This document shows positions 1 through 64,000 of a stretch of DNA of 64,000 bases, one piece after another. Every line of letters begins with the position of its first letter. Position 1 is the first letter of the stretch. Source of the stretch: Nitrosospira sp. Nsp11 (lineage in GTDB: Bacteria; Pseudomonadota; Gammaproteobacteria; Burkholderiales; Nitrosomonadaceae); NCBI RefSeq assembly GCF_900142705.1, contig NZ_FRBV01000001.1:310001-374000 (forward strand), in the 5' to 3' direction. A program made the position numbers and the translations under genes. Under the pieces are notes generated by a model. It had not been told where the DNA came from, made no database searches, and saw only the letters and a list, made by a program, of their open reading frames with translations.

Positions 1-806
1 CGCACGATTACATCCTGTGCTTTTCCAGCCGCGGACGTGTTTACTGGATCAAGGTCTACACGGTACCCCAGGGGGGTCGCGCATCGCGCGGCAAGCCCAT
101 CGTCAACCTGGTGCAACTGGAACGGGACGAAAAGATCAATGCCATCCTGCCCGTAAAGGTTTTCGAAGAGAACCGTTATATATTTATGGCCACTTCTTTT
201 GGTACCGTGAAAAAAACGCCGTTGTCGGAATTTTCCCGCCCTCGCGCCAGCGGAATCATCGCGGTGGGCCTGGACGAAGATGATTATCTGATCGGCGTAG
301 CCCTGACTGAAGGCAAGCATGACGTGATGCTCTTTTCAGACAACGGCAAGGCAGTGCGTTTCGATGAGAATGACGTGCGCCCCATGGGGCGTGGCGCGCG
401 CGGCGTGCGCGGGATGAAATTGGGCAAGGGGCAGAAAGTAATATCCCTTCTGGTGGCCGAGAGTGAAGAACTGGCGGTCCTAACCGCAACGGAAAATGGC
501 TATGGCAAGCGTACCCCGATAGGTGAATACACCCGTCACGGCCGCGGCAGCCAGGGCATGATTGCGATCAAGACCACCCAGCGCAATGGCAAGGTCGTGG
601 CGGCAAAGCTGGTCAGGCCGGATGACGAAATCATGCTTATTACCACTGGCGGCGTGCTGATCCGCACTCGCGTCAATGAAGTGCGCGAAATGAGCCGGGC
701 GACCCAGGGCGTAACGCTGATCAACCTGGACAAGGGTGAAAAACTCGCCGGGCTCGAAAGGGTGGTTGAGGCGGACGAGGAAAAGGAACTGATCCAGAAC
801 GTTTAA
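1..806 (+). CDS. gyrA: DNA gyrase subunit A, C-terminal part (5' end outside window)
   Basis: Only the last ~268 codons are present, read from base 3 in frame. They encode the C-terminal beta-pinwheel domain of GyrA, which wraps DNA and lets gyrase introduce negative supercoils. Visible family landmarks include HDYILCFSSRGRVYWIK at the window edge, GKPIVNL, GARGVRGMKLGKGQ and NGYGKRTPIGEYTRHGRG, which follow the blade order of GyrA rather than ParC. The protein ends with an acidic tail (ADEEKELIQNV), as many GyrA proteins do. The stop is at 804-806 and the next gene, serC, begins 298 bp downstream. Identification is secure; the catalytic tyrosine and breakage-reunion domain lie upstream of the window. 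Confidence 0.95.
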   Translation, partial: HDYILCFSSRGRVYWIKVYTVPQGGRASRGKPIVNLVQLERDEKINAILPVKVFEENRYIFMATSFGTVKKTPLSEFSRPRASGIIAVGLDEDDYLIGVALTEGKHDVMLFSDNGKAVRFDENDVRPMGRGARGVRGMKLGKGQKVISLLVAESEELAVLTATENGYGKRTPIGEYTRHGRGSQGMIAIKTTQRNGKVVAAKLVRPDDEIMLITTGGVLIRTRVNEVREMSRATQGVTLINLDKGEKLAGLERVVEADEEKELIQNV

Positions 807-885
807 AATTTCGGAGCGCTTTTAAAAATTGAAGGTTGCGGGTAAGCTCATTGATAAATTGCCCGAATGGGAGCGCAGCTTGCGT

Positions 886-1013
886 AGGATGGGTGGAGCG
901 TAGCGCAACCCATCATTTGGTTATTAACAGCCGCCTTCGCGCCGGTATCCGCTCATGGTTTAACGTGTCGTGTTGCGTCGTTTTGATGGGTTGCGCTACG
1001 CTCCACCCATCCT
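886..1013. repeat. Perfect 30-bp inverted repeat in the gyrA-serC gap
   Basis: The arms at 886-915 and 984-1013 are exact reverse complements over 30 bases (core GGGTGGAGCGTAGCGCAACC) around a 68-bp spacer. Each arm is itself weakly palindromic (GATGGGT / ACCCATC). The pair occupies most of the 298-bp space between gyrA and serC. It could form a long stem in RNA read through from gyrA, or represent a dispersed REP-like element. A related single arm occurs at 31618-31649. Confidence 0.85.
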
Positions 1014-1104
1014 GCTGACCGCAAAGAGGCGGATTTTTGAATTATCGGGGATAAAAGCGCGAATTTGACTGCCAGGAGCGTCCTGCAGAGATAAAGGGGT
1101 TTTA

Positions 1105-2199
1105 ATGGAACATATATATAACTTCAGCGCAGGTCCGGCGGTATTGCCGGCGGAAGTGCTGCAACAAGCGCGCGATGAAATGCTCGATTGGCATGGCAGC
1201 GGCATGTCTGTTATGGAGATGAGCCACCGCGGCAAGGAATTCATGTCCATCGCGGCGAAGGTTGAAGCCGATTTTCGCGAACTGGGGGGCATCCCGGCCA
1301 ATTATAAGGTTCTGTTTTTATCCGGTGGCGCCTCCACGCAATTCGCCATGGCGCCCATGAACCTGCTGCGCGGAAAAAAAAGCGCCAACTACGTCAATAC
1401 AGGCCAGTGGTCCAAGAAAGCCATCCAGGAAGCGAAGAAATATACGGCCGTAAATGTCGCGGCCTCATCCGAGGGCGCTAATTTCACCTATGCTCCGCCG
1501 CAGGATACGTGGAATATCGATCGCGACGCGGCCTATCTGCATTACACGCCCAACGAGACAATCGGCGGAGTAGAGTTCAACTGGGTTCCGGATTTGTCTG
1601 ATCTGGGCGTCGATATGCCCCTGGTGGCAGACATGTCCTCCAGCTTTATGTCACGCCCCATCGATGTGGCTCGATTCGGGGTGATTTATGCCGGCGCTCA
1701 GAAAAATGTCGGTCCTGCTGGATTGTGCATTGTCATTGTCCGCGATGACTTGCTGGGAGAAACCATCCCGGGCACGCCGACCATGTTCGACTATAAAATC
1801 CACGCTGATACCGACTCGATGTATAACACCCCGCCGACCTACGCAATGTATATTACCGGCCTTGTGCTGGAGTGGCTGAAAAAGAACGGTGGGTTGGCTG
1901 CAATGGAAAAGGCAAACATCGCCAAGGCCAATTTGTTGTACGGCTTGCTGGATACCACCGATTTTTATCATTGTCCCGTAGCCAAAGCCGACCGCTCGCG
2001 CATGAATGTACCGTTCACGTTAAAAAACCCCTCGCTCGATGACGAGTTTCTGAAACAGGCCAAGGCACACGGCTTGATCCAGTTGAAGGGCCATCGTTCA
2101 GTGGGAGGAATGCGCGCTTCCATATACAACGCCATGCCCTTCGAAGGGGTAAAGGTCCTGGTTGAATTCATGAATAAATTTGCGAGTGACCATGCCTGA
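1105..2199 (+). CDS. serC: Phosphoserine aminotransferase
   Basis: This 364-residue protein is a PLP-dependent class V aminotransferase. It converts 3-phosphohydroxypyruvate plus glutamate to phosphoserine, and acts similarly in pyridoxine synthesis. The N-terminus (YNFSAGPAVLP) and the segment GAQKNVGPAGL, with the PLP lysine near residue 200, are SerC hallmarks. The length equals the family norm. The ATG at 1105 follows a purine-rich AAAGGGG. The gene opens a run of six plus-strand biosynthetic genes and overlaps serA by 8 bp, so serine-pathway steps 1 and 2 are probably translated together. Confidence 0.96.
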   Translation: MEHIYNFSAGPAVLPAEVLQQARDEMLDWHGSGMSVMEMSHRGKEFMSIAAKVEADFRELGGIPANYKVLFLSGGASTQFAMAPMNLLRGKKSANYVNTGQWSKKAIQEAKKYTAVNVAASSEGANFTYAPPQDTWNIDRDAAYLHYTPNETIGGVEFNWVPDLSDLGVDMPLVADMSSSFMSRPIDVARFGVIYAGAQKNVGPAGLCIVIVRDDLLGETIPGTPTMFDYKIHADTDSMYNTPPTYAMYITGLVLEWLKKNGGLAAMEKANIAKANLLYGLLDTTDFYHCPVAKADRSRMNVPFTLKNPSLDDEFLKQAKAHGLIQLKGHRSVGGMRASIYNAMPFEGVKVLVEFMNKFASDHA

Positions 2200-3391
2200 A
2201 CGCGCACATAAAATTTTCCGGATACTTACGCTTAATCAGATATCGCCGCTGGGCCTGAAGTTGTTCGACCCCCATCATTACACCGTCGGGGACAATATTG
2301 CCGAACCGGACGCGATCCTGGTGCGTTCACACAACATGCTGCAAATGGATATCGCACCCAGCGTAAAAGCGATAGGCCGTGCGGGTGCGGGCACCAATAA
2401 CGTTCCTGTGAAAGACATGAACCTTCGCGGCGTGCCGGTCTTTAACGCACCCGGTGCAAACGCCAATGCGGTGAAAGAACTGGTGCTTGCCGGCTTGCTG
2501 ATGGCGTCACGCAACCTGATCCCGGCGATTCGCTTTGCCGAGGATTTGCAGGGCGATAACGCGACGCTGCACAAGCTCGCGGAGGGCGGAAAGAAGCAAT
2601 TCGCCGGAATTGAATTGCCGGGGCGGACACTGGGGATCGTAGGCCTGGGTGCGGTAGGACGGTTGGTAGCGGATGCGGCGCTCCGGCTTGGCATGAAAGT
2701 GATGGGTTACGATCCGAATATAACGGTAGACGCAGCCTGGAATTTATCGGCGGAAGTAAAACGCGCCGAGAGCATGGAAGATCTGCTGCGCAATAGTGAA
2801 TTTGTGACCTTGCATGTACCCCTGCTGGACGCCACACGTCACCTGATCAATCACAAGCTCGTGTCGAATATGAAAGCCGGCACGATTCTGCTCAACTTCT
2901 CTCGCGACGGTATCGTCGACGAGAGTGCCGTACTCGAAGGAATCGACTCGGGCAAGATAAAATATTATGTTTGCGATTTTCCCAGCCAGTTACTGCAGCA
3001 CCGAGCCGCTGTAATCACGCTGCCGCATCTGGGCGCGTCGACGATGGAAGCTGAGGAGAATTGCGCGGTAATGGTGGTAAATCAGATGATAGATTATCTG
3101 GAAAACGGGAACATTACCAACGCGGTCAATTTCCCCAACATAACAATGGAACGCGGATCCCCCTTCCGCCTGGCGGTAGCAAATTCCAACGTGCCCAACA
3201 TGCTGGGGCAGATTTCCACCGGTATGGCCAAAGCAGGCCTCAATATTCATAACATGGGCAATAAATCCCGCGGCGAGATGGCCTACACGCTGGTTGACGT
3301 CGACAGCCCGGTACCGCAAAAAACAATAGACGAGATTGCGGCAATCAGTGGCGTTTTGATGGTGCGCTACGTGCCGATACTGGCTGAATAA
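2192..3391 (+). CDS. serA: D-3-phosphoglycerate dehydrogenase with ACT domain
   Basis: This 399-residue NAD-dependent dehydrogenase catalyses the first committed step of serine synthesis. The D-2-hydroxyacid dehydrogenase fold shows the nucleotide loop GLGAVGRL, the catalytic Arg in NFSRDGIVDE and the His in LPHLGAS. The last ~75 residues (from NVPNMLGQIS) form an ACT domain, the usual site of serine feedback. I chose the ATG at 2192, which overlaps the serC stop. TTG and GTG codons at 2180 and 2186 are in frame but unnecessary. The gap to pheA is only 28 bp. It resembles the short (~400 residue) bacterial SerA type rather than the ~525-residue type. Confidence 0.92.
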   Translation: MPERAHKIFRILTLNQISPLGLKLFDPHHYTVGDNIAEPDAILVRSHNMLQMDIAPSVKAIGRAGAGTNNVPVKDMNLRGVPVFNAPGANANAVKELVLAGLLMASRNLIPAIRFAEDLQGDNATLHKLAEGGKKQFAGIELPGRTLGIVGLGAVGRLVADAALRLGMKVMGYDPNITVDAAWNLSAEVKRAESMEDLLRNSEFVTLHVPLLDATRHLINHKLVSNMKAGTILLNFSRDGIVDESAVLEGIDSGKIKYYVCDFPSQLLQHRAAVITLPHLGASTMEAEENCAVMVVNQMIDYLENGNITNAVNFPNITMERGSPFRLAVANSNVPNMLGQISTGMAKAGLNIHNMGNKSRGEMAYTLVDVDSPVPQKTIDEIAAISGVLMVRYVPILAE

Positions 3392-3419
3392 CTATAAGCC
3401 ACTATAAAATTCATTCTCG

Positions 3420-4487
3420 ATGACCGCTCAACTCAAACAGCTGCGCGATAAGATAGATGCGATTGACAGCGAGTTGCTCAAACTGATGAGCAACCGCGCT
3501 GGTCTCGCACAAGAGATCGGACAGATCAAGAACGGCATGGCATATCGCCCCGAGCGGGAAGCCCAGGTGTTGGCCCGATTATGCGAGCTCAATCCCGGAC
3601 CGCTGCCCAACGAACATATTGTGCGATTATTTACAGAAATCATGTCACTGTGCCGATCCATGGAAGAACCTTTGACGATAGCATATCTGGGCCCCCGGGG
3701 GACCTTTTCGGAAGAAGCCGCGTTAAAGCGCTTCGGTGGCGTGGTAACGACTCTTGCCTGCACCTCGATAGACGATGTATTTCGAAAAGTGGAGTCGCGC
3801 GCAGCCGGTTATGGGGTCGTGCCTGTGGAGAATTCCACCGAAGGCGCAGTGGGCAGGTCGCTGGACCTGCTGCTGCAAACCCCGTTAAAGGTATGCGGTG
3901 AAATTGCGTTGCCTATACATCAGCTTCTTCTCGCGCAGCATGCTGATCTCGCACGCATCACGAAGATCTACTCTCATCCTCAATCATTTTCTCAATGTCA
4001 TGAGTGGCTTAACGCCAACCTGCCCCATTTGACCGGACAAGCGCGGATCAATGCGGCGAGCAATGCAGATGCGGCGAGACTGGCCGCAGAGGATGAAAAT
4101 GCTGCAGCGGTAGCCGGGAGAAAAGCGGGAGAGGTATTCGGGCTTACGGTCTGCGCTGAAAATATCGAAGACGATCCTAATAACACCACGCGTTTTCTCG
4201 TAATCGGAGCACAGGAAGTCGCTCCTTCGGGCAAGGATAAAACTTCATTGGTCATGTCGGCCCGGAATCTTCCGGGCGCAATACACGGGCTGCTGGCTCC
4301 GCTGGCGGCTCATGGAGTCAGCATGAGCCGCCTTGAGTCGCGACCTTCCCGCGCGGGTTTATGGGAGTACGTGTTTTTTGTGGATATCGAAGGTCATCAG
4401 CAAGATATAAAAGTCGCGAAAGCGCTACAGGAATTGCAAGAGAAGGCAGCCTTCCTGAAAGTACTCGGCTCCTATCCAGCACCGTAA
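3420..4487 (+). CDS. pheA: Bifunctional chorismate mutase / prephenate dehydratase
   Basis: This 355-residue P-protein turns chorismate into prephenate and then phenylpyruvate, the branch leading to phenylalanine. Residues ~1-90 form an AroQ-type mutase helix bundle (LRDKIDAIDSELLKLMSNR). Residues ~90-270 are the dehydratase domain, with GYGVVPVENSTEG and NNTTRFLVIG. Residues ~275-355 are a regulatory ACT domain (NLPGAIHGLLAPLAAHGVS, then ESRPSR, the usual phenylalanine-binding motif). Domain order and length match the proteobacterial form. It lies between serA and hisC, and the 111-bp gap to hisC shows no evident terminator. Confidence 0.96.
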   Translation: MTAQLKQLRDKIDAIDSELLKLMSNRAGLAQEIGQIKNGMAYRPEREAQVLARLCELNPGPLPNEHIVRLFTEIMSLCRSMEEPLTIAYLGPRGTFSEEAALKRFGGVVTTLACTSIDDVFRKVESRAAGYGVVPVENSTEGAVGRSLDLLLQTPLKVCGEIALPIHQLLLAQHADLARITKIYSHPQSFSQCHEWLNANLPHLTGQARINAASNADAARLAAEDENAAAVAGRKAGEVFGLTVCAENIEDDPNNTTRFLVIGAQEVAPSGKDKTSLVMSARNLPGAIHGLLAPLAAHGVSMSRLESRPSRAGLWEYVFFVDIEGHQQDIKVAKALQELQEKAAFLKVLGSYPAP

Positions 4488-4598
4488 CTGTATGCCTGAA
4501 TAATAAATTTCCGGAATGGAATCCCATACTGCTAATCCACCTGTTTTCAGTTTTTATCAGCTTTTTGCTGTATTTCGGCAATTTATGGATTTGAACTT

Positions 4599-5792
4599 AT
4601 GAATGTTTGCGATCTGGCTCCTGAATATATTCGCGCCATCAGTCCCTATCAACCCGGAAAACCCATCTCTGAACTGGCGCGAGAGATGGGAATGGATGAG
4701 CGTGCCATCATCAAGCTTGCATCCAATGAAAATCCGTTGGGAACAAGTCCGCTGGCGCGGGAAGCGATGCGCAAGGCACTGGATGAAGTGTCGCTTTATC
4801 CGGATGGAAGCGGCTTCGAGTTAAAAGCAGCGTTATCCCAGCGTTATGGCGTGACCAGCGATCAGATTGTGTTGGGCAACGGCTCCAATGACGTTCTGGA
4901 GCTGGCTGCCAGGGTATTCATGAAGCCGGGCGCTTCAGCGGTATATTCGCAGCATGCCTTCGCGGTCTATCCGCTGGTGACGCAGGCGGCAGGCGCAAGC
5001 GGCATATCGATTCGCGCCAGAAATTACGGCCATGACCTTGATGCCATGCTGCATGCGGTCATGCCTGAAACCCGTATGGTGTTTATTGCCAATCCCAATA
5101 ATCCCACCGGCACACTGCTGGCTGCGCCTGATGTATTGCGTTTTCTGGAACGGATATCGTCAGATGTACTGGTTGTACTTGATGAGGCTTATAACGAATA
5201 TTTGCCAAATCCCCTCAAGGCTGACAGTATTGAATGGTTGAAGCGTTTTCCCAATCTGCTGATTACCCGCACTTTTTCCAAGGCTTACGGCATGGCGGGT
5301 GCACGCGTAGGCTTCGGGCTGGCGCATCCTGATGTTAGCGGCCTGATGAATCGGGTACGTCAACCGTTCAATGTGAATAGCATTGGCCTCGCCGGCGCAG
5401 TAGCCGCGCTGGAAGATGTGGAATTTGTGAAACGCTCTTACGCGCTCAATCAGGCAGGAATGCTCCAGATTACCACCGGACTGCGGCAACTCGGCATCGA
5501 ATACATTCCGTCCTACGGTAATTTTTTGAGTTTCCGAGTGCGGGGAAATATCAAAGCGGTAAATGAAAGCCTCCTGAAGCAGGGCGTTATCGTGCGCCCC
5601 ATCGGTATTTATGAAATGCCGGAGCATCTTCGTGTCACTGTTGGGCTCGAATCGGAAAATCAGAGATTCTTGAAGTCCCTTGAGTTGGCGCTTGACGCAG
5701 CCCACGACGTAATTCCCGAAGCCGCGTTTGCAACGCCCTCGAAAACGACCCGCGAGGCAACCCCTTTAACAGAAACCGGAGAATCAGCTTGA
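4599..5792 (+). CDS. hisC: Histidinol-phosphate / aromatic aminotransferase
   Basis: This 397-residue fold-type I PLP aminotransferase has [19 protein letters not shown] and [17 protein letters not shown], with the PLP lysine near residue 228. It is HisC-like in sequence. Its place between pheA and aroF suggests it mainly transaminates phenylpyruvate or hydroxyphenylpyruvate in this operon, as the second HisC copies of such clusters are thought to do (inference). The last ~35 residues ([25 protein letters not shown]) are a polar, low-complexity tail beyond the usual ~360-residue family length. The stop overlaps the aroF start by 4 bp. Confidence 0.92.
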
Positions 5793-6805
5793 TCATCGTT
5801 ATGAATAGTGGCGCCAGCGGCGAACAGATTGACACAGTGGTAGCCAAGATTCAAAGCTTCGGTCTGAGCGCGAATGTTTCCCGCGGCACCGAACGCACGG
5901 TTATCGGCGCCATCGGCGATGAGCGCAAACTCAACCCGGAAATGTTCGATTCCTTGAGCGGTGTCGAATCTTCAATGCACATCGTCAAGCAGTACAAAAT
6001 TGTTTCGCGCGAATCGCACAAGCACGACTCGATAATAAACGTGGGTGGGGTACCGATCGGCGGCAACCAGGTGCAGGTGATCGGAGGCCCGTGTTCGGTG
6101 GAAACGCAGGAGCAAATGGACCTGGCGGCGCAACAGGTTTCCGCGGCGGGTTGCAAACTGATGCGAGGCGGCGCATTCAAGCCGCGCACCAGTCCGTATA
6201 CCTTCCAGGGAAATGGTGAAGAAGGCCTGAAAATGTTCCGCAAGGCTGCGGATAAGCACAACCTGCGCATCGTTACCGAACTGATGGATGCGCGCATGCT
6301 CGACACCTTTCTCAAGTATGACGTGGATGTGATCCAGATTGGTACGCGCAGTATGCAGAATTTCGAGCTTCTGAAAGAAGTGGGACGCATCAATAAGCCG
6401 GTGATACTCAAGCGCGGAATGTCCGCGACCGTCTCCGAATGGCTGATGGCTGCTGAATACATTGCCGCCGGCGGCAACCACAACATTATTTTTTGCGAGC
6501 GCGGCATACGCACTTTTGAAACAGCTTACCGTAATGTGATGGATGTAACCTGCATCCCGGTACTGAAAAAAGAAACACATCTGCCTGTGATCGTCGATCC
6601 TTCTCATGCCGGAGGCAAGACCTGGATGGTGCCCGCGCTTGCACGCGCGGCCGTTGCTGCGGGGGCTGACGGCTTGTTGGTGGAAATGCACCCCAATCCA
6701 TGCGAAGCCTGGTGCGATGCGGATCAGGCGTTGAATCCGCAGGAATTCCACGCCCTCATGGGCTCACTGAAAGGAATAGCGGAAGTAATCGGACGGAGTT
6801 TGTAG
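5789..6805 (+). CDS. aroF: 3-deoxy-D-arabino-heptulosonate 7-phosphate synthase, type I-beta
   Basis: This 338-residue enzyme joins phosphoenolpyruvate and erythrose 4-phosphate in the first step of aromatic synthesis. An N-terminal ferredoxin-like regulatory domain (~1-70, containing [12 protein letters not shown]) precedes the barrel. Barrel motifs are [28 protein letters not shown] and DPSHAGG. This is the Thermotoga/Bacillus-type architecture, not the E. coli AroG type. I chose the TTG at 5789 because [10 protein letters not shown] matches the start of the regulatory domain. The alternative ATG at 5801 would trim its first strand. The TTGA overlap with hisC implies coupled translation. 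Confidence 0.93.
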
Positions 6806-6839
6806 TTCAAGTCGTTTCCGATAAAAGTCGCTTTCTATT

Positions 6840-7739
6840 ATGACAAACGTCGTGATCAACAAACTGGTGATTATCGGCGTTGGCCTGATCGGCGGTTCTT
6901 TCGCGCTGGCGTTGCGCAAGGCAGAGCTGGCCGGGCATATCGTGGGTGTAGGCCGCAGCCGGGAAAATATGGCGCGCGCCCTCAAGCGGGGGTTGATAGA
7001 CGAGATTGCCGTAGACCTTCCATCGGCGTTGAAGCGTGCGGATATCGTATTCCTTGCCGTACCCGTCGGTCAGACCGGCGAAATCATGGCGAATATTTCC
7101 CCATATCTCGAACCTGACTCGATCGTAACCGATGCCGGCAGCACCAAACAGGATGTCATCGCGGCGGCGCGTTCTCATCTGACTGAAAACCTGCAAAACT
7201 TCGTTCCGGGGCATCCCATTGCCGGGGCGGAACAAAGTGGTGCAGGCGCGGCTCGCGCCGACCTGTTCCGTGCCAAAAACGTTGTATTGACGCCTCTCGA
7301 AGAAACCAGCAGCAACGCGGTAAATCGGGTAAAAGAATTATGGCAGGCTTGTGACGCACGAATCTCTCTGATGAGCGCCAGCCAGCACGACAAGATTCTT
7401 GCCACGGTAAGCCACCTTCCCCATGTGTTGGCATTCACGCTAATGAATCATGTCTACCGCGCTGGCCATGGGCCGGAGGGTACGCCGCGCCCGAACGACC
7501 CGCTACACTTTGCCGGCACCGGGTTTCGCGATTTTACCCGCATTGCGGGCAGTTCTCCCGAGATGTGGCGGGATATATGCCTTGGCAATCGCGAAGCCCT
7601 GGTTAATCAAATCGATGCTTACCAGCGTGAACTTGCCGCCTTAAGTGAAATGCTTGCAAGCAGCGATGGCGAGGCGCTCGAGAAGGCTTTCGCCAATGCA
7701 CGTGAAGCGCGGCAACAATGGCTGAAAAATACGCCCTGA
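6840..7739 (+). CDS. tyrA: Prephenate dehydrogenase
   Basis: This 299-residue NAD(P)-dependent enzyme makes 4-hydroxyphenylpyruvate from prephenate (tyrosine branch). It starts with a Rossmann motif (VIIGVGLIGGSFALALR), followed by DAGSTKQDV, PGHPIAGAEQSG and SHLPHVLAF, which carry the family's substrate and catalytic residues. There is no fused mutase or ACT domain, and the length is usual for stand-alone TyrA. It ends the aromatic operon, 34 bp after aroF. In many relatives aroA and cmk follow; here a minus-strand lpxA converges after 57 bp, so the cluster is cut at this point. Confidence 0.95.
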   Translation: MTNVVINKLVIIGVGLIGGSFALALRKAELAGHIVGVGRSRENMARALKRGLIDEIAVDLPSALKRADIVFLAVPVGQTGEIMANISPYLEPDSIVTDAGSTKQDVIAAARSHLTENLQNFVPGHPIAGAEQSGAGAARADLFRAKNVVLTPLEETSSNAVNRVKELWQACDARISLMSASQHDKILATVSHLPHVLAFTLMNHVYRAGHGPEGTPRPNDPLHFAGTGFRDFTRIAGSSPEMWRDICLGNREALVNQIDAYQRELAALSEMLASSDGEALEKAFANAREARQQWLKNTP

Positions 7740-7796
7740 ATCCGGTATCTCGTACTGAATGAATGAGGGCCTGTATTAAGTGAAAGAGCGCGGTAT

Positions 7797-8579
7797 TCAG
7801 CGAATAATGCCTCGACCGCGAACGGAAAGAAAATCAAGAAAATTTTGAACTTCCGGCGCCACGAGAGTTAACGGCTTGATCAGCGCCTCCGCTTCTCTCA
7901 GAGAAAGGCCAGATCGATAGACCAGCTTATACGCGTGCTTTAAGGCATGGATGACTTCCTCCGAAAAACCTCTGCGCTTGAGCTCCCTCAGGTTGAGCCC
8001 ATTAGGCTTGGCTGTATTGCCCGCCGCTAACACATAGGGGGGCAGGTCTTGAGTGAGTATGGTGCCCAGGGCAGTAAAGCTATAAGCGCCTATACGAACA
8101 AACTGGTGGACGGCGGTGAATCCGCCCAGACCTGCGTAATCGCCCACCTGTACATGCCCCGCCAATGAAGCGTTGTTAACGAACGTAGTGAAATTACCCA
8201 CCTGGCAATCATGCGCCAGATGAACATACGCCATCATGAAGTTATCGTTTCCCAGGCGAGTTATTCCCGCACCATGGATGGTGCCGAGGTTAAAGGTGCA
8301 GAACTCGCGGATCGTATTGCGATCGCCTATTTCCAGCCCGGTCGGTTCTCCGTTGTATTTTTTGTCCTGTGGTTCATCGCCAAGCGAACAAAACTGGAAA
8401 ATGCGATTGTCGCAGCCGATGCGTGTATGACCATTGATGACGACATGTGGCCCGATCTGGGTATCGTCGCCGATTTCCACGTGCTCGCCGATGATTGAAT
8501 AGGCTCCGATGGCAACGCCCGCACCGAGACGAGCGCCTGGATGAACGATTGCAGCCGGGTGAATAAGATTTTCCTTCAT
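7797..8579 (-). CDS. lpxA: Acyl-ACP--UDP-N-acetylglucosamine O-acyltransferase
   Basis: This 260-residue left-handed beta-helix acyltransferase attaches the 3-hydroxyacyl chain to position 3 of UDP-GlcNAc, the first step of lipid A synthesis in the cytosol. Hexapeptide repeats fill residues 1-185, and the helical C-terminus holds KRRGFSEEVI and YKLVYRSG. The catalytic histidine of the family aligns with His123 (YVHLAHDC). The E. coli chain-length ruler position Gly173 aligns with Leu171 here (TALGTIL). The gene stands alone, outside its usual fabZ-lpxA-lpxB setting, and is divergent from the Wzt-like gene across 219 bp. An AT-rich TATATATA stretch at ~8614-8622 could hold its promoter. Confidence 0.95.
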   Translation of the reverse strand: MKENLIHPAAIVHPGARLGAGVAIGAYSIIGEHVEIGDDTQIGPHVVINGHTRIGCDNRIFQFCSLGDEPQDKKYNGEPTGLEIGDRNTIREFCTFNLGTIHGAGITRLGNDNFMMAYVHLAHDCQVGNFTTFVNNASLAGHVQVGDYAGLGGFTAVHQFVRIGAYSFTALGTILTQDLPPYVLAAGNTAKPNGLNLRELKRRGFSEEVIHALKHAYKLVYRSGLSLREAEALIKPLTLVAPEVQNFLDFLSVRGRGIIR

Positions 8580-8798
8580 GTGCTCGGCGTGGAAACTGCA
8601 AAATCAAAGCTTACATATATATAGCTGGCTTGCCGGCTGCTTCAACCACATAGTAGCTGGCACACTAATTCTAAGCTAAGATAAATTTTGATAAGCTTGG
8701 TGACGAGCCTCGGTTACGTGCCCTTCCCGCGCAATCGACAGGGCTCCCGGGAATGCGCATACAACAGCATGAGCAGTCTAACGAAATAGAACCACATA

Positions 8799-10217
8799 AT
8801 GCCATCCTTGCCTCAACCCACTCTCGATGATGCCATTGACAGTGTAGATATTGCACTTCGCGTTTCAAACCTGTCAAAAACATATCGTATTTATGACCGC
8901 TCACAAGACAGGTTGCTGCAGAGCCTGTGGGGCAGCCGCAAGCAACTTTACCGCGAGTTCATGGCGCTGGATAGCATTTCATTTGATGTCTATCGCGGCG
9001 AAACCGTCGGCGTCATCGGCCTCAACGGTTCAGGCAAGAGCACATTGCTGCAACTGATCGCCGGAACATTGACGCCCACCAAAGGTGAAATATTCATCAA
9101 CGGCAAAGTGTCGGCATTGCTCGAGTTGGGAGCCGGTTTCAATACCGAGTTTACCGGGCGCGAAAACATCTATCTGGCGGCATCGATTGCGGGGCTTACC
9201 AGCCTCGAGGTCGAGCAACGTTATGATCGGATTGCGGCGTACGCAGACATCGGCGGCTTTATCGACCAACCGGTGAAGACGTATTCGAGCGGCATGTATG
9301 TGCGTCTTGCATTCGCGGTAGCGATATCGGTCGAACCCGAAGTGCTGATTATAGACGAGGCGCTCGCGGTAGGAGATATGGAGTTTCAGACGAAGTGCAT
9401 GGTGACGTTGAAACAGATGCAGGAGCGGGGCGCTACCATCTTGTTCGTCAGTCACGATGTTGGAGCCGTCAGCGCGCTATGCCGGCGCACTCTTTACCTG
9501 AAACAGGGACAGGCACGTGAGTTGGGACCTACCGCGGAGGTGGTTGCGCGCTATATTCGCGAGGTGCAGGAAGCAAACAACCGGACGATTATCGGCGCTA
9601 TCGCTGACGCTGTAACTCAAACCGCAGAAATTGCCGGCATCAATGATGCCGCTGGAATCCCTGACGCTATTGGGACTACCGGAACCGCTCAAGCAGCTAT
9701 AACGATGGGCGACCTTCCGCTCACGCGGAACGAGCATTTTGCCCGCTTTGCCGAAAAGGCAAACCATTGCCGCTCAGGGACTGGCGATATAAGAATCATG
9801 TACGCGGAGATGCTGGACGATAAGGGGCTGCCCGTTCGCTCAGCGGAGTTTGGGCAGGAGGTATCCATACGAATTATCGTCGAAGCCGTCCGCACCTGTA
9901 CCTTTTCCGTCAACTACAAGATTTGCGACAAGAACCGTACGCCGGTCATCGGGGCCGATTTTTTGATGCAAGGTCAGGCGCTGCTGACGTTGGCGCCAGC
10001 GCAGCAGGCGGAAGTCGTTTACCGGACATCTCTTCCCCTGACCGATGGCAGATACAGCCTGAGAATCTCGCTGACACACCCTATCAAGGCACATCAACAG
10101 GCATTGTTTTTCGACATAGTGGAGATTGGGCATGTGTTCGAGGTGCTGCCAAACCCAACCGCCAAGTTCTGGACACAGGTTTATCTTCCGAATGTGCTGG
10201 AGGTAAAAGTTTTATAA
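8799..10217 (+). CDS. Wzt-type ABC transporter ATPase for polysaccharide export
   Basis: This 472-residue protein has an N-terminal ABC ATPase domain (~15-260) with Walker A GLNGSGKST, signature YSSGMYVRLAF and Walker B VLIIDEALAVGD, then the switch VSHD. After an alanine/isoleucine-rich linker (~265-315) comes a C-terminal domain (~325-472) of the Wzt carbohydrate-binding type, used to recognise the terminal modification of O-antigen chains. The partner Wzm permease is not in the window, so the ATPase is an orphan locally. It opens a coupled set of five genes; its TAA overlaps the next ATG by one base. Confidence 0.85.
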   Translation: MPSLPQPTLDDAIDSVDIALRVSNLSKTYRIYDRSQDRLLQSLWGSRKQLYREFMALDSISFDVYRGETVGVIGLNGSGKSTLLQLIAGTLTPTKGEIFINGKVSALLELGAGFNTEFTGRENIYLAASIAGLTSLEVEQRYDRIAAYADIGGFIDQPVKTYSSGMYVRLAFAVAISVEPEVLIIDEALAVGDMEFQTKCMVTLKQMQERGATILFVSHDVGAVSALCRRTLYLKQGQARELGPTAEVVARYIREVQEANNRTIIGAIADAVTQTAEIAGINDAAGIPDAIGTTGTAQAAITMGDLPLTRNEHFARFAEKANHCRSGTGDIRIMYAEMLDDKGLPVRSAEFGQEVSIRIIVEAVRTCTFSVNYKICDKNRTPVIGADFLMQGQALLTLAPAQQAEVVYRTSLPLTDGRYSLRISLTHPIKAHQQALFFDIVEIGHVFEVLPNPTAKFWTQVYLPNVLEVKVL

Positions 10218-11095
10218 TGAGTATCATGAAATCCACGCCAGAAGGACGCAGTTTGCTGGTAATCGGCCACCCTGGCCATGAATTGCGCGTCTACGGCTGG
10301 ATTGGCCAGACACGGCCCATCGTCTGCATTCTTACCGATGGTTCCGGTAGCGATGGCACGCCCAGGCTGGATAAAACGCTGGAAATCCTGCACGAATCAG
10401 GTGCGGAGATCGGACCGCTATGCGGGGAACTCAGCGATCGGGAAATTTATGAGAAAATCCTGCGTCATGAATACGATCCGTTCGATATCCTGTGCGAACG
10501 ACTGGCCAGGCTCATCACCGCGCGAGATATCGATCTGGTCGTCAGCGACGCTATAGAAGGTTACAATCCGGTCCACGATTTGTGCGAGGCATTGGTTCGC
10601 ACGGGGGTCGGTATCGCCAGGAATGCCAATGATGCTGACAGCAACGAAAATGCCGATAAAAAAAGCAATGGAACACCTCGCTCGATCCGGCATTGCACCA
10701 TTCCTCTGATGAATGATCCCCGTCCAGCTACAGGCAGCATGGAAGCCGCGCACCATGCAATTGAATTGACACCGCTGCGGTTCAAGCAGAAGCTGGAGGC
10801 GATGCGGAGCTATGCCGCCAGCGCGGGAGGAATCCTGCAAGAGGAAGTGGGAGATGCGTTTCACAACTTTGGTGAACAAGCTTTCGCCCGTGAGTACCTG
10901 TTTGCGGCTGCTGCGCCGGGGCAGGAACCGGAACGGCGCTTCTCGCGACAAAAACCCTTTTATGAAACCTATGGAGAACAAAAAGTCGCTGCTGGCCGTT
11001 ATCAATCTGTCATTCGTTTCCGCGAGCATGTTCTGCCAATTTTGAATCACCTTCGCAAGAAGGTATCGGACACGCGGGCGGATGCGCAGGGATGA
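10217..11095 (+). CDS. PIG-L/LmbE-like protein, divergent (function uncertain)
   Basis: This 292-residue protein begins with LLVIGHPGHELRVYGWIG followed by ILTDGSGSDGTPR. That layout recalls PIG-L/LmbE N-acetylglucosaminyl deacetylases, whose zinc site starts with a PHxDDE-type motif. Here the acidic residues are replaced (GHPGHELR), so zinc hydrolase activity is doubtful. A second possible His (NPVHDLCEAL) is near residue 120. Residues ~135-155 are a low-complexity Asn/Asp/Lys segment. The C-terminal half contains PFYETYGEQKV. It is translationally coupled to the Wzt-like gene (TAATG) and lies 7 bp before the glycosyltransferase, so a role in surface glycan handling is likely. The family call is tentative. 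Confidence 0.45.
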   Translation: MSIMKSTPEGRSLLVIGHPGHELRVYGWIGQTRPIVCILTDGSGSDGTPRLDKTLEILHESGAEIGPLCGELSDREIYEKILRHEYDPFDILCERLARLITARDIDLVVSDAIEGYNPVHDLCEALVRTGVGIARNANDADSNENADKKSNGTPRSIRHCTIPLMNDPRPATGSMEAAHHAIELTPLRFKQKLEAMRSYAASAGGILQEEVGDAFHNFGEQAFAREYLFAAAAPGQEPERRFSRQKPFYETYGEQKVAAGRYQSVIRFREHVLPILNHLRKKVSDTRADAQG

Positions 11096-11102
11096 AGCTG
11101 CA

Positions 11103-12968
11103 ATGAGGGTGCTGATCACCAATAATACGCTGGATAACCGCGCCGGGTCCGAGGTCTACGTGCGCGATCTCGCGCTCGCGCTGTTGCGGCGCGGCCATAA
11201 CCCGGTGGCCTATAGCACCCGACTCGGGATGGTCGCCAATGAGTTGCGCGAGGCGACCATCCCGGTAATCAACGACCTCAGGCTGCTCACAGCAATTCCG
11301 GACATCATCCATGGACAGCATCATCTGGATGCAATGACCGCCATGTTGCATTTCCCTGATACGCCGGCTGTCTATTTCTGCCATGGTTGGCTGCCCTGGG
11401 AGGAGATGGCGCCGCACTTCCCCACTATACAGCGCTATGTCGCGGTCGACGACCTTTGCCGGGAACGCCTGCAATGCTTGCACGGTATCTCCGGCGAGCG
11501 CATCCGGATGATCCGCAATTTTGTCGATCTGCGGCGTTTTGCGCTGCGCGGCGATCTGCCCGCTACCCCTCGTCGCGCGCTGGTTTTCAGCAATTACATA
11601 AACGAGGATGGTTGCCTGGGCATTTTGCGTCAGGCGTGTGCCGGCCGCGGCATCGAACTGGATGCCATCGGTCTTTCCGTCGGGCATAGTGAAGCCCGGC
11701 CCGAGCAGATCCTCGGCCAATACGATATTGTATTTGCCAAAGCGCGGTGTGCGCTTGAGGCGCTCGCCTGCGGGACAGCCCTGATTGCTTGCGATGCCGC
11801 CGGCCTGGGCGGCATGGTCACACCCGGCAATTATGAACGATTTCGCGCACTGAACTTCGGCATCCGCACCTTGCGTGATCCCATTACTGTCGAAACCATT
11901 ACGAGGGAAATCGATCTGTACGATGCAGCCGGCGCCCGCGGAGTCACTCAACGTGTGCGAGCGGAAGCGGCCATGGAACCGGCAATCGATCAGATTATCG
12001 ATGTGTACCGGGAAGCAGTCGATGCGCAGCTTGCCGCTCGAGCTACGAAATACCCGGAAAAAGAAACTGACTATCGTACCCATTTCCTGACTGCCAGCGA
12101 TTATCTTCGCGGGGTCGCAGATTTCACCAAGGGCCGTTACCGAGCCGAGCAAGAGCGGGACCAAGCTCGGGTCGAAGCGGCGGCGCAGCGTTTGCGTACA
12201 AAACAAGCCGAGTCTGAGCTGACGAGAATTCGCAACTCGCGTCTCTGGCCTGTCGTGACCTCACTCTACCGCTTGAAGGACGCCGTATGGAGACGTTCCG
12301 CGGCTATGTTAAAAATACGTCAGGATAATCGCCACGATGGAGATAATCAGGGCATTCATGGTAGCCCTGCTGTAAACGACCATCCCCGAATATTCGAACA
12401 AATCTACCAGCATAATTCATGGCAAAGTGCTGAATCCCGGTCCGGACCCGGCTCGACCCTGGAGCGAACCAAGGCGTTGCGACAGGAGTTACCCGCAGTG
12501 CTAAGCAGATTGGGCGTCCGAACTCTCGTCGATGCGCCATGTGGCGACTGCAATTGGCGCCAGCACATCGAGATGGACCTGGATGCCTACATTGGCGTCG
12601 ATATCGTCCCTGCATTGATCGAGGACAATCGCCGGCGCTACCAGGATTTCAACTGGAAATTCGAGGTTATGGACTTGATCAAAGATCCCCTCCCCACGGG
12701 CGATGCGGTACTCTGCCGCGATGCCCTGATCCACCTGTCACTTGCAGATATCGGCCGGGCTCTTTCCAACATCCGCCGCTCAGGGGCAAAATATCTGCTG
12801 GCAACCAGCCATGAAGCAATCAGCGTCAATACCGACATCACTACCGGCGGATGGCGTTCAGTGAACCTTATGCTGGCACCCTTTAATCTTTCGGCTCCGC
12901 TGGAACGCATTGTTGAAAACGCGCAGACCGGGAAGATACTGGGCGTATGGGCGCTGGGCAAACCATGA
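11103..12968 (+). CDS. Glycosyltransferase (GT4-like) fused to a SAM-dependent methyltransferase
   Basis: This 621-residue protein has three parts. Residues ~1-320 resemble a GT-B glycosyltransferase of the GT4 type (GSEVYVRDLALALLRRGH near the start, VRNF-like IRNFVDL, ALEALACGTALIACDAAG). Residues ~340-415 form a charged coiled coil (RAEQERDQARVEAAAQRL). Residues ~440-621 are a class I methyltransferase, with motif I LVDAPCGDCNW near residue 475 and CRDALIHLS. I chose the ATG at 11103; a GTG at 11082 gives seven extra residues. Upstream Wzt has a modification-reading domain, so the methyltransferase may cap or mark the glycan chain (inference). It overlaps the next gene by 4 bp. Confidence 0.8.
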   Translation: MRVLITNNTLDNRAGSEVYVRDLALALLRRGHNPVAYSTRLGMVANELREATIPVINDLRLLTAIPDIIHGQHHLDAMTAMLHFPDTPAVYFCHGWLPWEEMAPHFPTIQRYVAVDDLCRERLQCLHGISGERIRMIRNFVDLRRFALRGDLPATPRRALVFSNYINEDGCLGILRQACAGRGIELDAIGLSVGHSEARPEQILGQYDIVFAKARCALEALACGTALIACDAAGLGGMVTPGNYERFRALNFGIRTLRDPITVETITREIDLYDAAGARGVTQRVRAEAAMEPAIDQIIDVYREAVDAQLAARATKYPEKETDYRTHFLTASDYLRGVADFTKGRYRAEQERDQARVEAAAQRLRTKQAESELTRIRNSRLWPVVTSLYRLKDAVWRRSAAMLKIRQDNRHDGDNQGIHGSPAVNDHPRIFEQIYQHNSWQSAESRSGPGSTLERTKALRQELPAVLSRLGVRTLVDAPCGDCNWRQHIEMDLDAYIGVDIVPALIEDNRRRYQDFNWKFEVMDLIKDPLPTGDAVLCRDALIHLSLADIGRALSNIRRSGAKYLLATSHEAISVNTDITTGGWRSVNLMLAPFNLSAPLERIVENAQTGKILGVWALGKP

Positions 12969-13966
12969 CTCGGCCCGTCCTCGATCTCGAATTGCCGGGC
13001 GGCGTCCAGGACCAGGCGCGTCCCATCGATACCGCCGTTGTGGGAGTGGGCTATTTCGGCAGCCTGCACGCGCTATGTTACTCTAGATTGCCGGGCAGCC
13101 GGCTGCGGGCGTTGGTCGATCCAGATCCAATGACGAAATCCTTTGCCGACTACCTTGGCGTAAGCTGGTTCAGTCATCTTGCCGATCTCCCATCCACGGT
13201 GCGTGCGGTATCAGTGGCGACGCCGGTCGCTACGCACTACGCGCTGACAAAAGCACTGCTTCAGCGTGGGTTGGATGTGCTGCTGGAAAAGCCAATAGCA
13301 GAAACCGCGGCACAGGCGGCGAAGCTGGAGATCATGGCGGACGCAAAGTGTTGTGTCCTGCAGATTGGCCACATCGAGCGCTTTAATCCCGCTTTTGCCA
13401 CCGGCCCATCCTTGCTGGGCCGGGCTCATACTATCCAGACAGTTCGTACTACGCATCGCAAGCCCCGTGCGGGCGCACTGGATGTGGTGATCGATTTGAT
13501 GATTCATGACCTCGACCTGGTCCTGCACGGGGTGGCCTCCCCCGTGGTTGAATTTCACGCCTCGGGTAGCAGTCATCATTTGACCCCTATCGATGAAGCA
13601 CAAGTTGAGCTGACCTTCGCTAACGGTTGCCGCGCATCTCTGCGCGCGCACTGGGGCTCAGGCGCAAGAAAAGAAGACCGCTGCATGACCGCTGAACTGG
13701 ACGATAATGAAACCTGGACCATTGATTTTCGGCGCCGGATCACCTACCGTAACTTCCCCACGGGCCTCTCGCGCCCCGGCAATACCCACAACCCTTCCCT
13801 TACACATTCCGAGCCCGGGATACAGCAAGACGCGCTGAGCCTGCAACTCGCCTCTTTTCTGGAGGCTTCGCGCACCCGCACGGTACCGCGGGTCACTTCG
13901 GGAGAAGGCCATGCAGCGCTATACCTGGCGCAACAGATCCGACAACGGATACTCGACGGCGCCTGA
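12965..13966 (+). CDS. Gfo/Idh/MocA-family sugar oxidoreductase
   Basis: This 333-residue NAD(P)-dependent oxidoreductase has an N-terminal Rossmann domain (VVGVGYFGSLHALCYSRLPG), the family motif EKP near residue 115 (LLEKPIAETA) and IGHIERFNPAF. The ATG at 12965 overlaps the upstream stop (ATGA). Paired with the DegT aminotransferase that follows, it has the right chemistry to oxidise C3 of a UDP-sugar for amination. GnnA (UDP-GlcNAc 3-dehydrogenase for diamino lipid A) and WlbA/WbpB (O-antigen) are the known models, and the sequence alone does not separate them. The lpxA gene 5 kb away favours considering GnnA. Confidence 0.8.
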   Translation: MTRPVLDLELPGGVQDQARPIDTAVVGVGYFGSLHALCYSRLPGSRLRALVDPDPMTKSFADYLGVSWFSHLADLPSTVRAVSVATPVATHYALTKALLQRGLDVLLEKPIAETAAQAAKLEIMADAKCCVLQIGHIERFNPAFATGPSLLGRAHTIQTVRTTHRKPRAGALDVVIDLMIHDLDLVLHGVASPVVEFHASGSSHHLTPIDEAQVELTFANGCRASLRAHWGSGARKEDRCMTAELDDNETWTIDFRRRITYRNFPTGLSRPGNTHNPSLTHSEPGIQQDALSLQLASFLEASRTRTVPRVTSGEGHAALYLAQQIRQRILDGA

Positions 13967-15096
13967 TGATCGTACCCCAATTGGATCTGGGTTCAGAGTA
14001 TGAGCAATTACGCGCCGAGATCGATGCCGCGGTGCAGCGGGTACTCGCAAGCGGCAACTTCATCGACGGTGCTGAAAATGATGCATTGGAACGCGAGTTG
14101 GCCGCCTACATAGGCGTTGCTGAAGTGGTCTGCGTCAACTCGGGTACGGATGCACTGCTGCTCTCCCTAAAGGCCTTGGGCATAGGTGCAGGAGATGAGG
14201 TAATCGTGCCGGGTTTCACTTTTTTCGCGACAGCGGAGGCGGTTTGCCTGACCGGCGCCCAACCACGTTTCGCCGACTGCTCAGCCCAACATTATAATAT
14301 CGACGTAGATAGCGTACGGCAGGCTTTGACGCCTCAGACGAAAGCGATTATTGCCGTCCATCTCTTTGGGGAGCCGGTTGACCTCGCGCCACTGCAGCAA
14401 TTCTGCGAAAGCCATGGCTTGTGGCTGATCGAGGACGCGGCGCAAGCAATCGGTGCGCAATATTGCGGTCGCAGTGTCGGATCATTCGGCGTCACCGGCG
14501 CCTTCAGCTTTTATCCTACGAAAAATCTTGGCGCATACGGAGACGGCGGCGCAATTACCTGCAATGATCCGGCCTTGGCCAGGCGGCTGCGCAGTCTTGG
14601 AAATCACGGTCGCCAGAATCGCTATCAACATACCGAAATCGGTTGCAACAGTCGTCTCGACGAGATCCAGGCAGCTATTCTACGAGTCAAGCTTCCTTAC
14701 CTGGATCAATGGAATGCGCGGCGCCGGCAACTTGCCGCTCTTTATCAGGAAGCCTTGCGCGGTACCGCCTGTGGCTGGCCGGTAGCTATAAAAGGCAGTA
14801 TCTCTGTCTATCACCAGTTTGTCATTACCCATCCCCGGCGCAACGAACTTCAAATATTTCTGGCTGAATGTGATATCGCAACTGCCGTGTTTTATCCCAT
14901 CCCCTGCCATCTACAACCGGCTTTCTCCGTATCGCATGCCGGGGTATCACTGCCGCTAGCTGAGTGCCTCGCTGATCAGGTGCTGGCCCTGCCCATCTTC
15001 CCCGCGCTGCCTGAAGAAAAAGTAGCGCACATCGCGAAAATGATACGAGTCTTTGAGCAGCGCTTCCCAATCGACGTGGAATATTCGCCTGTCTGA
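13966..15096 (+). CDS. DegT/DnrJ/EryC1 sugar aminotransferase
   Basis: This 376-residue PLP-dependent sugar aminotransferase has NSGTDALLLSLKALGIGAGD, PGFTFFATAEAV, EDAAQAIGA and SFYPTKNLGAYGDGGAI, with the PLP lysine near residue 186. The length is typical. Its ATG shares one base with the stop of the upstream oxidoreductase. The pair probably converts a UDP-hexose to a 3-keto and then a 3-amino sugar. Known equivalents are GnnB (UDP-GlcNAc3N for lipid A) and WbpE/WlbC (O-antigen). No N-acetyltransferase or C6-dehydrogenase of the WbpA/WbpD kind is seen in the window. It ends the cluster and converges on the EncFtn-like gene. Confidence 0.85.
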   Translation: MIVPQLDLGSEYEQLRAEIDAAVQRVLASGNFIDGAENDALERELAAYIGVAEVVCVNSGTDALLLSLKALGIGAGDEVIVPGFTFFATAEAVCLTGAQPRFADCSAQHYNIDVDSVRQALTPQTKAIIAVHLFGEPVDLAPLQQFCESHGLWLIEDAAQAIGAQYCGRSVGSFGVTGAFSFYPTKNLGAYGDGGAITCNDPALARRLRSLGNHGRQNRYQHTEIGCNSRLDEIQAAILRVKLPYLDQWNARRRQLAALYQEALRGTACGWPVAIKGSISVYHQFVITHPRRNELQIFLAECDIATAVFYPIPCHLQPAFSVSHAGVSLPLAECLADQVLALPIFPALPEEKVAHIAKMIRVFEQRFPIDVEYSPV

Positions 15097-15281
15097 AGAG
15101 CGGCGCCAGCAATTAGCGATTCAATAGAAACCTGTTCGGCCTGGAAAAGCCTTGGCGCTACCCGTGAATGATTTATAGCTGCATGAGTATCAGGCAGCTC
15201 ATCATTAGCGAGTCTGCTTGTGCAAGAGGCCAGCCGGCTATTCAGAAGAATTCACGAATAAGTCCTCAGGAAGCGCCTGCT

Positions 15282-15569
15282 CTAGTCGTGCGTAAGCGGC
15301 GTCTCAGTGAACAGATACTCTTTCAGCTCGGAGGAAAACTTCGCATCCCTACGCCGGATCCATTCCAGCACCATGGAGGCGTGCTCTTTCTCCTCATCAC
15401 GATTATGCATGAGAATGGCCTTGAGCTCCTCATCCTTGCACGCGTTTACACGCTGGTTGTACCAATCGACAGCCTCCAGCTCTTCCATCAGCGACACGAT
15501 TGCGCGGTGCATGTCCCTCGTTTCATCGGACAACTCTTCAATAGGCTCATGGTAACCAACACTTGACAT
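15282..15569 (-). CDS. Encapsulated-ferritin-like protein (EncFtn family), no targeting tail
   Basis: This 95-residue two-helix ferritin-like protein closely follows EncFtn. It has HRAIVSLMEELEAVDWYNQR and HNRDEEKEHA, and ends in EYLFTETPLTHD. The metal and ferroxidase residues of the family align with Glu29/Glu30, Trp36, Tyr37, Glu60 and His63. EncFtn oxidises Fe(II) inside encapsulin shells. The C-terminal extension and loading peptide of known cargo are missing, and no encapsulin gene is nearby. I chose the ATG at 15569 because GGGAG sits 7 bases upstream. The TTG at 15593 adds eight residues with no ribosome site. The gene is monocistronic. Confidence 0.85.
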   Translation of the reverse strand: MSSVGYHEPIEELSDETRDMHRAIVSLMEELEAVDWYNQRVNACKDEELKAILMHNRDEEKEHASMVLEWIRRRDAKFSSELKEYLFTETPLTHD

Positions 15570-16410
15570 TGCTTGCTCCCTTTTTGTGGACAATAAATTT
15601 CAATATTGGATGCTTTTATTGGTTCAGGTGAGATTTTCTGCGGCCATCGCTATGTTAGCAAGTGATGCTGTGGCTGGGACCTTACAGATCACCGTTGTGT
15701 AATCATGTAAGCCATACCCCAGTTCCATGCCTGGATTGGGCTAAGTCGAACTAAGTTTAACAGAACCGCATGTTACAGCTAGAGAGACGTCGACCTTTTG
15801 CCGGGCCATTTTCCAATGACCTGGTTTTTATCCTGTACAGTTTAAAGAAGAGTGAGCACGCCATCACAGATGGTACGCGATGTTGGTATCGAGTCGCCCG
15901 GATTAGCCGTATGGAAATGTATCCCCTACGCGCTCTACTTTGCCAGAGAATTACCGCAGCGGGGAGGAAATCTGACAGGCAAATCCTTGGAATTTTCAAG
16001 GCGTATGTTGGGGTAAGGCACAATTCCAACATTTCGTGCTGCTCAAACATTCGAGTTCCATTCGTCACGCCAATGTACGGAGATTGGACCCAAGTAGGTC
16101 GGGCTACGCCCGACGATCGAAGGAATGATGTCGGGCATAGCCCGACCTACTTGCTCAAAATTTAGCGTAACACGCGCTGATGCGTACGCTACGACCGTTG
16201 ATACCCAATCGATGCTTCTATCCTTCTATCAAGCTATCCCGTCTCGGCCCTATGTGTTTTACCGCACAGTATGAGCCGCAATCATGGTGTTAATCTGATA
16301 ACTCTTGCCGCTTGGTATCTGTAGCCGCTGATAACTCTAATGTTGAGAATATCAATGCCGGCTACTCCGTGAGCAAGCAATATTTAGATTTTTTGATAGG
16401 AGATTCAATC
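15570..16410. other. Intergenic stretch without a recognisable gene
   Basis: About 840 bp between the EncFtn-like gene and the CsbD-like gene. Open frames here (for example ~15757-16068 on the minus strand and ~15770-16165 on the plus strand) have no recognisable domains or ribosome sites and overlap one another. The only clear structure is the inverted repeat at 16091-16153. Decayed sequence or an unrecognised small RNA cannot be excluded. Confidence 0.5.
16091..16153. repeat. REP-like hairpin, 23-bp inverted repeat
   Basis: Arms at 16091-16113 and 16131-16153 (core AAGTAGGTCGGGCTACGCCC) are reverse complements with one mismatch and a 17-bp loop. The sequence type, a GTAGGTCGGGCTACGCCCGAC palindrome, is a common dispersed intergenic repeat in proteobacteria. 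No adjacent gene makes it an obvious terminator. Confidence 0.8.
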
Positions 16411-16596
16411 ATGAATAAAGACCAAGTCAAAGGTACCGCAAAAGACATCGCTGGAAAAGTCCAGGAAGAGGCCGGAAACTTGACAGGAAGTAAAGAACAA
16501 GAAGCCAAAGGGCTTGCAAAACAAGTAGAAGGAAAAACGCAAAAGAAGGTGGGAGATGCCAAGGAAGCTGTCAAAGATGCAATTGACAAGCTTTAA
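16411..16596 (+). CDS. CsbD-like stress protein
   Basis: This 61-residue hydrophilic protein has repeated KGxAKxxxGKxQE segments (KDQVKGTAKDIAGKVQEEAG, then KGLAKQVEGKTQ). The pattern is typical of the CsbD/YjbJ family, which is induced by general stress and predicted to be largely disordered or helical. Its biochemical role is unknown. The ATG at 16411 is preceded by TAGGAGA at a good distance; a longer in-frame opening upstream lacks one. A rho-independent terminator follows ~70 bp downstream. The gene is free-standing, and its low complexity makes orthology to any one CsbD uncertain. Confidence 0.8.
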   Translation: MNKDQVKGTAKDIAGKVQEEAGNLTGSKEQEAKGLAKQVEGKTQKKVGDAKEAVKDAIDKL

Positions 16597-16668
16597 CAGT
16601 TGCACGCAAAGTCGGGGAGAAACCCGATAAAGAAGGAAGACTCCGGCGAAATATAAGCATCTGCAATG

Positions 16669-16703
16669 CCCCGGCCCCAGGTTACTGCGAGCCGGGGTTT
16701 TTA
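16669..16703 (+). terminator. Rho-independent terminator after the CsbD-like gene
   Basis: CCCCGGC (16669-16675) pairs perfectly with GCCGGGG (16691-16697) around a 15-base loop and is followed by a T run. Position and orientation fit termination of the CsbD-like transcript. Confidence 0.75.
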
Positions 16704-16707
16704 TTCT

Positions 16708-16818
16708 GCTCGCCAGTTTGCCGAACGGGAGAACCATTACCTGTGGGGCAGGCGCTATCCGCTGTCCATTGTTGAGAAAGACGCAAAGCCCGCCGTGAAC
16801 ACTGGACCATTTATCTGA
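16708..16818 (+). pseudogene. Fragment of a YgjP-like (M48/DUF45) metallopeptidase
   Basis: In frame from 16708 the sequence reads ARQFAERENHYLWGRRYPLS, then IVEKDAKPAV, and stops at 16816-16818. FAERE-HYLWGRRY is the start of the conserved region of YgjP-like zinc metallopeptidases, which often accompany type I restriction systems. The HExxH catalytic part is absent, so this is a ~36-residue remnant. It lies between the CsbD terminator and the Wadjet genes, at the left edge of the island. The family match is from memory of the motif. Confidence 0.5.
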
Positions 16819-17079
16819 CAGTTTTCTTTCGAAATTTCTGACAGCCGGGTGCGTCGGAAGAAATTCGCTCGGTTATTTGCCCTAAATTAGGCGGGATTCC
16901 ATGCTACTCGGAGCGAGAACTTGCGGCAGACTTGAGCCTCTCAAGCTGCTCAGGTCGTTCGCATCAAGCGAGAGCAAGAGTTTTGGAAATAAATTGCCGG
17001 ATTGCCCAAGACCGATTCCGAGCTTATACCGGCTGTGCCCGAAAATTTGTCCAAACAAAAGTATGCATTGTGCGGTTTG

Positions 17080-18318
17080 CTATCTGGCGGCATCGGGATG
17101 AAACTCGAAGAATGGCCACCGTGAAAGCTTAGGTCGTCCCAGAGATTCCTGTTCAAAATCTCCTTTGTCATCGCTGGTTACGAAGGCCTCGAGGTGAGGT
17201 CGGACATCTTCCAGAAATGGATCCGCAAGCAAGTTTGGAAGGACGGATCGGTCAAAGTCAGTGAGAGAAGTAGGAGAATTCCGTTCTCTCCGAGCCATGA
17301 GAAATGGAGTAACAGGACGCTTAATTGCTTGCCTGAGCTTTGAAAGGATGAGAAATCCCGCTGGGTCAGTGTCGCCAAAGTGGAATACTGGGATATCTGC
17401 AGGCAAGAGCTCAAAGAGGCGGACAAGACCGCGTGTTGGATATGCGCAAGCTACCACGAGGGTGTCCTTGGCTAGGTTGAGGGAGGCGATTCTACGAAGC
17501 GTAGTTTTTGTATTCTCGACTGTCAGCACTCTTTTGGCAGGAGTTTCTGCTTTGAGGGCAATCATGAGATCTGAGGTAAGGTGATAGCTGCTTCTTAGTT
17601 CATTAATTAGTTGTGTGCGCTCGTTCGCAAACTGAAGCAATAATTGACCGGCTATTTCGATCCTAGGCTGACTCCCGGCAATACCCAGCATTTCAAATGT
17701 GGCCACTCGACCAAGCATTGACGCCAAACAGGCTTCGATAAGACGCTGAGATCTCTCAAGATCCTTCGTTGCGAGGCCAAGATCCACGCTCGCTTCGCGT
17801 ACAAGAGTATCTGGCGGCCATGATTTAGCTGAGATCTGGAATGTGATCCTCAACAGCCGTTCGAAGAGGACGGGGTGACGCCACGATAGAGGGCGAATTC
17901 GACTACCTGATACGAACGCATCTTCAATGCGTTTGAGCCAGTCGGACCATGAGTCGGGAAATAAAGGATGTTGCAATGCGGAAGCCCTCCGCACGTGTTC
18001 CAAGCTCTGATTCAGGATTTCATCCGGGCTCTGCGAGGAAAACAATTGACGAAGCCATTTTTCCGAATTGAACGGTACGGTCACGCGTTCGATGAGATAG
18101 GGACGGTAATCATTGCACTTGAGAGCTAGCTTTCCATCGGTTTTGAGTTTCCGGGCTTCCCGTGCGGCAGTGTTAATATCGTCCACCTTGATGATACCAG
18201 CAGCGTCCAAAAGCTCATCCCACTTCCTATGGTATGGTCTTGACCAAGAGCCAAGCTTATTCCCGCGAGAGGAAAACCACTGACGGTAAAGCTCGGTAAG
18301 CCAGTCTGGAGGGCTCAT
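17080..18318 (-). CDS. jetD: Wadjet component JetD (Toprim-like nuclease)
   Basis: This 412-residue protein is the predicted DNA-cleaving subunit of a Wadjet anti-plasmid system. The C-terminal domain has the Toprim-like set of JetD: Glu268 in TVENTKT, then HFGDTDPAGF with Asp316 and Asp318. The N-terminal half (~1-250) is basic and helical, and would bind DNA or the SMC complex. Known Wadjet complexes recognise closed circular DNA by loop extrusion and JetD cuts it. The start at 18318 overlaps the jetC stop by 4 bp. It is the last gene of the operon; downstream DNA (16819-17079) holds no recognisable gene. The Wadjet subtype was not assigned. Confidence 0.88.
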   Translation of the reverse strand: MSPPDWLTELYRQWFSSRGNKLGSWSRPYHRKWDELLDAAGIIKVDDINTAAREARKLKTDGKLALKCNDYRPYLIERVTVPFNSEKWLRQLFSSQSPDEILNQSLEHVRRASALQHPLFPDSWSDWLKRIEDAFVSGSRIRPLSWRHPVLFERLLRITFQISAKSWPPDTLVREASVDLGLATKDLERSQRLIEACLASMLGRVATFEMLGIAGSQPRIEIAGQLLLQFANERTQLINELRSSYHLTSDLMIALKAETPAKRVLTVENTKTTLRRIASLNLAKDTLVVACAYPTRGLVRLFELLPADIPVFHFGDTDPAGFLILSKLRQAIKRPVTPFLMARRERNSPTSLTDFDRSVLPNLLADPFLEDVRPHLEAFVTSDDKGDFEQESLGRPKLSRWPFFEFHPDAAR

Positions 18319-21300
18319 GAAAGTGCCTCAATGAGCTGAATCCGATCAATCTTTGTGCACCAATTACGGATGCCGGTGACATTTCCGTTTTGATCGTCAT
18401 AGATCCTATCGACTTTCGCTTGTACCACCGTCTCCGCATAATGAATCATGGTAGGGAGCCTATCTTCGGGGAAGGCCATTACCAGTTGCAGACCAAAGTT
18501 TCGGGCGAGCGCGAGGCACGCATCGATCCGATCGCCCGAGAGCTTCGAAAAAGCTTCGTCCATAATAACAAGGCCGAGATTCTGGCGCTGGTCCTTTTTC
18601 CCAAGGTTATATACCCGCTGGAAGGCGGCGAGCATGGCGACAAAGAAGGGGGCTTGATTTTCACCGCCACTTTGCTTTTTTGCACTCTTGTTAAGTGAGA
18701 TTGAGGAGCCTTCACCTCGACCTATGGGAGTTGCTCTGATATCCCAATGATGATAGTAGCGGTAATCTAGGGCCTTTTGATACCGCGGATCCTCCGTGTT
18801 CTCGATCGCAACCATGAGGGCTTGTTTTGCTCGCTCAATGTCGTCCTTACCGCCAGCAGCGAAGAGCTCCATCGCGGGATTGAGCCCTTTATCTACCAAC
18901 GTCCAGATGGCGCTGTGTGTACGATCCGCCCGCATGGAGAGTTGGTAGCGAATGCCCCCGATTTCGTGATCCATGGCACGGTTCAGCTCTTTCTTGGTGC
19001 GCTCGGCTTCATCGAGTTTGTCCTTCAACACGTCGAGCACTTGATGCTGTAAACGATCTTCCCATTGCCGCTGCGCGTCCTCCGCCTCAATGCGATAACG
19101 TTCCAGTTCGTGCTCTTCCAGCGAGCGGCAACGGGTTTCGTAGCGTGTATTTTCATCGTCCGCAGAATCAAAGAATTCTGCGGTTTCGCGATGAGTCTCG
19201 GTCAATGCGGCTCGCTCAGTGTTACGCCGATCAAAAGCCTTCTCTGAATCATGGCGTCGGGCATAAGCGGCGGCGGTAGCAGCTTCCACACGCTGGGACC
19301 ATTTCGGGAATTGTTGCCGTGCGGATTCGATCTTCTCTTCGATCTCAGCCTCTCTGATATTTCTTACCTGCTCGCGGCTGCCTTGGCGTTCCCGCAGGGA
19401 CGCTTGTTCATTTTTCGCGGCACTTTCAATGCCCTCGAGCAGTTCGCGCTGCTGCTGATCGAATTTCGAAATCGCGCCAACCAGCCCGCCTATTCGCTCG
19501 ATGACACCCTGAAAGGTTTTTTCCAGTATTTGTAGCTTCGCTACCGTGGCCTCACGCTCAGGCGTGGCCAACAGGCTGATGGTTTTATCGAGATCCCGCG
19601 CTTCCTTCGTTAGGTGGGGCAGGTTCCGCAGACGGAAGGTGTCAAAAGGTGGGTCTGGCTGGTTCAAGTACCACAGTTCCCCGTTCAGGATCCACTGCTT
19701 CCAAATACTCCGGGGCTGCTTGAGTTGCGCCAGTTCCTTCCTGACCGTCTCCAGTTCTGCTTCGCGAAGCCCCTGCAGGCGGCGACGGCCCTTCTCGCCG
19801 ATGGTGAACTCTTTCGAGGGTGTGAGATGCAGCCGATGAGGCGGGTCTTTAAGCCAACCATCCTTGGACAGGGCACAAGGATACTCGTCCAATTGACTGG
19901 CGTTTTCTACGGCGATCATGTTGCCATAGAGATGCCTCAGATAGGCGGTTGCAGTCGATAGCGACGCCTCAAAGAGTTCTGCAATGCTGTTGTCGCATGC
20001 CTTCTTTGTCGCGATGAGTTCACCGGGATTTACCAGACGCTCATCGATGTGACCAAGACGCTGAGCCTGTTCCCAGGCGGCTGCGAAATCTTCTGCCAGA
20101 ACGGCCTGCCGATTCGGTCCCAGGAGAGTCTCCAGTAGTGGCCACCAAGATTCTGCTTCGGGTCTGACTTCAATCACCCGCCCAAGAGCAACCGCTTTCT
20201 GCTCATGTGAGTGCAAAGCATCCAGCAAAGGCGATGCCAAGATACTGCCTTTACGCACGAGTTCATCCAGATCGCGTTGCAGCCGCAGTTCCTTAGCTTT
20301 CAGATCTCCGATCTTCTCCTCAATGGGGCGCAACTGGTCGTTTCCTTGCGTTTTCAGGAGTTGATGAATCTGCGCCATGCGTGAGGCGGCATCTAACGCT
20401 GGTGCCTCTTCCACATCCTGCATCTGCTCCAGCCACTCGAAAGCCTGCTCAGGTGCCTTCAGTCCCAGGTCGCCGGCTTGCCGGAGCCACTTCTTCCAGT
20501 TATGCGAGCGATCATAGAGGAACTGCTGTGCCGTCTTCGCGGCTTCCTTTAGCGCGTCCAACTCCCGGCCCACCTCATCACGACGGGCGCGGCTCTTGGC
20601 TAGTTCGGCAATCTGCGAATCACCGCCCGCGATCAGGCGCACGTCGTTGAGTTCCCGCTCTCTTTCGTTCCGCTCGGCGACGGCCTCCTCATAAGCCGCA
20701 CGATCTGTCGCCTTCTGTTGATGAAGACGTTCGAGCTTAGCGCGACGGGCCTCCAACTCCTCACGTTTTTCCTCATGAGTTAGTGCATCACGCAGATGCT
20801 CAAAGAGCACCGCTTCTAGCCGTGCAGCCAGGTAAGTCGTATGATGCTCACAGATGCGCACGAGACGCTGATGCTGATCATGCATGGAGTCCAGCCGCGC
20901 CTTCGCCCGGCGATGCGCATCTACACTGGCACGCACTGCTTTCACATCCGGCAGGCCTGGCTCCAGTAGGTATTCACGAATGAATTTCTCGAAGCTTTCC
21001 ACCGGCTGAAAGGCCATGGAATTCGGTAAAGTTTTATTCATCTGAATGCGATCGAAACCCAGATGACTGCGTGACCCCATCTCATCCAGATAGGTCGCCT
21101 GACGATCCCATACTTCACCATCCAAATCCCGCCGCACATGCACACGGAATTCATCCTCAGCTAGAAATCCTAGCGCATTAGCAAGGGGTTGAGCGGATAG
21201 AAAGTCATCTTGCTGCAGGCGCCCCGGTACGCAGAACCATAGAGTACGTGGCTTCGCGGAGGGTCCCTCGTATTCGATGCGGGCGCCCCACGTTTCCCTG

Positions 21301-21635
21301 CGCGGCTCAGCTCCATCGGATGCGGCAGGCCAAACGAACTCTAATGCAGCCACAGTTACACCACTAGGGCGTAGATAACGCTCTTGGCCGTCCTTGCCTA
21401 CGGTATTCGTGTCACAGAGACAGTATCCCCGCAGAGTACGTCCGCTGCCCGCGCCGGCGGCGGCTTTGTTGAAGCGGCTTAGGGACTCCCCCAGCATGAC
21501 GAACTGCAGCAGATCCAATAGTGCGCTCTTCCCGGAACCATTGGCCCCGGTGATAAGAGTGAGACCGGAGACATCAATGAAGTCCCGATAACCGTACCAG
21601 TTGATGGCAATGATGCGACTGAGGTGAACACGCAT
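18315..21635 (-). CDS. jetC: Wadjet component JetC (SMC-like ATPase)
   Basis: This 1106-residue SMC/MukB-like ATPase is the motor of the Wadjet complex. Walker A is GANGSGKS (residues 30-37). The ABC signature lies in SGGENQAPFF (from 989) and Walker B in LVIMDEAFSKL (Asp1026, Glu1027). Between them is ~900 residues rich in charged heptads (REELEARRAKLERLHQQKAT and similar), a long coiled coil interrupted by a central hinge-like segment at ~450-640. It starts 10 bp after jetB and overlaps jetD. The intact Walker, signature and acidic residues argue for an active ATPase. Confidence 0.93.
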   Translation of the reverse strand: MRVHLSRIIAINWYGYRDFIDVSGLTLITGANGSGKSALLDLLQFVMLGESLSRFNKAAAGAGSGRTLRGYCLCDTNTVGKDGQERYLRPSGVTVAALEFVWPAASDGAEPRRETWGARIEYEGPSAKPRTLWFCVPGRLQQDDFLSAQPLANALGFLAEDEFRVHVRRDLDGEVWDRQATYLDEMGSRSHLGFDRIQMNKTLPNSMAFQPVESFEKFIREYLLEPGLPDVKAVRASVDAHRRAKARLDSMHDQHQRLVRICEHHTTYLAARLEAVLFEHLRDALTHEEKREELEARRAKLERLHQQKATDRAAYEEAVAERNERERELNDVRLIAGGDSQIAELAKSRARRDEVGRELDALKEAAKTAQQFLYDRSHNWKKWLRQAGDLGLKAPEQAFEWLEQMQDVEEAPALDAASRMAQIHQLLKTQGNDQLRPIEEKIGDLKAKELRLQRDLDELVRKGSILASPLLDALHSHEQKAVALGRVIEVRPEAESWWPLLETLLGPNRQAVLAEDFAAAWEQAQRLGHIDERLVNPGELIATKKACDNSIAELFEASLSTATAYLRHLYGNMIAVENASQLDEYPCALSKDGWLKDPPHRLHLTPSKEFTIGEKGRRRLQGLREAELETVRKELAQLKQPRSIWKQWILNGELWYLNQPDPPFDTFRLRNLPHLTKEARDLDKTISLLATPEREATVAKLQILEKTFQGVIERIGGLVGAISKFDQQQRELLEGIESAAKNEQASLRERQGSREQVRNIREAEIEEKIESARQQFPKWSQRVEAATAAAYARRHDSEKAFDRRNTERAALTETHRETAEFFDSADDENTRYETRCRSLEEHELERYRIEAEDAQRQWEDRLQHQVLDVLKDKLDEAERTKKELNRAMDHEIGGIRYQLSMRADRTHSAIWTLVDKGLNPAMELFAAGGKDDIERAKQALMVAIENTEDPRYQKALDYRYYHHWDIRATPIGRGEGSSISLNKSAKKQSGGENQAPFFVAMLAAFQRVYNLGKKDQRQNLGLVIMDEAFSKLSGDRIDACLALARNFGLQLVMAFPEDRLPTMIHYAETVVQAKVDRIYDDQNGNVTGIRNWCTKIDRIQLIEALS

Positions 21636-21645
21636 ATTACAATAA

Positions 21646-22275
21646 TCAGTTAGGAGTTTCGATCAATGCAGGCTGATAAACCGCGACCCGGGTCAGCCAG
21701 GTCTCAATAGAGTCAAAAGGAATCGTGCGGGCTAGACTGGGCAGGATTTCAATCTGCATTTCGCCAATGGGTGCAGTCGGGTCATTACGATAGGTGCGGA
21801 TTAGGCGGTTGCGCTTCATCCGTGCGAGAAGCTGCTCCAATTGCGTTTTTTCCGGCGGCTCAATGTTCTCAAAGGTCGCTTTGAAGCGCTGCCAGAGATC
21901 GTCCACCGTGAGCACCACTGTTTGCTCGGCGCGAGTATTGCGATGGTCATCCCAGGCGCGCCATAGCACGAGCAACAGCAGCGTTTCGTCCTTTGTGAAC
22001 TGGGCCAGTAGCAGGCAGACTTCCGGCCGCGGCCGCGCCTGGAGCAGAGAAAAATCGTCATCCACGATGAGTTCCAGCCCCAGTGGAGCGAGGTAGTCCG
22101 TGATGTGGGCCTGATAGTGATCTCGAGCCAGCAGGAAGAGATCTCGCCCGCTGCCTTCCGTGCCCAGCAAGGTGCCCCGCCCGAGAAGCTCGGCCAGAAC
22201 TTCCCGCAGAGGAGCGCGGTCAGCCTCAGGAACATCTGGCCAGAAACGAGGCCAATGGGGATCAGAATCACTCAT
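21646..22275 (-). CDS. jetB: Wadjet component JetB (MukE-like)
   Basis: This 209-residue acidic protein has the size and position of JetB (DUF4194 family), the MukE-like winged-helix subunit that sits on the kleisin. Visible segments include REVLAELLGRGTLLGTEGSG, DDDFSLLQARPRPEVCLLLA and LARMKRNRLIRTYRND. The last looks like a winged-helix recognition region. It overlaps jetA by 4 bp (ATGA) and is 10 bp before jetC. Identification rests largely on operon position and the general family pattern, since no catalytic residues are expected. Confidence 0.85.
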   Translation of the reverse strand: MSDSDPHWPRFWPDVPEADRAPLREVLAELLGRGTLLGTEGSGRDLFLLARDHYQAHITDYLAPLGLELIVDDDFSLLQARPRPEVCLLLAQFTKDETLLLLVLWRAWDDHRNTRAEQTVVLTVDDLWQRFKATFENIEPPEKTQLEQLLARMKRNRLIRTYRNDPTAPIGEMQIEILPSLARTIPFDSIETWLTRVAVYQPALIETPN

Positions 22276-23750
22276 GCGTAGCGGGTAATGGTGAAACGCT
22301 CAATGTGCCAGTCAAATTGCTTGTCCCGCGGGATCGCGGTCACCTCCAGCCCGTCTTGGCGGCGTGGGCCGTCGACCTCCCAGCGTACCACGCGACCGTC
22401 CGGCATAGTGGCCTGCTCGTAAGCCGCGGTAGCCAGCAGATCCAGAAGGTCATCGATCGAGGCAGAAACCACATTGTCCGTGCCAGCGGTAACGGCCACC
22501 TTATCCATAAGACGCGCAACGAGGCGGGCCGCTCTCTGCGGAGTCAGTGCTAGACGTTGCCGCTCCTTGAGCGCCGCGAGATCGGCCTCTGCGTCATCGG
22601 CATGCTCTTCTGCCAGACTGAAGGTAAGATTGGCAGCGGCACGGCCACGGCGGGCACGAGCGAGCGATTCGATCCCGTAGAAAAAGCGGACCTCGGGCAC
22701 CAGCGGAGTGTAGTCCGGCTCCTCATCCCGCAGCGTGCCGATCTTGCAGCCGAGGTGGAGGGCATTAACAGCATCGCAGTAGGATTTCACGATCTCCGGG
22801 CGGCGACCGCGCAGTTCCGTTTGGTAGGTATAGCGCTGCTGAGAGAGACGGTTGAAGCTGGCCATGCGGGAATCGATGGCATCCGCAACGAGGCGGATAG
22901 ACGCTAGACCGTGCTCTAGATCGCGCAGGGCCGTATCCGCCCGCAAGTAGGATTCCTCCACCAGCCAGCCGTAGTGCGCCGAGAGTCCTTCTGCTAAGCG
23001 CTCCTTGGCCATAGGAAGGTCCCGCACTTTGGCCACTTTTCCGCGCACAGCTTGCAGGCGCGGAAGCAGACCGTTTCTACGAAGTGCATCGTAGCAGACC
23101 ATATGCTGCCCGGAGCCGAACTCCTCATAGAGCAGCCGTAACGTTTCTGCGGGAGACTTGCTGGCCCGCTGCCGTTCGTCGAAGATGGAGATCAGCTTCT
23201 CAACGCCGTGAAGCTGGATTACGGCGCTCTCCAAACGTGCATTGAGATCAGTGACCGTGGCGCGGAGCTCATCTGGCGTTCGTATCAGGGCATCCAGCGC
23301 TTCCTCCCGTTCCAGAGTCTCGCAGACACCGCGAACAGTATCTGCGAACGTGATGAGTTCTGCGATTTCCTCTTCCGCCAGTTCTCTCAACAAGCGGAGT
23401 AATTGGCGCAGCCCGGGCGATACCAAGACCAATCGCTCGTGCAACCCCAATTGCTGATCTTCCACCCAACCCGCTTCGCAGAGGCGGTTAAATATCTGGC
23501 CTGCGCGCTGCCGGGTATCCCGTAGGAACGCTCCCTCATCTTCAGCAAGCTGAATCTCAGGATGAGCGGCTAAGACCTCTCGAACCAGCGCAATGACATC
23601 CGTTTGAGGAATGCTTCCAGCATCACCCGCTGCATCGGCAATGCGATCTGCACAGTCGATATAAACGCCAGCAGAGCGACGTGAAAGCGGCCGAAAAAAA
23701 CCCCTCGGAACTGAGCTGAGTAAACGATGACTGAGAGGAGGGTTGACCAT
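22272..23750 (-). CDS. jetA: Wadjet component JetA (kleisin, MukF-like)
   Basis: This 492-residue protein is the first gene of the Wadjet operon. Its N-terminus has a winged-helix-like segment (QIFNRLCEAGWVEDQQLG), then long helices and a C-terminal part ending DGLEVTAIPRDKQFDWHIER. This is the layout of the JetA kleisin that bridges the SMC heads. The N-terminus (VNPPLSHRLLSSVPRGFFRP) does not look like DUF3375, the JetA type of Wadjet I as I recall it. That points to another Wadjet subtype, not assigned further. The ~70 bp upstream is AT-rich and probably carries the operon promoter. Adjacent to it on the other strand lies a recombinase remnant. Confidence 0.85.
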   Translation of the reverse strand: MVNPPLSHRLLSSVPRGFFRPLSRRSAGVYIDCADRIADAAGDAGSIPQTDVIALVREVLAAHPEIQLAEDEGAFLRDTRQRAGQIFNRLCEAGWVEDQQLGLHERLVLVSPGLRQLLRLLRELAEEEIAELITFADTVRGVCETLEREEALDALIRTPDELRATVTDLNARLESAVIQLHGVEKLISIFDERQRASKSPAETLRLLYEEFGSGQHMVCYDALRRNGLLPRLQAVRGKVAKVRDLPMAKERLAEGLSAHYGWLVEESYLRADTALRDLEHGLASIRLVADAIDSRMASFNRLSQQRYTYQTELRGRRPEIVKSYCDAVNALHLGCKIGTLRDEEPDYTPLVPEVRFFYGIESLARARRGRAAANLTFSLAEEHADDAEADLAALKERQRLALTPQRAARLVARLMDKVAVTAGTDNVVSASIDDLLDLLATAAYEQATMPDGRVVRWEVDGPRRQDGLEVTAIPRDKQFDWHIERFTITRYA

Positions 23751-23844
23751 AGAGTCTCTGAAAATCAGAGTAATTTCTCCACGTATATTGATTTATCCGA
23801 AAGATTAACAATATTGCATATTATGCCATTCACGCAACCTTCTG

Positions 23845-24453
23845 TTGACTTACCTTTACTACGCCTGCAACAACGTCAGCAAGGACGGCATAGGTGCTAC
23901 TTGCACATTGCTGAATATTCCGGCACGAGCAATGGACGATTGCGTCCTACAGATCATCGGAGAAATCGGGCGACACACGGATGTCATCAAAGCTGCCATC
24001 ACTGCCTCTAATGAAGAGAAGAACAAATCGCTGCGCCCTCTCAAATCGAAGTTGACTCAATTCCAGCGTCGTCATACCGAGTTAAGCGAGAAGTTCCAGC
24101 GCTACCTCAAGCTCGTCCGCAAGACCGATTCCGAACATTTCGGACAGGAAATGTTGGCAGCCGCCGAGAATCTGGCCAAACAAAAAAACGAACTGGAGCA
24201 GGAGATCGAGAGAGTCAAAATCGACATCGCCTATCGTGAGCGTGTCGTGACGAACGAGAAGGTCATCGCCAATGCTTTGTTAACCTTTGAACAAGCCGTG
24301 AAAGTGCTACCCTTCGACGACCAACGGAAGTTGCTTCACCTCTTGTTGCAGCAGATTCGAGCTAACCGCCTTAACCCGGAAAAGGAGCTGCTTCCTGCCG
24401 ATTCACAGACTTGGAATATCCAAATACGATACGAACTCGCTGGTATACGGTAA
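23845..24453 (+). pseudogene. C-terminal remnant of a large serine recombinase
   Basis: A 202-residue open frame starts (TTG) with LTYLYYACNNVSKDGIGATC. This resembles the end of the recombinase zinc-ribbon domain with its paired cysteines, followed by IPARAMDDCVLQIIGEI. Residues ~60-160 form a strongly charged coiled coil (KSKLTQFQRRHTELSEKFQR; LAKQKNELEQEIERVKIDIA), as in the C-terminal arm of large serine integrases. The N-terminal resolvase domain with the catalytic serine is absent: upstream DNA runs straight into the jetA promoter region. It is probably a relic of the element that brought the island. It could still be translated, but not as an active integrase. Confidence 0.7.
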
Positions 24454-24529
24454 ATTTAGACCTTCATGCAACTGGCTTGGTTTCAGGAAGTTGCGCAAAA
24501 CGCGATTTGAGTTCGCATTTGAAACAAAA

Positions 24530-24619
24530 TGGCGGAGGCGGTGAGATTCGAACTCACGGTAGAGTTGCCCCTACGGCAGTTTTCAAGACTGCTGCCTTAA
24601 ACCGCTCGGCCACGCCTCC
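24530..24619 (-). tRNA. tRNA-Ser (anticodon UGA)
   Basis: On the minus strand the cloverleaf starts GGAGGCGUGGCCGAGCGG. It has a class II long variable arm, a TpsiC segment GAGUUCGAAUCUC, and a 3' end CGCCUCC-G-CCA with CCA encoded. The anticodon loop CUUGAAA places UGA at 24585-24583, reading UCA and related serine codons. The 3' end faces the recombinase remnant and the Wadjet island, a common arrangement for integrated elements. No second copy of the tRNA 3' end was found at the far side of the island. Confidence 0.96.
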
Positions 24620-24767
24620 AGCGTTGGGCCAGAATAATACCTTTTTAAGCTTGATTTTGCCAGCCGTCACGCAGGAAAAGGCAAGCCCATCGGAAGGATA
24701 GGATTGCAACTTTTACTGAACATGAGTAGTCTTATGTGCTGTATAGTTCGTCAACCAAGGAGACGTT

Positions 24768-25463
24768 ATGCAACCTGAACTACGATATTCCGGCTCGGCC
24801 GCGCAAACGGGGCTTTCCGCCGTTCGCAACAAGGTCTTGCGCAATACTTACTGGATGCTTGGCTTGACCATGATCCCGACGCTGATCGGTGCGTCGATCG
24901 GGATGAGCACCAATTTCGCGTTTCTCGCACAAGCGCCCATTGTTGGGCCGTTGGTGATGCTGGCGGTAATGATGGGTCTGCTGTTTGGTGTCAGCGCGAC
25001 TCGAAACAGCCCGATGGGGATCGCATTGCTGTTTGCGTTTACCTTCGTAGCAGGCTGGTGGCTAGGCCCCATGCTGCAATACGCGCTTCATTTCAAGAAC
25101 GGCGCGCAACTGATAGGAACTGCTGCCGCTGGAACGGGCATAATCTTTTTCACGCTGGCCACGATCGCTACGGTGACCAAGAAGGATTTCGGCTTCATGC
25201 GGAATTTCCTGTTTGTGGGACTTGTGCTGCTAATCCTCGCTTCCGTTGCTAATCTGTTCTTTGCCATGCCGGCTGCCTCGCTTGCCATTTCGGCAGTTGC
25301 GGTGCTGCTGTTTTCCGGCTTCATCCTGTTCGACGTAAGCCGTATTGTTAACGGTGGGGAAACAAATTACGTGATGGCAACGATGGGCATTTATCTAAGC
25401 CTCTATAACCTCTTCACCAGCCTGTTGCATCTGCTCCTGGCTTTCTCAGGTGAAAGAGACTAG
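24768..25463 (+). CDS. Bax inhibitor-1 / YccA family membrane protein
   Basis: This 231-residue integral membrane protein has about seven hydrophobic segments and the BI-1 family features, including GSAAQTGLSAVRNKVLRNTY at the N-terminus and LFDVSRIVNGGETNYV in the last third. Relatives include E. coli YccA, which modulates the FtsH protease, and YbhL. Some members leak calcium. The ATG at 24768 follows AAGGAGA. It is a single gene between tRNA-Ser and rlmD, closed by a strong bidirectional terminator at 25487-25520. Confidence 0.9.
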   Translation: MQPELRYSGSAAQTGLSAVRNKVLRNTYWMLGLTMIPTLIGASIGMSTNFAFLAQAPIVGPLVMLAVMMGLLFGVSATRNSPMGIALLFAFTFVAGWWLGPMLQYALHFKNGAQLIGTAAAGTGIIFFTLATIATVTKKDFGFMRNFLFVGLVLLILASVANLFFAMPAASLAISAVAVLLFSGFILFDVSRIVNGGETNYVMATMGIYLSLYNLFTSLLHLLLAFSGERD

Positions 25464-25486
25464 CACTCGAAAATATTCCGGTACAT

Positions 25487-25520
25487 GAAAAAGGGCGGCT
25501 GGTAACAGTCGCCCTTTTTC
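25487..25520. terminator. Bidirectional rho-independent terminator
   Basis: GAAAAAGGGCG (25487-25497) pairs perfectly with CGCCCTTTTTC (25510-25520) across a 12-base loop. The A run and T run on the two sides let it serve both the convergent BI-1 gene and rlmD. Confidence 0.85.
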
Positions 25521-25556
25521 ATTTCCGCGCCATTTCCGTTTCAAAACCGTGCTATT

Positions 25557-26882
25557 TTACAGCCGTGGCTCAGCGGCATCTTTCTCGAACAACGCGATGG
25601 ATTCGACATGCGCGGTATGCGGGAACATATTTACGACACCTGCCGCTTTTAATACATACCCGTTGCAATGCACCAGCACCGCTGCATCGCGAGCCAACGT
25701 AGCCGGGTTGCAGGATACGTAAACGATACGCCGGGGCGCTGCTTGTTCTTTTCCCAAGGAAGTAACCGCAGCGAAGGCCCCTTCGCGCGGCGGATCGATC
25801 AGCATTTTGTCGAAATACCCCTGCGCTCGCATCCAGGCTTCATCTATTTCAAACAGATTGGTTTCGATGAATTGCGTATTGAGCGCAAGCCCGTTGCGCT
25901 CCGCATTTTCGTCGGCGCGGCGCACCACGGCCGCGCTGCCCTCAAAACCCGCGACCTGCGCACCACGCTTGGCAATCGGTAACGCAAAGTTTCCCAACCC
26001 GCAGAATAAATCCGCAATGCGTTCCCCAGGCTGAGGATCCAGCAGGTTCAGGGCGCGCCGTACCAGTACCCGGTTCATGGCGGGATTTACCTGGGTAAAT
26101 TCGGTAGGATGAAACGGCATGACGATATCGAACTCGGGCAGCGTATAGTTCAATTCCGCCGCGTTCTTCGGGTAAAAAGGATAGGCTGTTTGAGGCCCGC
26201 CGGGCTGCAAGAAGAACTGGATATGATGCTGATCGGCGAAAGCCTGAAGCAACATTTCATCTTGATCGATCAACGGCTTCAGGATGCGCAACACCAGCAC
26301 ATCCACATTTTCACCCAATGATACCTCGATCTGCGGGATATGCTGACGGACAGACAAGCTGCATACCAACTCTCTCAATGGAATGATGAGCCGGGAAATG
26401 CGTGATGGCACGATTTCGCAAGCGCGCATATCGACAACGAAGCTGCTGCGCTTCTCATGAAAACCTACCAGGACCCCACCTTTTTTGGCGACATAGCGCA
26501 CGGACAGCCGCGCGCGATGGCGATAGCCCCAGGCTGCGCCATAGATCGCCGGCAGTATCAATTCGGCCTCGACCTTGCCGATATGCTTGAGATTATCTTC
26601 AAGAACGCGCTGCTTCGCCGCCACTTGGGCGCGCGCATCCATATGTTGCAGGCTGCATCCGCCGCATATTGCAAAGTAACTGCATTGCGGCGCCACTCGA
26701 CCAAAGCCCGGCTTGAGTATCTGTCCCGCCTGCGCCATTTCAAAGCTTTGTTTCTTGCGATAGGAGTTATAGGTAACCACTTCTCCCGGCAATGCACCTT
26801 CGATAAAGATGACCTTGCCTTCTGAGTGGGCGACCCCACGCCCTTCCTGATCCAGGGATTCTATGGTGACAGGCGCAATCAT
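25557..26882 (-). CDS. rlmD: 23S rRNA (uracil-1939-C5)-methyltransferase
   Basis: This 441-residue SAM-dependent RNA methyltransferase has an N-terminal TRAM domain (~1-60). An iron-sulfur cluster motif follows: Cys67, Cys73 and Cys76 in [14 protein letters not shown], plus Cys near 153 in MRACEIV. The C-terminal methyltransferase domain has [21 protein letters not shown] and the nucleophile loop [12 protein letters not shown]. Iron-sulfur ligands and length fit RlmD rather than TrmA or RlmC. It is convergent with the BI-1 gene and lies 64 bp downstream of a PolB-like exonuclease gene on the same strand, so the two may be co-transcribed. Confidence 0.93.
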
Positions 26883-26946
26883 ATTGTGCGGTGCGGGATG
26901 AGTCCCGTAATGGCGAGAGGATGAGAAAGAATAGGCGTAATGTTCG

Positions 26947-27720
26947 CTATGCCCACTGCCCCAGGAATTCCTGCCAGTGGGGTTCGGAAGATTTGCTCAA
27001 GGTAAAACGCACCAGTTCGCATTCGCGCTGATACTGTTCGTTATCAAAGATACCACGCATGAGCTGGAATCGTAAAAACACGAGATACGTGTTCACCACA
27101 TCGGTTTCGCAATAATCGCGAATTGCGGCAATCTCACCATTCTGGAATGCATTCCAGACCTGGGAACCGTCCATTCCCAGTTTTCCGGGAAAACCCATCA
27201 GCTTAGCCAACTCATCCAGCGGTACATTTGCGCGCGGCTGATATAGGGCGAGCATATCCATCAAATCGAGATGGCGAGTATGGTAACGGCTAAGGTAATT
27301 ATTCCATTTGAAATCGCGGTCATCCTCGCCCATATCCCAATAACGGCGCGCCTGCAAACCATGAATCAGGCTGCGATAATGGAGTACCGGCAAGTCGAAG
27401 CCACCGCCATTCCAGGAAACCAGTTGGGGACTGTATTTGTCCAGCCCTTCGAAAAAACGGCGGATGAGTTCGGATTCCGAATCTGCGGGAGTTCCTAACG
27501 ACCACACGCGAAAATCATTTTTATCCCGCAATACGCATGAAATTGCCACGACCTTCTGCACATGCAATTGCAGGAAATCGTTGCCGACGGCCTGACGGCG
27601 CACTTGAAACGCCATGTCGGCAATACCTGCCGGCGCAACCTCCGGGGGCAGATTGTAAAGCCTGCGTAATCCCTCGGTATCGGGAACGGTCTCGATGTCA
27701 AAAACCAGTACGGGTATCAA
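26947..27720 (-). CDS. Predicted 3'-5' exonuclease (PolB-like)
   Basis: This 257-residue DEDD-superfamily exonuclease is of the stand-alone DNA polymerase B type. The acidic motifs are DIET (Asp8, Glu10), the segment [16 protein letters not shown], and [11 protein letters not shown] near residue 200. There is no polymerase domain. Proteins of this family occur widely in proteobacteria but their physiological substrate is not established; a DNA repair or trimming role is inferred from the fold. It is followed by rlmD on the same strand and preceded by ydbL. Confidence 0.85.
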
Positions 27721-27789
27721 TGCTAAGAAGATCTCAAGCGAATTTTGGAGCTTGGAAGGTGTAATCTACAAGGCTTGCGTCATATAGCG

Positions 27790-28212
27790 TTACTTTCTGA
27801 CCCAGGAGCCGTTTGCCGCTTGATACCACCACCCCGGCCTGGCCAGATCGATCCAGCGCTGACCGAAAGTAGCGCGAATATCGGCTTCCCACTCGGGATG
27901 GCTGTTGGCTCGGGCGATTTCGCGGTACAACGCATTTCTGTCCTGGTTTTCGGCCGCGATCAAGGCATTGACCGGCTGGCGCGCCGCCAATGGCAGTGCA
28001 TTGGCATCACGCATGGCGACAAGACCATCTCGTGTAAGCCCTACCGCTCCCCTTTCATAATAAGGCTGGAGCTGGCTGTGGCGCTGCTGCATGCTTTGCC
28101 TGAGGCTGGAAATTGCGGGTGTATCGATTTCGATATTGGCTTGCGTATAACCAGGACTCGACACCGAAAACAGCAGCATCAGAAATATAAAGCGGTAGAC
28201 AGGATTACGCAT
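27790..28212 (-). CDS. ydbL: YdbL-like periplasmic protein (DUF1318)
   Basis: The protein has 140 residues from the ATG at 28212; an open frame continues upstream but overlaps ynbE. It has an N-terminal signal peptide (FIFLMLLFSVSSPGYTQA), then a DUF1318-type domain with RQPVNALIAAENQDRNALYR, and ends in GWWYQAANGSWVRK. In E. coli ydbL follows ynbE and ydbH and is thought to modulate their phospholipid-transport bridge. Here it is 10 bp after ynbE, conserving the order ydbH-ynbE-ydbL. Confidence 0.88.
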   Translation of the reverse strand: MRNPVYRFIFLMLLFSVSSPGYTQANIEIDTPAISSLRQSMQQRHSQLQPYYERGAVGLTRDGLVAMRDANALPLAARQPVNALIAAENQDRNALYREIARANSHPEWEADIRATFGQRWIDLARPGWWYQAANGSWVRK

Positions 28213-28222
28213 GGTAGTCACC

Positions 28223-28486
28223 TTAATTTTGGGGCTGCATGGGTTGCGTGGGCTGCATCGGTTGTCCCGGTTGCGGGATGGGTTGAGAAGGTATGGGGCC
28301 ATCCATACCCGGTGTGCCCGGTGTGCCCTGTGCGCCGTCCTCGGGTTTTTTAAGTTGCCACACTTCCTCTATTATCTTGTCCGCTGCTTTTTCAGCAGCG
28401 GCAGCGGGGAAATAAATGTTGATAGTGACGCAACCGGACAGCAACGCCAGCGTCAGCAAGCTTGCGTAAAAATAAGAATTCTTCAT
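28223..28486 (-). CDS. ynbE: YnbE-like outer-membrane lipoprotein
   Basis: This 87-residue lipoprotein precursor has signal TLALLSGC with the lipobox cysteine at residue 19, then the conserved VTINIYFPAAAAEKAADKII. The C-terminal ~35 residues are Pro/Gln/Met-rich (IPQPGQPMQPTQPMQP-type repeats), an extension compared with the ~60-residue E. coli protein. YnbE is the outer-membrane partner that completes the YdbH beta-groove conduit for phospholipids. It lies 6 bp after ydbH. Confidence 0.88.
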   Translation of the reverse strand: MKNSYFYASLLTLALLSGCVTINIYFPAAAAEKAADKIIEEVWQLKKPEDGAQGTPGTPGMDGPIPSQPIPQPGQPMQPTQPMQPQN

Positions 28487-28492
28487 ATTCCC

Positions 28493-30544
28493 CTACTGAA
28501 TAACGGGTTTGGTTTCTACCTGGGTGATCCGTTGCAGACGGTTCACCAGCTCCCACCAATCCACTTCACGATTATAGCCTATCACTGTAATGGCCGGGAT
28601 TCCGCCGCCCTTGACGATGAGATAGCCATGCGGCAGCGGCTCCGACTCTATCCCGCCCATGTGACAAATCCCGCTGCGTAATGAGCAGCTCCAGCCTATC
28701 TCCGAATAGCCGAACTGCTCGAAAATGCCCAGAATACTGCGCTGGATCGCGGCAGCCGCTCCCGATCCTCCAAGAGAGGAGATATTCTGCACCGCAGCCT
28801 GGCTGATGCGACGCGGATAACTGCCGGGACTGCTCACAAGGCTGGCATCAAACTTTACCGGCTTCCAATTGAAGAGTTCGAGGCCATGGACGGCGGCATC
28901 AATGCGCCCCTGCATGTTGCCGAACGAAAACGTGCCGGTCAGCAGGTTCAGATCGAGATTGCGCATATCGAGGTCCGCCAAAAGGGATGGCGCAGGCCCC
29001 AACGGATCCAGCAGCTTCAAATTCCCCAGCTCTATGGTGCCATCGAATATCCTGAAAAGGAGCGCACCATCCACCACGACGGTTGCGCCATTGTAACTCA
29101 CCCTGGGTATCTCACCGGACAGGGTGCCCTTCATTGGCTGGGTTCCCAAAGCTTCAGTCAGTTTTTGCATCGATACGGGCGAAAGCCCGCCGCTGAATTG
29201 CCATACCCAGCCCTGAGCCTGCCGCGATGCGCTGAAATTTTTGAGCGTAAGCTCACCGTCAAGCACAGGCAAGGTCAAGCGCGGGATGCGAAGATTCGAC
29301 CCATCAATCTCCAGGGGAATGTCAACCTGGCCTATGGGTATCTTCCCCAACTGGCTGCTCTGGATACGAATAGTCGCTTTTGTCGGTTTCACACTCCCCT
29401 GATTCCCTGGCGCTTGCCAGGGAATACTGGCGTCGACGCCGCGAAATGCAAAGCGCCCATGCCCGTCTTCCACCGAGGCATTGCGCAAATCGACATGGAG
29501 GAATTCATGGGCGCCATCCCGGTAACGCCACTGCAGCCCCGCCTGTCCGGCAGCCTCTAGCTCAGCGATGGCGGTATTGACAAGAAACGGCTTCAGCACT
29601 TGACTGAACAAGGTGGACAACTCGAGATTGTCGGCGCTCAAATCGAAATCGCGCAGCGTGTTTCCTGGCCGGTCAATCAATCCCGATAAATTCACCTCCC
29701 CGATATTCGAAAGTACAAGCTTTCCCTCGCGCAATCGTATGGTGTTTTCATCCAGTTGGCCGCTGGCGCTAAAACGATGGCCTTGCGCGGCAAAATAAAC
29801 CGGTTGCCAGAATACTTCGCCACTCGGCCAATCCACATCAACGTGCCACAACCATGAATTTCCTTGCTTGTCCTCGTCGCGCCTAGCCATCGCGTTAACT
29901 TCGACGCTGATATTCTCACCGGCATGCAACCCGCTGGCGTCACTGAACGCCAGTCCATCCACCGCCAGATGCGCTTCAATTCCAGCAAGCCCGCCGGCAG
30001 CGCCGCGCAGCTTGATCGTGCCGTTCATGTTTCCCTTTGCAGGCACCGGCAACAAGTTCTGTTCTGCCTCTGGCAAAAATTCGGCAATACGCGCTGCCTC
30101 TCCGTTTGTTATGGTCAGCATGGCTTCCCAAGCCGGCTTTCCCCACTGCGCGGATAGTCTCCAGCCCGCAGCGGCTCCTCCAGAAGCAGTCTTGATTTTT
30201 ATGTCCAGCGTTTTATTGCGGGAAGAGAAATCAAACGATACAGGTAGCGGCGCCGATCGGGACAGCTTTAGCAAGCCATCCTCACAGCGAATCCAGTCAT
30301 TCGCAACCTGAAATTTGTGGCACGAAAAATGCAAATCGCGCCAGACTTTTCCCTGTATCGCGACCTCGTCCAACCTTACTTCCAGCAATGATGCTTGCGG
30401 GCCAGTCACGCTGACCTGAACGCCTTTCGCATTTAAAAAAGGACTATGAACATCATCGGCGGAAAGGGTAATTAAAGGACCGGCATATGCGGATAAGGTA
30501 CCAATGAATAATGCTGGCAATATTATGACGAACAGCTTTATCAT
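28493..30544 (-). CDS. ydbH: YdbH-like AsmA-superfamily intermembrane lipid transport protein
   Basis: This 683-residue protein has an N-terminal membrane or signal segment (IILPALFIGTLSAYAGP) and a long beta-rich body of repeating strands typical of the TamB/YhdP/YdbH group. Near the C-terminus are NISSLGGSGAAAAIQRS and YSEIGWSCSLRSGICHMGGI, a conserved YdbH feature. YdbH spans the periplasm as a hydrophobic groove moving phospholipids to the outer membrane, with YnbE. It is shorter than the ~880-residue E. coli protein. It is first in the ydbH-ynbE-ydbL operon, with cysM 106 bp upstream. Confidence 0.88.
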   Translation of the reverse strand: MIKLFVIILPALFIGTLSAYAGPLITLSADDVHSPFLNAKGVQVSVTGPQASLLEVRLDEVAIQGKVWRDLHFSCHKFQVANDWIRCEDGLLKLSRSAPLPVSFDFSSRNKTLDIKIKTASGGAAAGWRLSAQWGKPAWEAMLTITNGEAARIAEFLPEAEQNLLPVPAKGNMNGTIKLRGAAGGLAGIEAHLAVDGLAFSDASGLHAGENISVEVNAMARRDEDKQGNSWLWHVDVDWPSGEVFWQPVYFAAQGHRFSASGQLDENTIRLREGKLVLSNIGEVNLSGLIDRPGNTLRDFDLSADNLELSTLFSQVLKPFLVNTAIAELEAAGQAGLQWRYRDGAHEFLHVDLRNASVEDGHGRFAFRGVDASIPWQAPGNQGSVKPTKATIRIQSSQLGKIPIGQVDIPLEIDGSNLRIPRLTLPVLDGELTLKNFSASRQAQGWVWQFSGGLSPVSMQKLTEALGTQPMKGTLSGEIPRVSYNGATVVVDGALLFRIFDGTIELGNLKLLDPLGPAPSLLADLDMRNLDLNLLTGTFSFGNMQGRIDAAVHGLELFNWKPVKFDASLVSSPGSYPRRISQAAVQNISSLGGSGAAAAIQRSILGIFEQFGYSEIGWSCSLRSGICHMGGIESEPLPHGYLIVKGGGIPAITVIGYNREVDWWELVNRLQRITQVETKPVIQ

Positions 30545-30650
30545 TATTCATCCGGCCAATCACGGCTTACGTGTACCGCATATTGTACGCCGGGTTGCAG
30601 GCCGGCTACATAACGTCCTCGGCCGCATAACGCGCATGGGTTTACGATAC

Positions 30651-31538
30651 TCAGGCGGGAAAAACACCTGTGGAAAGATAGCGATCACCGCGGTCGCAAA
30701 CAATCGAAACAATTGTCGCGTTCTCGGCTTCTGCAGAAATCCTGAGTGCCGCCGCCAGCGCACCTCCTGATGAAATCCCCGCGAAAATCCCTTCCTCACT
30801 CGCCAGCCGCCGGGTCATCTCCTCGGCTTCAGCCTGGGAAACCAGCACGATGCGATCTACCCGCTTTGCATCATAGATTTTCGGCAGATACGCTTCCGGC
30901 CATTTGCGGATGCCCGGAATCTGGGAACCTTCTTCCGGCTGCACGCCGATGATCTGAATCTCCGGGTTCTTTTCCTTGAAATATCGAGAGCAACCCATGA
31001 TGGTACCGGTGGTACCCATGCTGCTCACCAGATGGGTAATCTTACCGCCGGTATCTCGCCAGATCTCGGGAGCGGTGCCTTCATAATGCGCTCGTGGATT
31101 ATCAGGGCTGGCAAACTGATCAAGGATGACACCGCGCCCCTCATCACACATGCGCTCGGCCACATCGCGCGCTTCTTCCATGCTGCCCTCCTTTGAGGTC
31201 AGCACGATTTCCGCACCGAACGCCTTCATCGATTGCCGCCGTTCAATGCTGAGGTGTTCCGGCATTACCAGCACCATGCGGTAACCCATTATCGCGGCCG
31301 CCATCGCCAGAGCAATGCCGGTGTTACCGCTAGTTGCTTCTATCAACGTATCGCCCGGCTTGATATCACCGCGCTGTTGCGCATGCGTAATCATCGATAA
31401 CGCCGGACGATCTTTCACTGAACCGGCGGGATTGTTACCCTCCAGCTTGACGAGAACAACATTGCTGGTATTCCCCGGCAGGCGCTTGAGTTTTACCAGG
31501 GGCGTGTTGCCGACAAAATCTTCTATGGTTTTGTACAT
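30651..31538 (-). CDS. cysM: Cysteine synthase B
   Basis: This 295-residue PLP enzyme makes cysteine (or S-sulfocysteine) from O-acetylserine. The PLP lysine is Lys42 in NPAGSVKDRPA. The phosphate-binding loop TSGNTG and the serine-rich MGTTGTIMG loop are present. CysM character is indicated by the shorter length and RRQSMKAFGAEIVLT. The start ATG is at 31538. A REP-like arm lies upstream (31618-31649). The gene is on the same strand as ydbH but functionally unrelated to it. Confidence 0.93.
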   Translation of the reverse strand: MYKTIEDFVGNTPLVKLKRLPGNTSNVVLVKLEGNNPAGSVKDRPALSMITHAQQRGDIKPGDTLIEATSGNTGIALAMAAAIMGYRMVLVMPEHLSIERRQSMKAFGAEIVLTSKEGSMEEARDVAERMCDEGRGVILDQFASPDNPRAHYEGTAPEIWRDTGGKITHLVSSMGTTGTIMGCSRYFKEKNPEIQIIGVQPEEGSQIPGIRKWPEAYLPKIYDAKRVDRIVLVSQAEAEEMTRRLASEEGIFAGISSGGALAAALRISAEAENATIVSIVCDRGDRYLSTGVFPA

Positions 31539-31617
31539 GACGACGCAATTTGCAAAAAGATTGCCGGATTATCGCACACGTTCCGGCTAGCGCGACGCTA
31601 CAGATAGGATAGTAGTA

Positions 31618-31649
31618 GTAGGATGGGTGAAGCGAAGCGTAACCCATCA
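31618..31649 (+). repeat. Single arm of the GTAGGATGGGTG-type repeat
   Basis: GTAGGATGGGTGAAGCGAAG followed by CGTAACCCATCA closely matches the left arm at 886-915, with small compensated changes. It carries the inner palindrome GATGGGT / ACCCATC. No full inverted partner is seen nearby. It lies between comEA-like and cysM. Confidence 0.7.
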
Positions 31650-31723
31650 ACCAATGATACGATGAGTTGCGGCTAAAGCCTCCACCCGTTCAACCGGATC
31701 ATTTAATCAATAAGAGTTGTTGT

Positions 31724-32020
31724 TTACTTCAGCGTGGGTTTATTTTCTTTCTTAACCGTAGTAGCGCCACCCACTGCTATGTCCTTGCGCAACCGCTTCA
31801 GCGTAGCAGGGCCGATGCCGTTGACCTTTTCCAGGTCATCAGCCGACTTGAAAGATCCATTCTTCTTGCGATGATCGATGATGGCCTTGGCTTTGGCCGG
31901 GCCGATTCCCTGAAGCGTTTCAAGCTCGGCCTGGGTTGCGGTATTGATGTTGACGGCCGCGTAGGTAGCGCCGGTAAACGCGAACAGCGTAACCAAAACA
32001 ATTGTCAGAAATTTTCTCAT
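31724..32020 (-). CDS. ComEA-like helix-hairpin-helix protein
   Basis: This 98-residue protein has a clear signal peptide (FLTIVLVTLFAFTGATYA), then two helix-hairpin-helix motifs (LETLQGIGPAKAKAIIDHR and VNGIGPATLKRL) and a lysine-rich tail. The domain binds DNA in ComEA, the periplasmic receptor that pulls DNA in during natural transformation. Short secreted single-domain forms like this are common in betaproteobacteria. It is monocistronic between ssb and cysM. Other competence genes are not in the window, so a transformation role is inferred only. Confidence 0.85.
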   Translation of the reverse strand: MRKFLTIVLVTLFAFTGATYAAVNINTATQAELETLQGIGPAKAKAIIDHRKKNGSFKSADDLEKVNGIGPATLKRLRKDIAVGGATTVKKENKPTLK

Positions 32021-32234
32021 TAAATTTCCCTTGGGAAGGGTCAGGTTAGAGGCTGGCCCCGCACTGTTTTTCTCAGTAAGAATTTGATCGCTGGGAAGGC
32101 AAAACTATTAACAATACCGGTAAGGCAGATTCCTCTATAACGGCAAAATGAATATCAGAAATGAGCATGTTAAATAAAAAAATTCCTGTTCAGTTCGAAA
32201 GAGAATTTTAGCCCTCAGAATGATCGATGTAATA

Positions 32235-32699
32235 TTAAAACGGAATATCATCATCCATATCATCAAATCCACTGCTGCTTTTAGCAGGTGCTTTACTCCC
32301 CGACGAACTCGGCGCAAAGTTGCTTTCGTCCCGCCCTTCCCTATCCGAATCGAAACCAGCGCTGCCGGGTTTGCTGCCGAGCATCTTCATATCGCTGGCG
32401 ATGATGTCGGTGGTATAGCGCTCAACACCCGCCTTATCGGTCCATTTGCGCGTTTCCAACCGTCCTTCGACGTACACGGGACGGCCTTTTTTCAGGTATT
32501 CGCCGGCGATTTCAGCAAGCTTGCGATAAAAGGTGACGCGATGCCATTCAGTTTTTTCCTGTTTTTCGCCGTTTTTATCCTTCCAATTTTCCGTGGTTGC
32601 CAAAGTGATATTGGTCACCGCGTCGCCATTTGGCATATAACGCGTCTCAGGGTCTTTGCCGAGATTGCCAATGAGTATTACCTTGTTGACTGATGCCAT
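32235..32699 (-). CDS. ssb: Single-stranded DNA-binding protein
   Basis: This 154-residue protein has an OB-fold (~1-110: [20 protein letters not shown], then [20 protein letters not shown]) and a disordered Ser/Gly-rich linker. The canonical acidic tip DDMDDDIPF recruits repair and replication proteins. The ATG shares one base with the stop of the upstream transporter gene (TAATG), so the two are translationally coupled. uvrA lies divergently beyond the transporter, recalling the E. coli uvrA/ssb arrangement, though here with a transporter between. Confidence 0.96.
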
Positions 32700-34084
32700 T
32701 ACGCTTCTCCCCCCAATAATTGAACAACGCCTTCTTCGTCGAAACCTCTCATATCCACTTTCAGGTAGGCCACGCCTTCGCTCGCCAGCACCAGCGCCTC
32801 ATGCACGCCGGGCAGCGCCGCCAGCTGGCGGGATAGGCCGCTGGCCCTGCCTGTATCCATCTCTTGCACGTGGTACATTCTGGTACGCACAGCGGCAGGG
32901 GCTTTCATTGTAATGGCAAAAATAAGCCATAATGTCAGTAGGGCTCCGCAAAACGCATAGAGTGCAGAGGCTCCATAATGCTGATACAAATAGCCACCCA
33001 CGGTTGCGCCCACAAATGCGCCAAGAAACTGGACACTGCTATAGACGCCTATGGCTGTGCCTTTCGCACCTACCGGCGCAATCTTGGAAATGAGCGAGGG
33101 GAGAGTCGCTTCCAGAAGGTTGAAGGCGGTGAAGAACACCAGCAACGCCAAGGTCGTTCCCCATAGCGAATCGAATGCATAGGCCAGCATTACCTGGCTG
33201 GCAAGCAATACAGCTATCGAAATGACGAATATCTGTTTGAGCTTCGCCTTCTTTTCACCATAAATGATCGCCGGAACAATCAATACCATGGAAAGGAGCA
33301 GTACCGGCAAATATACCTGCCAGTGGTTGTCCGCCGCCAGTCCGGTTGTTCGTAACGACAACGGCACTACCAGCCACAGCGCCATCAATGTCGCGTGCAA
33401 TGCAAACACACCGAAATCCAGGCGCAGCAGTTGCGGGTTGCGCAACACATTCCGGAAACGTCCGGCGGATGCTTCGGTATCGGAATGGAAGCGGCTGACT
33501 ACCGGATCGGGAATGATTTTGAAAACAACCACCATCGCCAGTAGTGCCAGCACGCCGGTCATGGCAAAAATTCCCGGCACACCGATCACATTATTTAGTG
33601 CTGGCGCAATAATCAGCGAGAGTGCAAAGGTCGCACCTATGGTCATGCCGATCGCGGCCATTGCCTTGGTCCGGTGCTCTTCACGGGTAAGGTCGGCGGC
33701 AAGCGCCATCACAGCCGCGGAAATCGCCCCCGCACCCTGGATGACGCGCCCAAGGATCACCACGTAAATATCGGTGGCGGATGCAGCAACAAAACTGCCG
33801 ATTGCGAACAGGATCAATCCGATGTAAATGACAGGCTTGCGGCCGATACGGTCGGACAGCCAGCCAAACGGAATTTGCAGTATGGCCTGAGTCAGCCCAT
33901 ATGCGCCAAGCGCGATACCTACCAGCGTATAGCTGACGCCGCCAGGGAGATGCTCGGCATAGAACGCGAATACCGGCAGAATGATGAACATCCCCAACAT
34001 GCGCAACCCGTAAATTCCCGCCAGGCCGGCTGTAGCGCGCAGCTCTATCGGCGACATTTTATCGGGAGGTAATGAGGAGGACAT
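32699..34084 (-). CDS. MFS transporter with C-terminal YAM-like domain (YajR type)
   Basis: This 461-residue major facilitator has 12 predicted membrane segments and the loop motif [13 protein letters not shown] after TM2. The last ~65 residues ([20 protein letters not shown], then LKVDMRGFD) form a small soluble ferredoxin-like domain, as in the YAM domain of YajR. That suggests the YajR branch of putative drug or metabolite exporters; the substrate is unknown. It is coupled to ssb downstream and divergent from uvrA across 142 bp. Confidence 0.85.
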
Positions 34085-34159
34085 GAATCAGATTGGGGAA
34101 ACGCGGAAAGTTGCGTATATTAACAGGTTTGACCGGCACTCAGATAGCCTCGGCTGAGG

Positions 34160-34184
34160 ATGTTACGGATAGTTCACGTAACAT
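34160..34184. promoter_or_regulatory. 25-bp palindrome in the transporter-uvrA divergent region
   Basis: ATGTTACG (34160-34167) and CGTAACAT (34177-34184) are perfect 8-bp arms with a 9-bp spacer, centred ~55 bp before the uvrA start. It could be an operator or a small RNA hairpin. It does not fit the LexA pattern CTGT-N8-ACAG, and no such box was found in this region. Confidence 0.45.
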
Positions 34185-34226
34185 GTCGTCGCAGGTAGTC
34201 TATGAGCAGCCAAATGGAAGCAGTCG

Positions 34227-37088
34227 ATGGAACTTATAAAAATTCGCGGTGCGCGCACGCACAATCTCAAAAACATCAGTCTTGATTTGCCGCGAAACAA
34301 GCTGATCGTCATTACCGGCTTGTCAGGGTCCGGCAAGTCTTCGCTCGCGTTTGACACCCTGTATGCGGAAGGCCAGCGGCGCTATGTGGAATCGCTCTCG
34401 GCGTATGCGCGCCAGTTTCTGCAATTGATGGAAAAACCCGACGTCGATCTGATAGAAGGGCTGTCTCCTGCCATAGCCATAGAGCAAAAAGCGACTTCGC
34501 ATAACCCGCGTTCCACCGTCGGCACCGTTACCGAAATACATGATTACATGCGCCTGCTGTTTGCGCGCGTGGGCGATCCGCAGTGCCCTGATCATGGCAT
34601 CACGCTAACAGTGCAAAGCGTCTCGCAAATGGTCGATCATGTCATGCGGTTGCCTGCGGAAACCAAGCTGATGATACTGGCGCCGCTGGTGGTAGGGCGC
34701 AAGGGCGAGCAAATGGAATTGATCGATGAGCTGCGCGCGCAGGGTTTTGTGCGGCTACGAATCGATGGTGAAGTGCATGAGATCGATACACTGCCGAAAT
34801 TGCAAAAAAATAAAAAGCACACAATAGAAGTCGTGGTGGACAGGCTTAAAGTCTCACCCGATTCCAAGCAGCGACTGGCGGAATCGTTTGAAACAGCGCT
34901 ACGCCACGCCGACGGACGCGCTTTAGCAGTGGAAATGGATTCGGGCCATGAGCACCTTTTTTCGGCCAGGTTCAGTTGTCCGGTATGCAGCTACTCCCTG
35001 CCGGAACTCGAACCCCGCTTATTTTCCTTTAACAACCCCATGGGGGCGTGCCCTAAATGTGACGGCCTGGGCAAAATAACCTTTTTCGACCCTAAACGGG
35101 TGGTGGCATTTCCTCATCTGTCATTGGCTTCCGGCGCGATCAAGAGCTGGGATCGGCGAAATCAATTTTATTACCAGTTGCTGGCGAGCCTTGCCAACCA
35201 CTACGATTTTGATCTGGAAGTACCCTTTGAACAGCTCGGCGAGAATTTGCAGGATATCGTTCTGCACGGATCAGCCAAGGAAAAAATCTCATTCTCGTAT
35301 TTGAACGAGAGCGGTAAACGCAACTATCGCAAGCATACCTTTGAAGGCATTATTCCCAATCTGGAGCGACGCTACAAGGAAACCGAATCGCTTGCCGTGC
35401 GTGAAGAACTGGCAAAATACCTCAATTCCCAAATATGCCCCGAATGCGGCGGAACCCGACTACGTCGCGAGGCGCGCCACGTCCGCGTGGGAGGGCGGGC
35501 TATTTACGAAATCAACGCGCTGCCACTGAAGGAGGCGAAGGATTTTTTCGATCAGGTAACACTGACGGGGCACAAATTTGCCATCGCGGAAAGAATCGTC
35601 AAGGAAATTTCCAGCCGCATATTATTTCTCAACAATGTCGGGTTGGATTATTTGTCGCTGGACCGTTCCGCCGACACTTTGTCGGGTGGAGAATCCCAGC
35701 GCATTCGCCTCGCCAGCCAGATCGGATCAGGCCTGACCGGCGTGATGTATGTGCTGGATGAGCCGTCCATCGGCCTGCATCAACGGGACAACGGACGCCT
35801 GCTGGAAACGCTCAAGAACCTGCGCGATCTCGGCAATAGCGTCATCGTGGTGGAACATGACCAGGACGCCATACTTACCGCCGACCATGTGGTGGACATG
35901 GGCCCGGGTGCGGGCGAGCATGGCGGATTGATCATCGCACAGGGAACACCCGAGGCTATTCAACAGGATTCCAGCTCACTCACCGGTAAATATCTTTCGG
36001 GTGAACTTTCCATCGCACTGCCGGAAAAACGCACCGAACCAAAAAGCGATCGCTGGCTCAGGATCGAAGGCGCATCGGGCAATAACCTGAAGAACGTCAA
36101 CCTCAACCTGCCTGTAGGATTATTCGTCTGCATCACCGGCGTATCCGGTTCAGGCAAATCCACGCTCATCAACGAAACACTTTACCATGCAACCGCTCGC
36201 CATCTATATGGCAGCACTGCAGAGCCCGCGCCATATCAGAATCTGGATGGATTGGCCTTTTTCGACAAGGTCATCAGCATGGACCAGAGCCCCATCGGGC
36301 GGACACCGCGCTCAAACCCGGCCACCTATACCGGCCTGTTCACGCCGGTTCGGGAGTTGTTCGCCGGTGTTCCGCAGGCACGCGAGCGCGGCTATGGGCC
36401 CGGGCGATTCTCGTTCAACGTCAAGGGCGGGCGCTGTGAAGCCTGCCAGGGCGACGGCATGATCAAGGTTGAAATGCATTTTCTGCCGGATATATATGTG
36501 TCATGCGATGTCTGCCATGGCAAGCGCTATAACCGCGAAACCCTGGAGATCCAGTACAAGGGAAAAAACATCAATGAAATTCTGCATATGACGGTCGAAC
36601 AGGCACGCGAGTTTTTCAGTCCCGTGCCGGTCGTGGCACGCAAGCTGCAAACCTTGCTGGATGTCGGCCTGGGCTATATCACCCTGGGCCAGTCCGCGAC
36701 CACACTTTCCGGAGGCGAAGCCCAGCGGGTAAAGCTGTCGCTTGAACTTTCCAAACGCGACACCGGCCGCACGCTCTATATTCTGGACGAGCCCACTACA
36801 GGCCTGCATTTCCAGGACATCGATCTATTGCTGAAAGTATTGCATCGCTTGCGCGATCATGGCAATACCGTAGTCGTCATCGAGCATAACCTGGATGTGA
36901 TCAAAACCGCCGACTGGATTATCGATCTCGGCCCCGAAGGCGGCGGAGGCGGTGGCGAGATCATTGCCCAGGGGACGCCGGAGCAAATAGCAGCGGACGA
37001 GAGGAGCTTTACCGGACGCTACCTGAAAACGGCGCTCAGTTCCTCAACTCATAATCAGCAGCGGCAACGTGGATATGGGCGTTCATAA
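34227..37088 (+). CDS. uvrA: Excinuclease ABC subunit A
   Basis: This 953-residue damage sensor of nucleotide excision repair has two ABC ATPase modules. Walker A motifs are GLSGSGKSS (start of protein) and GVSGSGKST (~residue 640). Signatures are LSGGESQR and LSGGEAQR, and Walker B motifs are VLDEPSIGL and LDEPTTGL. Zinc ligands are seen in [20 protein letters not shown] with the following CPKC, and in CEACQGDG with CDVC. The length matches the family. It is divergent from the transporter-ssb pair and overlaps the glycerate kinase gene by 14 bp. Confidence 0.98.
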
Positions 37089-38409
37089 GCATGTCCGCAA
37101 CCTTCTGCTCAATAGCTTTCATGCCGCAGTCAGCGCAGCCGATCCCCTGCTTGTAGTACCCCGGCATTTACCGCCACCATTGCTGCACCGATTACCTCGA
37201 GGCCGGACGCTGGTGGTGGGTGCAGGCAAAGCTGCGGCGGCGATGGCGCTGGCAGTGGAAAAACATTGGCAGGAAGATACGACGCTGGATGGCATAGTCC
37301 TCACCCGCTACGGTCACGGCTTGCCGCTCGATCGGATCCAGGTTATCGAAGCCGGACATCCGGTACCCGATGAACATGGCGAAGAAGCCACACGCCATCT
37401 TTTGGCGGAAGTAAAAAAACTCGGTACGAATGATTTTCTGCTTTGCTTACTGAGCGGCGGCGGGTCGAGTTTGCTATCGCTGCCGGTAGCGGGTATATCG
37501 CTGGGCGATCTCCGAACCGTCACCTCGGAACTGCTCCACTGTGGCGCGACAATTCAAGAGATCAACACTGTGCGCAAGCATCTTTCCGCTGTCTTGGGAG
37601 GAAGGCTTGCAGCTTCGAGCCGTGCGCAAGTACTGGTATTGATAATTTCCGACGTAACGGGGGACGATCCAACGCATGTCGCATCCGGCCCCTGCGCACC
37701 GGACCCCACAACCTACGCGGATGCGCTCGCAATCATCGAGTATCACGGCATCCCGGCACCCGATGCCGTAACGGAAATATTGCTGGCAGGCGCCAATGGC
37801 AAGCTTGGCGAGACGCCCAAACCCGGCGATGCGGTGTTCCATCGCGTAGAAAACCGGGTGATCGCTACCGCGCATGAGTCGCTGCTGGCCGCGGTGGAAT
37901 ATTTTCGCACTCAAGGCATTTTCGCTGTAATACTGGGCGATTCCGTTACCGGCGAGTCGCGCGATGTCGCCAGGGTCTTCGCAGCCTTGCTCAGGGAAAT
38001 CCGCCGATATGGGCACCCTTGGAGACCCCCGTTAGCGCTAATCTCAGGCGGCGAAACGACCGTTACATTAGGTAAAAAACGAAATGGCGCCTATGGTGAC
38101 CAAAGCAACCATCGCGGACGTGGCGGACGAAATACGGAATTCCTGCTATCTCTTGCCGTTGAGCTCGGTGGTGCAGAGAATATGCACGCGCTCGCCTGCG
38201 ATACGGACGGCATAGACGGAACGGAAAACAATGCCGGCGCCATTGTCACGCCGGATTCCTTGTACCGTGCAAGCCAGGCGGGTATCAACGCATCGACATT
38301 GCTTGCCCGCAACGATTCTTATACGTTCTTTGAGCAGCTCGGGGATTTGGTCGTTACCGGCCCAACCCGCACGAACGTCAATGACTACCGCGTTATCCTG
38401 ATGTTGTAA
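37075..38409 (+). CDS. Glycerate 2-kinase (MOFRL family)
   Basis: This 444-residue protein is of the GckA/TtuD type. It phosphorylates glycerate to 2-phosphoglycerate, feeding serine-cycle or photorespiratory-type glycerate into glycolysis; old annotations call it hydroxypyruvate reductase. Motifs are [32 protein letters not shown], the segment [15 protein letters not shown] and a C-terminal MOFRL domain ending [16 protein letters not shown] prefer the ATG at 37075 to the GTG at 37069; both overlap the uvrA end, implying coupling. Functionally unrelated to uvrA. Confidence 0.88.
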
Positions 38410-38486
38410 GGCTGGCGCGCGACAGGGCTGGAAAGCACTTGCATTCGGGCAGAGGAGGACGCAAGTGTCACGAAACCGCAATATTG

Positions 38487-38515
38487 TTTACATATCATCG
38501 CAATATAAGGACAAT
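38487..38515 (+). promoter_or_regulatory. Candidate sigma-70 promoter of phoB
   Basis: TTTACA (38487-38492), a 17-base spacer and GACAAT (38510-38515) lie 42 bases before the phoB ATG. The -10 is imperfect, and no clear Pho box (CTGTCA repeats) was seen in the 148-bp gap. Confidence 0.35.
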
Positions 38516-38557
38516 CAAAATCGAAGAGAAATAATCACGAATAGAAGGAATGTGCCG

Positions 38558-39262
38558 ATGGCAGCGACAATACTGGTGGTTGAAGATGAACCGGCGATCC
38601 AGGATTTAATCTCATATAGTTTGCGACAGGCAAGACATAACGTTTTTTCCGCACGAAATGCGGAAGAAGCGATGGAAATAATCAATGATGCGCTACCGGA
38701 TCTGGTGCTGCTCGACTGGATGCTGCCGGGGATGAGCGGAATCGAATTCGCCCGCGTTCTGCGGCGCACCGCGCGCACTAAAACAATTCCTATCATCATG
38801 CTTACGGCTCGCGCAGAAGAAGGCGATAAGGTGGCCGGGCTGGAGATCGGGGCCGACGATTACATTACCAAGCCTTTCTCTCCGCGTGAGATGCTCGCGA
38901 GAATCAAGGCGGTGCTGCGGCGGCGCTCGCCCGAAGCAGCCGACGACATGGTCGAGATCGGTGGACTACACCTGGACTCGGCTGCTCATCGGGTAACCGC
39001 CGACGGTAATGAAGTAGTGCTGGGTCCTACCGAATTCCGGTTGCTGCATTTTCTGATGACTCACGCCGAGCGGGTATACAGCCGTTCGCAACTGCTCGAT
39101 CAAGTATGGGGAGATCATGTATTTGTAGAAGATCGCACCGTGGATGTGCATATCCGCCGATTACGCAAGGCATTGGAGACAGTCAGCAAGGATGGACTGG
39201 TGCAGACAGTGAGGGGATCCGGCTATCGGCTTTCCGCGGTGCTGACGGCGAGCATGGGGTGA
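38558..39262 (+). CDS. phoB: Phosphate regulon response regulator
   Basis: The protein has 234 residues from the ATG at 38558; an upstream in-frame extension lacks homology. The receiver domain (~1-120) has VVEDEPAI with acidic residues, phospho-acceptor Asp in VLLDWMLPGMSG and Lys in DDYITKPFSPRE. The winged-helix output domain ends in VHIRRLRKALE and TVRGSGYRLS. The length and SPRE segment are PhoB-like. Together with phoR 43 bp downstream it controls the phosphate-starvation regulon. The usual pst transporter genes are not in the window. Confidence 0.93.
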   Translation: MAATILVVEDEPAIQDLISYSLRQARHNVFSARNAEEAMEIINDALPDLVLLDWMLPGMSGIEFARVLRRTARTKTIPIIMLTARAEEGDKVAGLEIGADDYITKPFSPREMLARIKAVLRRRSPEAADDMVEIGGLHLDSAAHRVTADGNEVVLGPTEFRLLHFLMTHAERVYSRSQLLDQVWGDHVFVEDRTVDVHIRRLRKALETVSKDGLVQTVRGSGYRLSAVLTASMG

Positions 39263-39305
39263 TCCCTGGAATAATGATCCAGTTTTGTTCTTCCAAATAG
39301 CTCAC

Positions 39306-40619
39306 GTGTCCAGTTTCTGGGAGCGTTTCCGGGAGCATGCGGCCAACCTGATCCTGGTTACGGTTGTAACCGGGCTACTCTTGGCGGTGCTGGGTGCTCT
39401 CGCGACATTAGCCCTCTATAATGTCGCGCTGCTGCTGCTGGTCATTTATCATTGGCGTCAATTGGCGGTGCTCGATAAATGGCTCCAGGCCGAAGAATCC
39501 AGGTTACCTTCCGGCTTCGGCAAATGGGGGGACGTGTTTGCACGCTTGACACGCCTGACCCGTGATCAAAGCCAGAAACATCGGCAAATCAGTTCTGCGC
39601 TGGAGCTTCTGCGACGCGCCACCTCGGCTATGCCGGAAGGCGTGGTAATCATGGATGAGATAGACCGCATCGAATGGTGCAACCCTGTAGCAGAGAAACA
39701 TCTGGGCATCAACGCGAGTGTTGATACGGGGCAGCATATCACCCATCTGATGCGTCAAACCCAATTCACCAAATACCTTGCCGCCCAAAACTATTCTGAA
39801 CCACTGATAATCAAACAGTCCCGGCATCAGGGACTGACTCTTTCAATACAGCTAGTGCCCTATGGTGATAAACAGAAACTGCTGCTCAGCCGTGATGTGA
39901 CGCGCTTTGAAAGAATTCAGACCATGCGCAGGGATTTCGTGGCCAATGTGTCGCACGAATTACGGACACCGCTGACGGTGGTTGGCGGATTTCTCGAAAC
40001 ACTGTCGGAAGAAGGCCATTCAGATCCTGAAACACGTAGGTGGGCGCTGACGCTGATGACCGATCAAACCAGACGAATGCAAAGCCTGGTGGAAGACTTG
40101 TTGACGCTGTCGCGACTGGAGGACACGGAAAACATGGCCCGGGAGGGGAACGTCGATGTCCCCGAAATGTTACGGAAGCTTTATGATGAAGCGCAATCCT
40201 TGAGTGCCGGACGCCACCATATCAGCCTCAATCTCGATACTGACACGAAATTATTGGGTAACACGGACGAATTGCGTAGCGCTTTCGGTAACCTTATCAG
40301 CAACGCCATCCGTTATACCCCTGCCGGAGGGGATATCTCCTTGAACTGGGCAATGCGCGACGGGCAGGGCGTATTTTCCGTACAGGACAGCGGCATGGGC
40401 ATTGAACCCCAACATATCCCGCGTCTTACGGAACGATTCTATCGGGTTGACCATGGGCGTTCGCGTGAAACGGGGGGTACCGGACTGGGTCTCGCCATTG
40501 TCAAACATGTGCTGAGTTGCCATCAGGCGAGACTTGAGATCGACAGCGAACCCGGCAAAGGGAGCCTTTTCAGTGCCTGGTTCCCATCCGCAAGGTTGAT
40601 CGTGCAGGAAAGCGAGTAG
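39306..40619 (+). CDS. phoR: Phosphate regulon sensor histidine kinase
   Basis: The protein has 437 residues if the GTG at 39306 (VSSFWERFREH) is used. A TTG at 39285 would add seven residues, and neither start has a clear ribosome site. Two adjacent membrane helices (~15-55) with almost no periplasmic loop are typical of PhoR, which senses through the Pst/PhoU complex. A PAS-like domain follows (MPEGVVIMDEIDRIEWCNP). The phospho-acceptor His lies in VSHELRTPLTVVGG, and the ATPase boxes include NLISNAIRYTP and GGTGLGLAIVKHV. It is the partner of PhoB just upstream. Confidence 0.92.
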   Translation: MSSFWERFREHAANLILVTVVTGLLLAVLGALATLALYNVALLLLVIYHWRQLAVLDKWLQAEESRLPSGFGKWGDVFARLTRLTRDQSQKHRQISSALELLRRATSAMPEGVVIMDEIDRIEWCNPVAEKHLGINASVDTGQHITHLMRQTQFTKYLAAQNYSEPLIIKQSRHQGLTLSIQLVPYGDKQKLLLSRDVTRFERIQTMRRDFVANVSHELRTPLTVVGGFLETLSEEGHSDPETRRWALTLMTDQTRRMQSLVEDLLTLSRLEDTENMAREGNVDVPEMLRKLYDEAQSLSAGRHHISLNLDTDTKLLGNTDELRSAFGNLISNAIRYTPAGGDISLNWAMRDGQGVFSVQDSGMGIEPQHIPRLTERFYRVDHGRSRETGGTGLGLAIVKHVLSCHQARLEIDSEPGKGSLFSAWFPSARLIVQESE

Positions 40620-40726
40620 GTCGCCGCCTGCCACAAGCGTTATAGGCAAGCGTACAGCCCTTCGGATGAAACGAACCCATCACGAATTTTCGTCAATATT
40701 CATTTTCAAGGTTGCTTTACATTGTT

Positions 40727-41284
40727 ATGCCCACAACACCCCTCGATCTTACGGAAACAACGCTCAGCAGCGAGAATGTGTACGATGGCGAGCTTCTGCA
40801 TGTGCGAGCAGACCAAGCCCGGCTGCCTGACGGCAAAGTCGCAGTACGCGAATACATCAGGCATCCCGGCGCAGTGGTCATCATACCGTTGCTCGACAAT
40901 GGCGAGCTGGTGCTGGAACGCCAGTATCGCTACCCCCTGCAGCGGGAGTTTTACGAACTGCCTGCCGGAAAAATCGATAGCGGTGAAGATCCGCTAAGGT
41001 GCGCTCAACGGGAACTGCTGGAAGAAACAGGTTACACGGCGGAAAGCTGGCGTCATATCGCCACCTTGCATCCCTGTATCGGTTATTCGGACGAGAAGTT
41101 GATTTATTACTTCGCGGAAAACCTTACCTTCAAGGGCGCAAGCCTGGATGACGGCGAGCATCTGGAGGTGTTCACCTTGGGATTGTCGACGGCACTGGAG
41201 TGGGTAAAAACAGGGAAAATATCCGACAATAAAACGGTTTCCGGCCTGTTTTGGGCAGAGAAGCTACTAAGTGGCGCATGGTAA
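40727..41284 (+). CDS. nudF: ADP-ribose pyrophosphatase (Nudix)
   Basis: This 185-residue Nudix hydrolase cleaves ADP-ribose or related nucleotide sugars. The Nudix box is complete: GKIDSGEDPLRCAQRELLEE then TGY. Upstream segments VREYIRHPGAVVIIPLLDN and LVLERQYRYPLQREFYELPA match the NudF branch. I chose the ATG at 40727; a TTG at 40712 adds five residues. It stands alone on the plus strand 107 bp after phoR, and a candidate terminator lies at 41397-41429. Confidence 0.85.
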   Translation: MPTTPLDLTETTLSSENVYDGELLHVRADQARLPDGKVAVREYIRHPGAVVIIPLLDNGELVLERQYRYPLQREFYELPAGKIDSGEDPLRCAQRELLEETGYTAESWRHIATLHPCIGYSDEKLIYYFAENLTFKGASLDDGEHLEVFTLGLSTALEWVKTGKISDNKTVSGLFWAEKLLSGAW

Positions 41285-41723
41285 ATGCGGTTTGGATTCG
41301 CCAGGCACGATTGCTAAGCCGCCATAATTACCTAATCCTCCGGTTGCGCCGCATGAGCTTGCGTCCTCTTCGCTCACAGAATGTTGAAAAACCCCGCCCA
41401 ATCCATGCAAATAGTATAATTGGGTTTTTGGTCGCGAACGCCGCGCGCGGACAGCACTCTCCCTCGGCCACGAGTTGGTGCAAGCGGTGGGTTCTCGCCA
41501 AGTCGATGACGTAACAACGAGGTTCTACACGCTGCGCCGTCCCGTCAGAGCCTTGTTTTGGTGCTCGCAAGATAGCGCCGTAGGACTGGAACAATCTCCT
41601 CAAAAGTAGCCGCGTAGTTGGAATTTTCTGCGTACAAAAAAACATTTGGATCAATAAAAGTAAAACTTAGGTAACAAATTTCAATTTATTCAGATTTTTT
41701 TGCTAGCCGGACCATAGGTAAAG
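41285..41723. other. 439-bp gap between nudF and mutS
   Basis: No gene was recognised. A minus-strand open frame at 41328-41654 (108 residues, Arg- and Cys-rich) has no ribosome site or family resemblance. The stretch contains the terminator-like hairpin at 41397-41429, and an AT-rich segment at ~41640-41705 suitable for the mutS promoter. Confidence 0.5.
41397..41429 (+). terminator. Candidate rho-independent terminator after nudF
   Basis: CCCAAT (41397-41402) pairs with ATTGGG (41419-41424) around 16 bases and is followed by TTTTT. A run of A residues upstream (AAAAACC) could extend the stem with a bulge. It lies ~110 bp after the nudF stop. Confidence 0.45.
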
Positions 41724-44363
41724 ATGGAAAATCTAGCCCGCCATACCCCCATGATGCAGCAATATCTCCGCATCAAGGCGCAGCATCCCGATATGCTGAT
41801 GTTTTATCGCATGGGGGATTTCTACGAACTGTTCTTTGAAGATGCGGAAAAAGCGGCCAAGCTGCTCGATATTACCCTGACCCGGCGCGGCACTTCGGCG
41901 GGCGAGCCGATAAAGATGGCGGGTGTGCCTTATCATTCCGCCGAACAGTACCTGGCAAAACTCATCAAGCTGGGTGAATCGGTAGCGATCTGTGAACAGA
42001 CCGGCGATCCCGCTACGTCCAAAGGTCCGGTAGAACGGCAGGTCATGCGGATTATTACGCCCGGAACGCTGACAGATTCGGCGTTGCTGGATGAAAAACG
42101 CGAAAGTATTTTATTGGCCCTGTGCGTGCATGAAACAACGCTGGGGCTGGCATGGCTCAATCTGGCGGCGGGGCAATTTTGGGTATTGGAAACATCAGCG
42201 GATAATCTGGCGGGCGAACTCGAACGCCTGAAGCCAGCGGAGATTCTTTTGCCGGATTCGCAGGATGCGCTTACCGGCCTCAGCGATGCGGGTGCATCCA
42301 AAACTTGTCTGAAGCGCCTGCCCTTTTGGCAGTTCGACGTCGAGGCTGCTGTTCGCATTCTCTCGCGCCAATTGGGAACCCATGACCTTTCCGGTTTCGG
42401 TTGCGAGGGCCTGCATTCGTCGCTGGGCGCGGCCGGTGCGCTGCTGGAATACGCGCGCCTCACGCAAGGCAACAATATCGCCCATATCAAGACATTGCGG
42501 GTGGAGCGGGACAACGCCTATTTGCGCATGGACGCTGTCACTCGCCGCAATCTTGAAATTTCCGAGACCATACTTGGCGGTGCATCGCCCACTTTGTTAT
42601 CCCTGTTCGATACCTGCTCGACCCATATGGGCAGCCGCATGCTGCGGCACTGGCTGCATCATCCCCTGCGCGACCGGGCAGCGATTCAAAACCGGCTTGA
42701 CAGCGTGTCGTTTTTAATCGGAGAAGCGGGCTCAGGGCCCTACCTTTCCATTCGAGGATGCCTCAAACGGGTCGCAGACATCGAACGTATCACCGCTCGC
42801 ATTGGGCTGAAATCGGCCCGTCCACGAGATTTATCCGGACTGCGCGATAGTCTCAAACGCTTACCGGAAGCAATTGCAGCTATCGCTGAAGTCGCCGCTA
42901 TTGCTGAAGCCATGAACGGCATTGACAAGCATATTGCCGCGCTGGCGCAATCGATGACTCCGGATGCGACGCTTGTCGGGCTTCTGCAGGAATCCCTGCG
43001 CGAAGAGCCGGAGGTGGTGCTGCGCGTAGGCGGTGTGATCGCGGATGGCTATGATGCCGAACTGGATGAGCTTCGCGCCATACAGAATAATTGCGGTGAA
43101 TTTTTGCTGCAACTCGAAACGCGGGAAAAAACGCGCACAGGCATTTCAAATCTCAAAGTGGAATATAACCGGTTACACGGTTTTTATATCGAGGTGACGC
43201 ACGCGCACACCGAGAAGATCCCGGAGGACTACCGCAGAAGGCAGACGCTGAAGAATGCCGAGCGCTATATTACGCCAGAGCTCAAGGCATTTGAAGAAAA
43301 GGCGCTCTCTGCGCAGGACCGTGCGCTGGAACGGGAAAAGCTTTTATATGATGAGCTGCTGGAAGGGCTTTTGCAGTATATCGATCACTTGCAGCAGGTG
43401 GCCCGCAGTATTGCCGAGCTGGATGTATTAGCCGCCTTCGCCGAACGCGCACTGGCCCTGGACTATATCGTGCCGACCTTCACCAGTGAAGCCGTTATTG
43501 AAATTGAGGCGGGCCGTCATCCGGTTGTGGAAAAACAGGTCGAAAACTTCATTGCCAACAATGTCCAGCTCGGCGCCTGGGGCGATACCGCACGGCAAAT
43601 GCTCGTCATTACCGGTCCCAACATGGGCGGAAAATCCACCTATATGCGACAAGTCGCACTGATTGCGTTACTCGCACATTGCGGCAGCTATGTACCGGCA
43701 AAAAAAGCGCGCTTCGGCCCCCTGGATCAAATCTTCACTCGCATTGGCGCTTCCGATGACCTGGCCGGGGGACGCTCAACCTTCATGATGGAAATGACGG
43801 AAGCCGCCAATATCCTGCATAACGCCACTGCACAAAGCTTGGTGTTGATGGATGAGATAGGACGGGGAACTTCTACTTTCGACGGCTTGGCCCTGGCTTT
43901 TGCGATTGCCAGGTATCTATTGAAAAACAACCGCTGTTATACGTTATTTGCAACTCATTATTTTGAACTGACGAGGCTCGCGGAGGAGTTTACGCAGGCC
44001 GCCAACGTGCACCTGCGTGCGGTGGAACACAAGCATCATATTGTATTCCTGCACTCGGTCGATGAGGGCGCTGCGAGTCAGAGCTACGGGCTTCAAGTGG
44101 CTGCGCTGGCCGGCGTGCCGGAGCAAGTGATCAGAACAGCAAGAAAATATCTGGCGCAACTTGAGGAGGAAGCGGTTGGCAGACACCCACAACGGGATTT
44201 GTTCGCGGCAGCGTCGGGCAGCGCAAAAGAAAACCCCCAAACCCTGCCCGAACACCCCGTACTCAAACTGCTGCACGCTATCGTTCCGGACGAGCTAAGC
44301 CCGAAGCAAGCGCTGGAAGAACTCTATGCGCTAAAAAAAGCCGCGGAGAAAGACCGGCCCTAG
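41724..44363 (+). CDS. mutS: DNA mismatch repair protein MutS
   Basis: This 879-residue mismatch-recognition ATPase has the mismatch-reading Phe-x-Glu near residue 36 ([20 protein letters not shown]). The Walker A is [13 protein letters not shown] (~residue 630), the Walker [17 protein letters not shown], and the C-terminus ends in [16 protein letters not shown], the tetramerisation tail. Length and order match MutS1. It is single-gene on the plus strand and convergent with slyD. No mutL is in the window. Confidence 0.98.
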
Positions 44364-44473
44364 GAATGAGAAGGACGAAACAACCAACCGGACGAGGCAA
44401 GCCAACTGGTTGTCATAACCCGTCTTGATCGATTTCTTACGTCGAGATACTGCGGGTTCGCCAGAGCCTCTCT

Positions 44474-44953
44474 TCAATGTTCGTGCCCATGGGCACCATG
44501 GACGTGGCCGTGAGCCAGTTCCTCTGAAGTGGCGGGCCGTACTGCGGTAACCGTACAATCGAAGCGCAGTGTCACGCCCGCGAATGGGTGATTGCCGTCT
44601 ACTACCACCTTGTCTTCGGCAATATCGGTTACGGTATAGATAAAGGCATCGTCGGAACCTTCTTCGCCTCCTTCAAACTGCATTCCGACCGTTACATTGT
44701 CGGGGAAAAGATCGCGAGGCTCGACTCGCACCAAATCGCTATCGTATTCACCAAAAGTATTTTCCGGCTCCATCAAAACGGAGCAACTATAGCCCACTTC
44801 CTTGCTATGCAATTCTTCTTCCACCATTGGGAAGATTCCGTCATAACCTCCATGCAGATAGCTGATTGGCGCGTCGGGTTCTTCCATGATCTTGCCGGCC
44901 AGATCAGATAATTTATAGTTTAGTGACACTACGCTGTCTTTTTCGATTCGCAT
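44474..44953 (-). CDS. slyD: FKBP-type peptidyl-prolyl isomerase, SlyD-like
   Basis: This 159-residue proline isomerase/chaperone begins IEKDSVVSLNYKLSDLAGK. The insert-in-flap domain contains MEPENTFGEYDSDLV, and the FKBP core ends with VVDGNHPFAGVTLRFDCTV. The His-rich tail (HGHVHGAHGHEH) suits nickel binding, as in SlyD, which supplies nickel to hydrogenase and urease maturation. It is monocistronic and convergent with mutS. A composite hairpin lies upstream at 45001-45044. Confidence 0.92.
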   Translation of the reverse strand: MRIEKDSVVSLNYKLSDLAGKIMEEPDAPISYLHGGYDGIFPMVEEELHSKEVGYSCSVLMEPENTFGEYDSDLVRVEPRDLFPDNVTVGMQFEGGEEGSDDAFIYTVTDIAEDKVVVDGNHPFAGVTLRFDCTVTAVRPATSEELAHGHVHGAHGHEH

Positions 44954-45000
44954 ATTAAAGGCCGTAAGTTAATGTAGGTTAATTATTGCAATAAAGATGA

Positions 45001-45044
45001 GCGCCGATGTTTCTTGCGTTACTCACAAGAAAAACCGCTGGCGC
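45001..45044. other. Composite stem-loop upstream of slyD
   Basis: An outer GCGCC (45001-45005) / GGCGC (45040-45044) encloses an inner perfect TTTCTTG (45010-45016) / CAAGAAA (45026-45032) with a 9-base loop. It sits in the 219-bp gap between rnhB and slyD. It may act as a weak terminator after rnhB or as a leader structure for slyD. Confidence 0.4.
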
Positions 45045-45172
45045 CCAAGTATGCGCATATGCTATCAATGTGGCTTATCGAGAGCAACCATAATTGCATT
45101 AGTAATTATGAATTGAATAAAGTTCTGTCTCGGGGAAATCTGTATATGCTCAGCGCTGTCTTATCCGGTTCG

Positions 45173-45763
45173 TCAGTTTTTACAGGTTCCAATCAATTCT
45201 CTGACTGGCGCAAAGCTGCGTCGGTGCACTACCGATATCCCATGCATTCGCAGGGCTGCAATGTGTCGTTCTGTGGAATACCCCTTATGCTGGTCAAAGC
45301 CATAACGTGGGAAGCGCTGGTGTAACGCCACCATCTCCGCATCACGCGCCGTCTTTGCCAGAATGGAAGCGGCCGAAATCTCGGGTACCAAACTATCGCC
45401 TCTGACGATAGTGGTTACGGGGCATCGCAGACGAGGTTTCTGGTTCCCATCCACCAACACCCTGGAAGGAACCAGAGACAGACTCTCTACAGCACGTTTC
45501 ATGGCCAGTAAACTTGCCTGAAGAATATTGATTCGATCGATTTCCTTAACCGATGCAAAGCCAATGGCCCAGGCTATGGAATGTGCTTTAATGGCAACAG
45601 TGAGGCTGTTGCGCTTTGCTTCGCTTAGCGTTTTTGAATCCGCCAGACCCTCGATGCAATAGTCTGGATCGAGTATGACGCAGGCGGCGAATACCGGCCC
45701 CGCCAGCGGTCCCCTGCCGGACTCATCCACACCGCAAACCCAGTTGAATTCCCGTGCCGTCAC
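45173..45763 (-). CDS. rnhB: Ribonuclease HII
   Basis: The protein has 196 residues from the GTG at 45763, the size of E. coli RNase HII. It removes RNA from RNA-DNA hybrids and excises single ribonucleotides. The catalytic acidic residues lie in [16 protein letters not shown], the segment [10 protein letters not shown], and the motif [18 protein letters not shown] at 45808 would add 15 residues but lacks a ribosome site. It is last in the fabZ-side cluster. Its usual upstream neighbour lpxB is missing, and a 431-bp non-coding segment bounded by inverted repeats lies there. Confidence 0.93.
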
Positions 45764-45822
45764 TTCTCGCGGCTTCCCTTTCTCAATGCCCGCCGCTGGC
45801 CAGCCCAAATATTTTCGGCACC

Positions 45823-46217
45823 ATTATCCTAAATCCGGTAGTTGGACGAGGGGAAGTGTACTGCTTTTGGCGTGCAGGGCAAGGCGCAACGACGCGGAAT
45901 AGACCGCGCAGGGCGGAGCAGTGCCTTCCGCAGGAAGGTGCGACCCCGAAGCGGGATGCGGGCGCCCCCTTGCGTGTGGAGCGCGATCGCGGCATCCCCT
46001 GCGCTGCCCGATCCCCGCTTCGCGGGGCCCCTCGGGCGACGCTTCGGGGCGCCGTTCCATTCCAAGAAGTTGCAACGCAGCCATGTGCCCCAAAAACTGT
46101 GCAATTCTTCCCGTAGCGACCTCACCCGGAAGGTGAGCGTCAAATAATCTGAGATATTGTTATTGATCATGACACTGATATGTTAAATGAGCGGTCAGCT
46201 ACCGGATTTAGGATTAT
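45823..46217. repeat. ~395-bp segment bounded by inverted repeats, MITE-like, in the lpxA-lpxB slot
   Basis: Ends ATTATCCTAAATCCGGTAG (45823-45841) and its complement CTACCGGATTTAGGATTAT (46199-46217) match at 18 of 19 bases, with 16 contiguous (45826-45841 / 46199-46214). Inside, the two ends continue as a looser inverted repeat for ~60 bp (GGGGAAG...TTTTGG...GCAACG on both). The GC-rich middle holds short perfect hairpins: CCTTCC-GCA-GGAAGG at 45926-45940 and CCCCGC-TTC-GCGGGG at 46013-46027. No protein is recognisable inside. The right end encodes the last codons of fabZ. No target-site duplication was found. Confidence 0.6.
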
Positions 46218-46650
46218 CCTTGCGGCGCATTGTGCACATCAACTCAGCTACGGCAACAGTCCGGCCTTCCACTTCCGCCTGGGCAGAATATTTCCAGATT
46301 CCAATCCTCTCCCGCAAAATCGTGGCCTTGAGTATCAGCTGGTCCCCCGGCACTACCGGCCTCTTGAAGCGGGCGCCATCTATGCCCACAAAATAGTAAA
46401 CCGAATTCTCGTCGGCTTCCAGATTCGCCGTCTTGAGCGTCAGGATAGCCGCCGCTTGTGCCAGTGCTTCGATTATGAGAACGCCCGGCATCACTGGATA
46501 GTGGGGAAAATGACCACCGAAGAACGGCTCGTTAATGGTCACGTTCTTGAGTGCGGTGATGCTCTTTCCCGGATCGCAGGTTAAAACGCGATCAACAAGT
46601 AAAAAAGGATAGCGATGAGGGAGGTACTTTAAGATTTCCTGAATATCCAT
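46195..46650 (-). CDS. fabZ: 3-hydroxyacyl-ACP dehydratase FabZ
   Basis: This 151-residue hot-dog-fold dehydratase of fatty acid elongation supplies 3-hydroxyacyl-ACP partitioning with LpxA. Catalytic His and Glu lie in [20 protein letters not shown]. The N-terminus ([20 protein letters not shown]) is typical. The last seven codons (DNPKSGS) fall within the inverted repeat that bounds the neighbouring element, so the C-terminus may have been altered by insertion. The usual flanking lpxD (upstream) and lpxA/lpxB (downstream) are absent; skp is 105 bp upstream. Confidence 0.95.
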
Positions 46651-46755
46651 GATGCGTAAATTTTTCCTGGGTCCGTAATAATGACAGTTTGGATAAGCAA
46701 TGCCGGTCCCACGTATTTCGGCCGTGGAATTGGCAGGGCCCCTGCTTTTTACTTT

Positions 46756-47307
46756 TTACTTGTCAGCCAGCGCCTTGATCACCTTCTCGGTGATGTCGAC
46801 ACGTGGACTGCGGTAAACGAGATCGCGCAAGGGCAATATCAAGTCGTACTTTTCTGCCTCCGCGATTATTTGAATGGCTTTACTGGCGGTTAACTGAAGC
46901 GTGGCGACTTCATCGTTCTGGCGCAGGCTCAGGTCTTCGCGCATTTGCCGTTGAGCGCGCTGAAGTTCGCGGTTAAGGGTGGCAAGTTCGCGCTCCTTGC
47001 TACGCCGGTCCGCTTCTGGCATCGTTTTTCCCTCATTTTCAAGAAGGTCCTGCAGCGCCTTGGCCTGTAAAGCCAGCTTCTTGATTTCATGGTCGCGTGG
47101 CAAGAATTCCTTTTCTATTTTTTTCAGCGCCCTTACCGCAGGCGCTGATTCGGCTAGAATTCTCTCGGTATCGACAACACCTATCTTGATCTCATCCGCA
47201 AGGGCGCCCGCCGATCCCCAGGCAGATGCAAGGATCATGCATGCTGCCGCCGTTAAAGTTCTTAGCCTTAGAACCTTTTGTTTCAATTTTATCTCCGGAT
47301 TGTTCAT
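46756..47307 (-). CDS. skp: Periplasmic chaperone Skp (OmpH family)
   Basis: The protein has 183 residues with an N-terminal signal (LTAAACMILASAWGSAGALA), then IKIGVVDTERILAESAPAVR and long amphipathic helices (ERELATLNRELQRAQRQMRE), the tentacles that hold unfolded outer-membrane proteins. The N-terminus is ~15 residues longer than a usual signal; an internal start is possible but not evident. It lies 5 bp after bamA. lpxD, which normally follows, is missing. Confidence 0.9.
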   Translation of the reverse strand: MNNPEIKLKQKVLRLRTLTAAACMILASAWGSAGALADEIKIGVVDTERILAESAPAVRALKKIEKEFLPRDHEIKKLALQAKALQDLLENEGKTMPEADRRSKERELATLNRELQRAQRQMREDLSLRQNDEVATLQLTASKAIQIIAEAEKYDLILPLRDLVYRSPRVDITEKVIKALADK

Positions 47308-47312
47308 TTAAT

Positions 47313-49595
47313 TTAGAACTGCTGCCCAAATTGAAACTGAAACCGCTGCAAACTGTCGCCCGGTTTATCATTCAAAGGTTGTGCGGCACTGACTTTAAGT
47401 GGTCCCATCGGTGAAATCCACATTACCGCGACTCCCGCCGAATAACGCAAGCCTTCCTGCTGCGGCCTTTCTCCATCAGGACCCCAGACCGAGCCGCCGT
47501 CAAGAAATACGCTCAGGCGCACTGTTCGATCGTTTTTCATGCCGGGCATCGGGAACAGTACCTCCACGCTGCCTACACCGCGCTTATTGCCCCCGAGCGC
47601 TCTATTGGACGCGTCACGTGGACCCAACGAACTGATGTTATAGCCTCGAACCGAGGTATTGCCACCGGCAAAAAAATTCTTGAAGAAGGGAAGATCCTTT
47701 CCATTGTACCCGTCGCCGTATCCGAACTCGCCCTTCAACATAAGAGTAAAGATTTTCGTAATAGGATAATACCAACTAAGGTCATAACTCACTTTATAAT
47801 AGGTCAAATCGCCTCCCGGCAGACCTGCTTCAGCAAATACCCGCTGTGTGGTGCCTTCGGTCGTCCAGATGGCGCTATTTCGGCCATCGCGCCGCCAGCT
47901 GAGCGTTAGAGGTATATTGATGGTACTCCGCCCGAATTTTTCCACAAAATTGATGTTGCGCTGGGGACTGTTGGCGCCTAGATCGATTACAGTATTTTCG
48001 ATCCCCAGTCCACCTATAACCCTGTCGTTTTCGTTGACCGGCATGCCAAAGCGTACACCGGCGCCGGTGGTGTCGGTATTGAAGTTCATCACGGATGACA
48101 GCGAACTCGTATTCAGGACTCGCTTATAAAGATCGAACCCGGCGTTAATGCCGTCGCGGGTGAAATAAGGATCGGTATAAGATAACGAGTAGGTCTTGTT
48201 TACACGACCGGTATTGATCATGAGATTGACAAGTTTACCTGTACCGAAAATGTTGTCCTGGGCAATGGAACCGCTCAGTATCAGTCCCTCCATATTGGAA
48301 TAACCCGCTCCAAACATTACCGCGCCTGTGGGCTTTTCCTTAACCTCGACGTTCACGTCAATCTGATCGGTGGCGCCTGAAACCGCCGGGGTTTCAAGGC
48401 TGACGGAATTGAAATAATTCAGGCGGTCTATACGGGTCTTTGACTGATTAATCTTGCTGGTCGAATACCATCCGCCTTCGAATTGGCGCATTTCCCGACG
48501 TATTACTTCATCCCGCGTACGGTTATTGCCCGTTATGTTGATACGCCTTACGTACACCCTCCGCCCAGGATCTATAAAAAAAGTAAACGCTACCTGTTGC
48601 TTTTCCTTATCCAGTTGAGGCGACGCGTTGATATTTGCAAATGCATAACCATCATCGCCAAGCCGATCGGTAATGAGCTTGATGGATTCAGTCAGCTGCT
48701 CACGTGAAAAAACAGCACCTTCTTCAATTTTTATAAGCTTGCGCAATTCTTCTTCCGGTACCAGCAGTTCGCCAGCCAGTTTTATCTCGGACACCTTATA
48801 TTGCGGACCCTCAGCGATATTTACCGTAATATAAATGTCCTGCATGTCGGCAGTGATCGATACCTGGGTGGATTCAACGCTGAACTCAAGATAGCCGCGA
48901 TTGAGATAGTAGGATCGTAATGACTCAAGATCAGCGGAAAGCTTCTGTTTCGAATACTGATCCTCCTTGGTAAACCATGTTAGCAGACCAGGCGTCCTCA
49001 ATACGAACGCGCTCAGAAGCTCTTTTTCCTTGAAAGCCCTGTTCCCAACGATATTGATCTTGCGAATTTTGGCGGTCTTGCCTTCATCCACATGGAAATT
49101 GATTCCGATGCGGTTACGTTCAAGGGGCGTTGTGGTAGTGGTGATTTTTACCGCGTATTTGCCACGGCTGAGGTATTGCTGCTTGAGTTCGTGCTCGGCT
49201 CGTTCCAGCACCGAGCGATCGAATATCCGCGATTCCGCCAACCCGGCCTGTTTCAGGCCTTCCTTCAGTTTCTCTTTCTCGAATTCCTTCGCGCCGATAA
49301 TGCTGATCTGTGCAATAGCGGGGCGCTCTTCAACCACCACTATCAAAATGCCGTTTTCAGATTCGAGTCGCACATCCTTGAAAAAGCCGGTGGCATAGAG
49401 CACTTTGATGGCTGCTGCGGCCTTTTCATCGTCAAGCGTATCTCCCACCTTCACGGGAAGATAACTGAACACTGTCCCAGCCTCGGTTCGCTGTATGCCT
49501 TCCACTCGTATGTCTCTCACTACGAATGGCTCACGCGCCCATGAAACCGAAGCGCAGAAGGCAGAAACAAGCGCGACGAGATACCTGACTTTCAT
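47313..49595 (-). CDS. bamA: Outer membrane protein assembly factor BamA
   Basis: This 760-residue Omp85 protein is the core of the BAM complex. It has a signal peptide (YLVALVSAFCASVSWA), five POTRA domains (~20-420; first starts FVVRDIRVEGIQRTEAGTVF) and a 16-strand barrel. The lid-loop region holds NTSVRGYNISSLGPRD, and the protein ends with the beta-signal-like LQRFQFQFGQQF. It is 3 bp after rseP and 5 bp before skp, in the standard envelope cluster. Confidence 0.97.
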   Translation of the reverse strand: MKVRYLVALVSAFCASVSWAREPFVVRDIRVEGIQRTEAGTVFSYLPVKVGDTLDDEKAAAAIKVLYATGFFKDVRLESENGILIVVVEERPAIAQISIIGAKEFEKEKLKEGLKQAGLAESRIFDRSVLERAEHELKQQYLSRGKYAVKITTTTTPLERNRIGINFHVDEGKTAKIRKINIVGNRAFKEKELLSAFVLRTPGLLTWFTKEDQYSKQKLSADLESLRSYYLNRGYLEFSVESTQVSITADMQDIYITVNIAEGPQYKVSEIKLAGELLVPEEELRKLIKIEEGAVFSREQLTESIKLITDRLGDDGYAFANINASPQLDKEKQQVAFTFFIDPGRRVYVRRINITGNNRTRDEVIRREMRQFEGGWYSTSKINQSKTRIDRLNYFNSVSLETPAVSGATDQIDVNVEVKEKPTGAVMFGAGYSNMEGLILSGSIAQDNIFGTGKLVNLMINTGRVNKTYSLSYTDPYFTRDGINAGFDLYKRVLNTSSLSSVMNFNTDTTGAGVRFGMPVNENDRVIGGLGIENTVIDLGANSPQRNINFVEKFGRSTINIPLTLSWRRDGRNSAIWTTEGTTQRVFAEAGLPGGDLTYYKVSYDLSWYYPITKIFTLMLKGEFGYGDGYNGKDLPFFKNFFAGGNTSVRGYNISSLGPRDASNRALGGNKRGVGSVEVLFPMPGMKNDRTVRLSVFLDGGSVWGPDGERPQQEGLRYSAGVAVMWISPMGPLKVSAAQPLNDKPGDSLQRFQFQFGQQF

Positions 49596-49598
49596 ACT

Positions 49599-50966
49599 TT
49601 AACTGGGGATAAGCCGGCTGATATCGTTGTATATGGCAAAAGCCATCAGGACAAATAACAGTACCATCCCGACCTGCTGACCCATTTCGATAACTTTCGC
49701 AGAAACAGGACTGCCTTTGACGATTTCGATCACATAATACATTAAATGCCCCCCGTCCAGTATGGGAATAGGTAACAGGTTCAGCACACCCAGACTGATG
49801 CTGATGAGGGCGACAAAGCCCAGGTAGGATGACAGGCCCATCTGCGCCGATTTGCCTGCGTAGTCGGCGATTGTGATGGGACCGCTCACGTTCTTCCAGG
49901 ACACTTCACCCGCAACCATTTTCCACATCATATGCAAAGTAAATACCGACGTTTCCCAGGTTTTGCTAATGGCCTTGGCCATGGCTGTGCCCGCCGGATA
50001 GCTGACTTCTATGAGCAGCTTCTTCAACTCGTCATGATCGATTTGGGGTCCAATACCGATTTTCCCGATTTTCTCCCCGCTGTCGGTGGTTGTATCGGGA
50101 ATGACTTCCATGCTCAGCGTTGTTTCATTACGACGGATATCCAGCATGAGCGGAATTCCCGGACTGGCCCGTATCTTTTGCACCAGATCTTCCCAAAGCG
50201 TAATCCGCTTACCGTCTATTGCCAGAATCTCATCACCCGCCTGCAAACCGGCACGGCTACCTGCGCTATCCGGCGTGACCTGTGAAATAATGGGTTTCAC
50301 CGCGGGCTGATAGCTGCTCAAGCCGACCTTCTTCAGAAAATCGCCGTCCAGGTCATCGGCATCAATGCCGCTGAAATCTATTCGCCGCAAGACAAGTCGT
50401 CCGTGTGTATCAAGCGTCTCCACGGCCACGGCAGGTGACCTTTCAACCGCATTCGACAACAACAGCCAGCGAGCGTCCTGCCAGGTCGTGACGGGTTCTG
50501 CTTCGATTTTTACGATAGTGTCCCCCTTCTCAAAGCCTGCAACCGCTGCTGGTGTTGCAGGTGCGACGGGCCCCAGGACGGGTTTCATGGCGCTGACGCC
50601 GAGCACGAACAGGAACCAGTAAAGCACGATTGCCAGAAGAAAATTGGCGATAGGTCCTGCCGCGACAACCGCAAGCCGATGTGCCACAGACTTGCGGTTG
50701 AAGGCTCGCGTCAGTTCCTCGGGCGGAACGGCACCCTCGCTTTCATCAAGCATCTTCACGTAACCGCCGAGAGGAAAAGCCGCTACTACCCACTCGGTTT
50801 GGTCTTTTCCCCAGCGCTTCCGTAATAAAGGCCGACCGAAGCCGATCGAAAAACGCAGCACCTTTATTCCACACCAGCGCGCTACCAGAAAGTGGCCAAA
50901 TTCATGAAATACGATCAGTAACCCTAAGGCAACAACGAAAGCAACGATGGTGAAAATGAATGTCAT
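49599..50966 (-). CDS. rseP: Site-2 protease RseP
   Basis: This 455-residue inner-membrane zinc protease cuts the anti-sigma factor in the envelope stress response and clears signal-peptide remnants. The zinc site HEFGHF is in the first membrane helix (LLIVFHEFGHFLVARWCG). Two PDZ domains follow (GFEKGDTIVKIEAEPV; SRAGLQAGDEILAIDGKR), and the third ligand motif NLLPIPILDGGHLMYY is near the C-terminus. It lies between dxr and bamA. No rseA or rpoE is in the window. Confidence 0.96.
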   Translation of the reverse strand: MTFIFTIVAFVVALGLLIVFHEFGHFLVARWCGIKVLRFSIGFGRPLLRKRWGKDQTEWVVAAFPLGGYVKMLDESEGAVPPEELTRAFNRKSVAHRLAVVAAGPIANFLLAIVLYWFLFVLGVSAMKPVLGPVAPATPAAVAGFEKGDTIVKIEAEPVTTWQDARWLLLSNAVERSPAVAVETLDTHGRLVLRRIDFSGIDADDLDGDFLKKVGLSSYQPAVKPIISQVTPDSAGSRAGLQAGDEILAIDGKRITLWEDLVQKIRASPGIPLMLDIRRNETTLSMEVIPDTTTDSGEKIGKIGIGPQIDHDELKKLLIEVSYPAGTAMAKAISKTWETSVFTLHMMWKMVAGEVSWKNVSGPITIADYAGKSAQMGLSSYLGFVALISISLGVLNLLPIPILDGGHLMYYVIEIVKGSPVSAKVIEMGQQVGMVLLFVLMAFAIYNDISRLIPS

Positions 50967-51112
50967 GCGGTATGCCGGCTGGTAACGCGGCCCAGGGGAG
51001 CTTCAAATATCCGGAAGAAATGGCTTGCTGTCTTCCGCAAAGCGGGATAACAGCGTGATCGGTGAGAAATGATCAGGTTGGCGTCAGGCACAACGGGAGA
51101 AACGACGGTACT

Positions 51113-52300
51113 TTATGCCAGGCACGTCAGCCACTCATGTGCAGCTTCACGCGCTATGCTATCCGCATCAAGCACGTCATCAAGGGTGGCGATATCCTGG
51201 TGGCCGATAGTCTGCATCACATCTTCAATCATGGCCGGGATGGCGGTAAAAGGCATTTTACATGTCAGAAAAGACTCTACCGCTACTTCGTTGGCTGCGT
51301 TAAGTATCGCTGGTGCGCTGCCGCCGGTAGCCAGCGCCTGGTATGCAAGCCTCAAGCAGGGGAAGCGTTTAAAATCCGGGGCCTCGAAATCCAGCCGGCC
51401 AACTTTGAACATATCCAGAGGTGTCACACCCGTTTCAATCCGGTCCGGAAAACCCAGGGCATGTGCAATCGGCGTACGCATGTCCGGATTACCAAGCTGT
51501 GCCAATACCGAACCATCCACGTATTCAACCATGGAATGAATGATGCTCTGCGGATGAATCACTACCTGGATCTGGTCCGGGGGGGCCTCAAACAGCCAAT
51601 GCGCCTCAATGACTTCCAGCCCCTTGTTCATCATGGTAGCGGAGTCGACTGAAATCTTCCGCCCCATTACCCAGTTGGGATGAGCGCATGCCTGCCCCGG
51701 CGTTACCTGCTCCAGCGAGCTCAGCGGAGATTGCCGAAACGGCCCCCCGGATGCCGTCAGTAAAATGCGGCGTACCCCGATTGCACCTAAATCACCATTG
51801 AAATGCTGCGGTAGCGATTGAAAAATCGCATTATGTTCGCTATCAATCGGCAGTAGAGTAGCGTTATTTTCTTTGACCACATCCATAAAAATCCGCCCCG
51901 CCATGACCATCGTTTCCTTGTTGGCGAGCAGCACCTGCTTGCCTGCACGGGCGGCGGCAAACGTGGGACGTATGCCCGCGGCACCCACGATCGCGGCCAT
52001 CACGGTATCGACTTCTGCTAGCGACGCCACTTTTTCCAGAGACTCGACACCGCAGAGCACTTCGGTAGCAAGCCCTGCCGCACGCGCTTCGGTCTGCAAC
52101 CATTCAGCGCTCGCTTCCTCAAGCAGGACTGCATAACGGGGCTGAAAGCGACGGCATTGCTCCAGCATTTTTTTGGCGCTCTTGTTGGCAGCAAGGGCAA
52201 CGATACGAAACCGGTCAGGATGGCGTGAAACCACGTCAAGCGTACTTACGCCGATGCTACCGGTAGAACCAAGAATAGTGAGGTGACGAACTGCTATCAT
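51113..52300 (-). CDS. dxr: 1-deoxy-D-xylulose 5-phosphate reductoisomerase
   Basis: This 395-residue NADPH enzyme makes 2-C-methyl-erythritol 4-phosphate in the non-mevalonate isoprenoid pathway. Landmarks are [20 protein letters not shown] (NADPH loop), [22 protein letters not shown] (metal-binding acidic residues) and LTASGGPFR. The length is that of the family. The ATG overlaps the cdsA stop by 4 bp; a 146-bp gap separates it from rseP. Confidence 0.97.
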
Positions 52301-53118
52301 AATTCGGACTGTAACAATAGAAGTGACAAAACTGCCAGGGGCAGGGTTGAAGTCAGGGCATCAATACGGTCAAGTATACCACCGTGGCCGGGCAAAATAT
52401 TTCCGCTATCCTTGAGTCCGGCATGACGTTTCATCATGGATTCAAACAAATCTCCGATGATTCCCATGGCGGCGAGTAAAAGTAACAGCGGTATCAGTAA
52501 CCTGGCTGGAACTTCGTCTCCTCCCGCATAACTCCATATCAGCGCATAAATAAACACCGCAGCCAGCGCTCCCGCCACGCCTTCCCAGGTCTTTCCCGGG
52601 CTGATAGCGGGCGCAAGCTTATGCTTTCCCCAGGCACGTCCGGAAAAATACGCCGCGGTATCGGATATCCAGACGGTGGACATGAACCCCAGCAGGAGAA
52701 GCGGATCGATGGACCGTAACTGGTACAGGGCAAAACACGTCGGCAGTAGCAGCAACCAACCCGTCAATGCCAGCAAGGCCGTATTTCCGATCGGACGTTT
52801 TGATCTCAGCAAAAACGGAACGCCCAGCGTCCAGAACACCAGTGATGCGACGTAAATCCAGAGAAATGACGTGGTATACGGATCAGCTAAAACGGCGCCG
52901 CTAAGCAGGAATAGCAATTCACCCGTCAGCAACACCGTAAATAAAAGATAACCGATGGAATGCTTGAGGGAAAACTTTGCGAGCCGGGTCCATTCCAATG
53001 AGCCTGCGGCAGTCAAGATAAGCAGCAATGCCATCCAGAAAATAGGCGACAGGTAAAATAATGCCGCAAGGAAAAGGCATAATATAATGACGGCGGTGAA
53101 AATCCGAGCCCTAAGCAT
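52297..53118 (-). CDS. cdsA: Phosphatidate cytidylyltransferase
   Basis: This 273-residue multi-pass membrane enzyme makes CDP-diacylglycerol. The C-terminal CDS signature is present: [20 protein letters not shown] then GILDRID. About eight hydrophobic segments are visible. It lies between uppS (47 bp upstream) and dxr (4-bp overlap), the usual proteobacterial order. Confidence 0.95.
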
Positions 53119-53165
53119 GACTGGGAAGGTAAAGAAGAAACGGCACGGATGGAAAGGTGTAGAAG

Positions 53166-53963
53166 TTATGCCGTTTTTTTGACGACAGCTTCTCTTCCTC
53201 CATGACCGGGTGGCGTCGTTTGAAGTTGTTCGCTGGTGCGCCCAAACCGGCGTTCACGCTGTTGATAAGACTGGATCGCGAGGTCCAGCGCACGCGCATC
53301 AAAATCCGGCCACAACGTATCGGTGAAATAAAGCTCGGTATAAGCCAATTGCCATAACAGAAAATTGCTGATGCGTTTTTCGCCGCCGGTACGGATAAAT
53401 AGATCCGGTTCGGGAGCATAGTTCAAAGCAAAATGCTTCATCAAATCATTTTCGTCAAAAGAAGCAGCCAATTGCGGGTGTTGCTCCAGCATTTTCCGAA
53501 CAGCCTGCATCATATCCCAGCGCCCACCGTAATTGGCCGCAATGGTAAGTGTAAATCGATTGTTCCCTGCTGTAAGCGCCTCCCCATTGCGAACAAATTC
53601 GACTATTTTTTGATCAAATTTGGACAAATCGCCGATCACTTTGAAGCAAATGCCGTTCTCGTGCAGTTTGGTAACCTCCTGCTCGAGCACGCTGATGAAA
53701 AGCTGCATCAGAAATGCGACCTCGTCCGTCGGCCTGCGCCAATTTTCGCTACTGAAAGCGAATAAGGTGAGATATTCCACCCCGCGCTCTATACAAGCCT
53801 TGATCGCTGTGCGAACTGTTTCCACCCCGCGTTTATGCCCAGCCATCCGCGGCATGAAGCGATTTTTCGCCCAACGGCCATTGCCGTCCATGATGATGGC
53901 GATATGTCGCGGAATCAGGCCGGTTTCAGGTATTTCCCGAGTTGAACTGGTGGTAACGGGCAT
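53166..53963 (-). CDS. uppS: Undecaprenyl diphosphate synthase
   Basis: This 265-residue cis-prenyltransferase makes the C55 lipid carrier for peptidoglycan and O-antigen. Key motifs are [12 protein letters not shown] with the catalytic Asp, the segment [14 protein letters not shown], and the C-terminal [20 protein letters not shown] then [10 protein letters not shown] ~15-residue leader and a basic Gly-rich tail exceed the E. coli length slightly. It precedes cdsA and follows frr. Confidence 0.96.
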
Positions 53964-54066
53964 GGGGATACGGTTGAGTCAAGGACATTTAAAATCCAGT
54001 AATGCGTAGCACCGTTCGCAAAAGCGGACGCTTACCTCCGCAATACCTTGTGCAGGCAGCTTAACC

Positions 54067-54624
54067 TCAGATCGCCATCAGTTCGGCTTCCTTGATCTGC
54101 AGAAGTTTGTCTATTTCCGCGATATAACGGTCGGTGATTTTCTGAATCTCATCCTGTCCGCGGCGTTCATCATCCTCAGCTATTTCTTTTTCCTTCAGCA
54201 GATCCTTCAGGTGCGTATTTGCGTCACGGCGGATATTTCGCACCGCCACCCGCGCGGTTTCACCCTCATGCTTAACCACTTTGGTGAGATCACGACGACG
54301 TTCTTCAGTGAGCGCGGGCATGGGTACGCGGATCAACTCGCCTACAGTGACAGGATTTAGCCCCAGATCGGAGCTTCGAATCGCTTTTTCAATCGCACCC
54401 AGCATTTTCTTTTCCCATGGCGCGACGGTGATGGTGCGCGCATCCGCCAGGTTGACGTTCGCGACCTGATTGATGAGCGTCGGTGCGCCATAATAGTCGA
54501 CCGTAACATGATCCAGCAGACCCGTGTGAGCCCGCCCGGTCCGTATCTTGCCCAGGTCCAGTTTCAGCGCATCCAGACTCTTCTGCATTTTTTGTTCAGC
54601 GGATTTTTTTATCTCGGCGATCAT
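54067..54624 (-). CDS. frr: Ribosome recycling factor
   Basis: This 185-residue factor splits post-termination ribosomes with EF-G. It starts [20 protein letters not shown] and has the conserved [20 protein letters not shown], then [12 protein letters not shown]. Length and sequence are standard. It lies between pyrH and uppS. Confidence 0.97.
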
Positions 54625-54724
54625 GATTGTCGTTTACGGAATAACGGAATTTTGCACTGATCGTTGACAGTCCCTATTTTACGGATGATTACAATGGTGT
54701 TAAGCAGTAAAAATGTAGACCATT

Positions 54725-55441
54725 TCAAGCCTGCACCAACGTTCCCTCATCTTCCCCCATCACCACCCGTTTCAGCGCACCCGGCTTGAATATGCTGAAT
54801 ACATTGAGCGGCAACTTCTGATCGCGGCACAAGGTCAATGCCGTCGCATCCATCACCTTGAGATTCTTGGCAATGGCCACATCAAACGATAGCTTTTGAT
54901 AGCGGATGGCGTCGGCATTCGTCTTGGGATCAGTGGTATAAACGCCATCCACCTTGGTGCCCTTGAGTACAATATCGACGTTCATTTCCATCCCGCGTAG
55001 CGCGGCAGCAGTATCGGTCGTGAAAAAAGGATTGCCTGTACCGGCGGCAAAAATCACCACCTTCCCGGTCTCCAGATAACGTATGGCCTTCCCACGGATA
55101 TAAGGCTCCACGACTTGATCAATTCGCAACGCGGACTGTACCCGACTTACCAAACCGCCGCGGCGCATGGCATCCTGCAGCGCCAGGGCATTCATGACCG
55201 TAGCCAGCATCCCCATGTAATCCGCGGTGGCGCGATCCATCCCATCTTCAGCGGACGTTATTCCTCGAAAGATATTGCCACCGCCAATTACCACGGCCAC
55301 CTGGACGCCCAACTGAATTACGTCGGTGATCTCGGCTACGATTCGTTCAATTACCGCCCGATTGATGCCATAGCTATCATCGCCCATAAGAGCTTCACCG
55401 GAGAGCTTCAGCAGAATACGCTTGTAAGAGGCGATCGTCAT
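54725..55441 (-). CDS. pyrH: UMP kinase
   Basis: This 238-residue bacterial UMP kinase belongs to the amino-acid-kinase fold. It has [14 protein letters not shown], the loop [31 protein letters not shown] and [14 protein letters not shown]. It phosphorylates UMP and is allosterically set by GTP and UTP in relatives. It starts 13 bp after tsf, so the two are very likely cotranscribed. Confidence 0.97.
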
Positions 55442-55454
55442 GAATAATGAATAA

Positions 55455-56372
55455 TTAATTTGGCTGATTTGACTGCGACGTGTTGTCTTCTTTGGCCTGG
55501 TTTACTTGCGCCATCACTTCGGCGGCAAAATCGCCAGTTTTCTTTTCGATACCCTCACCCACGATAAACAGGGTAAAGCCATTAACCTTCGCAGACTTTG
55601 CGGTAAGTAGTTTCTCCACGGTCTGATCGGGATTTTTGACGAATGGCTGGCCTAGAAGAGTAACTTCAGCAAGGTATTTGACAACACGCCCATCAACCAT
55701 CTTTGTGACGATATCGGCAGGCTTACCGCTTTCCTCCGCCTGTGCCGCATAGATTTGCCTTTCGCGCGCCAGCAACTCGGGTGACACCTGCTCGCTTGAC
55801 ACACATATCGGTTTGCTGGCCGCGATGTGCATCGCCAAATCCTTGCCTAGCGCCTGGTCACCCCCCGTATAATCAACCATTACGCCAATTTTTGCACCGT
55901 GCAAGTATGAAGCAAGATGCCCCTGCGTTACATGTCGCGCGAAACGGCGCAGGCTGATATTTTCGCCTAATTTCATTATCAAGGCTTCCCGGAACTCATC
56001 CACGTTTTCCCCGCCCGGCAGCGCAGCGCTCGCCAATGCTTCGGTATCGGCTAAATTTTTCGTCGCTGCCAACTGCGCAAGATCGCGGACAAAACCGATA
56101 AAGTCTTCATTTCGGGCGACAAAATCGGTTTCGCAATTGACTTCCACCAAGGCGCCGCTCTTGCCATCTGGCGTAATATACGCCGCCACCATTCCTTCCG
56201 CCGCAACACGCGCGGCGGCCTTGCTCGCCTTGGCGCCACTCTTGATGCGTAGCAGATCCTCCGCCGCTTTAATGTCCCCGCCGGCTTCAGTCAACGCTTT
56301 CTTGCATTCCATCATGCCTAGACCGGTCATGTCGCGCAATTCCTTCACCCTTTTTGCGGTGATGTCCGCCAT
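55455..56372 (-). CDS. tsf: Elongation factor Ts
   Basis: The protein has 305 residues from the ATG at 56372, which has GGAG five bases upstream; the GTG at 56378 is less suitable. EF-Ts exchanges GDP on EF-Tu. The N-terminal UBA-like domain ([20 protein letters not shown] then KKAL) and the core segment [16 protein letters not shown] are diagnostic. A Gln/Ser/Asn-rich tail ([11 protein letters not shown]) ends the protein. It follows rpsB by 103 bp. Confidence 0.97.
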
Positions 56373-56475
56373 ATTCACTCCAGATATAATTTGTTAAAGT
56401 AGCCGGGCGTTGATCATATCGCCAGCGTTGCCTGCGCAGAGGAAAACCCATCTGGCCAGCTAACAGCAGCCCCTG

Positions 56476-57216
56476 TTATTCCGCGGCTATTGCCTCATCC
56501 GCCTCTGCCAGCTCATTTTTAACGATCTCCTGCATGGCCTGATTGCGCCCTTCCAGAATCGCATCGGCGACACCACGTGCATAAAGGCGTATCGCCTGGC
56601 TGGAATCGTCATTACCAGGGATAACATAGTTCAACCCCTCAGGGCTGTGGTTAGTGTCCACCACGCCGACTATCGGTATGCCGAGCTTCTTGGCCTCCGT
56701 AATCGCTCCTTTCTGGTAACCGACATCGATCACAAACATGGCATCGGGCAAGCCTTTCATGTTCTTGATACCGCCTAGGCTGCGATCGAGCTTTTCCAGA
56801 TCGCGCTGGATATCCAGCGCTTCTTTCTTGGAAAGCTTGTCGAGAGTGCCATCCTCAGCCATCGCCTCCATATCATGTAAACGCTTGACCGATAGCTTTA
56901 TCGTCTTGAAGTTGGTGAGCATCCCGCCGAGCCAGCGCTGATCGACATAGGGAGCACCGCAGCGGAGGGCTTCCTCACGCACGATATCGCGCGCCTGGCG
57001 TTTGGTGCCGACAAACAGAATATTGCCCTTGTTGGCCGATAACTGGCGCACATAGTTCATCGCATCCTGGTACATCGTCAGGGTTTTTTCGAGATTGATG
57101 ATGTGTATCTTGTTGCGATGGCCGAAAATGTACTGTGCCATCTTGGGATTCCAGAAACGGGTCTGATGCCCGAAATGGACACCCGCCTCGAGCATTTGTC
57201 GCATGGTTACTGACAT
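56476..57216 (-). CDS. rpsB: 30S ribosomal protein S2
   Basis: The protein has 246 residues from the ATG at 57216, chosen because AGGAG lies 7 bases upstream and S2 proteins begin near [17 protein letters not shown]. The open frame continues ~43 codons upstream but that part is untranslated leader. Conserved segments include [32 protein letters not shown] and [20 protein letters not shown]. It is first of the rpsB-tsf-pyrH-frr operon, and a near-consensus promoter precedes it. Confidence 0.97.
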
Positions 57217-57372
57217 GAATTTCTCCTGTGGGGTTGAGCCTCTATCCGCCATAGTCGCTCTCCTGAAGAGCACCCTATTTGAAACAGACGGATATGCGAA
57301 TTTAAGCTGGCTTACGAAAAATTCATCCTGGAACTTGGGGACCAATTAACCGCAAAGCCAGATTAGCGGGAA

Positions 57373-57402
57373 ATTATATCATTTTTGCCGGGATTCACTC
57401 AA
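57373..57402 (-). promoter_or_regulatory. Sigma-70 promoter of rpsB
   Basis: Reading the minus strand, TTGAGT (57402-57397), an 18-base spacer and a perfect TATAAT (57378-57373) lie ~155 bases before the rpsB start. The long leader between them could carry the S2 autoregulatory structure known in other bacteria; I did not fold it. Confidence 0.7.
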
Positions 57403-57548
57403 TTTGAACCCGAGAAATGGGATATATAACTCTGGCGTGCGTTACGTTTCGTGCGCGGAAGGGCCTATATGTTTAGGCCTCGGAAGAGAAATAGCAGGAT
57501 TCCGTTGATAACGATTGGATTATCCTCAATCCAGCAGGACGGAGTGGA

Positions 57549-57574
57549 GTGAGCGGTCAACGGACGGATTTAGT
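57549..57574. repeat. Third copy of the CTAAATCCG...TGACCGCTCA motif
   Basis: The minus strand reads CTAAATCCGTCCGTTGACCG then CTCAC. The fabZ-side end of the 45823-46217 element reads CTAAATCCGGTAGCTGACCG then CTCAT. This is a match at about 20 of 24 positions. It lies in the 476-bp gap between rpsB and the YqjD-like gene. That gap otherwise holds the rpsB leader and promoter and a small hairpin (GGCCTA/TAGGCC at 57462-57479). Confidence 0.5.
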
Positions 57575-57692
57575 GGTATGTGTGTCAACGTACATAGCCA
57601 CGTCAACAATTGTGAGAAACTGATCACTCATGACGAGGCGCTCACAATCGAGTACTGCGTATATCTTCTGACTAACAATTGAAGGAGCCATT

Positions 57693-58103
57693 ATGGAACA
57701 GAATACTTCGGATAAGATTGATGACGCAAAAGCCGCGGCAGAAAACATGGCGGACCGGGCCGGCACCGCAGCTCAGCGGGTCGGAAATGCGGCCAAATCC
57801 GCAGGTAAGCAGGTGGGTGACGTCGCGAGTGAAGAACTCGCCAATCTCAGAGCCGATCTTGACGACCTGATTTCGCGAATACCCAGCTTATCGGATGTTG
57901 ACCTCGAGGAAGCCAAGGAAAAACTGATGGCAAAGGTTGCCTCCACGCGTGAAGCGGCGACGGACCTGGCCCACGATGCCCGCGAACAGTTCGACTATGG
58001 TGTTGAATGTTCCAAGGAGTGTATAAAGGAGCATCCCCTGCAATCGGTAGGTTACGCCGCCGGCATCGGCTTGCTGATCGGCTTGCTGATGACGCGCCGT
58101 TAA
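57693..58103 (+). CDS. YqjD/ElaB-like inner-membrane protein (DUF883)
   Basis: This 136-residue protein has an acidic, helical N-terminal part rich in Ala/Lys/Glu (KIDDAKAAAENMADRAGTAA) and a conserved KEHPLQSVGYAAGIGLLIGL near the end. That last segment is a single C-terminal membrane helix followed by MTRR. E. coli YqjD/ElaB are tail-anchored and bind ribosomes in stationary phase. Here the protein starts a run of small membrane genes. The ATG is preceded by GAAGGAGCC. Confidence 0.85.
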   Translation: MEQNTSDKIDDAKAAAENMADRAGTAAQRVGNAAKSAGKQVGDVASEELANLRADLDDLISRIPSLSDVDLEEAKEKLMAKVASTREAATDLAHDAREQFDYGVECSKECIKEHPLQSVGYAAGIGLLIGLLMTRR

Positions 58104-58143
58104 CCGTCCATCCGGCTCCAGCACCCCAGTCGAGATAATCGCC

Positions 58144-58512
58144 ATGTTTGAGTCCATCAAAAAAGCCCAACAACTCGGAACACTTGCGTTAGAGCGCGTC
58201 GACGACTATCTCGAGTTGGTGAAGTTATCAGCGGAGATTCAGGTTCAAAATTGGAAGAAGCAAGTGGTCAGCTATCTAATGGCAGCGCTTTTTTCTGCCT
58301 TGAGTCTGATCTTCCTGGGGTTGGCCGTCATCATTACCTGCTGGGACACCCCTTATCGCATACTCTCCGCATGGGGTGTTGCCGGCATTTACACTTTGAT
58401 AGCTTTTCTGGTTTACGCCGCAGCACCAAAACCGACAGTTTCTGTTTCGGCCTTCGATGTCGTGCGTGATGAATTGCAGCAGGATATAAAGCTAATGAAG
58501 GATGTGGTATGA
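58144..58512 (+). CDS. YqjE-like membrane protein (DUF1469 / holin-superfamily)
   Basis: This 122-residue protein has a helical N-terminus (KLSAEIQVQNWKKQVVSYLM) and two membrane helices (ALFSALSLIFLGLAVIITCW; GVAGIYTLIAFLVYAAAP), the plan of the YqjE family often annotated as a phage-holin-like superfamily. In E. coli yqjD-yqjE-yqjK form an operon; here yqjE starts 40 bp after the yqjD-like gene and overlaps the next gene by 4 bp, conserving that order. Function unknown. Confidence 0.75.
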   Translation: MFESIKKAQQLGTLALERVDDYLELVKLSAEIQVQNWKKQVVSYLMAALFSALSLIFLGLAVIITCWDTPYRILSAWGVAGIYTLIAFLVYAAAPKPTVSVSAFDVVRDELQQDIKLMKDVV

Positions 58513-58856
58513 GCACCGCTCTCGAAGATGAACAAAAAGCGCTACTGGAGCGGATGGATGCCAGTCGTAGAAATTATCGATCCAGATTTGTCCATGAGCA
58601 TGAAGACGAACAAGTCCATGATACGCATGCGTTCCCGCGTAGCCATACGTTCAAATTCCTAACGCGACATCCGTATTACGTCTCCGGCGCGCTTGTTGCG
58701 CTGTCGTTGGTTTCACGCGGACGACTGAACAAAGCGGTGAAAGGCGGCGTAGCGCTCACGGCAGGAATGCTGGGCAGCAGCGCAAGAACACTCATTATGC
58801 GTCGGGTCCTACCCTCGGTAATAAGTTCGCTACGCTCGCGTAACCACCGCGCATGA
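58509..58856 (+). CDS. Hypothetical protein in YqjK position
   Basis: This 115-residue basic protein overlaps the yqjE-like stop by 4 bp (ATGA), so it is translationally coupled. The N-terminal half is charged and His-rich (HEHEDEQVHDTHAFPRSHTF). The C-terminal half has mildly hydrophobic Gly/Ala segments (VSGALVALSLVSRGRLNKAV; GVALTAGMLGSSARTL) ending in Arg-rich SLRSRNHRA. I do not recognise a family. Position suggests the third partner of the YqjD-YqjE set. Confidence 0.7.
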   Translation: MSTALEDEQKALLERMDASRRNYRSRFVHEHEDEQVHDTHAFPRSHTFKFLTRHPYYVSGALVALSLVSRGRLNKAVKGGVALTAGMLGSSARTLIMRRVLPSVISSLRSRNHRA

Positions 58857-58934
58857 TTCGGCAACGAAAAAATGCGTATGTGACTATGGCATGGCCGAAA
58901 CAAGCTGCTTCTGCTTTTTTTGAGGAGAGTTATC

Positions 58935-59012
58935 ATGGGTAAATATATTCTCGCCTGGATTCTGGGCGTACCCGCATTTGTTTTAATAATAGTTTACTTC
59001 TTGATGAACTGA
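58935..59012 (+). CDS. 25-residue membrane peptide
   Basis: ATG at 58935 with GGAGAG 8 bases upstream encodes MGKYILAWILGVPAFVLIIV then YFLMN, a single hydrophobic helix with a short basic start. The strong ribosome site and hydrophobic pattern support a real small protein, although its role is unknown. It lies between the YqjD-YqjE-like set and an EF-hand protein gene. Confidence 0.6.
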   Translation: MGKYILAWILGVPAFVLIIVYFLMN

Positions 59013-59087
59013 GCGATATTGATCTGCATTGCTGCTCTAGCTGGATTTCTTCTGCTCAGCGCCAGCTACTATCATAAAGGCGGTCCC

Positions 59088-59381
59088 GTGAGATATTTTT
59101 CAACATGCCAGGTCTTCAAACTGCAGTGGTTTGCAATACTGATTGCCAGCGCCGCAGGGCCGGCCTATGCAGAGGCGCCTCCCGAGGGAAACCGGAATAC
59201 GCCAGAGGCAGTGGCGCCCCCGTGGGAATTATACGACACCGATGAGGATGGTTATATCAGCACTGAAGAAGCAGCGGCACAGAAGATGTCAGCTCGGACT
59301 TTTGAAGGTCTGGACATTGACCGGGATGGACGGCTGAATCAGGATGAGTTCTCTAAGGCGCCTCGCATCAGGTTGAAGTGA
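59088..59381 (+). CDS. Secreted EF-hand calcium-binding protein
   Basis: The protein has 97 residues from the GTG at 59088, which follows AAAGG. A TTG at 59019 gives a longer frame but leaves the signal peptide internal. A signal segment (WFAILIASAAGPAYA) is followed by a Pro/Glu-rich linker and two EF-hand loops: DTDEDGYISTEE and DIDRDGRLNQDE, both with Asp at positions 1, 3 and 5. It probably binds calcium in the periplasm. No partner is evident. Confidence 0.8.
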   Translation: MRYFSTCQVFKLQWFAILIASAAGPAYAEAPPEGNRNTPEAVAPPWELYDTDEDGYISTEEAAAQKMSARTFEGLDIDRDGRLNQDEFSKAPRIRLK

Positions 59382-59447
59382 TATGCCCCACTTAAACTTA
59401 CCCGGACACCTGGTTGTGGGTCGTAGGCTGCGGCTTTCGCCTCCTCG

Positions 59448-59480
59448 TTCTGCTCTTCTGCTCTTCTGCTCGTTCTGCTG
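59448..59480. repeat. 8-bp tandem repeat upstream of aroK
   Basis: TTCTGCTC occurs three times in a row (59448-59471), followed after one base by TTCTGCTG (59473-59480). It is in the 274-bp gap between the EF-hand gene and aroK. That gap holds no recognised gene; a possible -10 TACAAT at 59644-59649 lies only 7 bases before the aroK ATG. Confidence 0.7.
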
Positions 59481-59655
59481 AAAGTTATCTAGTTATCTTG
59501 CTTACACCGCCCTTCGACTTGCGAGCGATCGGTAAGCCGAGCCATTGCCATCAAAATACAGTCCGACTTGGCGGGGATTGTTTTAGTCCTTGGCGGTCAA
59601 AACCTGAACATATTGTAGTTAACGTGGATCAGGGCATTTCGGCTACAATTCGTGA

Positions 59656-60252
59656 ATGTATGCAATTAAAGCAATAGTGACGCTAGATAATAGGGTAGGC
59701 GAGCCCGTCCTGGACGAGACAAGGGGAAATATTTTTCTGGTCGGAATGATGGGAGCGGGAAAAACGACGGTCGGCAGGCTTCTGGCGAATTTTCTGGAAA
59801 AAAAGTTTCACGACTCGGATCGGGAAATCCAGAAGCGAACTGGCGTTAGCATACCTCTTATTTTTGAAATTGAGGGAGAGGCTGGTTTCCGCAAGCGGGA
59901 AACAGAAATGCTCTCCGAACTGGTGAAAACCGGAAATATTGTGCTTGCCACAGGCGGCGGCGCAGTGTTAAGCGCGGAAAATCGCGAGATGCTGAAGCGT
60001 AGCGGCACCGTGATCTACTTGAGAGCCACAATTGATGATTTGTGGCGACGAACGCGACATGATAAGAATCGTCCATTGCTCCAGACTCAGGATCCTCGCA
60101 CGAAACTGACCGAGCTTTATGCGCAACGGGACCCGCTTTACCGGGAGACAGCGCATATCATCGTTGAAAGCGGAAAACGGAGTGCACGCCATCTTGCGCA
60201 ACTGCTGGCACAACAACTGGCCTGCTCCGATCTAAGAATGGATGAAATTTGA
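59656..60252 (+). CDS. aroK: Shikimate kinase
   Basis: This 198-residue P-loop kinase phosphorylates shikimate in the aromatic pathway. Motifs are FLVGMMGAGKTTVGRLL, DSDREIQKRTGVSI, RKRETEMLSEL and LATGGGAVLS, with RPLLQ in the lid. The core starts at residue ~25; the N-terminal extension is longer than usual and the GTG at 59677 is an alternative start. No ribosome site is obvious for either. aroB, its usual neighbour, is not present; def converges after 59 bp. Confidence 0.94.
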   Translation: MYAIKAIVTLDNRVGEPVLDETRGNIFLVGMMGAGKTTVGRLLANFLEKKFHDSDREIQKRTGVSIPLIFEIEGEAGFRKRETEMLSELVKTGNIVLATGGGAVLSAENREMLKRSGTVIYLRATIDDLWRRTRHDKNRPLLQTQDPRTKLTELYAQRDPLYRETAHIIVESGKRSARHLAQLLAQQLACSDLRMDEI

Positions 60253-60311
60253 AAAGAAAAGGTCTATAAATTGGCGGACTGATGAGTAAAGAGGGAGACG
60301 GATAGCTCAGC

Positions 60312-60845
60312 TTACTCGTCCATTGGCGCCTCGTCTGGAAACAGAACATCGGTAAAACCAAATGTACGAAAATCAGTAATACGCATGGGGTAGAGAATGC
60401 CCTCCAAATGGTCGCACTCATGTTGTACGACACGGGCGTGGAACCCCTCGACACTCCGATCTATGAATTTACCATACTGATCCAGGCCCTGATAGCGCAC
60501 CTTGGTAAAACGTGGAACCATGCCGCGCATGCCTGGAACACTGAGGCAGCCCTCCCAACCCTGTTCCATGGTTTTTGCCAGCGGTGTTAACTCCGGATTC
60601 ACCAATACGGTATAGGGCACCTCCTCCGCATCGGGATAGCGCGGATTGCGCTTCACCCCGAAGATTACTACTTGTAGCCCGACTCCAATTTGAGGTGCAG
60701 CCAGTCCCGCGCCGTTGAGCGCTTCCATGGTGTCATGCATATCTCGAATCAGGGCCTCAAGCTCGGGGGTACCGAACGCCTCCACTTTGCGGGCCACTTC
60801 GAGCAATCCGGGAGCGCCCATTCTCAAGACGGGTTTAATCGACAT
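60312..60845 (-). CDS. def: Peptide deformylase
   Basis: The protein has 177 residues from the ATG at 60845, chosen since Def proteins begin near [14 protein letters not shown]. The metalloenzyme removes the N-formyl group from new proteins. Motif 1 is [12 protein letters not shown], motif 2 EGCLSVPG and motif 3 [12 protein letters not shown] with the metal histidines. The start overlaps the upstream phosphorylase gene by 11 bp. In many relatives def pairs with fmt; here it does not, so it may be an additional Def (inference). Confidence 0.94.
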
Positions 60846-61581
60846 CGAGCTCCACCGCGTGCTCGAGAATATTCCTGACACCGACCATCGCTTTCTCCAG
60901 AACAGCATGAGCATCTTCCAGGCGAATCGCATGTACGCTCGTTTTACGTCCCGCGGCATGATTGGCCACTACCGCGATCGCCGCATAGCAGAGGCCCAAT
61001 TCTTTAGCGAGCGCCGCTTCGGGCATACCGGTCATACCTACCATATCTACCCCGTCCCGTTCCATGCGATTGATTTCGGCGGCGGTTTCCAGCCGGGGCC
61101 CTTGAGTTGCGCCATAGACGCCACCATCGATTACGTCCTCACCGGCACATCCCGCTGCTTCCAGCAAGCGTCCACGAGTCAATTTGCAATAGGGCTCGGT
61201 GAAATCGATGTGAACTACGGACTTGGCTGCGTTGTCGTGATAAGTATACTTGCGACCATGCGTATAATCGATAATCTGATCGGGAATTGCAACCACGCCG
61301 GGTGTTAAATCCGAGCGGATACCGCCTACCGAAGCAACAGCTATCACCCGGGTCAGATCCAGTGATTGCAGCGCCCAGAGGTTGGCACGATAATTTACCT
61401 CATGAGGCGGAATCGTATGCCCATAGCCATGGCGCGCCAGGAATACGACCTCGTTGCCATTAATCCTCCCGAAAGTCAGGGGGCTCGACGGTTCGCCGTA
61501 AGGCGTCGTCATGATGCGCCGATGCGATATTTCAAGACAGGCAAGCTGGGCCATGCCGGTGCCTCCGATGATTGCAAGCAT
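60835..61581 (-). CDS. S-methyl-5'-thioinosine (or thioadenosine) phosphorylase
   Basis: This 248-residue purine nucleoside phosphorylase-fold enzyme is of the MtnP/MtiP group. Motifs are [43 protein letters not shown] and [20 protein letters not shown]. It recycles the methylthio-nucleoside from polyamine synthesis. The IRSDLTPG segment and the Pseudomonas-like N-terminus favour methylthioinosine specificity, but this is not certain from sequence alone. It is followed by def with an 11-bp overlap; hpt, another purine salvage gene, lies upstream on the same strand. Confidence 0.85.
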
Positions 61582-61739
61582 GTCTTAGAAATCCAGAAAT
61601 ATTGAAGAGTGCTCGGGCTTGACCGCTTTTAAAAAAAACATGGCTCGCCGGCGCTCACCCCGCAACTTTCGTTCTTTTCGTTCTTGTCGCGCGTTGGCGA
61701 CGTTAGCGACTTTGCAGGTTTCATATTTTCCGGTTTTTC

Positions 61740-62285
61740 CTACGCCTTCAAGGCGTAAATCGCGGGGAGATTCCGCCACGCGCCATAGATATCCATACCG
61801 AAGCCAAACACAAAGCGATCCGGCAGCAGGACACCCACAAAATCCGCGCTGATGGGCTTGGGCTTGCCTATGACTTTCTCAGCAAAAACGGCGCTGTAAA
61901 AGGCCGTTGCGCCCTGGCCCATGACCCGTTCGCGGATCGCCGCAAGCGTAACCCCCTCATCAAGGACGTCATCCAGCACTAACACTACCCTGTCCCGCAC
62001 GTTTTCGGGGGGTAATACCTTCCAATTGATTTTACCACCCCGAATTTCATTATCGTAGCGGCTGACGTGAAGGTAATCGAAATTGAGCGGAAATTCCAGC
62101 AACGGTAGCAATTGACCGGTAAACACCACGGCCCCGCCCATTATGCTCAACACCAGCGGATACCGATGCGATAGTGCCGCAGTAATCTCGACTGCCATTT
62201 GTTTGACCGTCTGGGATACCACGTCAGCAGAAAATATCTGCTCCGCTGCACCCAGGATCTTCTTCGCTTCTTCACAAGAAAGCAT
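61740..62285 (-). CDS. hpt: Hypoxanthine-guanine phosphoribosyltransferase
   Basis: This 181-residue purine salvage enzyme has the PRPP-binding motif VVLVLDDVLDEGVTLAAIRE. A distinctive HPRT segment is PLLEFPLNFDYLHVSRYDNE, and near the end are DFVGVLLPDRFVFGFGMD. It belongs to a purine salvage pair with the phosphorylase gene 158 bp downstream. galU is 45 bp upstream on the same strand. Confidence 0.9.
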   Translation of the reverse strand: MLSCEEAKKILGAAEQIFSADVVSQTVKQMAVEITAALSHRYPLVLSIMGGAVVFTGQLLPLLEFPLNFDYLHVSRYDNEIRGGKINWKVLPPENVRDRVVLVLDDVLDEGVTLAAIRERVMGQGATAFYSAVFAEKVIGKPKPISADFVGVLLPDRFVFGFGMDIYGAWRNLPAIYALKA

Positions 62286-62330
62286 CGGATCAGTATGGGT
62301 ATCAGCTAAAATCGTAAAAAGAAAAAATCG

Positions 62331-63215
62331 TCAAACCAAAGGAATGTCGCGGCATCGGGCATCCAGATAATCGGAAAATTCCTGGCGCACTTCCGGATGC
62401 TCAAGCGCCAGCGCGATAGTAGCCTTGAGATAACCTATCTTGCTTCCACAATCGTAACGGGTACCCGAGAATTCATACGCCAACGCGCGCTCTTCCAATA
62501 ATAGCGAGGCGATGCCGTCCGTGAGCTGAATTTCCCCGCCCGCGCCAGGATCGATTTTTTCCAGATGCTCAAAAATTTTGGGAGTCAAAATATAACGGCC
62601 CACTACGCCTAACGTTGAGGGTGCATCCTCTGGCTCGGGTTTTTCAACAATACCGGTGATAGGGTGCAGCCGGTTCATCCCTGGCCCGCATTTCACAATG
62701 CCGTAATTCACCGTATCTTCCGGCTCGACTTCTTGTACGGCTAATATCGAGCAGCCGTTCTGTTCATATACACGGCACAACTGTTGCATGATCGGTTCGT
62801 CATCCGCCAGCAAGTCGTCCGCAAGCAGTACTGCGAATGGTTCATTACCCACTGCGGGGCGAGCACATAAGATTGCATGGCCTAACCCGAGCGCTTCCGA
62901 TTGACGGATATAGATGCAGGAAACGTTTTTCGGCAGAATATTCCGCAGCACTTCCAGCGTTTCCGTTTTACCGCGTGCTTCCAGCTCTGCTTCCATCTCG
63001 TAAGCTTTATCGAAATGATCCTCTATAGCACGCTTATGACGTCCAGTTATAAAGATCATTTCTGTTATGCCCGCCGCCACAGCCTCTTCAACGGCGTACT
63101 GGATCAAAGGCTTATCCACGACGGGCATCATTTCCTTGGGGCTCGCCTTGGTAGCAGGGAGGAAACGGGTGCCCATCCCCGCCACGGGGAAAACCGCTTT
63201 AGTTATTTTGGCCAT
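62331..63215 (-). CDS. galU: UTP--glucose-1-phosphate uridylyltransferase
   Basis: This 294-residue nucleotidyltransferase makes UDP-glucose for polysaccharides. The substrate loop is [20 protein letters not shown], with [30 protein letters not shown] and [11 protein letters not shown] following. The length is standard for bacterial GalU. It starts 45 bp after ligA. Confidence 0.96.
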
Positions 63216-63260
63216 GAACGCACTCGCTTAGTGTTGGGATTTCGGAAAAATCAACTTGAA

Positions 63261-64000
<740 letters not shown>

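What the first reader, a model, noticed from the sequence alone, without database searches (positions are those of the whole stretch)
17080..24619. Complete Wadjet (JetABCD) anti-plasmid system on a tRNA-Ser-linked island
The sequence shows four contiguous genes with 4-bp overlaps or a 10-bp gap. The JetC-like ATPase has intact Walker A, signature and Walker B, and the JetD-like protein keeps Glu268, Asp316 and Asp318. The set is flanked by a metallopeptidase fragment on the left and a recombinase remnant plus tRNA-Ser on the right. Established knowledge is that such systems use an SMC loop-extruding complex and a Toprim nuclease to cut circular plasmids. That this one is active and was acquired horizontally is inference.
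Basis: partly seen in the sequence, partly recalled or inferred. Interest (0 to 1): 0.7.

Follow-up and report, generated by a model that had tools for sequence, protein, structure and literature searches.

The report
Plasmid-cutting Wadjet system borrowed across phyla
An ammonia-oxidising bacterium carries a complete four-gene Wadjet system, a known kind of machine that finds and cuts invading plasmids, and the closest relatives we found all lie in a different phylum, the Verrucomicrobiota.

Summary
Four intact genes, jetA-jetB-jetC-jetD, lie on the minus strand at the stated coordinates, and each hits type I Wadjet models. JetD keeps its metal-binding and proposed nucleophile residues, and its predicted fold matches solved JetD. 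It is an ordinary member of a known kind. Activity is untested.

The new part is the origin. A scan of 84,980 species genomes with JetC gave 41 loci, all Verrucomicrobiota (best Haloferula: JetC 74%, JetB 84%, JetA 75%, JetD 55%). Trees of all four proteins join the window to Haloferula and one Akkermansiaceae genome. The host is an ammonia oxidiser by its AmoA, and 1 of 23 genomes of its genus has a JetD domain. So the operon most likely moved as a unit between phyla. Its host-like GC3 suggests this was not recent.

The "tRNA-Ser island" is only partly shown. The tRNA is a hotspot in the genus, but no att repeat and no intact integrase ties this operon to it. The recombinase is a remnant without a close relative in what I searched.

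The parts
22272..23750 (-). jetA, kleisin-like subunit (492 aa)
   Evidence: PADLOC JetA1 7.4e-11; Pfam JetA PF18982 48.9 bits; 74-75% identical to Haloferula JetA
21646..22275 (-). jetB, KITE-like subunit (209 aa)
   Evidence: PADLOC JetB1 4.3e-15; Pfam DUF4194 78.3 bits; 81-84% identical to Haloferula JetB
18315..21635 (-). jetC, SMC-like ATPase (1106 aa)
   Evidence: PADLOC JetC1 8.5e-122; Walker A, SGGE, Walker B; profile match to solved JetC 9qxt 7.3e-24 and 8as8 1.7e-22
17080..18318 (-). jetD, Toprim nuclease (412 aa)
   Evidence: PADLOC JetD1 5.7e-17; JetD_C 42.9 bits; E268, D316, D318, E389, E391 invariant in 24 of 24; model pLDDT 86.8, Z 14.7 to P. aeruginosa JetD 7til
23845..24453 (+). 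C-terminal remnant of a large serine recombinase, between jetA and the tRNA
   Evidence: partial CcrB match 5.9e-7, 28.5 bits, far below the cut-off of 900; no relative in 124 other family genomes, 397 other genomes of a phylum sample, 22 verrucomicrobial genomes (no positive control), plasmids or viral contigs
24530..24619 (-). tRNA-Ser(TGA), ancestral copy, integration hotspot of the genus
   Evidence: ARAGORN; 89-90 of 90 bases identical in 9 of 22 relatives
17007..17061 (+). possible second recombinase remnant beyond the end of jetD
   Evidence: local alignment to 24120-24186: score reached by 2 of 1000 shuffles, 0 of 1000 Markov sequences and 0 of 330 other window pieces; tblastn E 0.013, 14 of 36 residues, with a stop in the frame. 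Suggestive only
16708..16815 (+). possible YgjP-like metallopeptidase fragment
   Evidence: Pfam PF01863 E 0.082, below cut-off

Best explanation
The four genes are a complete type I Wadjet (JetABCD) plasmid-defence operon that an ammonia-oxidising bacterium acquired as a unit from the Verrucomicrobiota. Most likely mechanism, as established for other type I systems: JetC (SMC ATPase), JetA (kleisin) and JetB (KITE) form a dimer-of-dimers that extrudes DNA loops. On a small circular plasmid the two motors run out of DNA and meet, which releases the autoinhibited JetD dimer so that its two Toprim sites cut the plasmid. Shown here: gene content and order, intact frames, intact ATPase and Toprim motifs, JetD fold, verrucomicrobial kinship, absence from the rest of the genus. 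Inferred: expression, complex formation, plasmid cleavage, direction of the transfer and how the operon arrived.
For: Profiles; motifs; JetD fold; JetC profile match to solved JetC. 41 of 41 confirmed loci from a scan of 84,980 species genomes are Verrucomicrobiota, with the same gene order where the contig holds the genes. Trees of JetC, JetD, JetA and JetB each put the window in a supported set of three with Haloferula and Akkermansiaceae RYN_631. Full-length JetC is in 1 of 125 host-family genomes and JetD_C in 1 of 23 genus genomes. The operon sits inside a 631,898-base contig whose flanks match the closest relative. Of residues invariant in Verrucomicrobiota the window keeps 59 of 65 (JetD), 173 of 179 (JetA), 67 of 68 (JetB) and 394 of 419 (JetC). 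Mechanism: passages of PMC10586767 and PMC10123090.
Against: No activity data. The window's JetB lacks the IFDR motif that the review reports at the JetB N-terminus as a JetD contact. PDB profile searches with JetA and JetB found only chance-like hits, the JetA model was poor (pLDDT 58.6), and JetD found no solved JetD by sequence. The window keeps somewhat fewer conserved residues than Haloferula does in a leave-one-out count (65 of 68, 179 of 181, 68 of 69, 419 of 435). The nearest relatives are only 74-75% identical in JetC, so the direct donor is not known.
Confidence: 0.8

Rival explanations
1. The operon is intact in sequence but no longer functions as a defence (not expressed, or subtly broken).
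For: It is found in one genome of 23 in the genus amid recombinase debris. JetD is the most divergent subunit (55% to Haloferula) and has the lowest GC3 (0.496).
Against: All four frames are open, the catalytic residues are kept, and most invariant residues are kept despite host-like codon composition. JetD is also the least conserved subunit between Haloferula-clade and other verrucomicrobial operons.
Confidence: 0.15
2. It works mainly as a chromosome-organising SMC complex, like MukBEF/MksBEF, with plasmid cutting secondary.
For: Some verrucomicrobial genomes hold jetABC with intact JetC motifs but no JetD that the profile finds, so the core may have a use without the nuclease.
Against: The window keeps jetD, with all Toprim residues, in the same operon. 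jetC is absent from the other 22 genomes of the genus, which is unlike a housekeeping gene. Most of the jetD-less genomes are incomplete metagenome assemblies.
Confidence: 0.1
3. The transfer ran the other way, or both lineages received the operon from an unsampled third group.
For: The nearest known JetC is only 74-75% identical. Codon composition already fits the host.
Against: The window nests in a diverse verrucomicrobial clade in trees of all four proteins. 21 of 195 genomes drawn from Haloferula's family have a JetC match of 60% identity or more (at least nine of these were already known). One host genome of 125 has it.
Confidence: 0.12
4. The operon is cargo of an element that integrated at the tRNA-Ser.
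For: Homology to relatives stops at the tRNA 3' end wherever their loci reach that far; tyrosine integrases lie beside the same tRNA in two relatives; other DNA fills the same interval in G001.
Against: No tRNA-derived repeat at the left border. No intact integrase. The recombinase remnant is of the serine type, while the neighbours' integrases are tyrosine type. This concerns the route only and does not compete with the function.
Confidence: 0.45

Closest known systems
Type I Wadjet (JetABCD) of Pseudomonas aeruginosa PA14 and Escherichia coli GF4-3
   Same: Four subunits, type I models, JetC matches solved JetC chains 9qxt, 8as8 and 8dk1, JetD fold matches 7til
   Different: Low sequence identity (8dk1 JetC found at E 1.9e-08 by single sequence; JetD not found by sequence). 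No IFDR in JetB; instead an N-terminal D-P-x-W-P-R-F-W stretch shared with small variants by the verrucomicrobial relatives
Verrucomicrobiota jetABCD operons, nearest Haloferula sp. BvORR071 (L077)
   Same: Same order; JetA 75%, JetB 84%, JetC 74%, JetD 55% identical; sister or near-sister in all four trees
   Different: Different phylum; GC3 0.73-0.83 in Haloferula against 0.50-0.64 in the window; no window-type recombinase found in 22 of these genomes
MksBEFG of Corynebacterium glutamicum (MksG nuclease, 8b7f)
   Same: JetD fold match Z 12.8, 329 residues, rmsd 12.3; acidic, E-x-E, Arg and Lys positions in the same order as E236/D279, E349/E351, R156/K166 described for MksG
   Different: The correspondence is by order and spacing, not by superposition; Tyr258, proposed as catalytic in MksG, was not traced
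JetD_C-bearing loci in the sister genus (g3) of the host family
   Same: JetD_C domain in 15 other genomes of the family
   Different: 12 of those 15 score 179-194 bits and three 28-57, against 45 for the window; window JetC matches only two of the family's other genomes, over about 70 residues. These are separate systems

Membership tests
Wadjet (JetABCD), type I | Four adjacent genes in the order jetA-jetB-jetC-jetD | tested here: met
Wadjet (JetABCD), type I | Each protein matches its Jet profile; type I models best | tested here: met
   (JetA1, JetB1, JetC1, JetD1 best; a JetC2 model also hits, at 6.2e-12)
Wadjet (JetABCD), type I | SMC-type ATPase with Walker A, signature and Walker B | tested here: met
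Wadjet (JetABCD), type I | JetD with Toprim metal-binding acidic residues and JetD/Topo VI-A fold | tested here: met
Wadjet (JetABCD), type I | JetA kleisin fold | tested here: inconclusive
   profile hits met; structure model poor, pLDDT 58.6; no PDB relative by sequence
Wadjet (JetABCD), type I | Restricts small circular plasmids through ATP-dependent extrusion and JetD cleavage | not testable with these tools
   needs experiment; literature passages only
tRNA-integrated genomic island | Intact tRNA gene at one end | tested here: met
tRNA-integrated genomic island | Direct repeat of the tRNA end at the far border | tested here: not met
   best match no better than shuffles (300 of 500 reach it)
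tRNA-integrated genomic island | Own integrase gene | tested here: inconclusive
   serine-recombinase remnant only
tRNA-integrated genomic island | Different content at the same tRNA in relatives | tested here: met

The most novel reading that the evidence does not exclude
Type I Wadjet has a branch centred on Verrucomicrobiota that behaves as a separable module. It has its own JetB N-terminal motif in place of IFDR. Some of its lineages keep JetABC but lose JetD, so the SMC core may serve without the nuclease. The full set can be exported across phyla and stay intact. The window would be the only non-verrucomicrobial holder found so far, and would show that the module works in an unrelated host.
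Probability: 0.25. Interest if true: 0.55.

Novelty: new member of a known kind. Interest (0 to 1): 0.38.

Why it matters
Wadjet limits the uptake of small circular plasmids, so a working copy could affect plasmid uptake, and perhaps genetic manipulation, of an ammonia oxidiser (inference). It is also a well-supported case of a whole SMC defence operon crossing phyla, with four subunits that must fit each other moving together. In the held open-access library two papers contain both 'Wadjet' and 'Nitroso' and six contain 'Wadjet' and 'Verrucomicrob'. I saw only their listings and opened none of them; no title or abstract start there mentions such a transfer.

Tried and rejected
Contaminant contig: rejected. 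The operon lies inside a 631,898-base contig whose left flank (to 16705) and right flank (from 24581) match G001.

tRNA-derived att repeat at the left border: not found.

Recombinase as a vehicle from Verrucomicrobiota: no relative in 22 verrucomicrobial genomes (records of 22 of the 41 loci were given, which had no positive control), in 72,556 plasmid records, in viral contigs (8 pattern matches, none confirmed), in the host family (own genome only, of 125) or in a sample of the host phylum (own genome only, of 398).

Operon on plasmids or viruses: 7 plasmid records hold a distant JetC (22-31% identity), none with one place covering 80% of the query. Viral contigs: 2 pattern matches, none confirmed.

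Structure and PDB: JetA model poor, so not searched. JetA and JetB profiles hit only a flagellin (0.0035) and a ribosomal protein (0.017), taken as chance. JetD single sequence: no hit. JetD profile: topoisomerase VI A subunits, no JetD. Fold comparison did find JetD.

Rows left out before counts: JetC tree, window plus 40 of 46 extracted proteins (800 aa or more). JetD tree, window plus 31 of 33 (350 aa or more). JetA 32 of 33 and JetB 33 of 34. Alignments used for conserved residues held the window plus 23 of 33 JetD, 21 of 33 JetA, 16 of 34 JetB and 12 of 46 JetC. The JetC, JetA and JetB trees are 'quick' trees with long outgroup branches, so their roots are unsure. The grouping of the window with Haloferula and RYN_631 does not depend on the root.

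The JetC scan used six exact 8-residue peptides, so it favours near relatives. It cannot exclude more distant holders in other phyla, and records of the window's own genome may have been left out.
Full report
OBSERVATION. All four hit type I Wadjet models in PADLOC and Pfam families over their curated cut-offs. JetC carries Walker A (residue 30), SGGE (989) and Walker B (1023). tRNA-Ser(TGA) is at 24530-24619, minus. The recombinase fragment 23845-24453 matches part of the CcrB model weakly. The left metallopeptidase fragment is a sub-threshold YgjP-like match over 26 residues.

JETD. In an alignment of the window's JetD with 23 relatives, E268, D316, D318, E389, E391, R174 and K185 never vary. 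By order and spacing these fit the MksG residues E236 and D279 (metal binding; mutants drastically impaired), E349 and E351 (proposed nucleophiles) and R156 and K166 (proposed DNA contacts) in passages of PMC10123090. I did not superpose the structures residue by residue. The AlphaFold model (pLDDT 86.8, pTM 0.57) matches topoisomerase VI A (1d3y, Z 16.3), P. aeruginosa JetD (7til, Z 14.7, 332 residues, rmsd 6.9) and a C. glutamicum nuclease (8b7f, which I take to be MksG; Z 12.8, rmsd 12.3). High rmsd would fit hinged two-domain proteins.

MECHANISM. It is taken from the literature and not shown here: JetABC is thought to extrude DNA, and JetD, autoinhibited until total extrusion of a small circle, cuts it (passages of the review PMC10586767). 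That review reports an IFDR motif at the JetB N-terminus that contacts JetD. The window's JetB and 34 of 34 extracted JetB relatives, one of them truncated at its start, lack IFDR. The verrucomicrobial clade and the window instead share an N-terminal D-P-x-W-P-R-F-W stretch with small variants. It is also present in loci without jetD, so I do not assign it to JetD docking.

ORIGIN. A scan of 84,980 species genomes with the JetC sequence gave 51 pattern matches, of which 41 were confirmed as relatives, all in records titled as members of Verrucomicrobiota (the 41 loci are not all from different genomes, e.g. L090 and L114). The nearest is Haloferula sp. BvORR071: JetC 74%, JetB 84%, JetA 75%, JetD 55%, in the same order. 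The window groups with Haloferula and Akkermansiaceae RYN_631 in trees of JetC (SH-aLRT 100), JetD (bootstrap/SH-aLRT 99/98, and 100/99 with Haloferula alone), JetA (99) and JetB (96). Of 195 genomes drawn from Haloferula's family, 49 have a JetC match. In 21 of them it is at 60% identity or more, the best full-length match at 75%. In the host's class 10 of 369 genomes match, the own genome included; the others match at 22-46% identity over all or part of the protein.

HOST. The own genome has one AMO match. Its AmoA matches the solved 'Ammonia monooxygenase subunit A' 9pxf over 273 residues at E 2.3e-189, with five differences by my count of the printed alignment. I take the host to be a betaproteobacterial ammonia oxidiser, probably Nitrosospira.

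PATCHINESS. Full-length JetC occurs in 1 of 125 genomes of the host family; two others match over about 70 residues around Walker A. JetD_C occurs in 16 of 125 family genomes, the other 15 all in genus g3, and in 1 of 23 of the window's genus.

AGE. GC3 of jetA, B, C and D is 0.63, 0.64, 0.59 and 0.50. Five host genes nearby range from 0.57 to 0.66, and Haloferula's jet genes from 0.73 to 0.83. Either the transfer is old enough for composition to drift, or the donor had lower GC. Residues invariant in the verrucomicrobial rows are mostly kept (59 of 65, 173 of 179, 67 of 68 and 394 of 419 in JetD, A, B and C), a little less than in Haloferula's leave-one-out count (65 of 68, 179 of 181, 68 of 69, 419 of 435). 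This suggests continued selection.

SITE. In the closest genome, G001, the left flank is homologous up to window 16705 and the right flank from 24581, inside the tRNA. Between them G001 has about 1.8 kb of other DNA that ends in a different tRNA-Ser (59 of 90 identical), next to the 5' half of the ancestral one. Among the 22 relatives' loci, no homology to the window continues leftward past 24526, where the loci reach that far (a few end before or just after the tRNA). The tRNA-Ser is 89-90 of 90 identical in 9 of 22 relatives, 86 of 90 in one, 59-72 of 90 in seven, and absent from the fetched locus in five. Tyrosine integrases (P4-like, my label) lie beside the tRNA in G003 and G021. The tRNA is therefore a hotspot. 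No tRNA-derived repeat marks the operon's far side, so integration of this operon there is plausible but unproven.

POSSIBLE SECOND REMNANT. A stretch at 17007-17061, beyond jetD, resembles 24120-24186 of the recombinase (2 of 1000 shuffles, 0 of 1000 Markov sequences and 0 of 330 other window pieces reach its score). If real, remnants of related recombinases bracket the operon. The evidence is thin: 14 of 36 residues, E 0.013, with a stop in the frame.

JETABC WITHOUT JETD. Nine verrucomicrobial loci with jetC but no JetD found beside it (besides L090, whose contig ends inside jetC) were followed to their genomes with the JetD profile. Two have a JetD elsewhere and seven have none, while both positive controls rang. 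Most are metagenome assemblies, some with the contig ending near jetC; Luteolibacter pohnpeiensis (L089) is a named strain with more than 9 kb of DNA after jetC. JetC motifs are intact in six of the seven such loci tested; L112 is broken.

VERDICT. Ordinary in kind, well preserved, and notable for its cross-phylum origin.

Noticed in passing
L087, L089, L091, L099, L103, L105, L110, L112, L116: Verrucomicrobial jetABC (or jetC) loci without a JetD beside them; in 7 of these 9 genomes the JetD profile finds none anywhere. Some are incomplete assemblies or contig ends.
   Followed up: partly
L003/L058:2183-2270 (G001), L016, L017, L018 (G004, G005, G006): A different tRNA-Ser(TGA) (59-72 of 90 identical) stands beside a leftover 5' half of the ancestral tRNA-Ser that breaks off in or just before the anticodon loop: apparent replacement of a tRNA gene by an incoming one.
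   Followed up: partly
window 16091-16153: REP-like palindrome (24-nt arms, 96% complementary) with about 15 further places in the own genome and about 16 in G001 among listed matches; few elsewhere in the genus (not all candidates were scored).
   Followed up: no
window 15282-15593: EncFtn-like encapsulated-ferritin gene (Pfam 146 bits) near the island, found in most genus members searched; no encapsulin shell gene was looked for.
   Followed up: no
L093, L095, L096, L098, L100, L106, L109: 0.6-2.0 kb of extra DNA between jetA and jetB in these verrucomicrobial operons (coordinates).
   Followed up: no
L111:8869-10037 and L112:10001-13271: jetD of L111 and jetC of L112 match in two pieces, which suggests frameshifts or assembly errors.
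   Followed up: no
L061:9079-17414 (G003) and L063:16079-17302 (G021): Islands at the same tRNA-Ser with tyrosine integrases; the G003 stretch also holds a TraG/TraD-like coupling protein.
   Followed up: partly
L060:13679-13978 (G004): MqsR-like toxin gene in the same variable interval (Pfam 113 bits).
   Followed up: no
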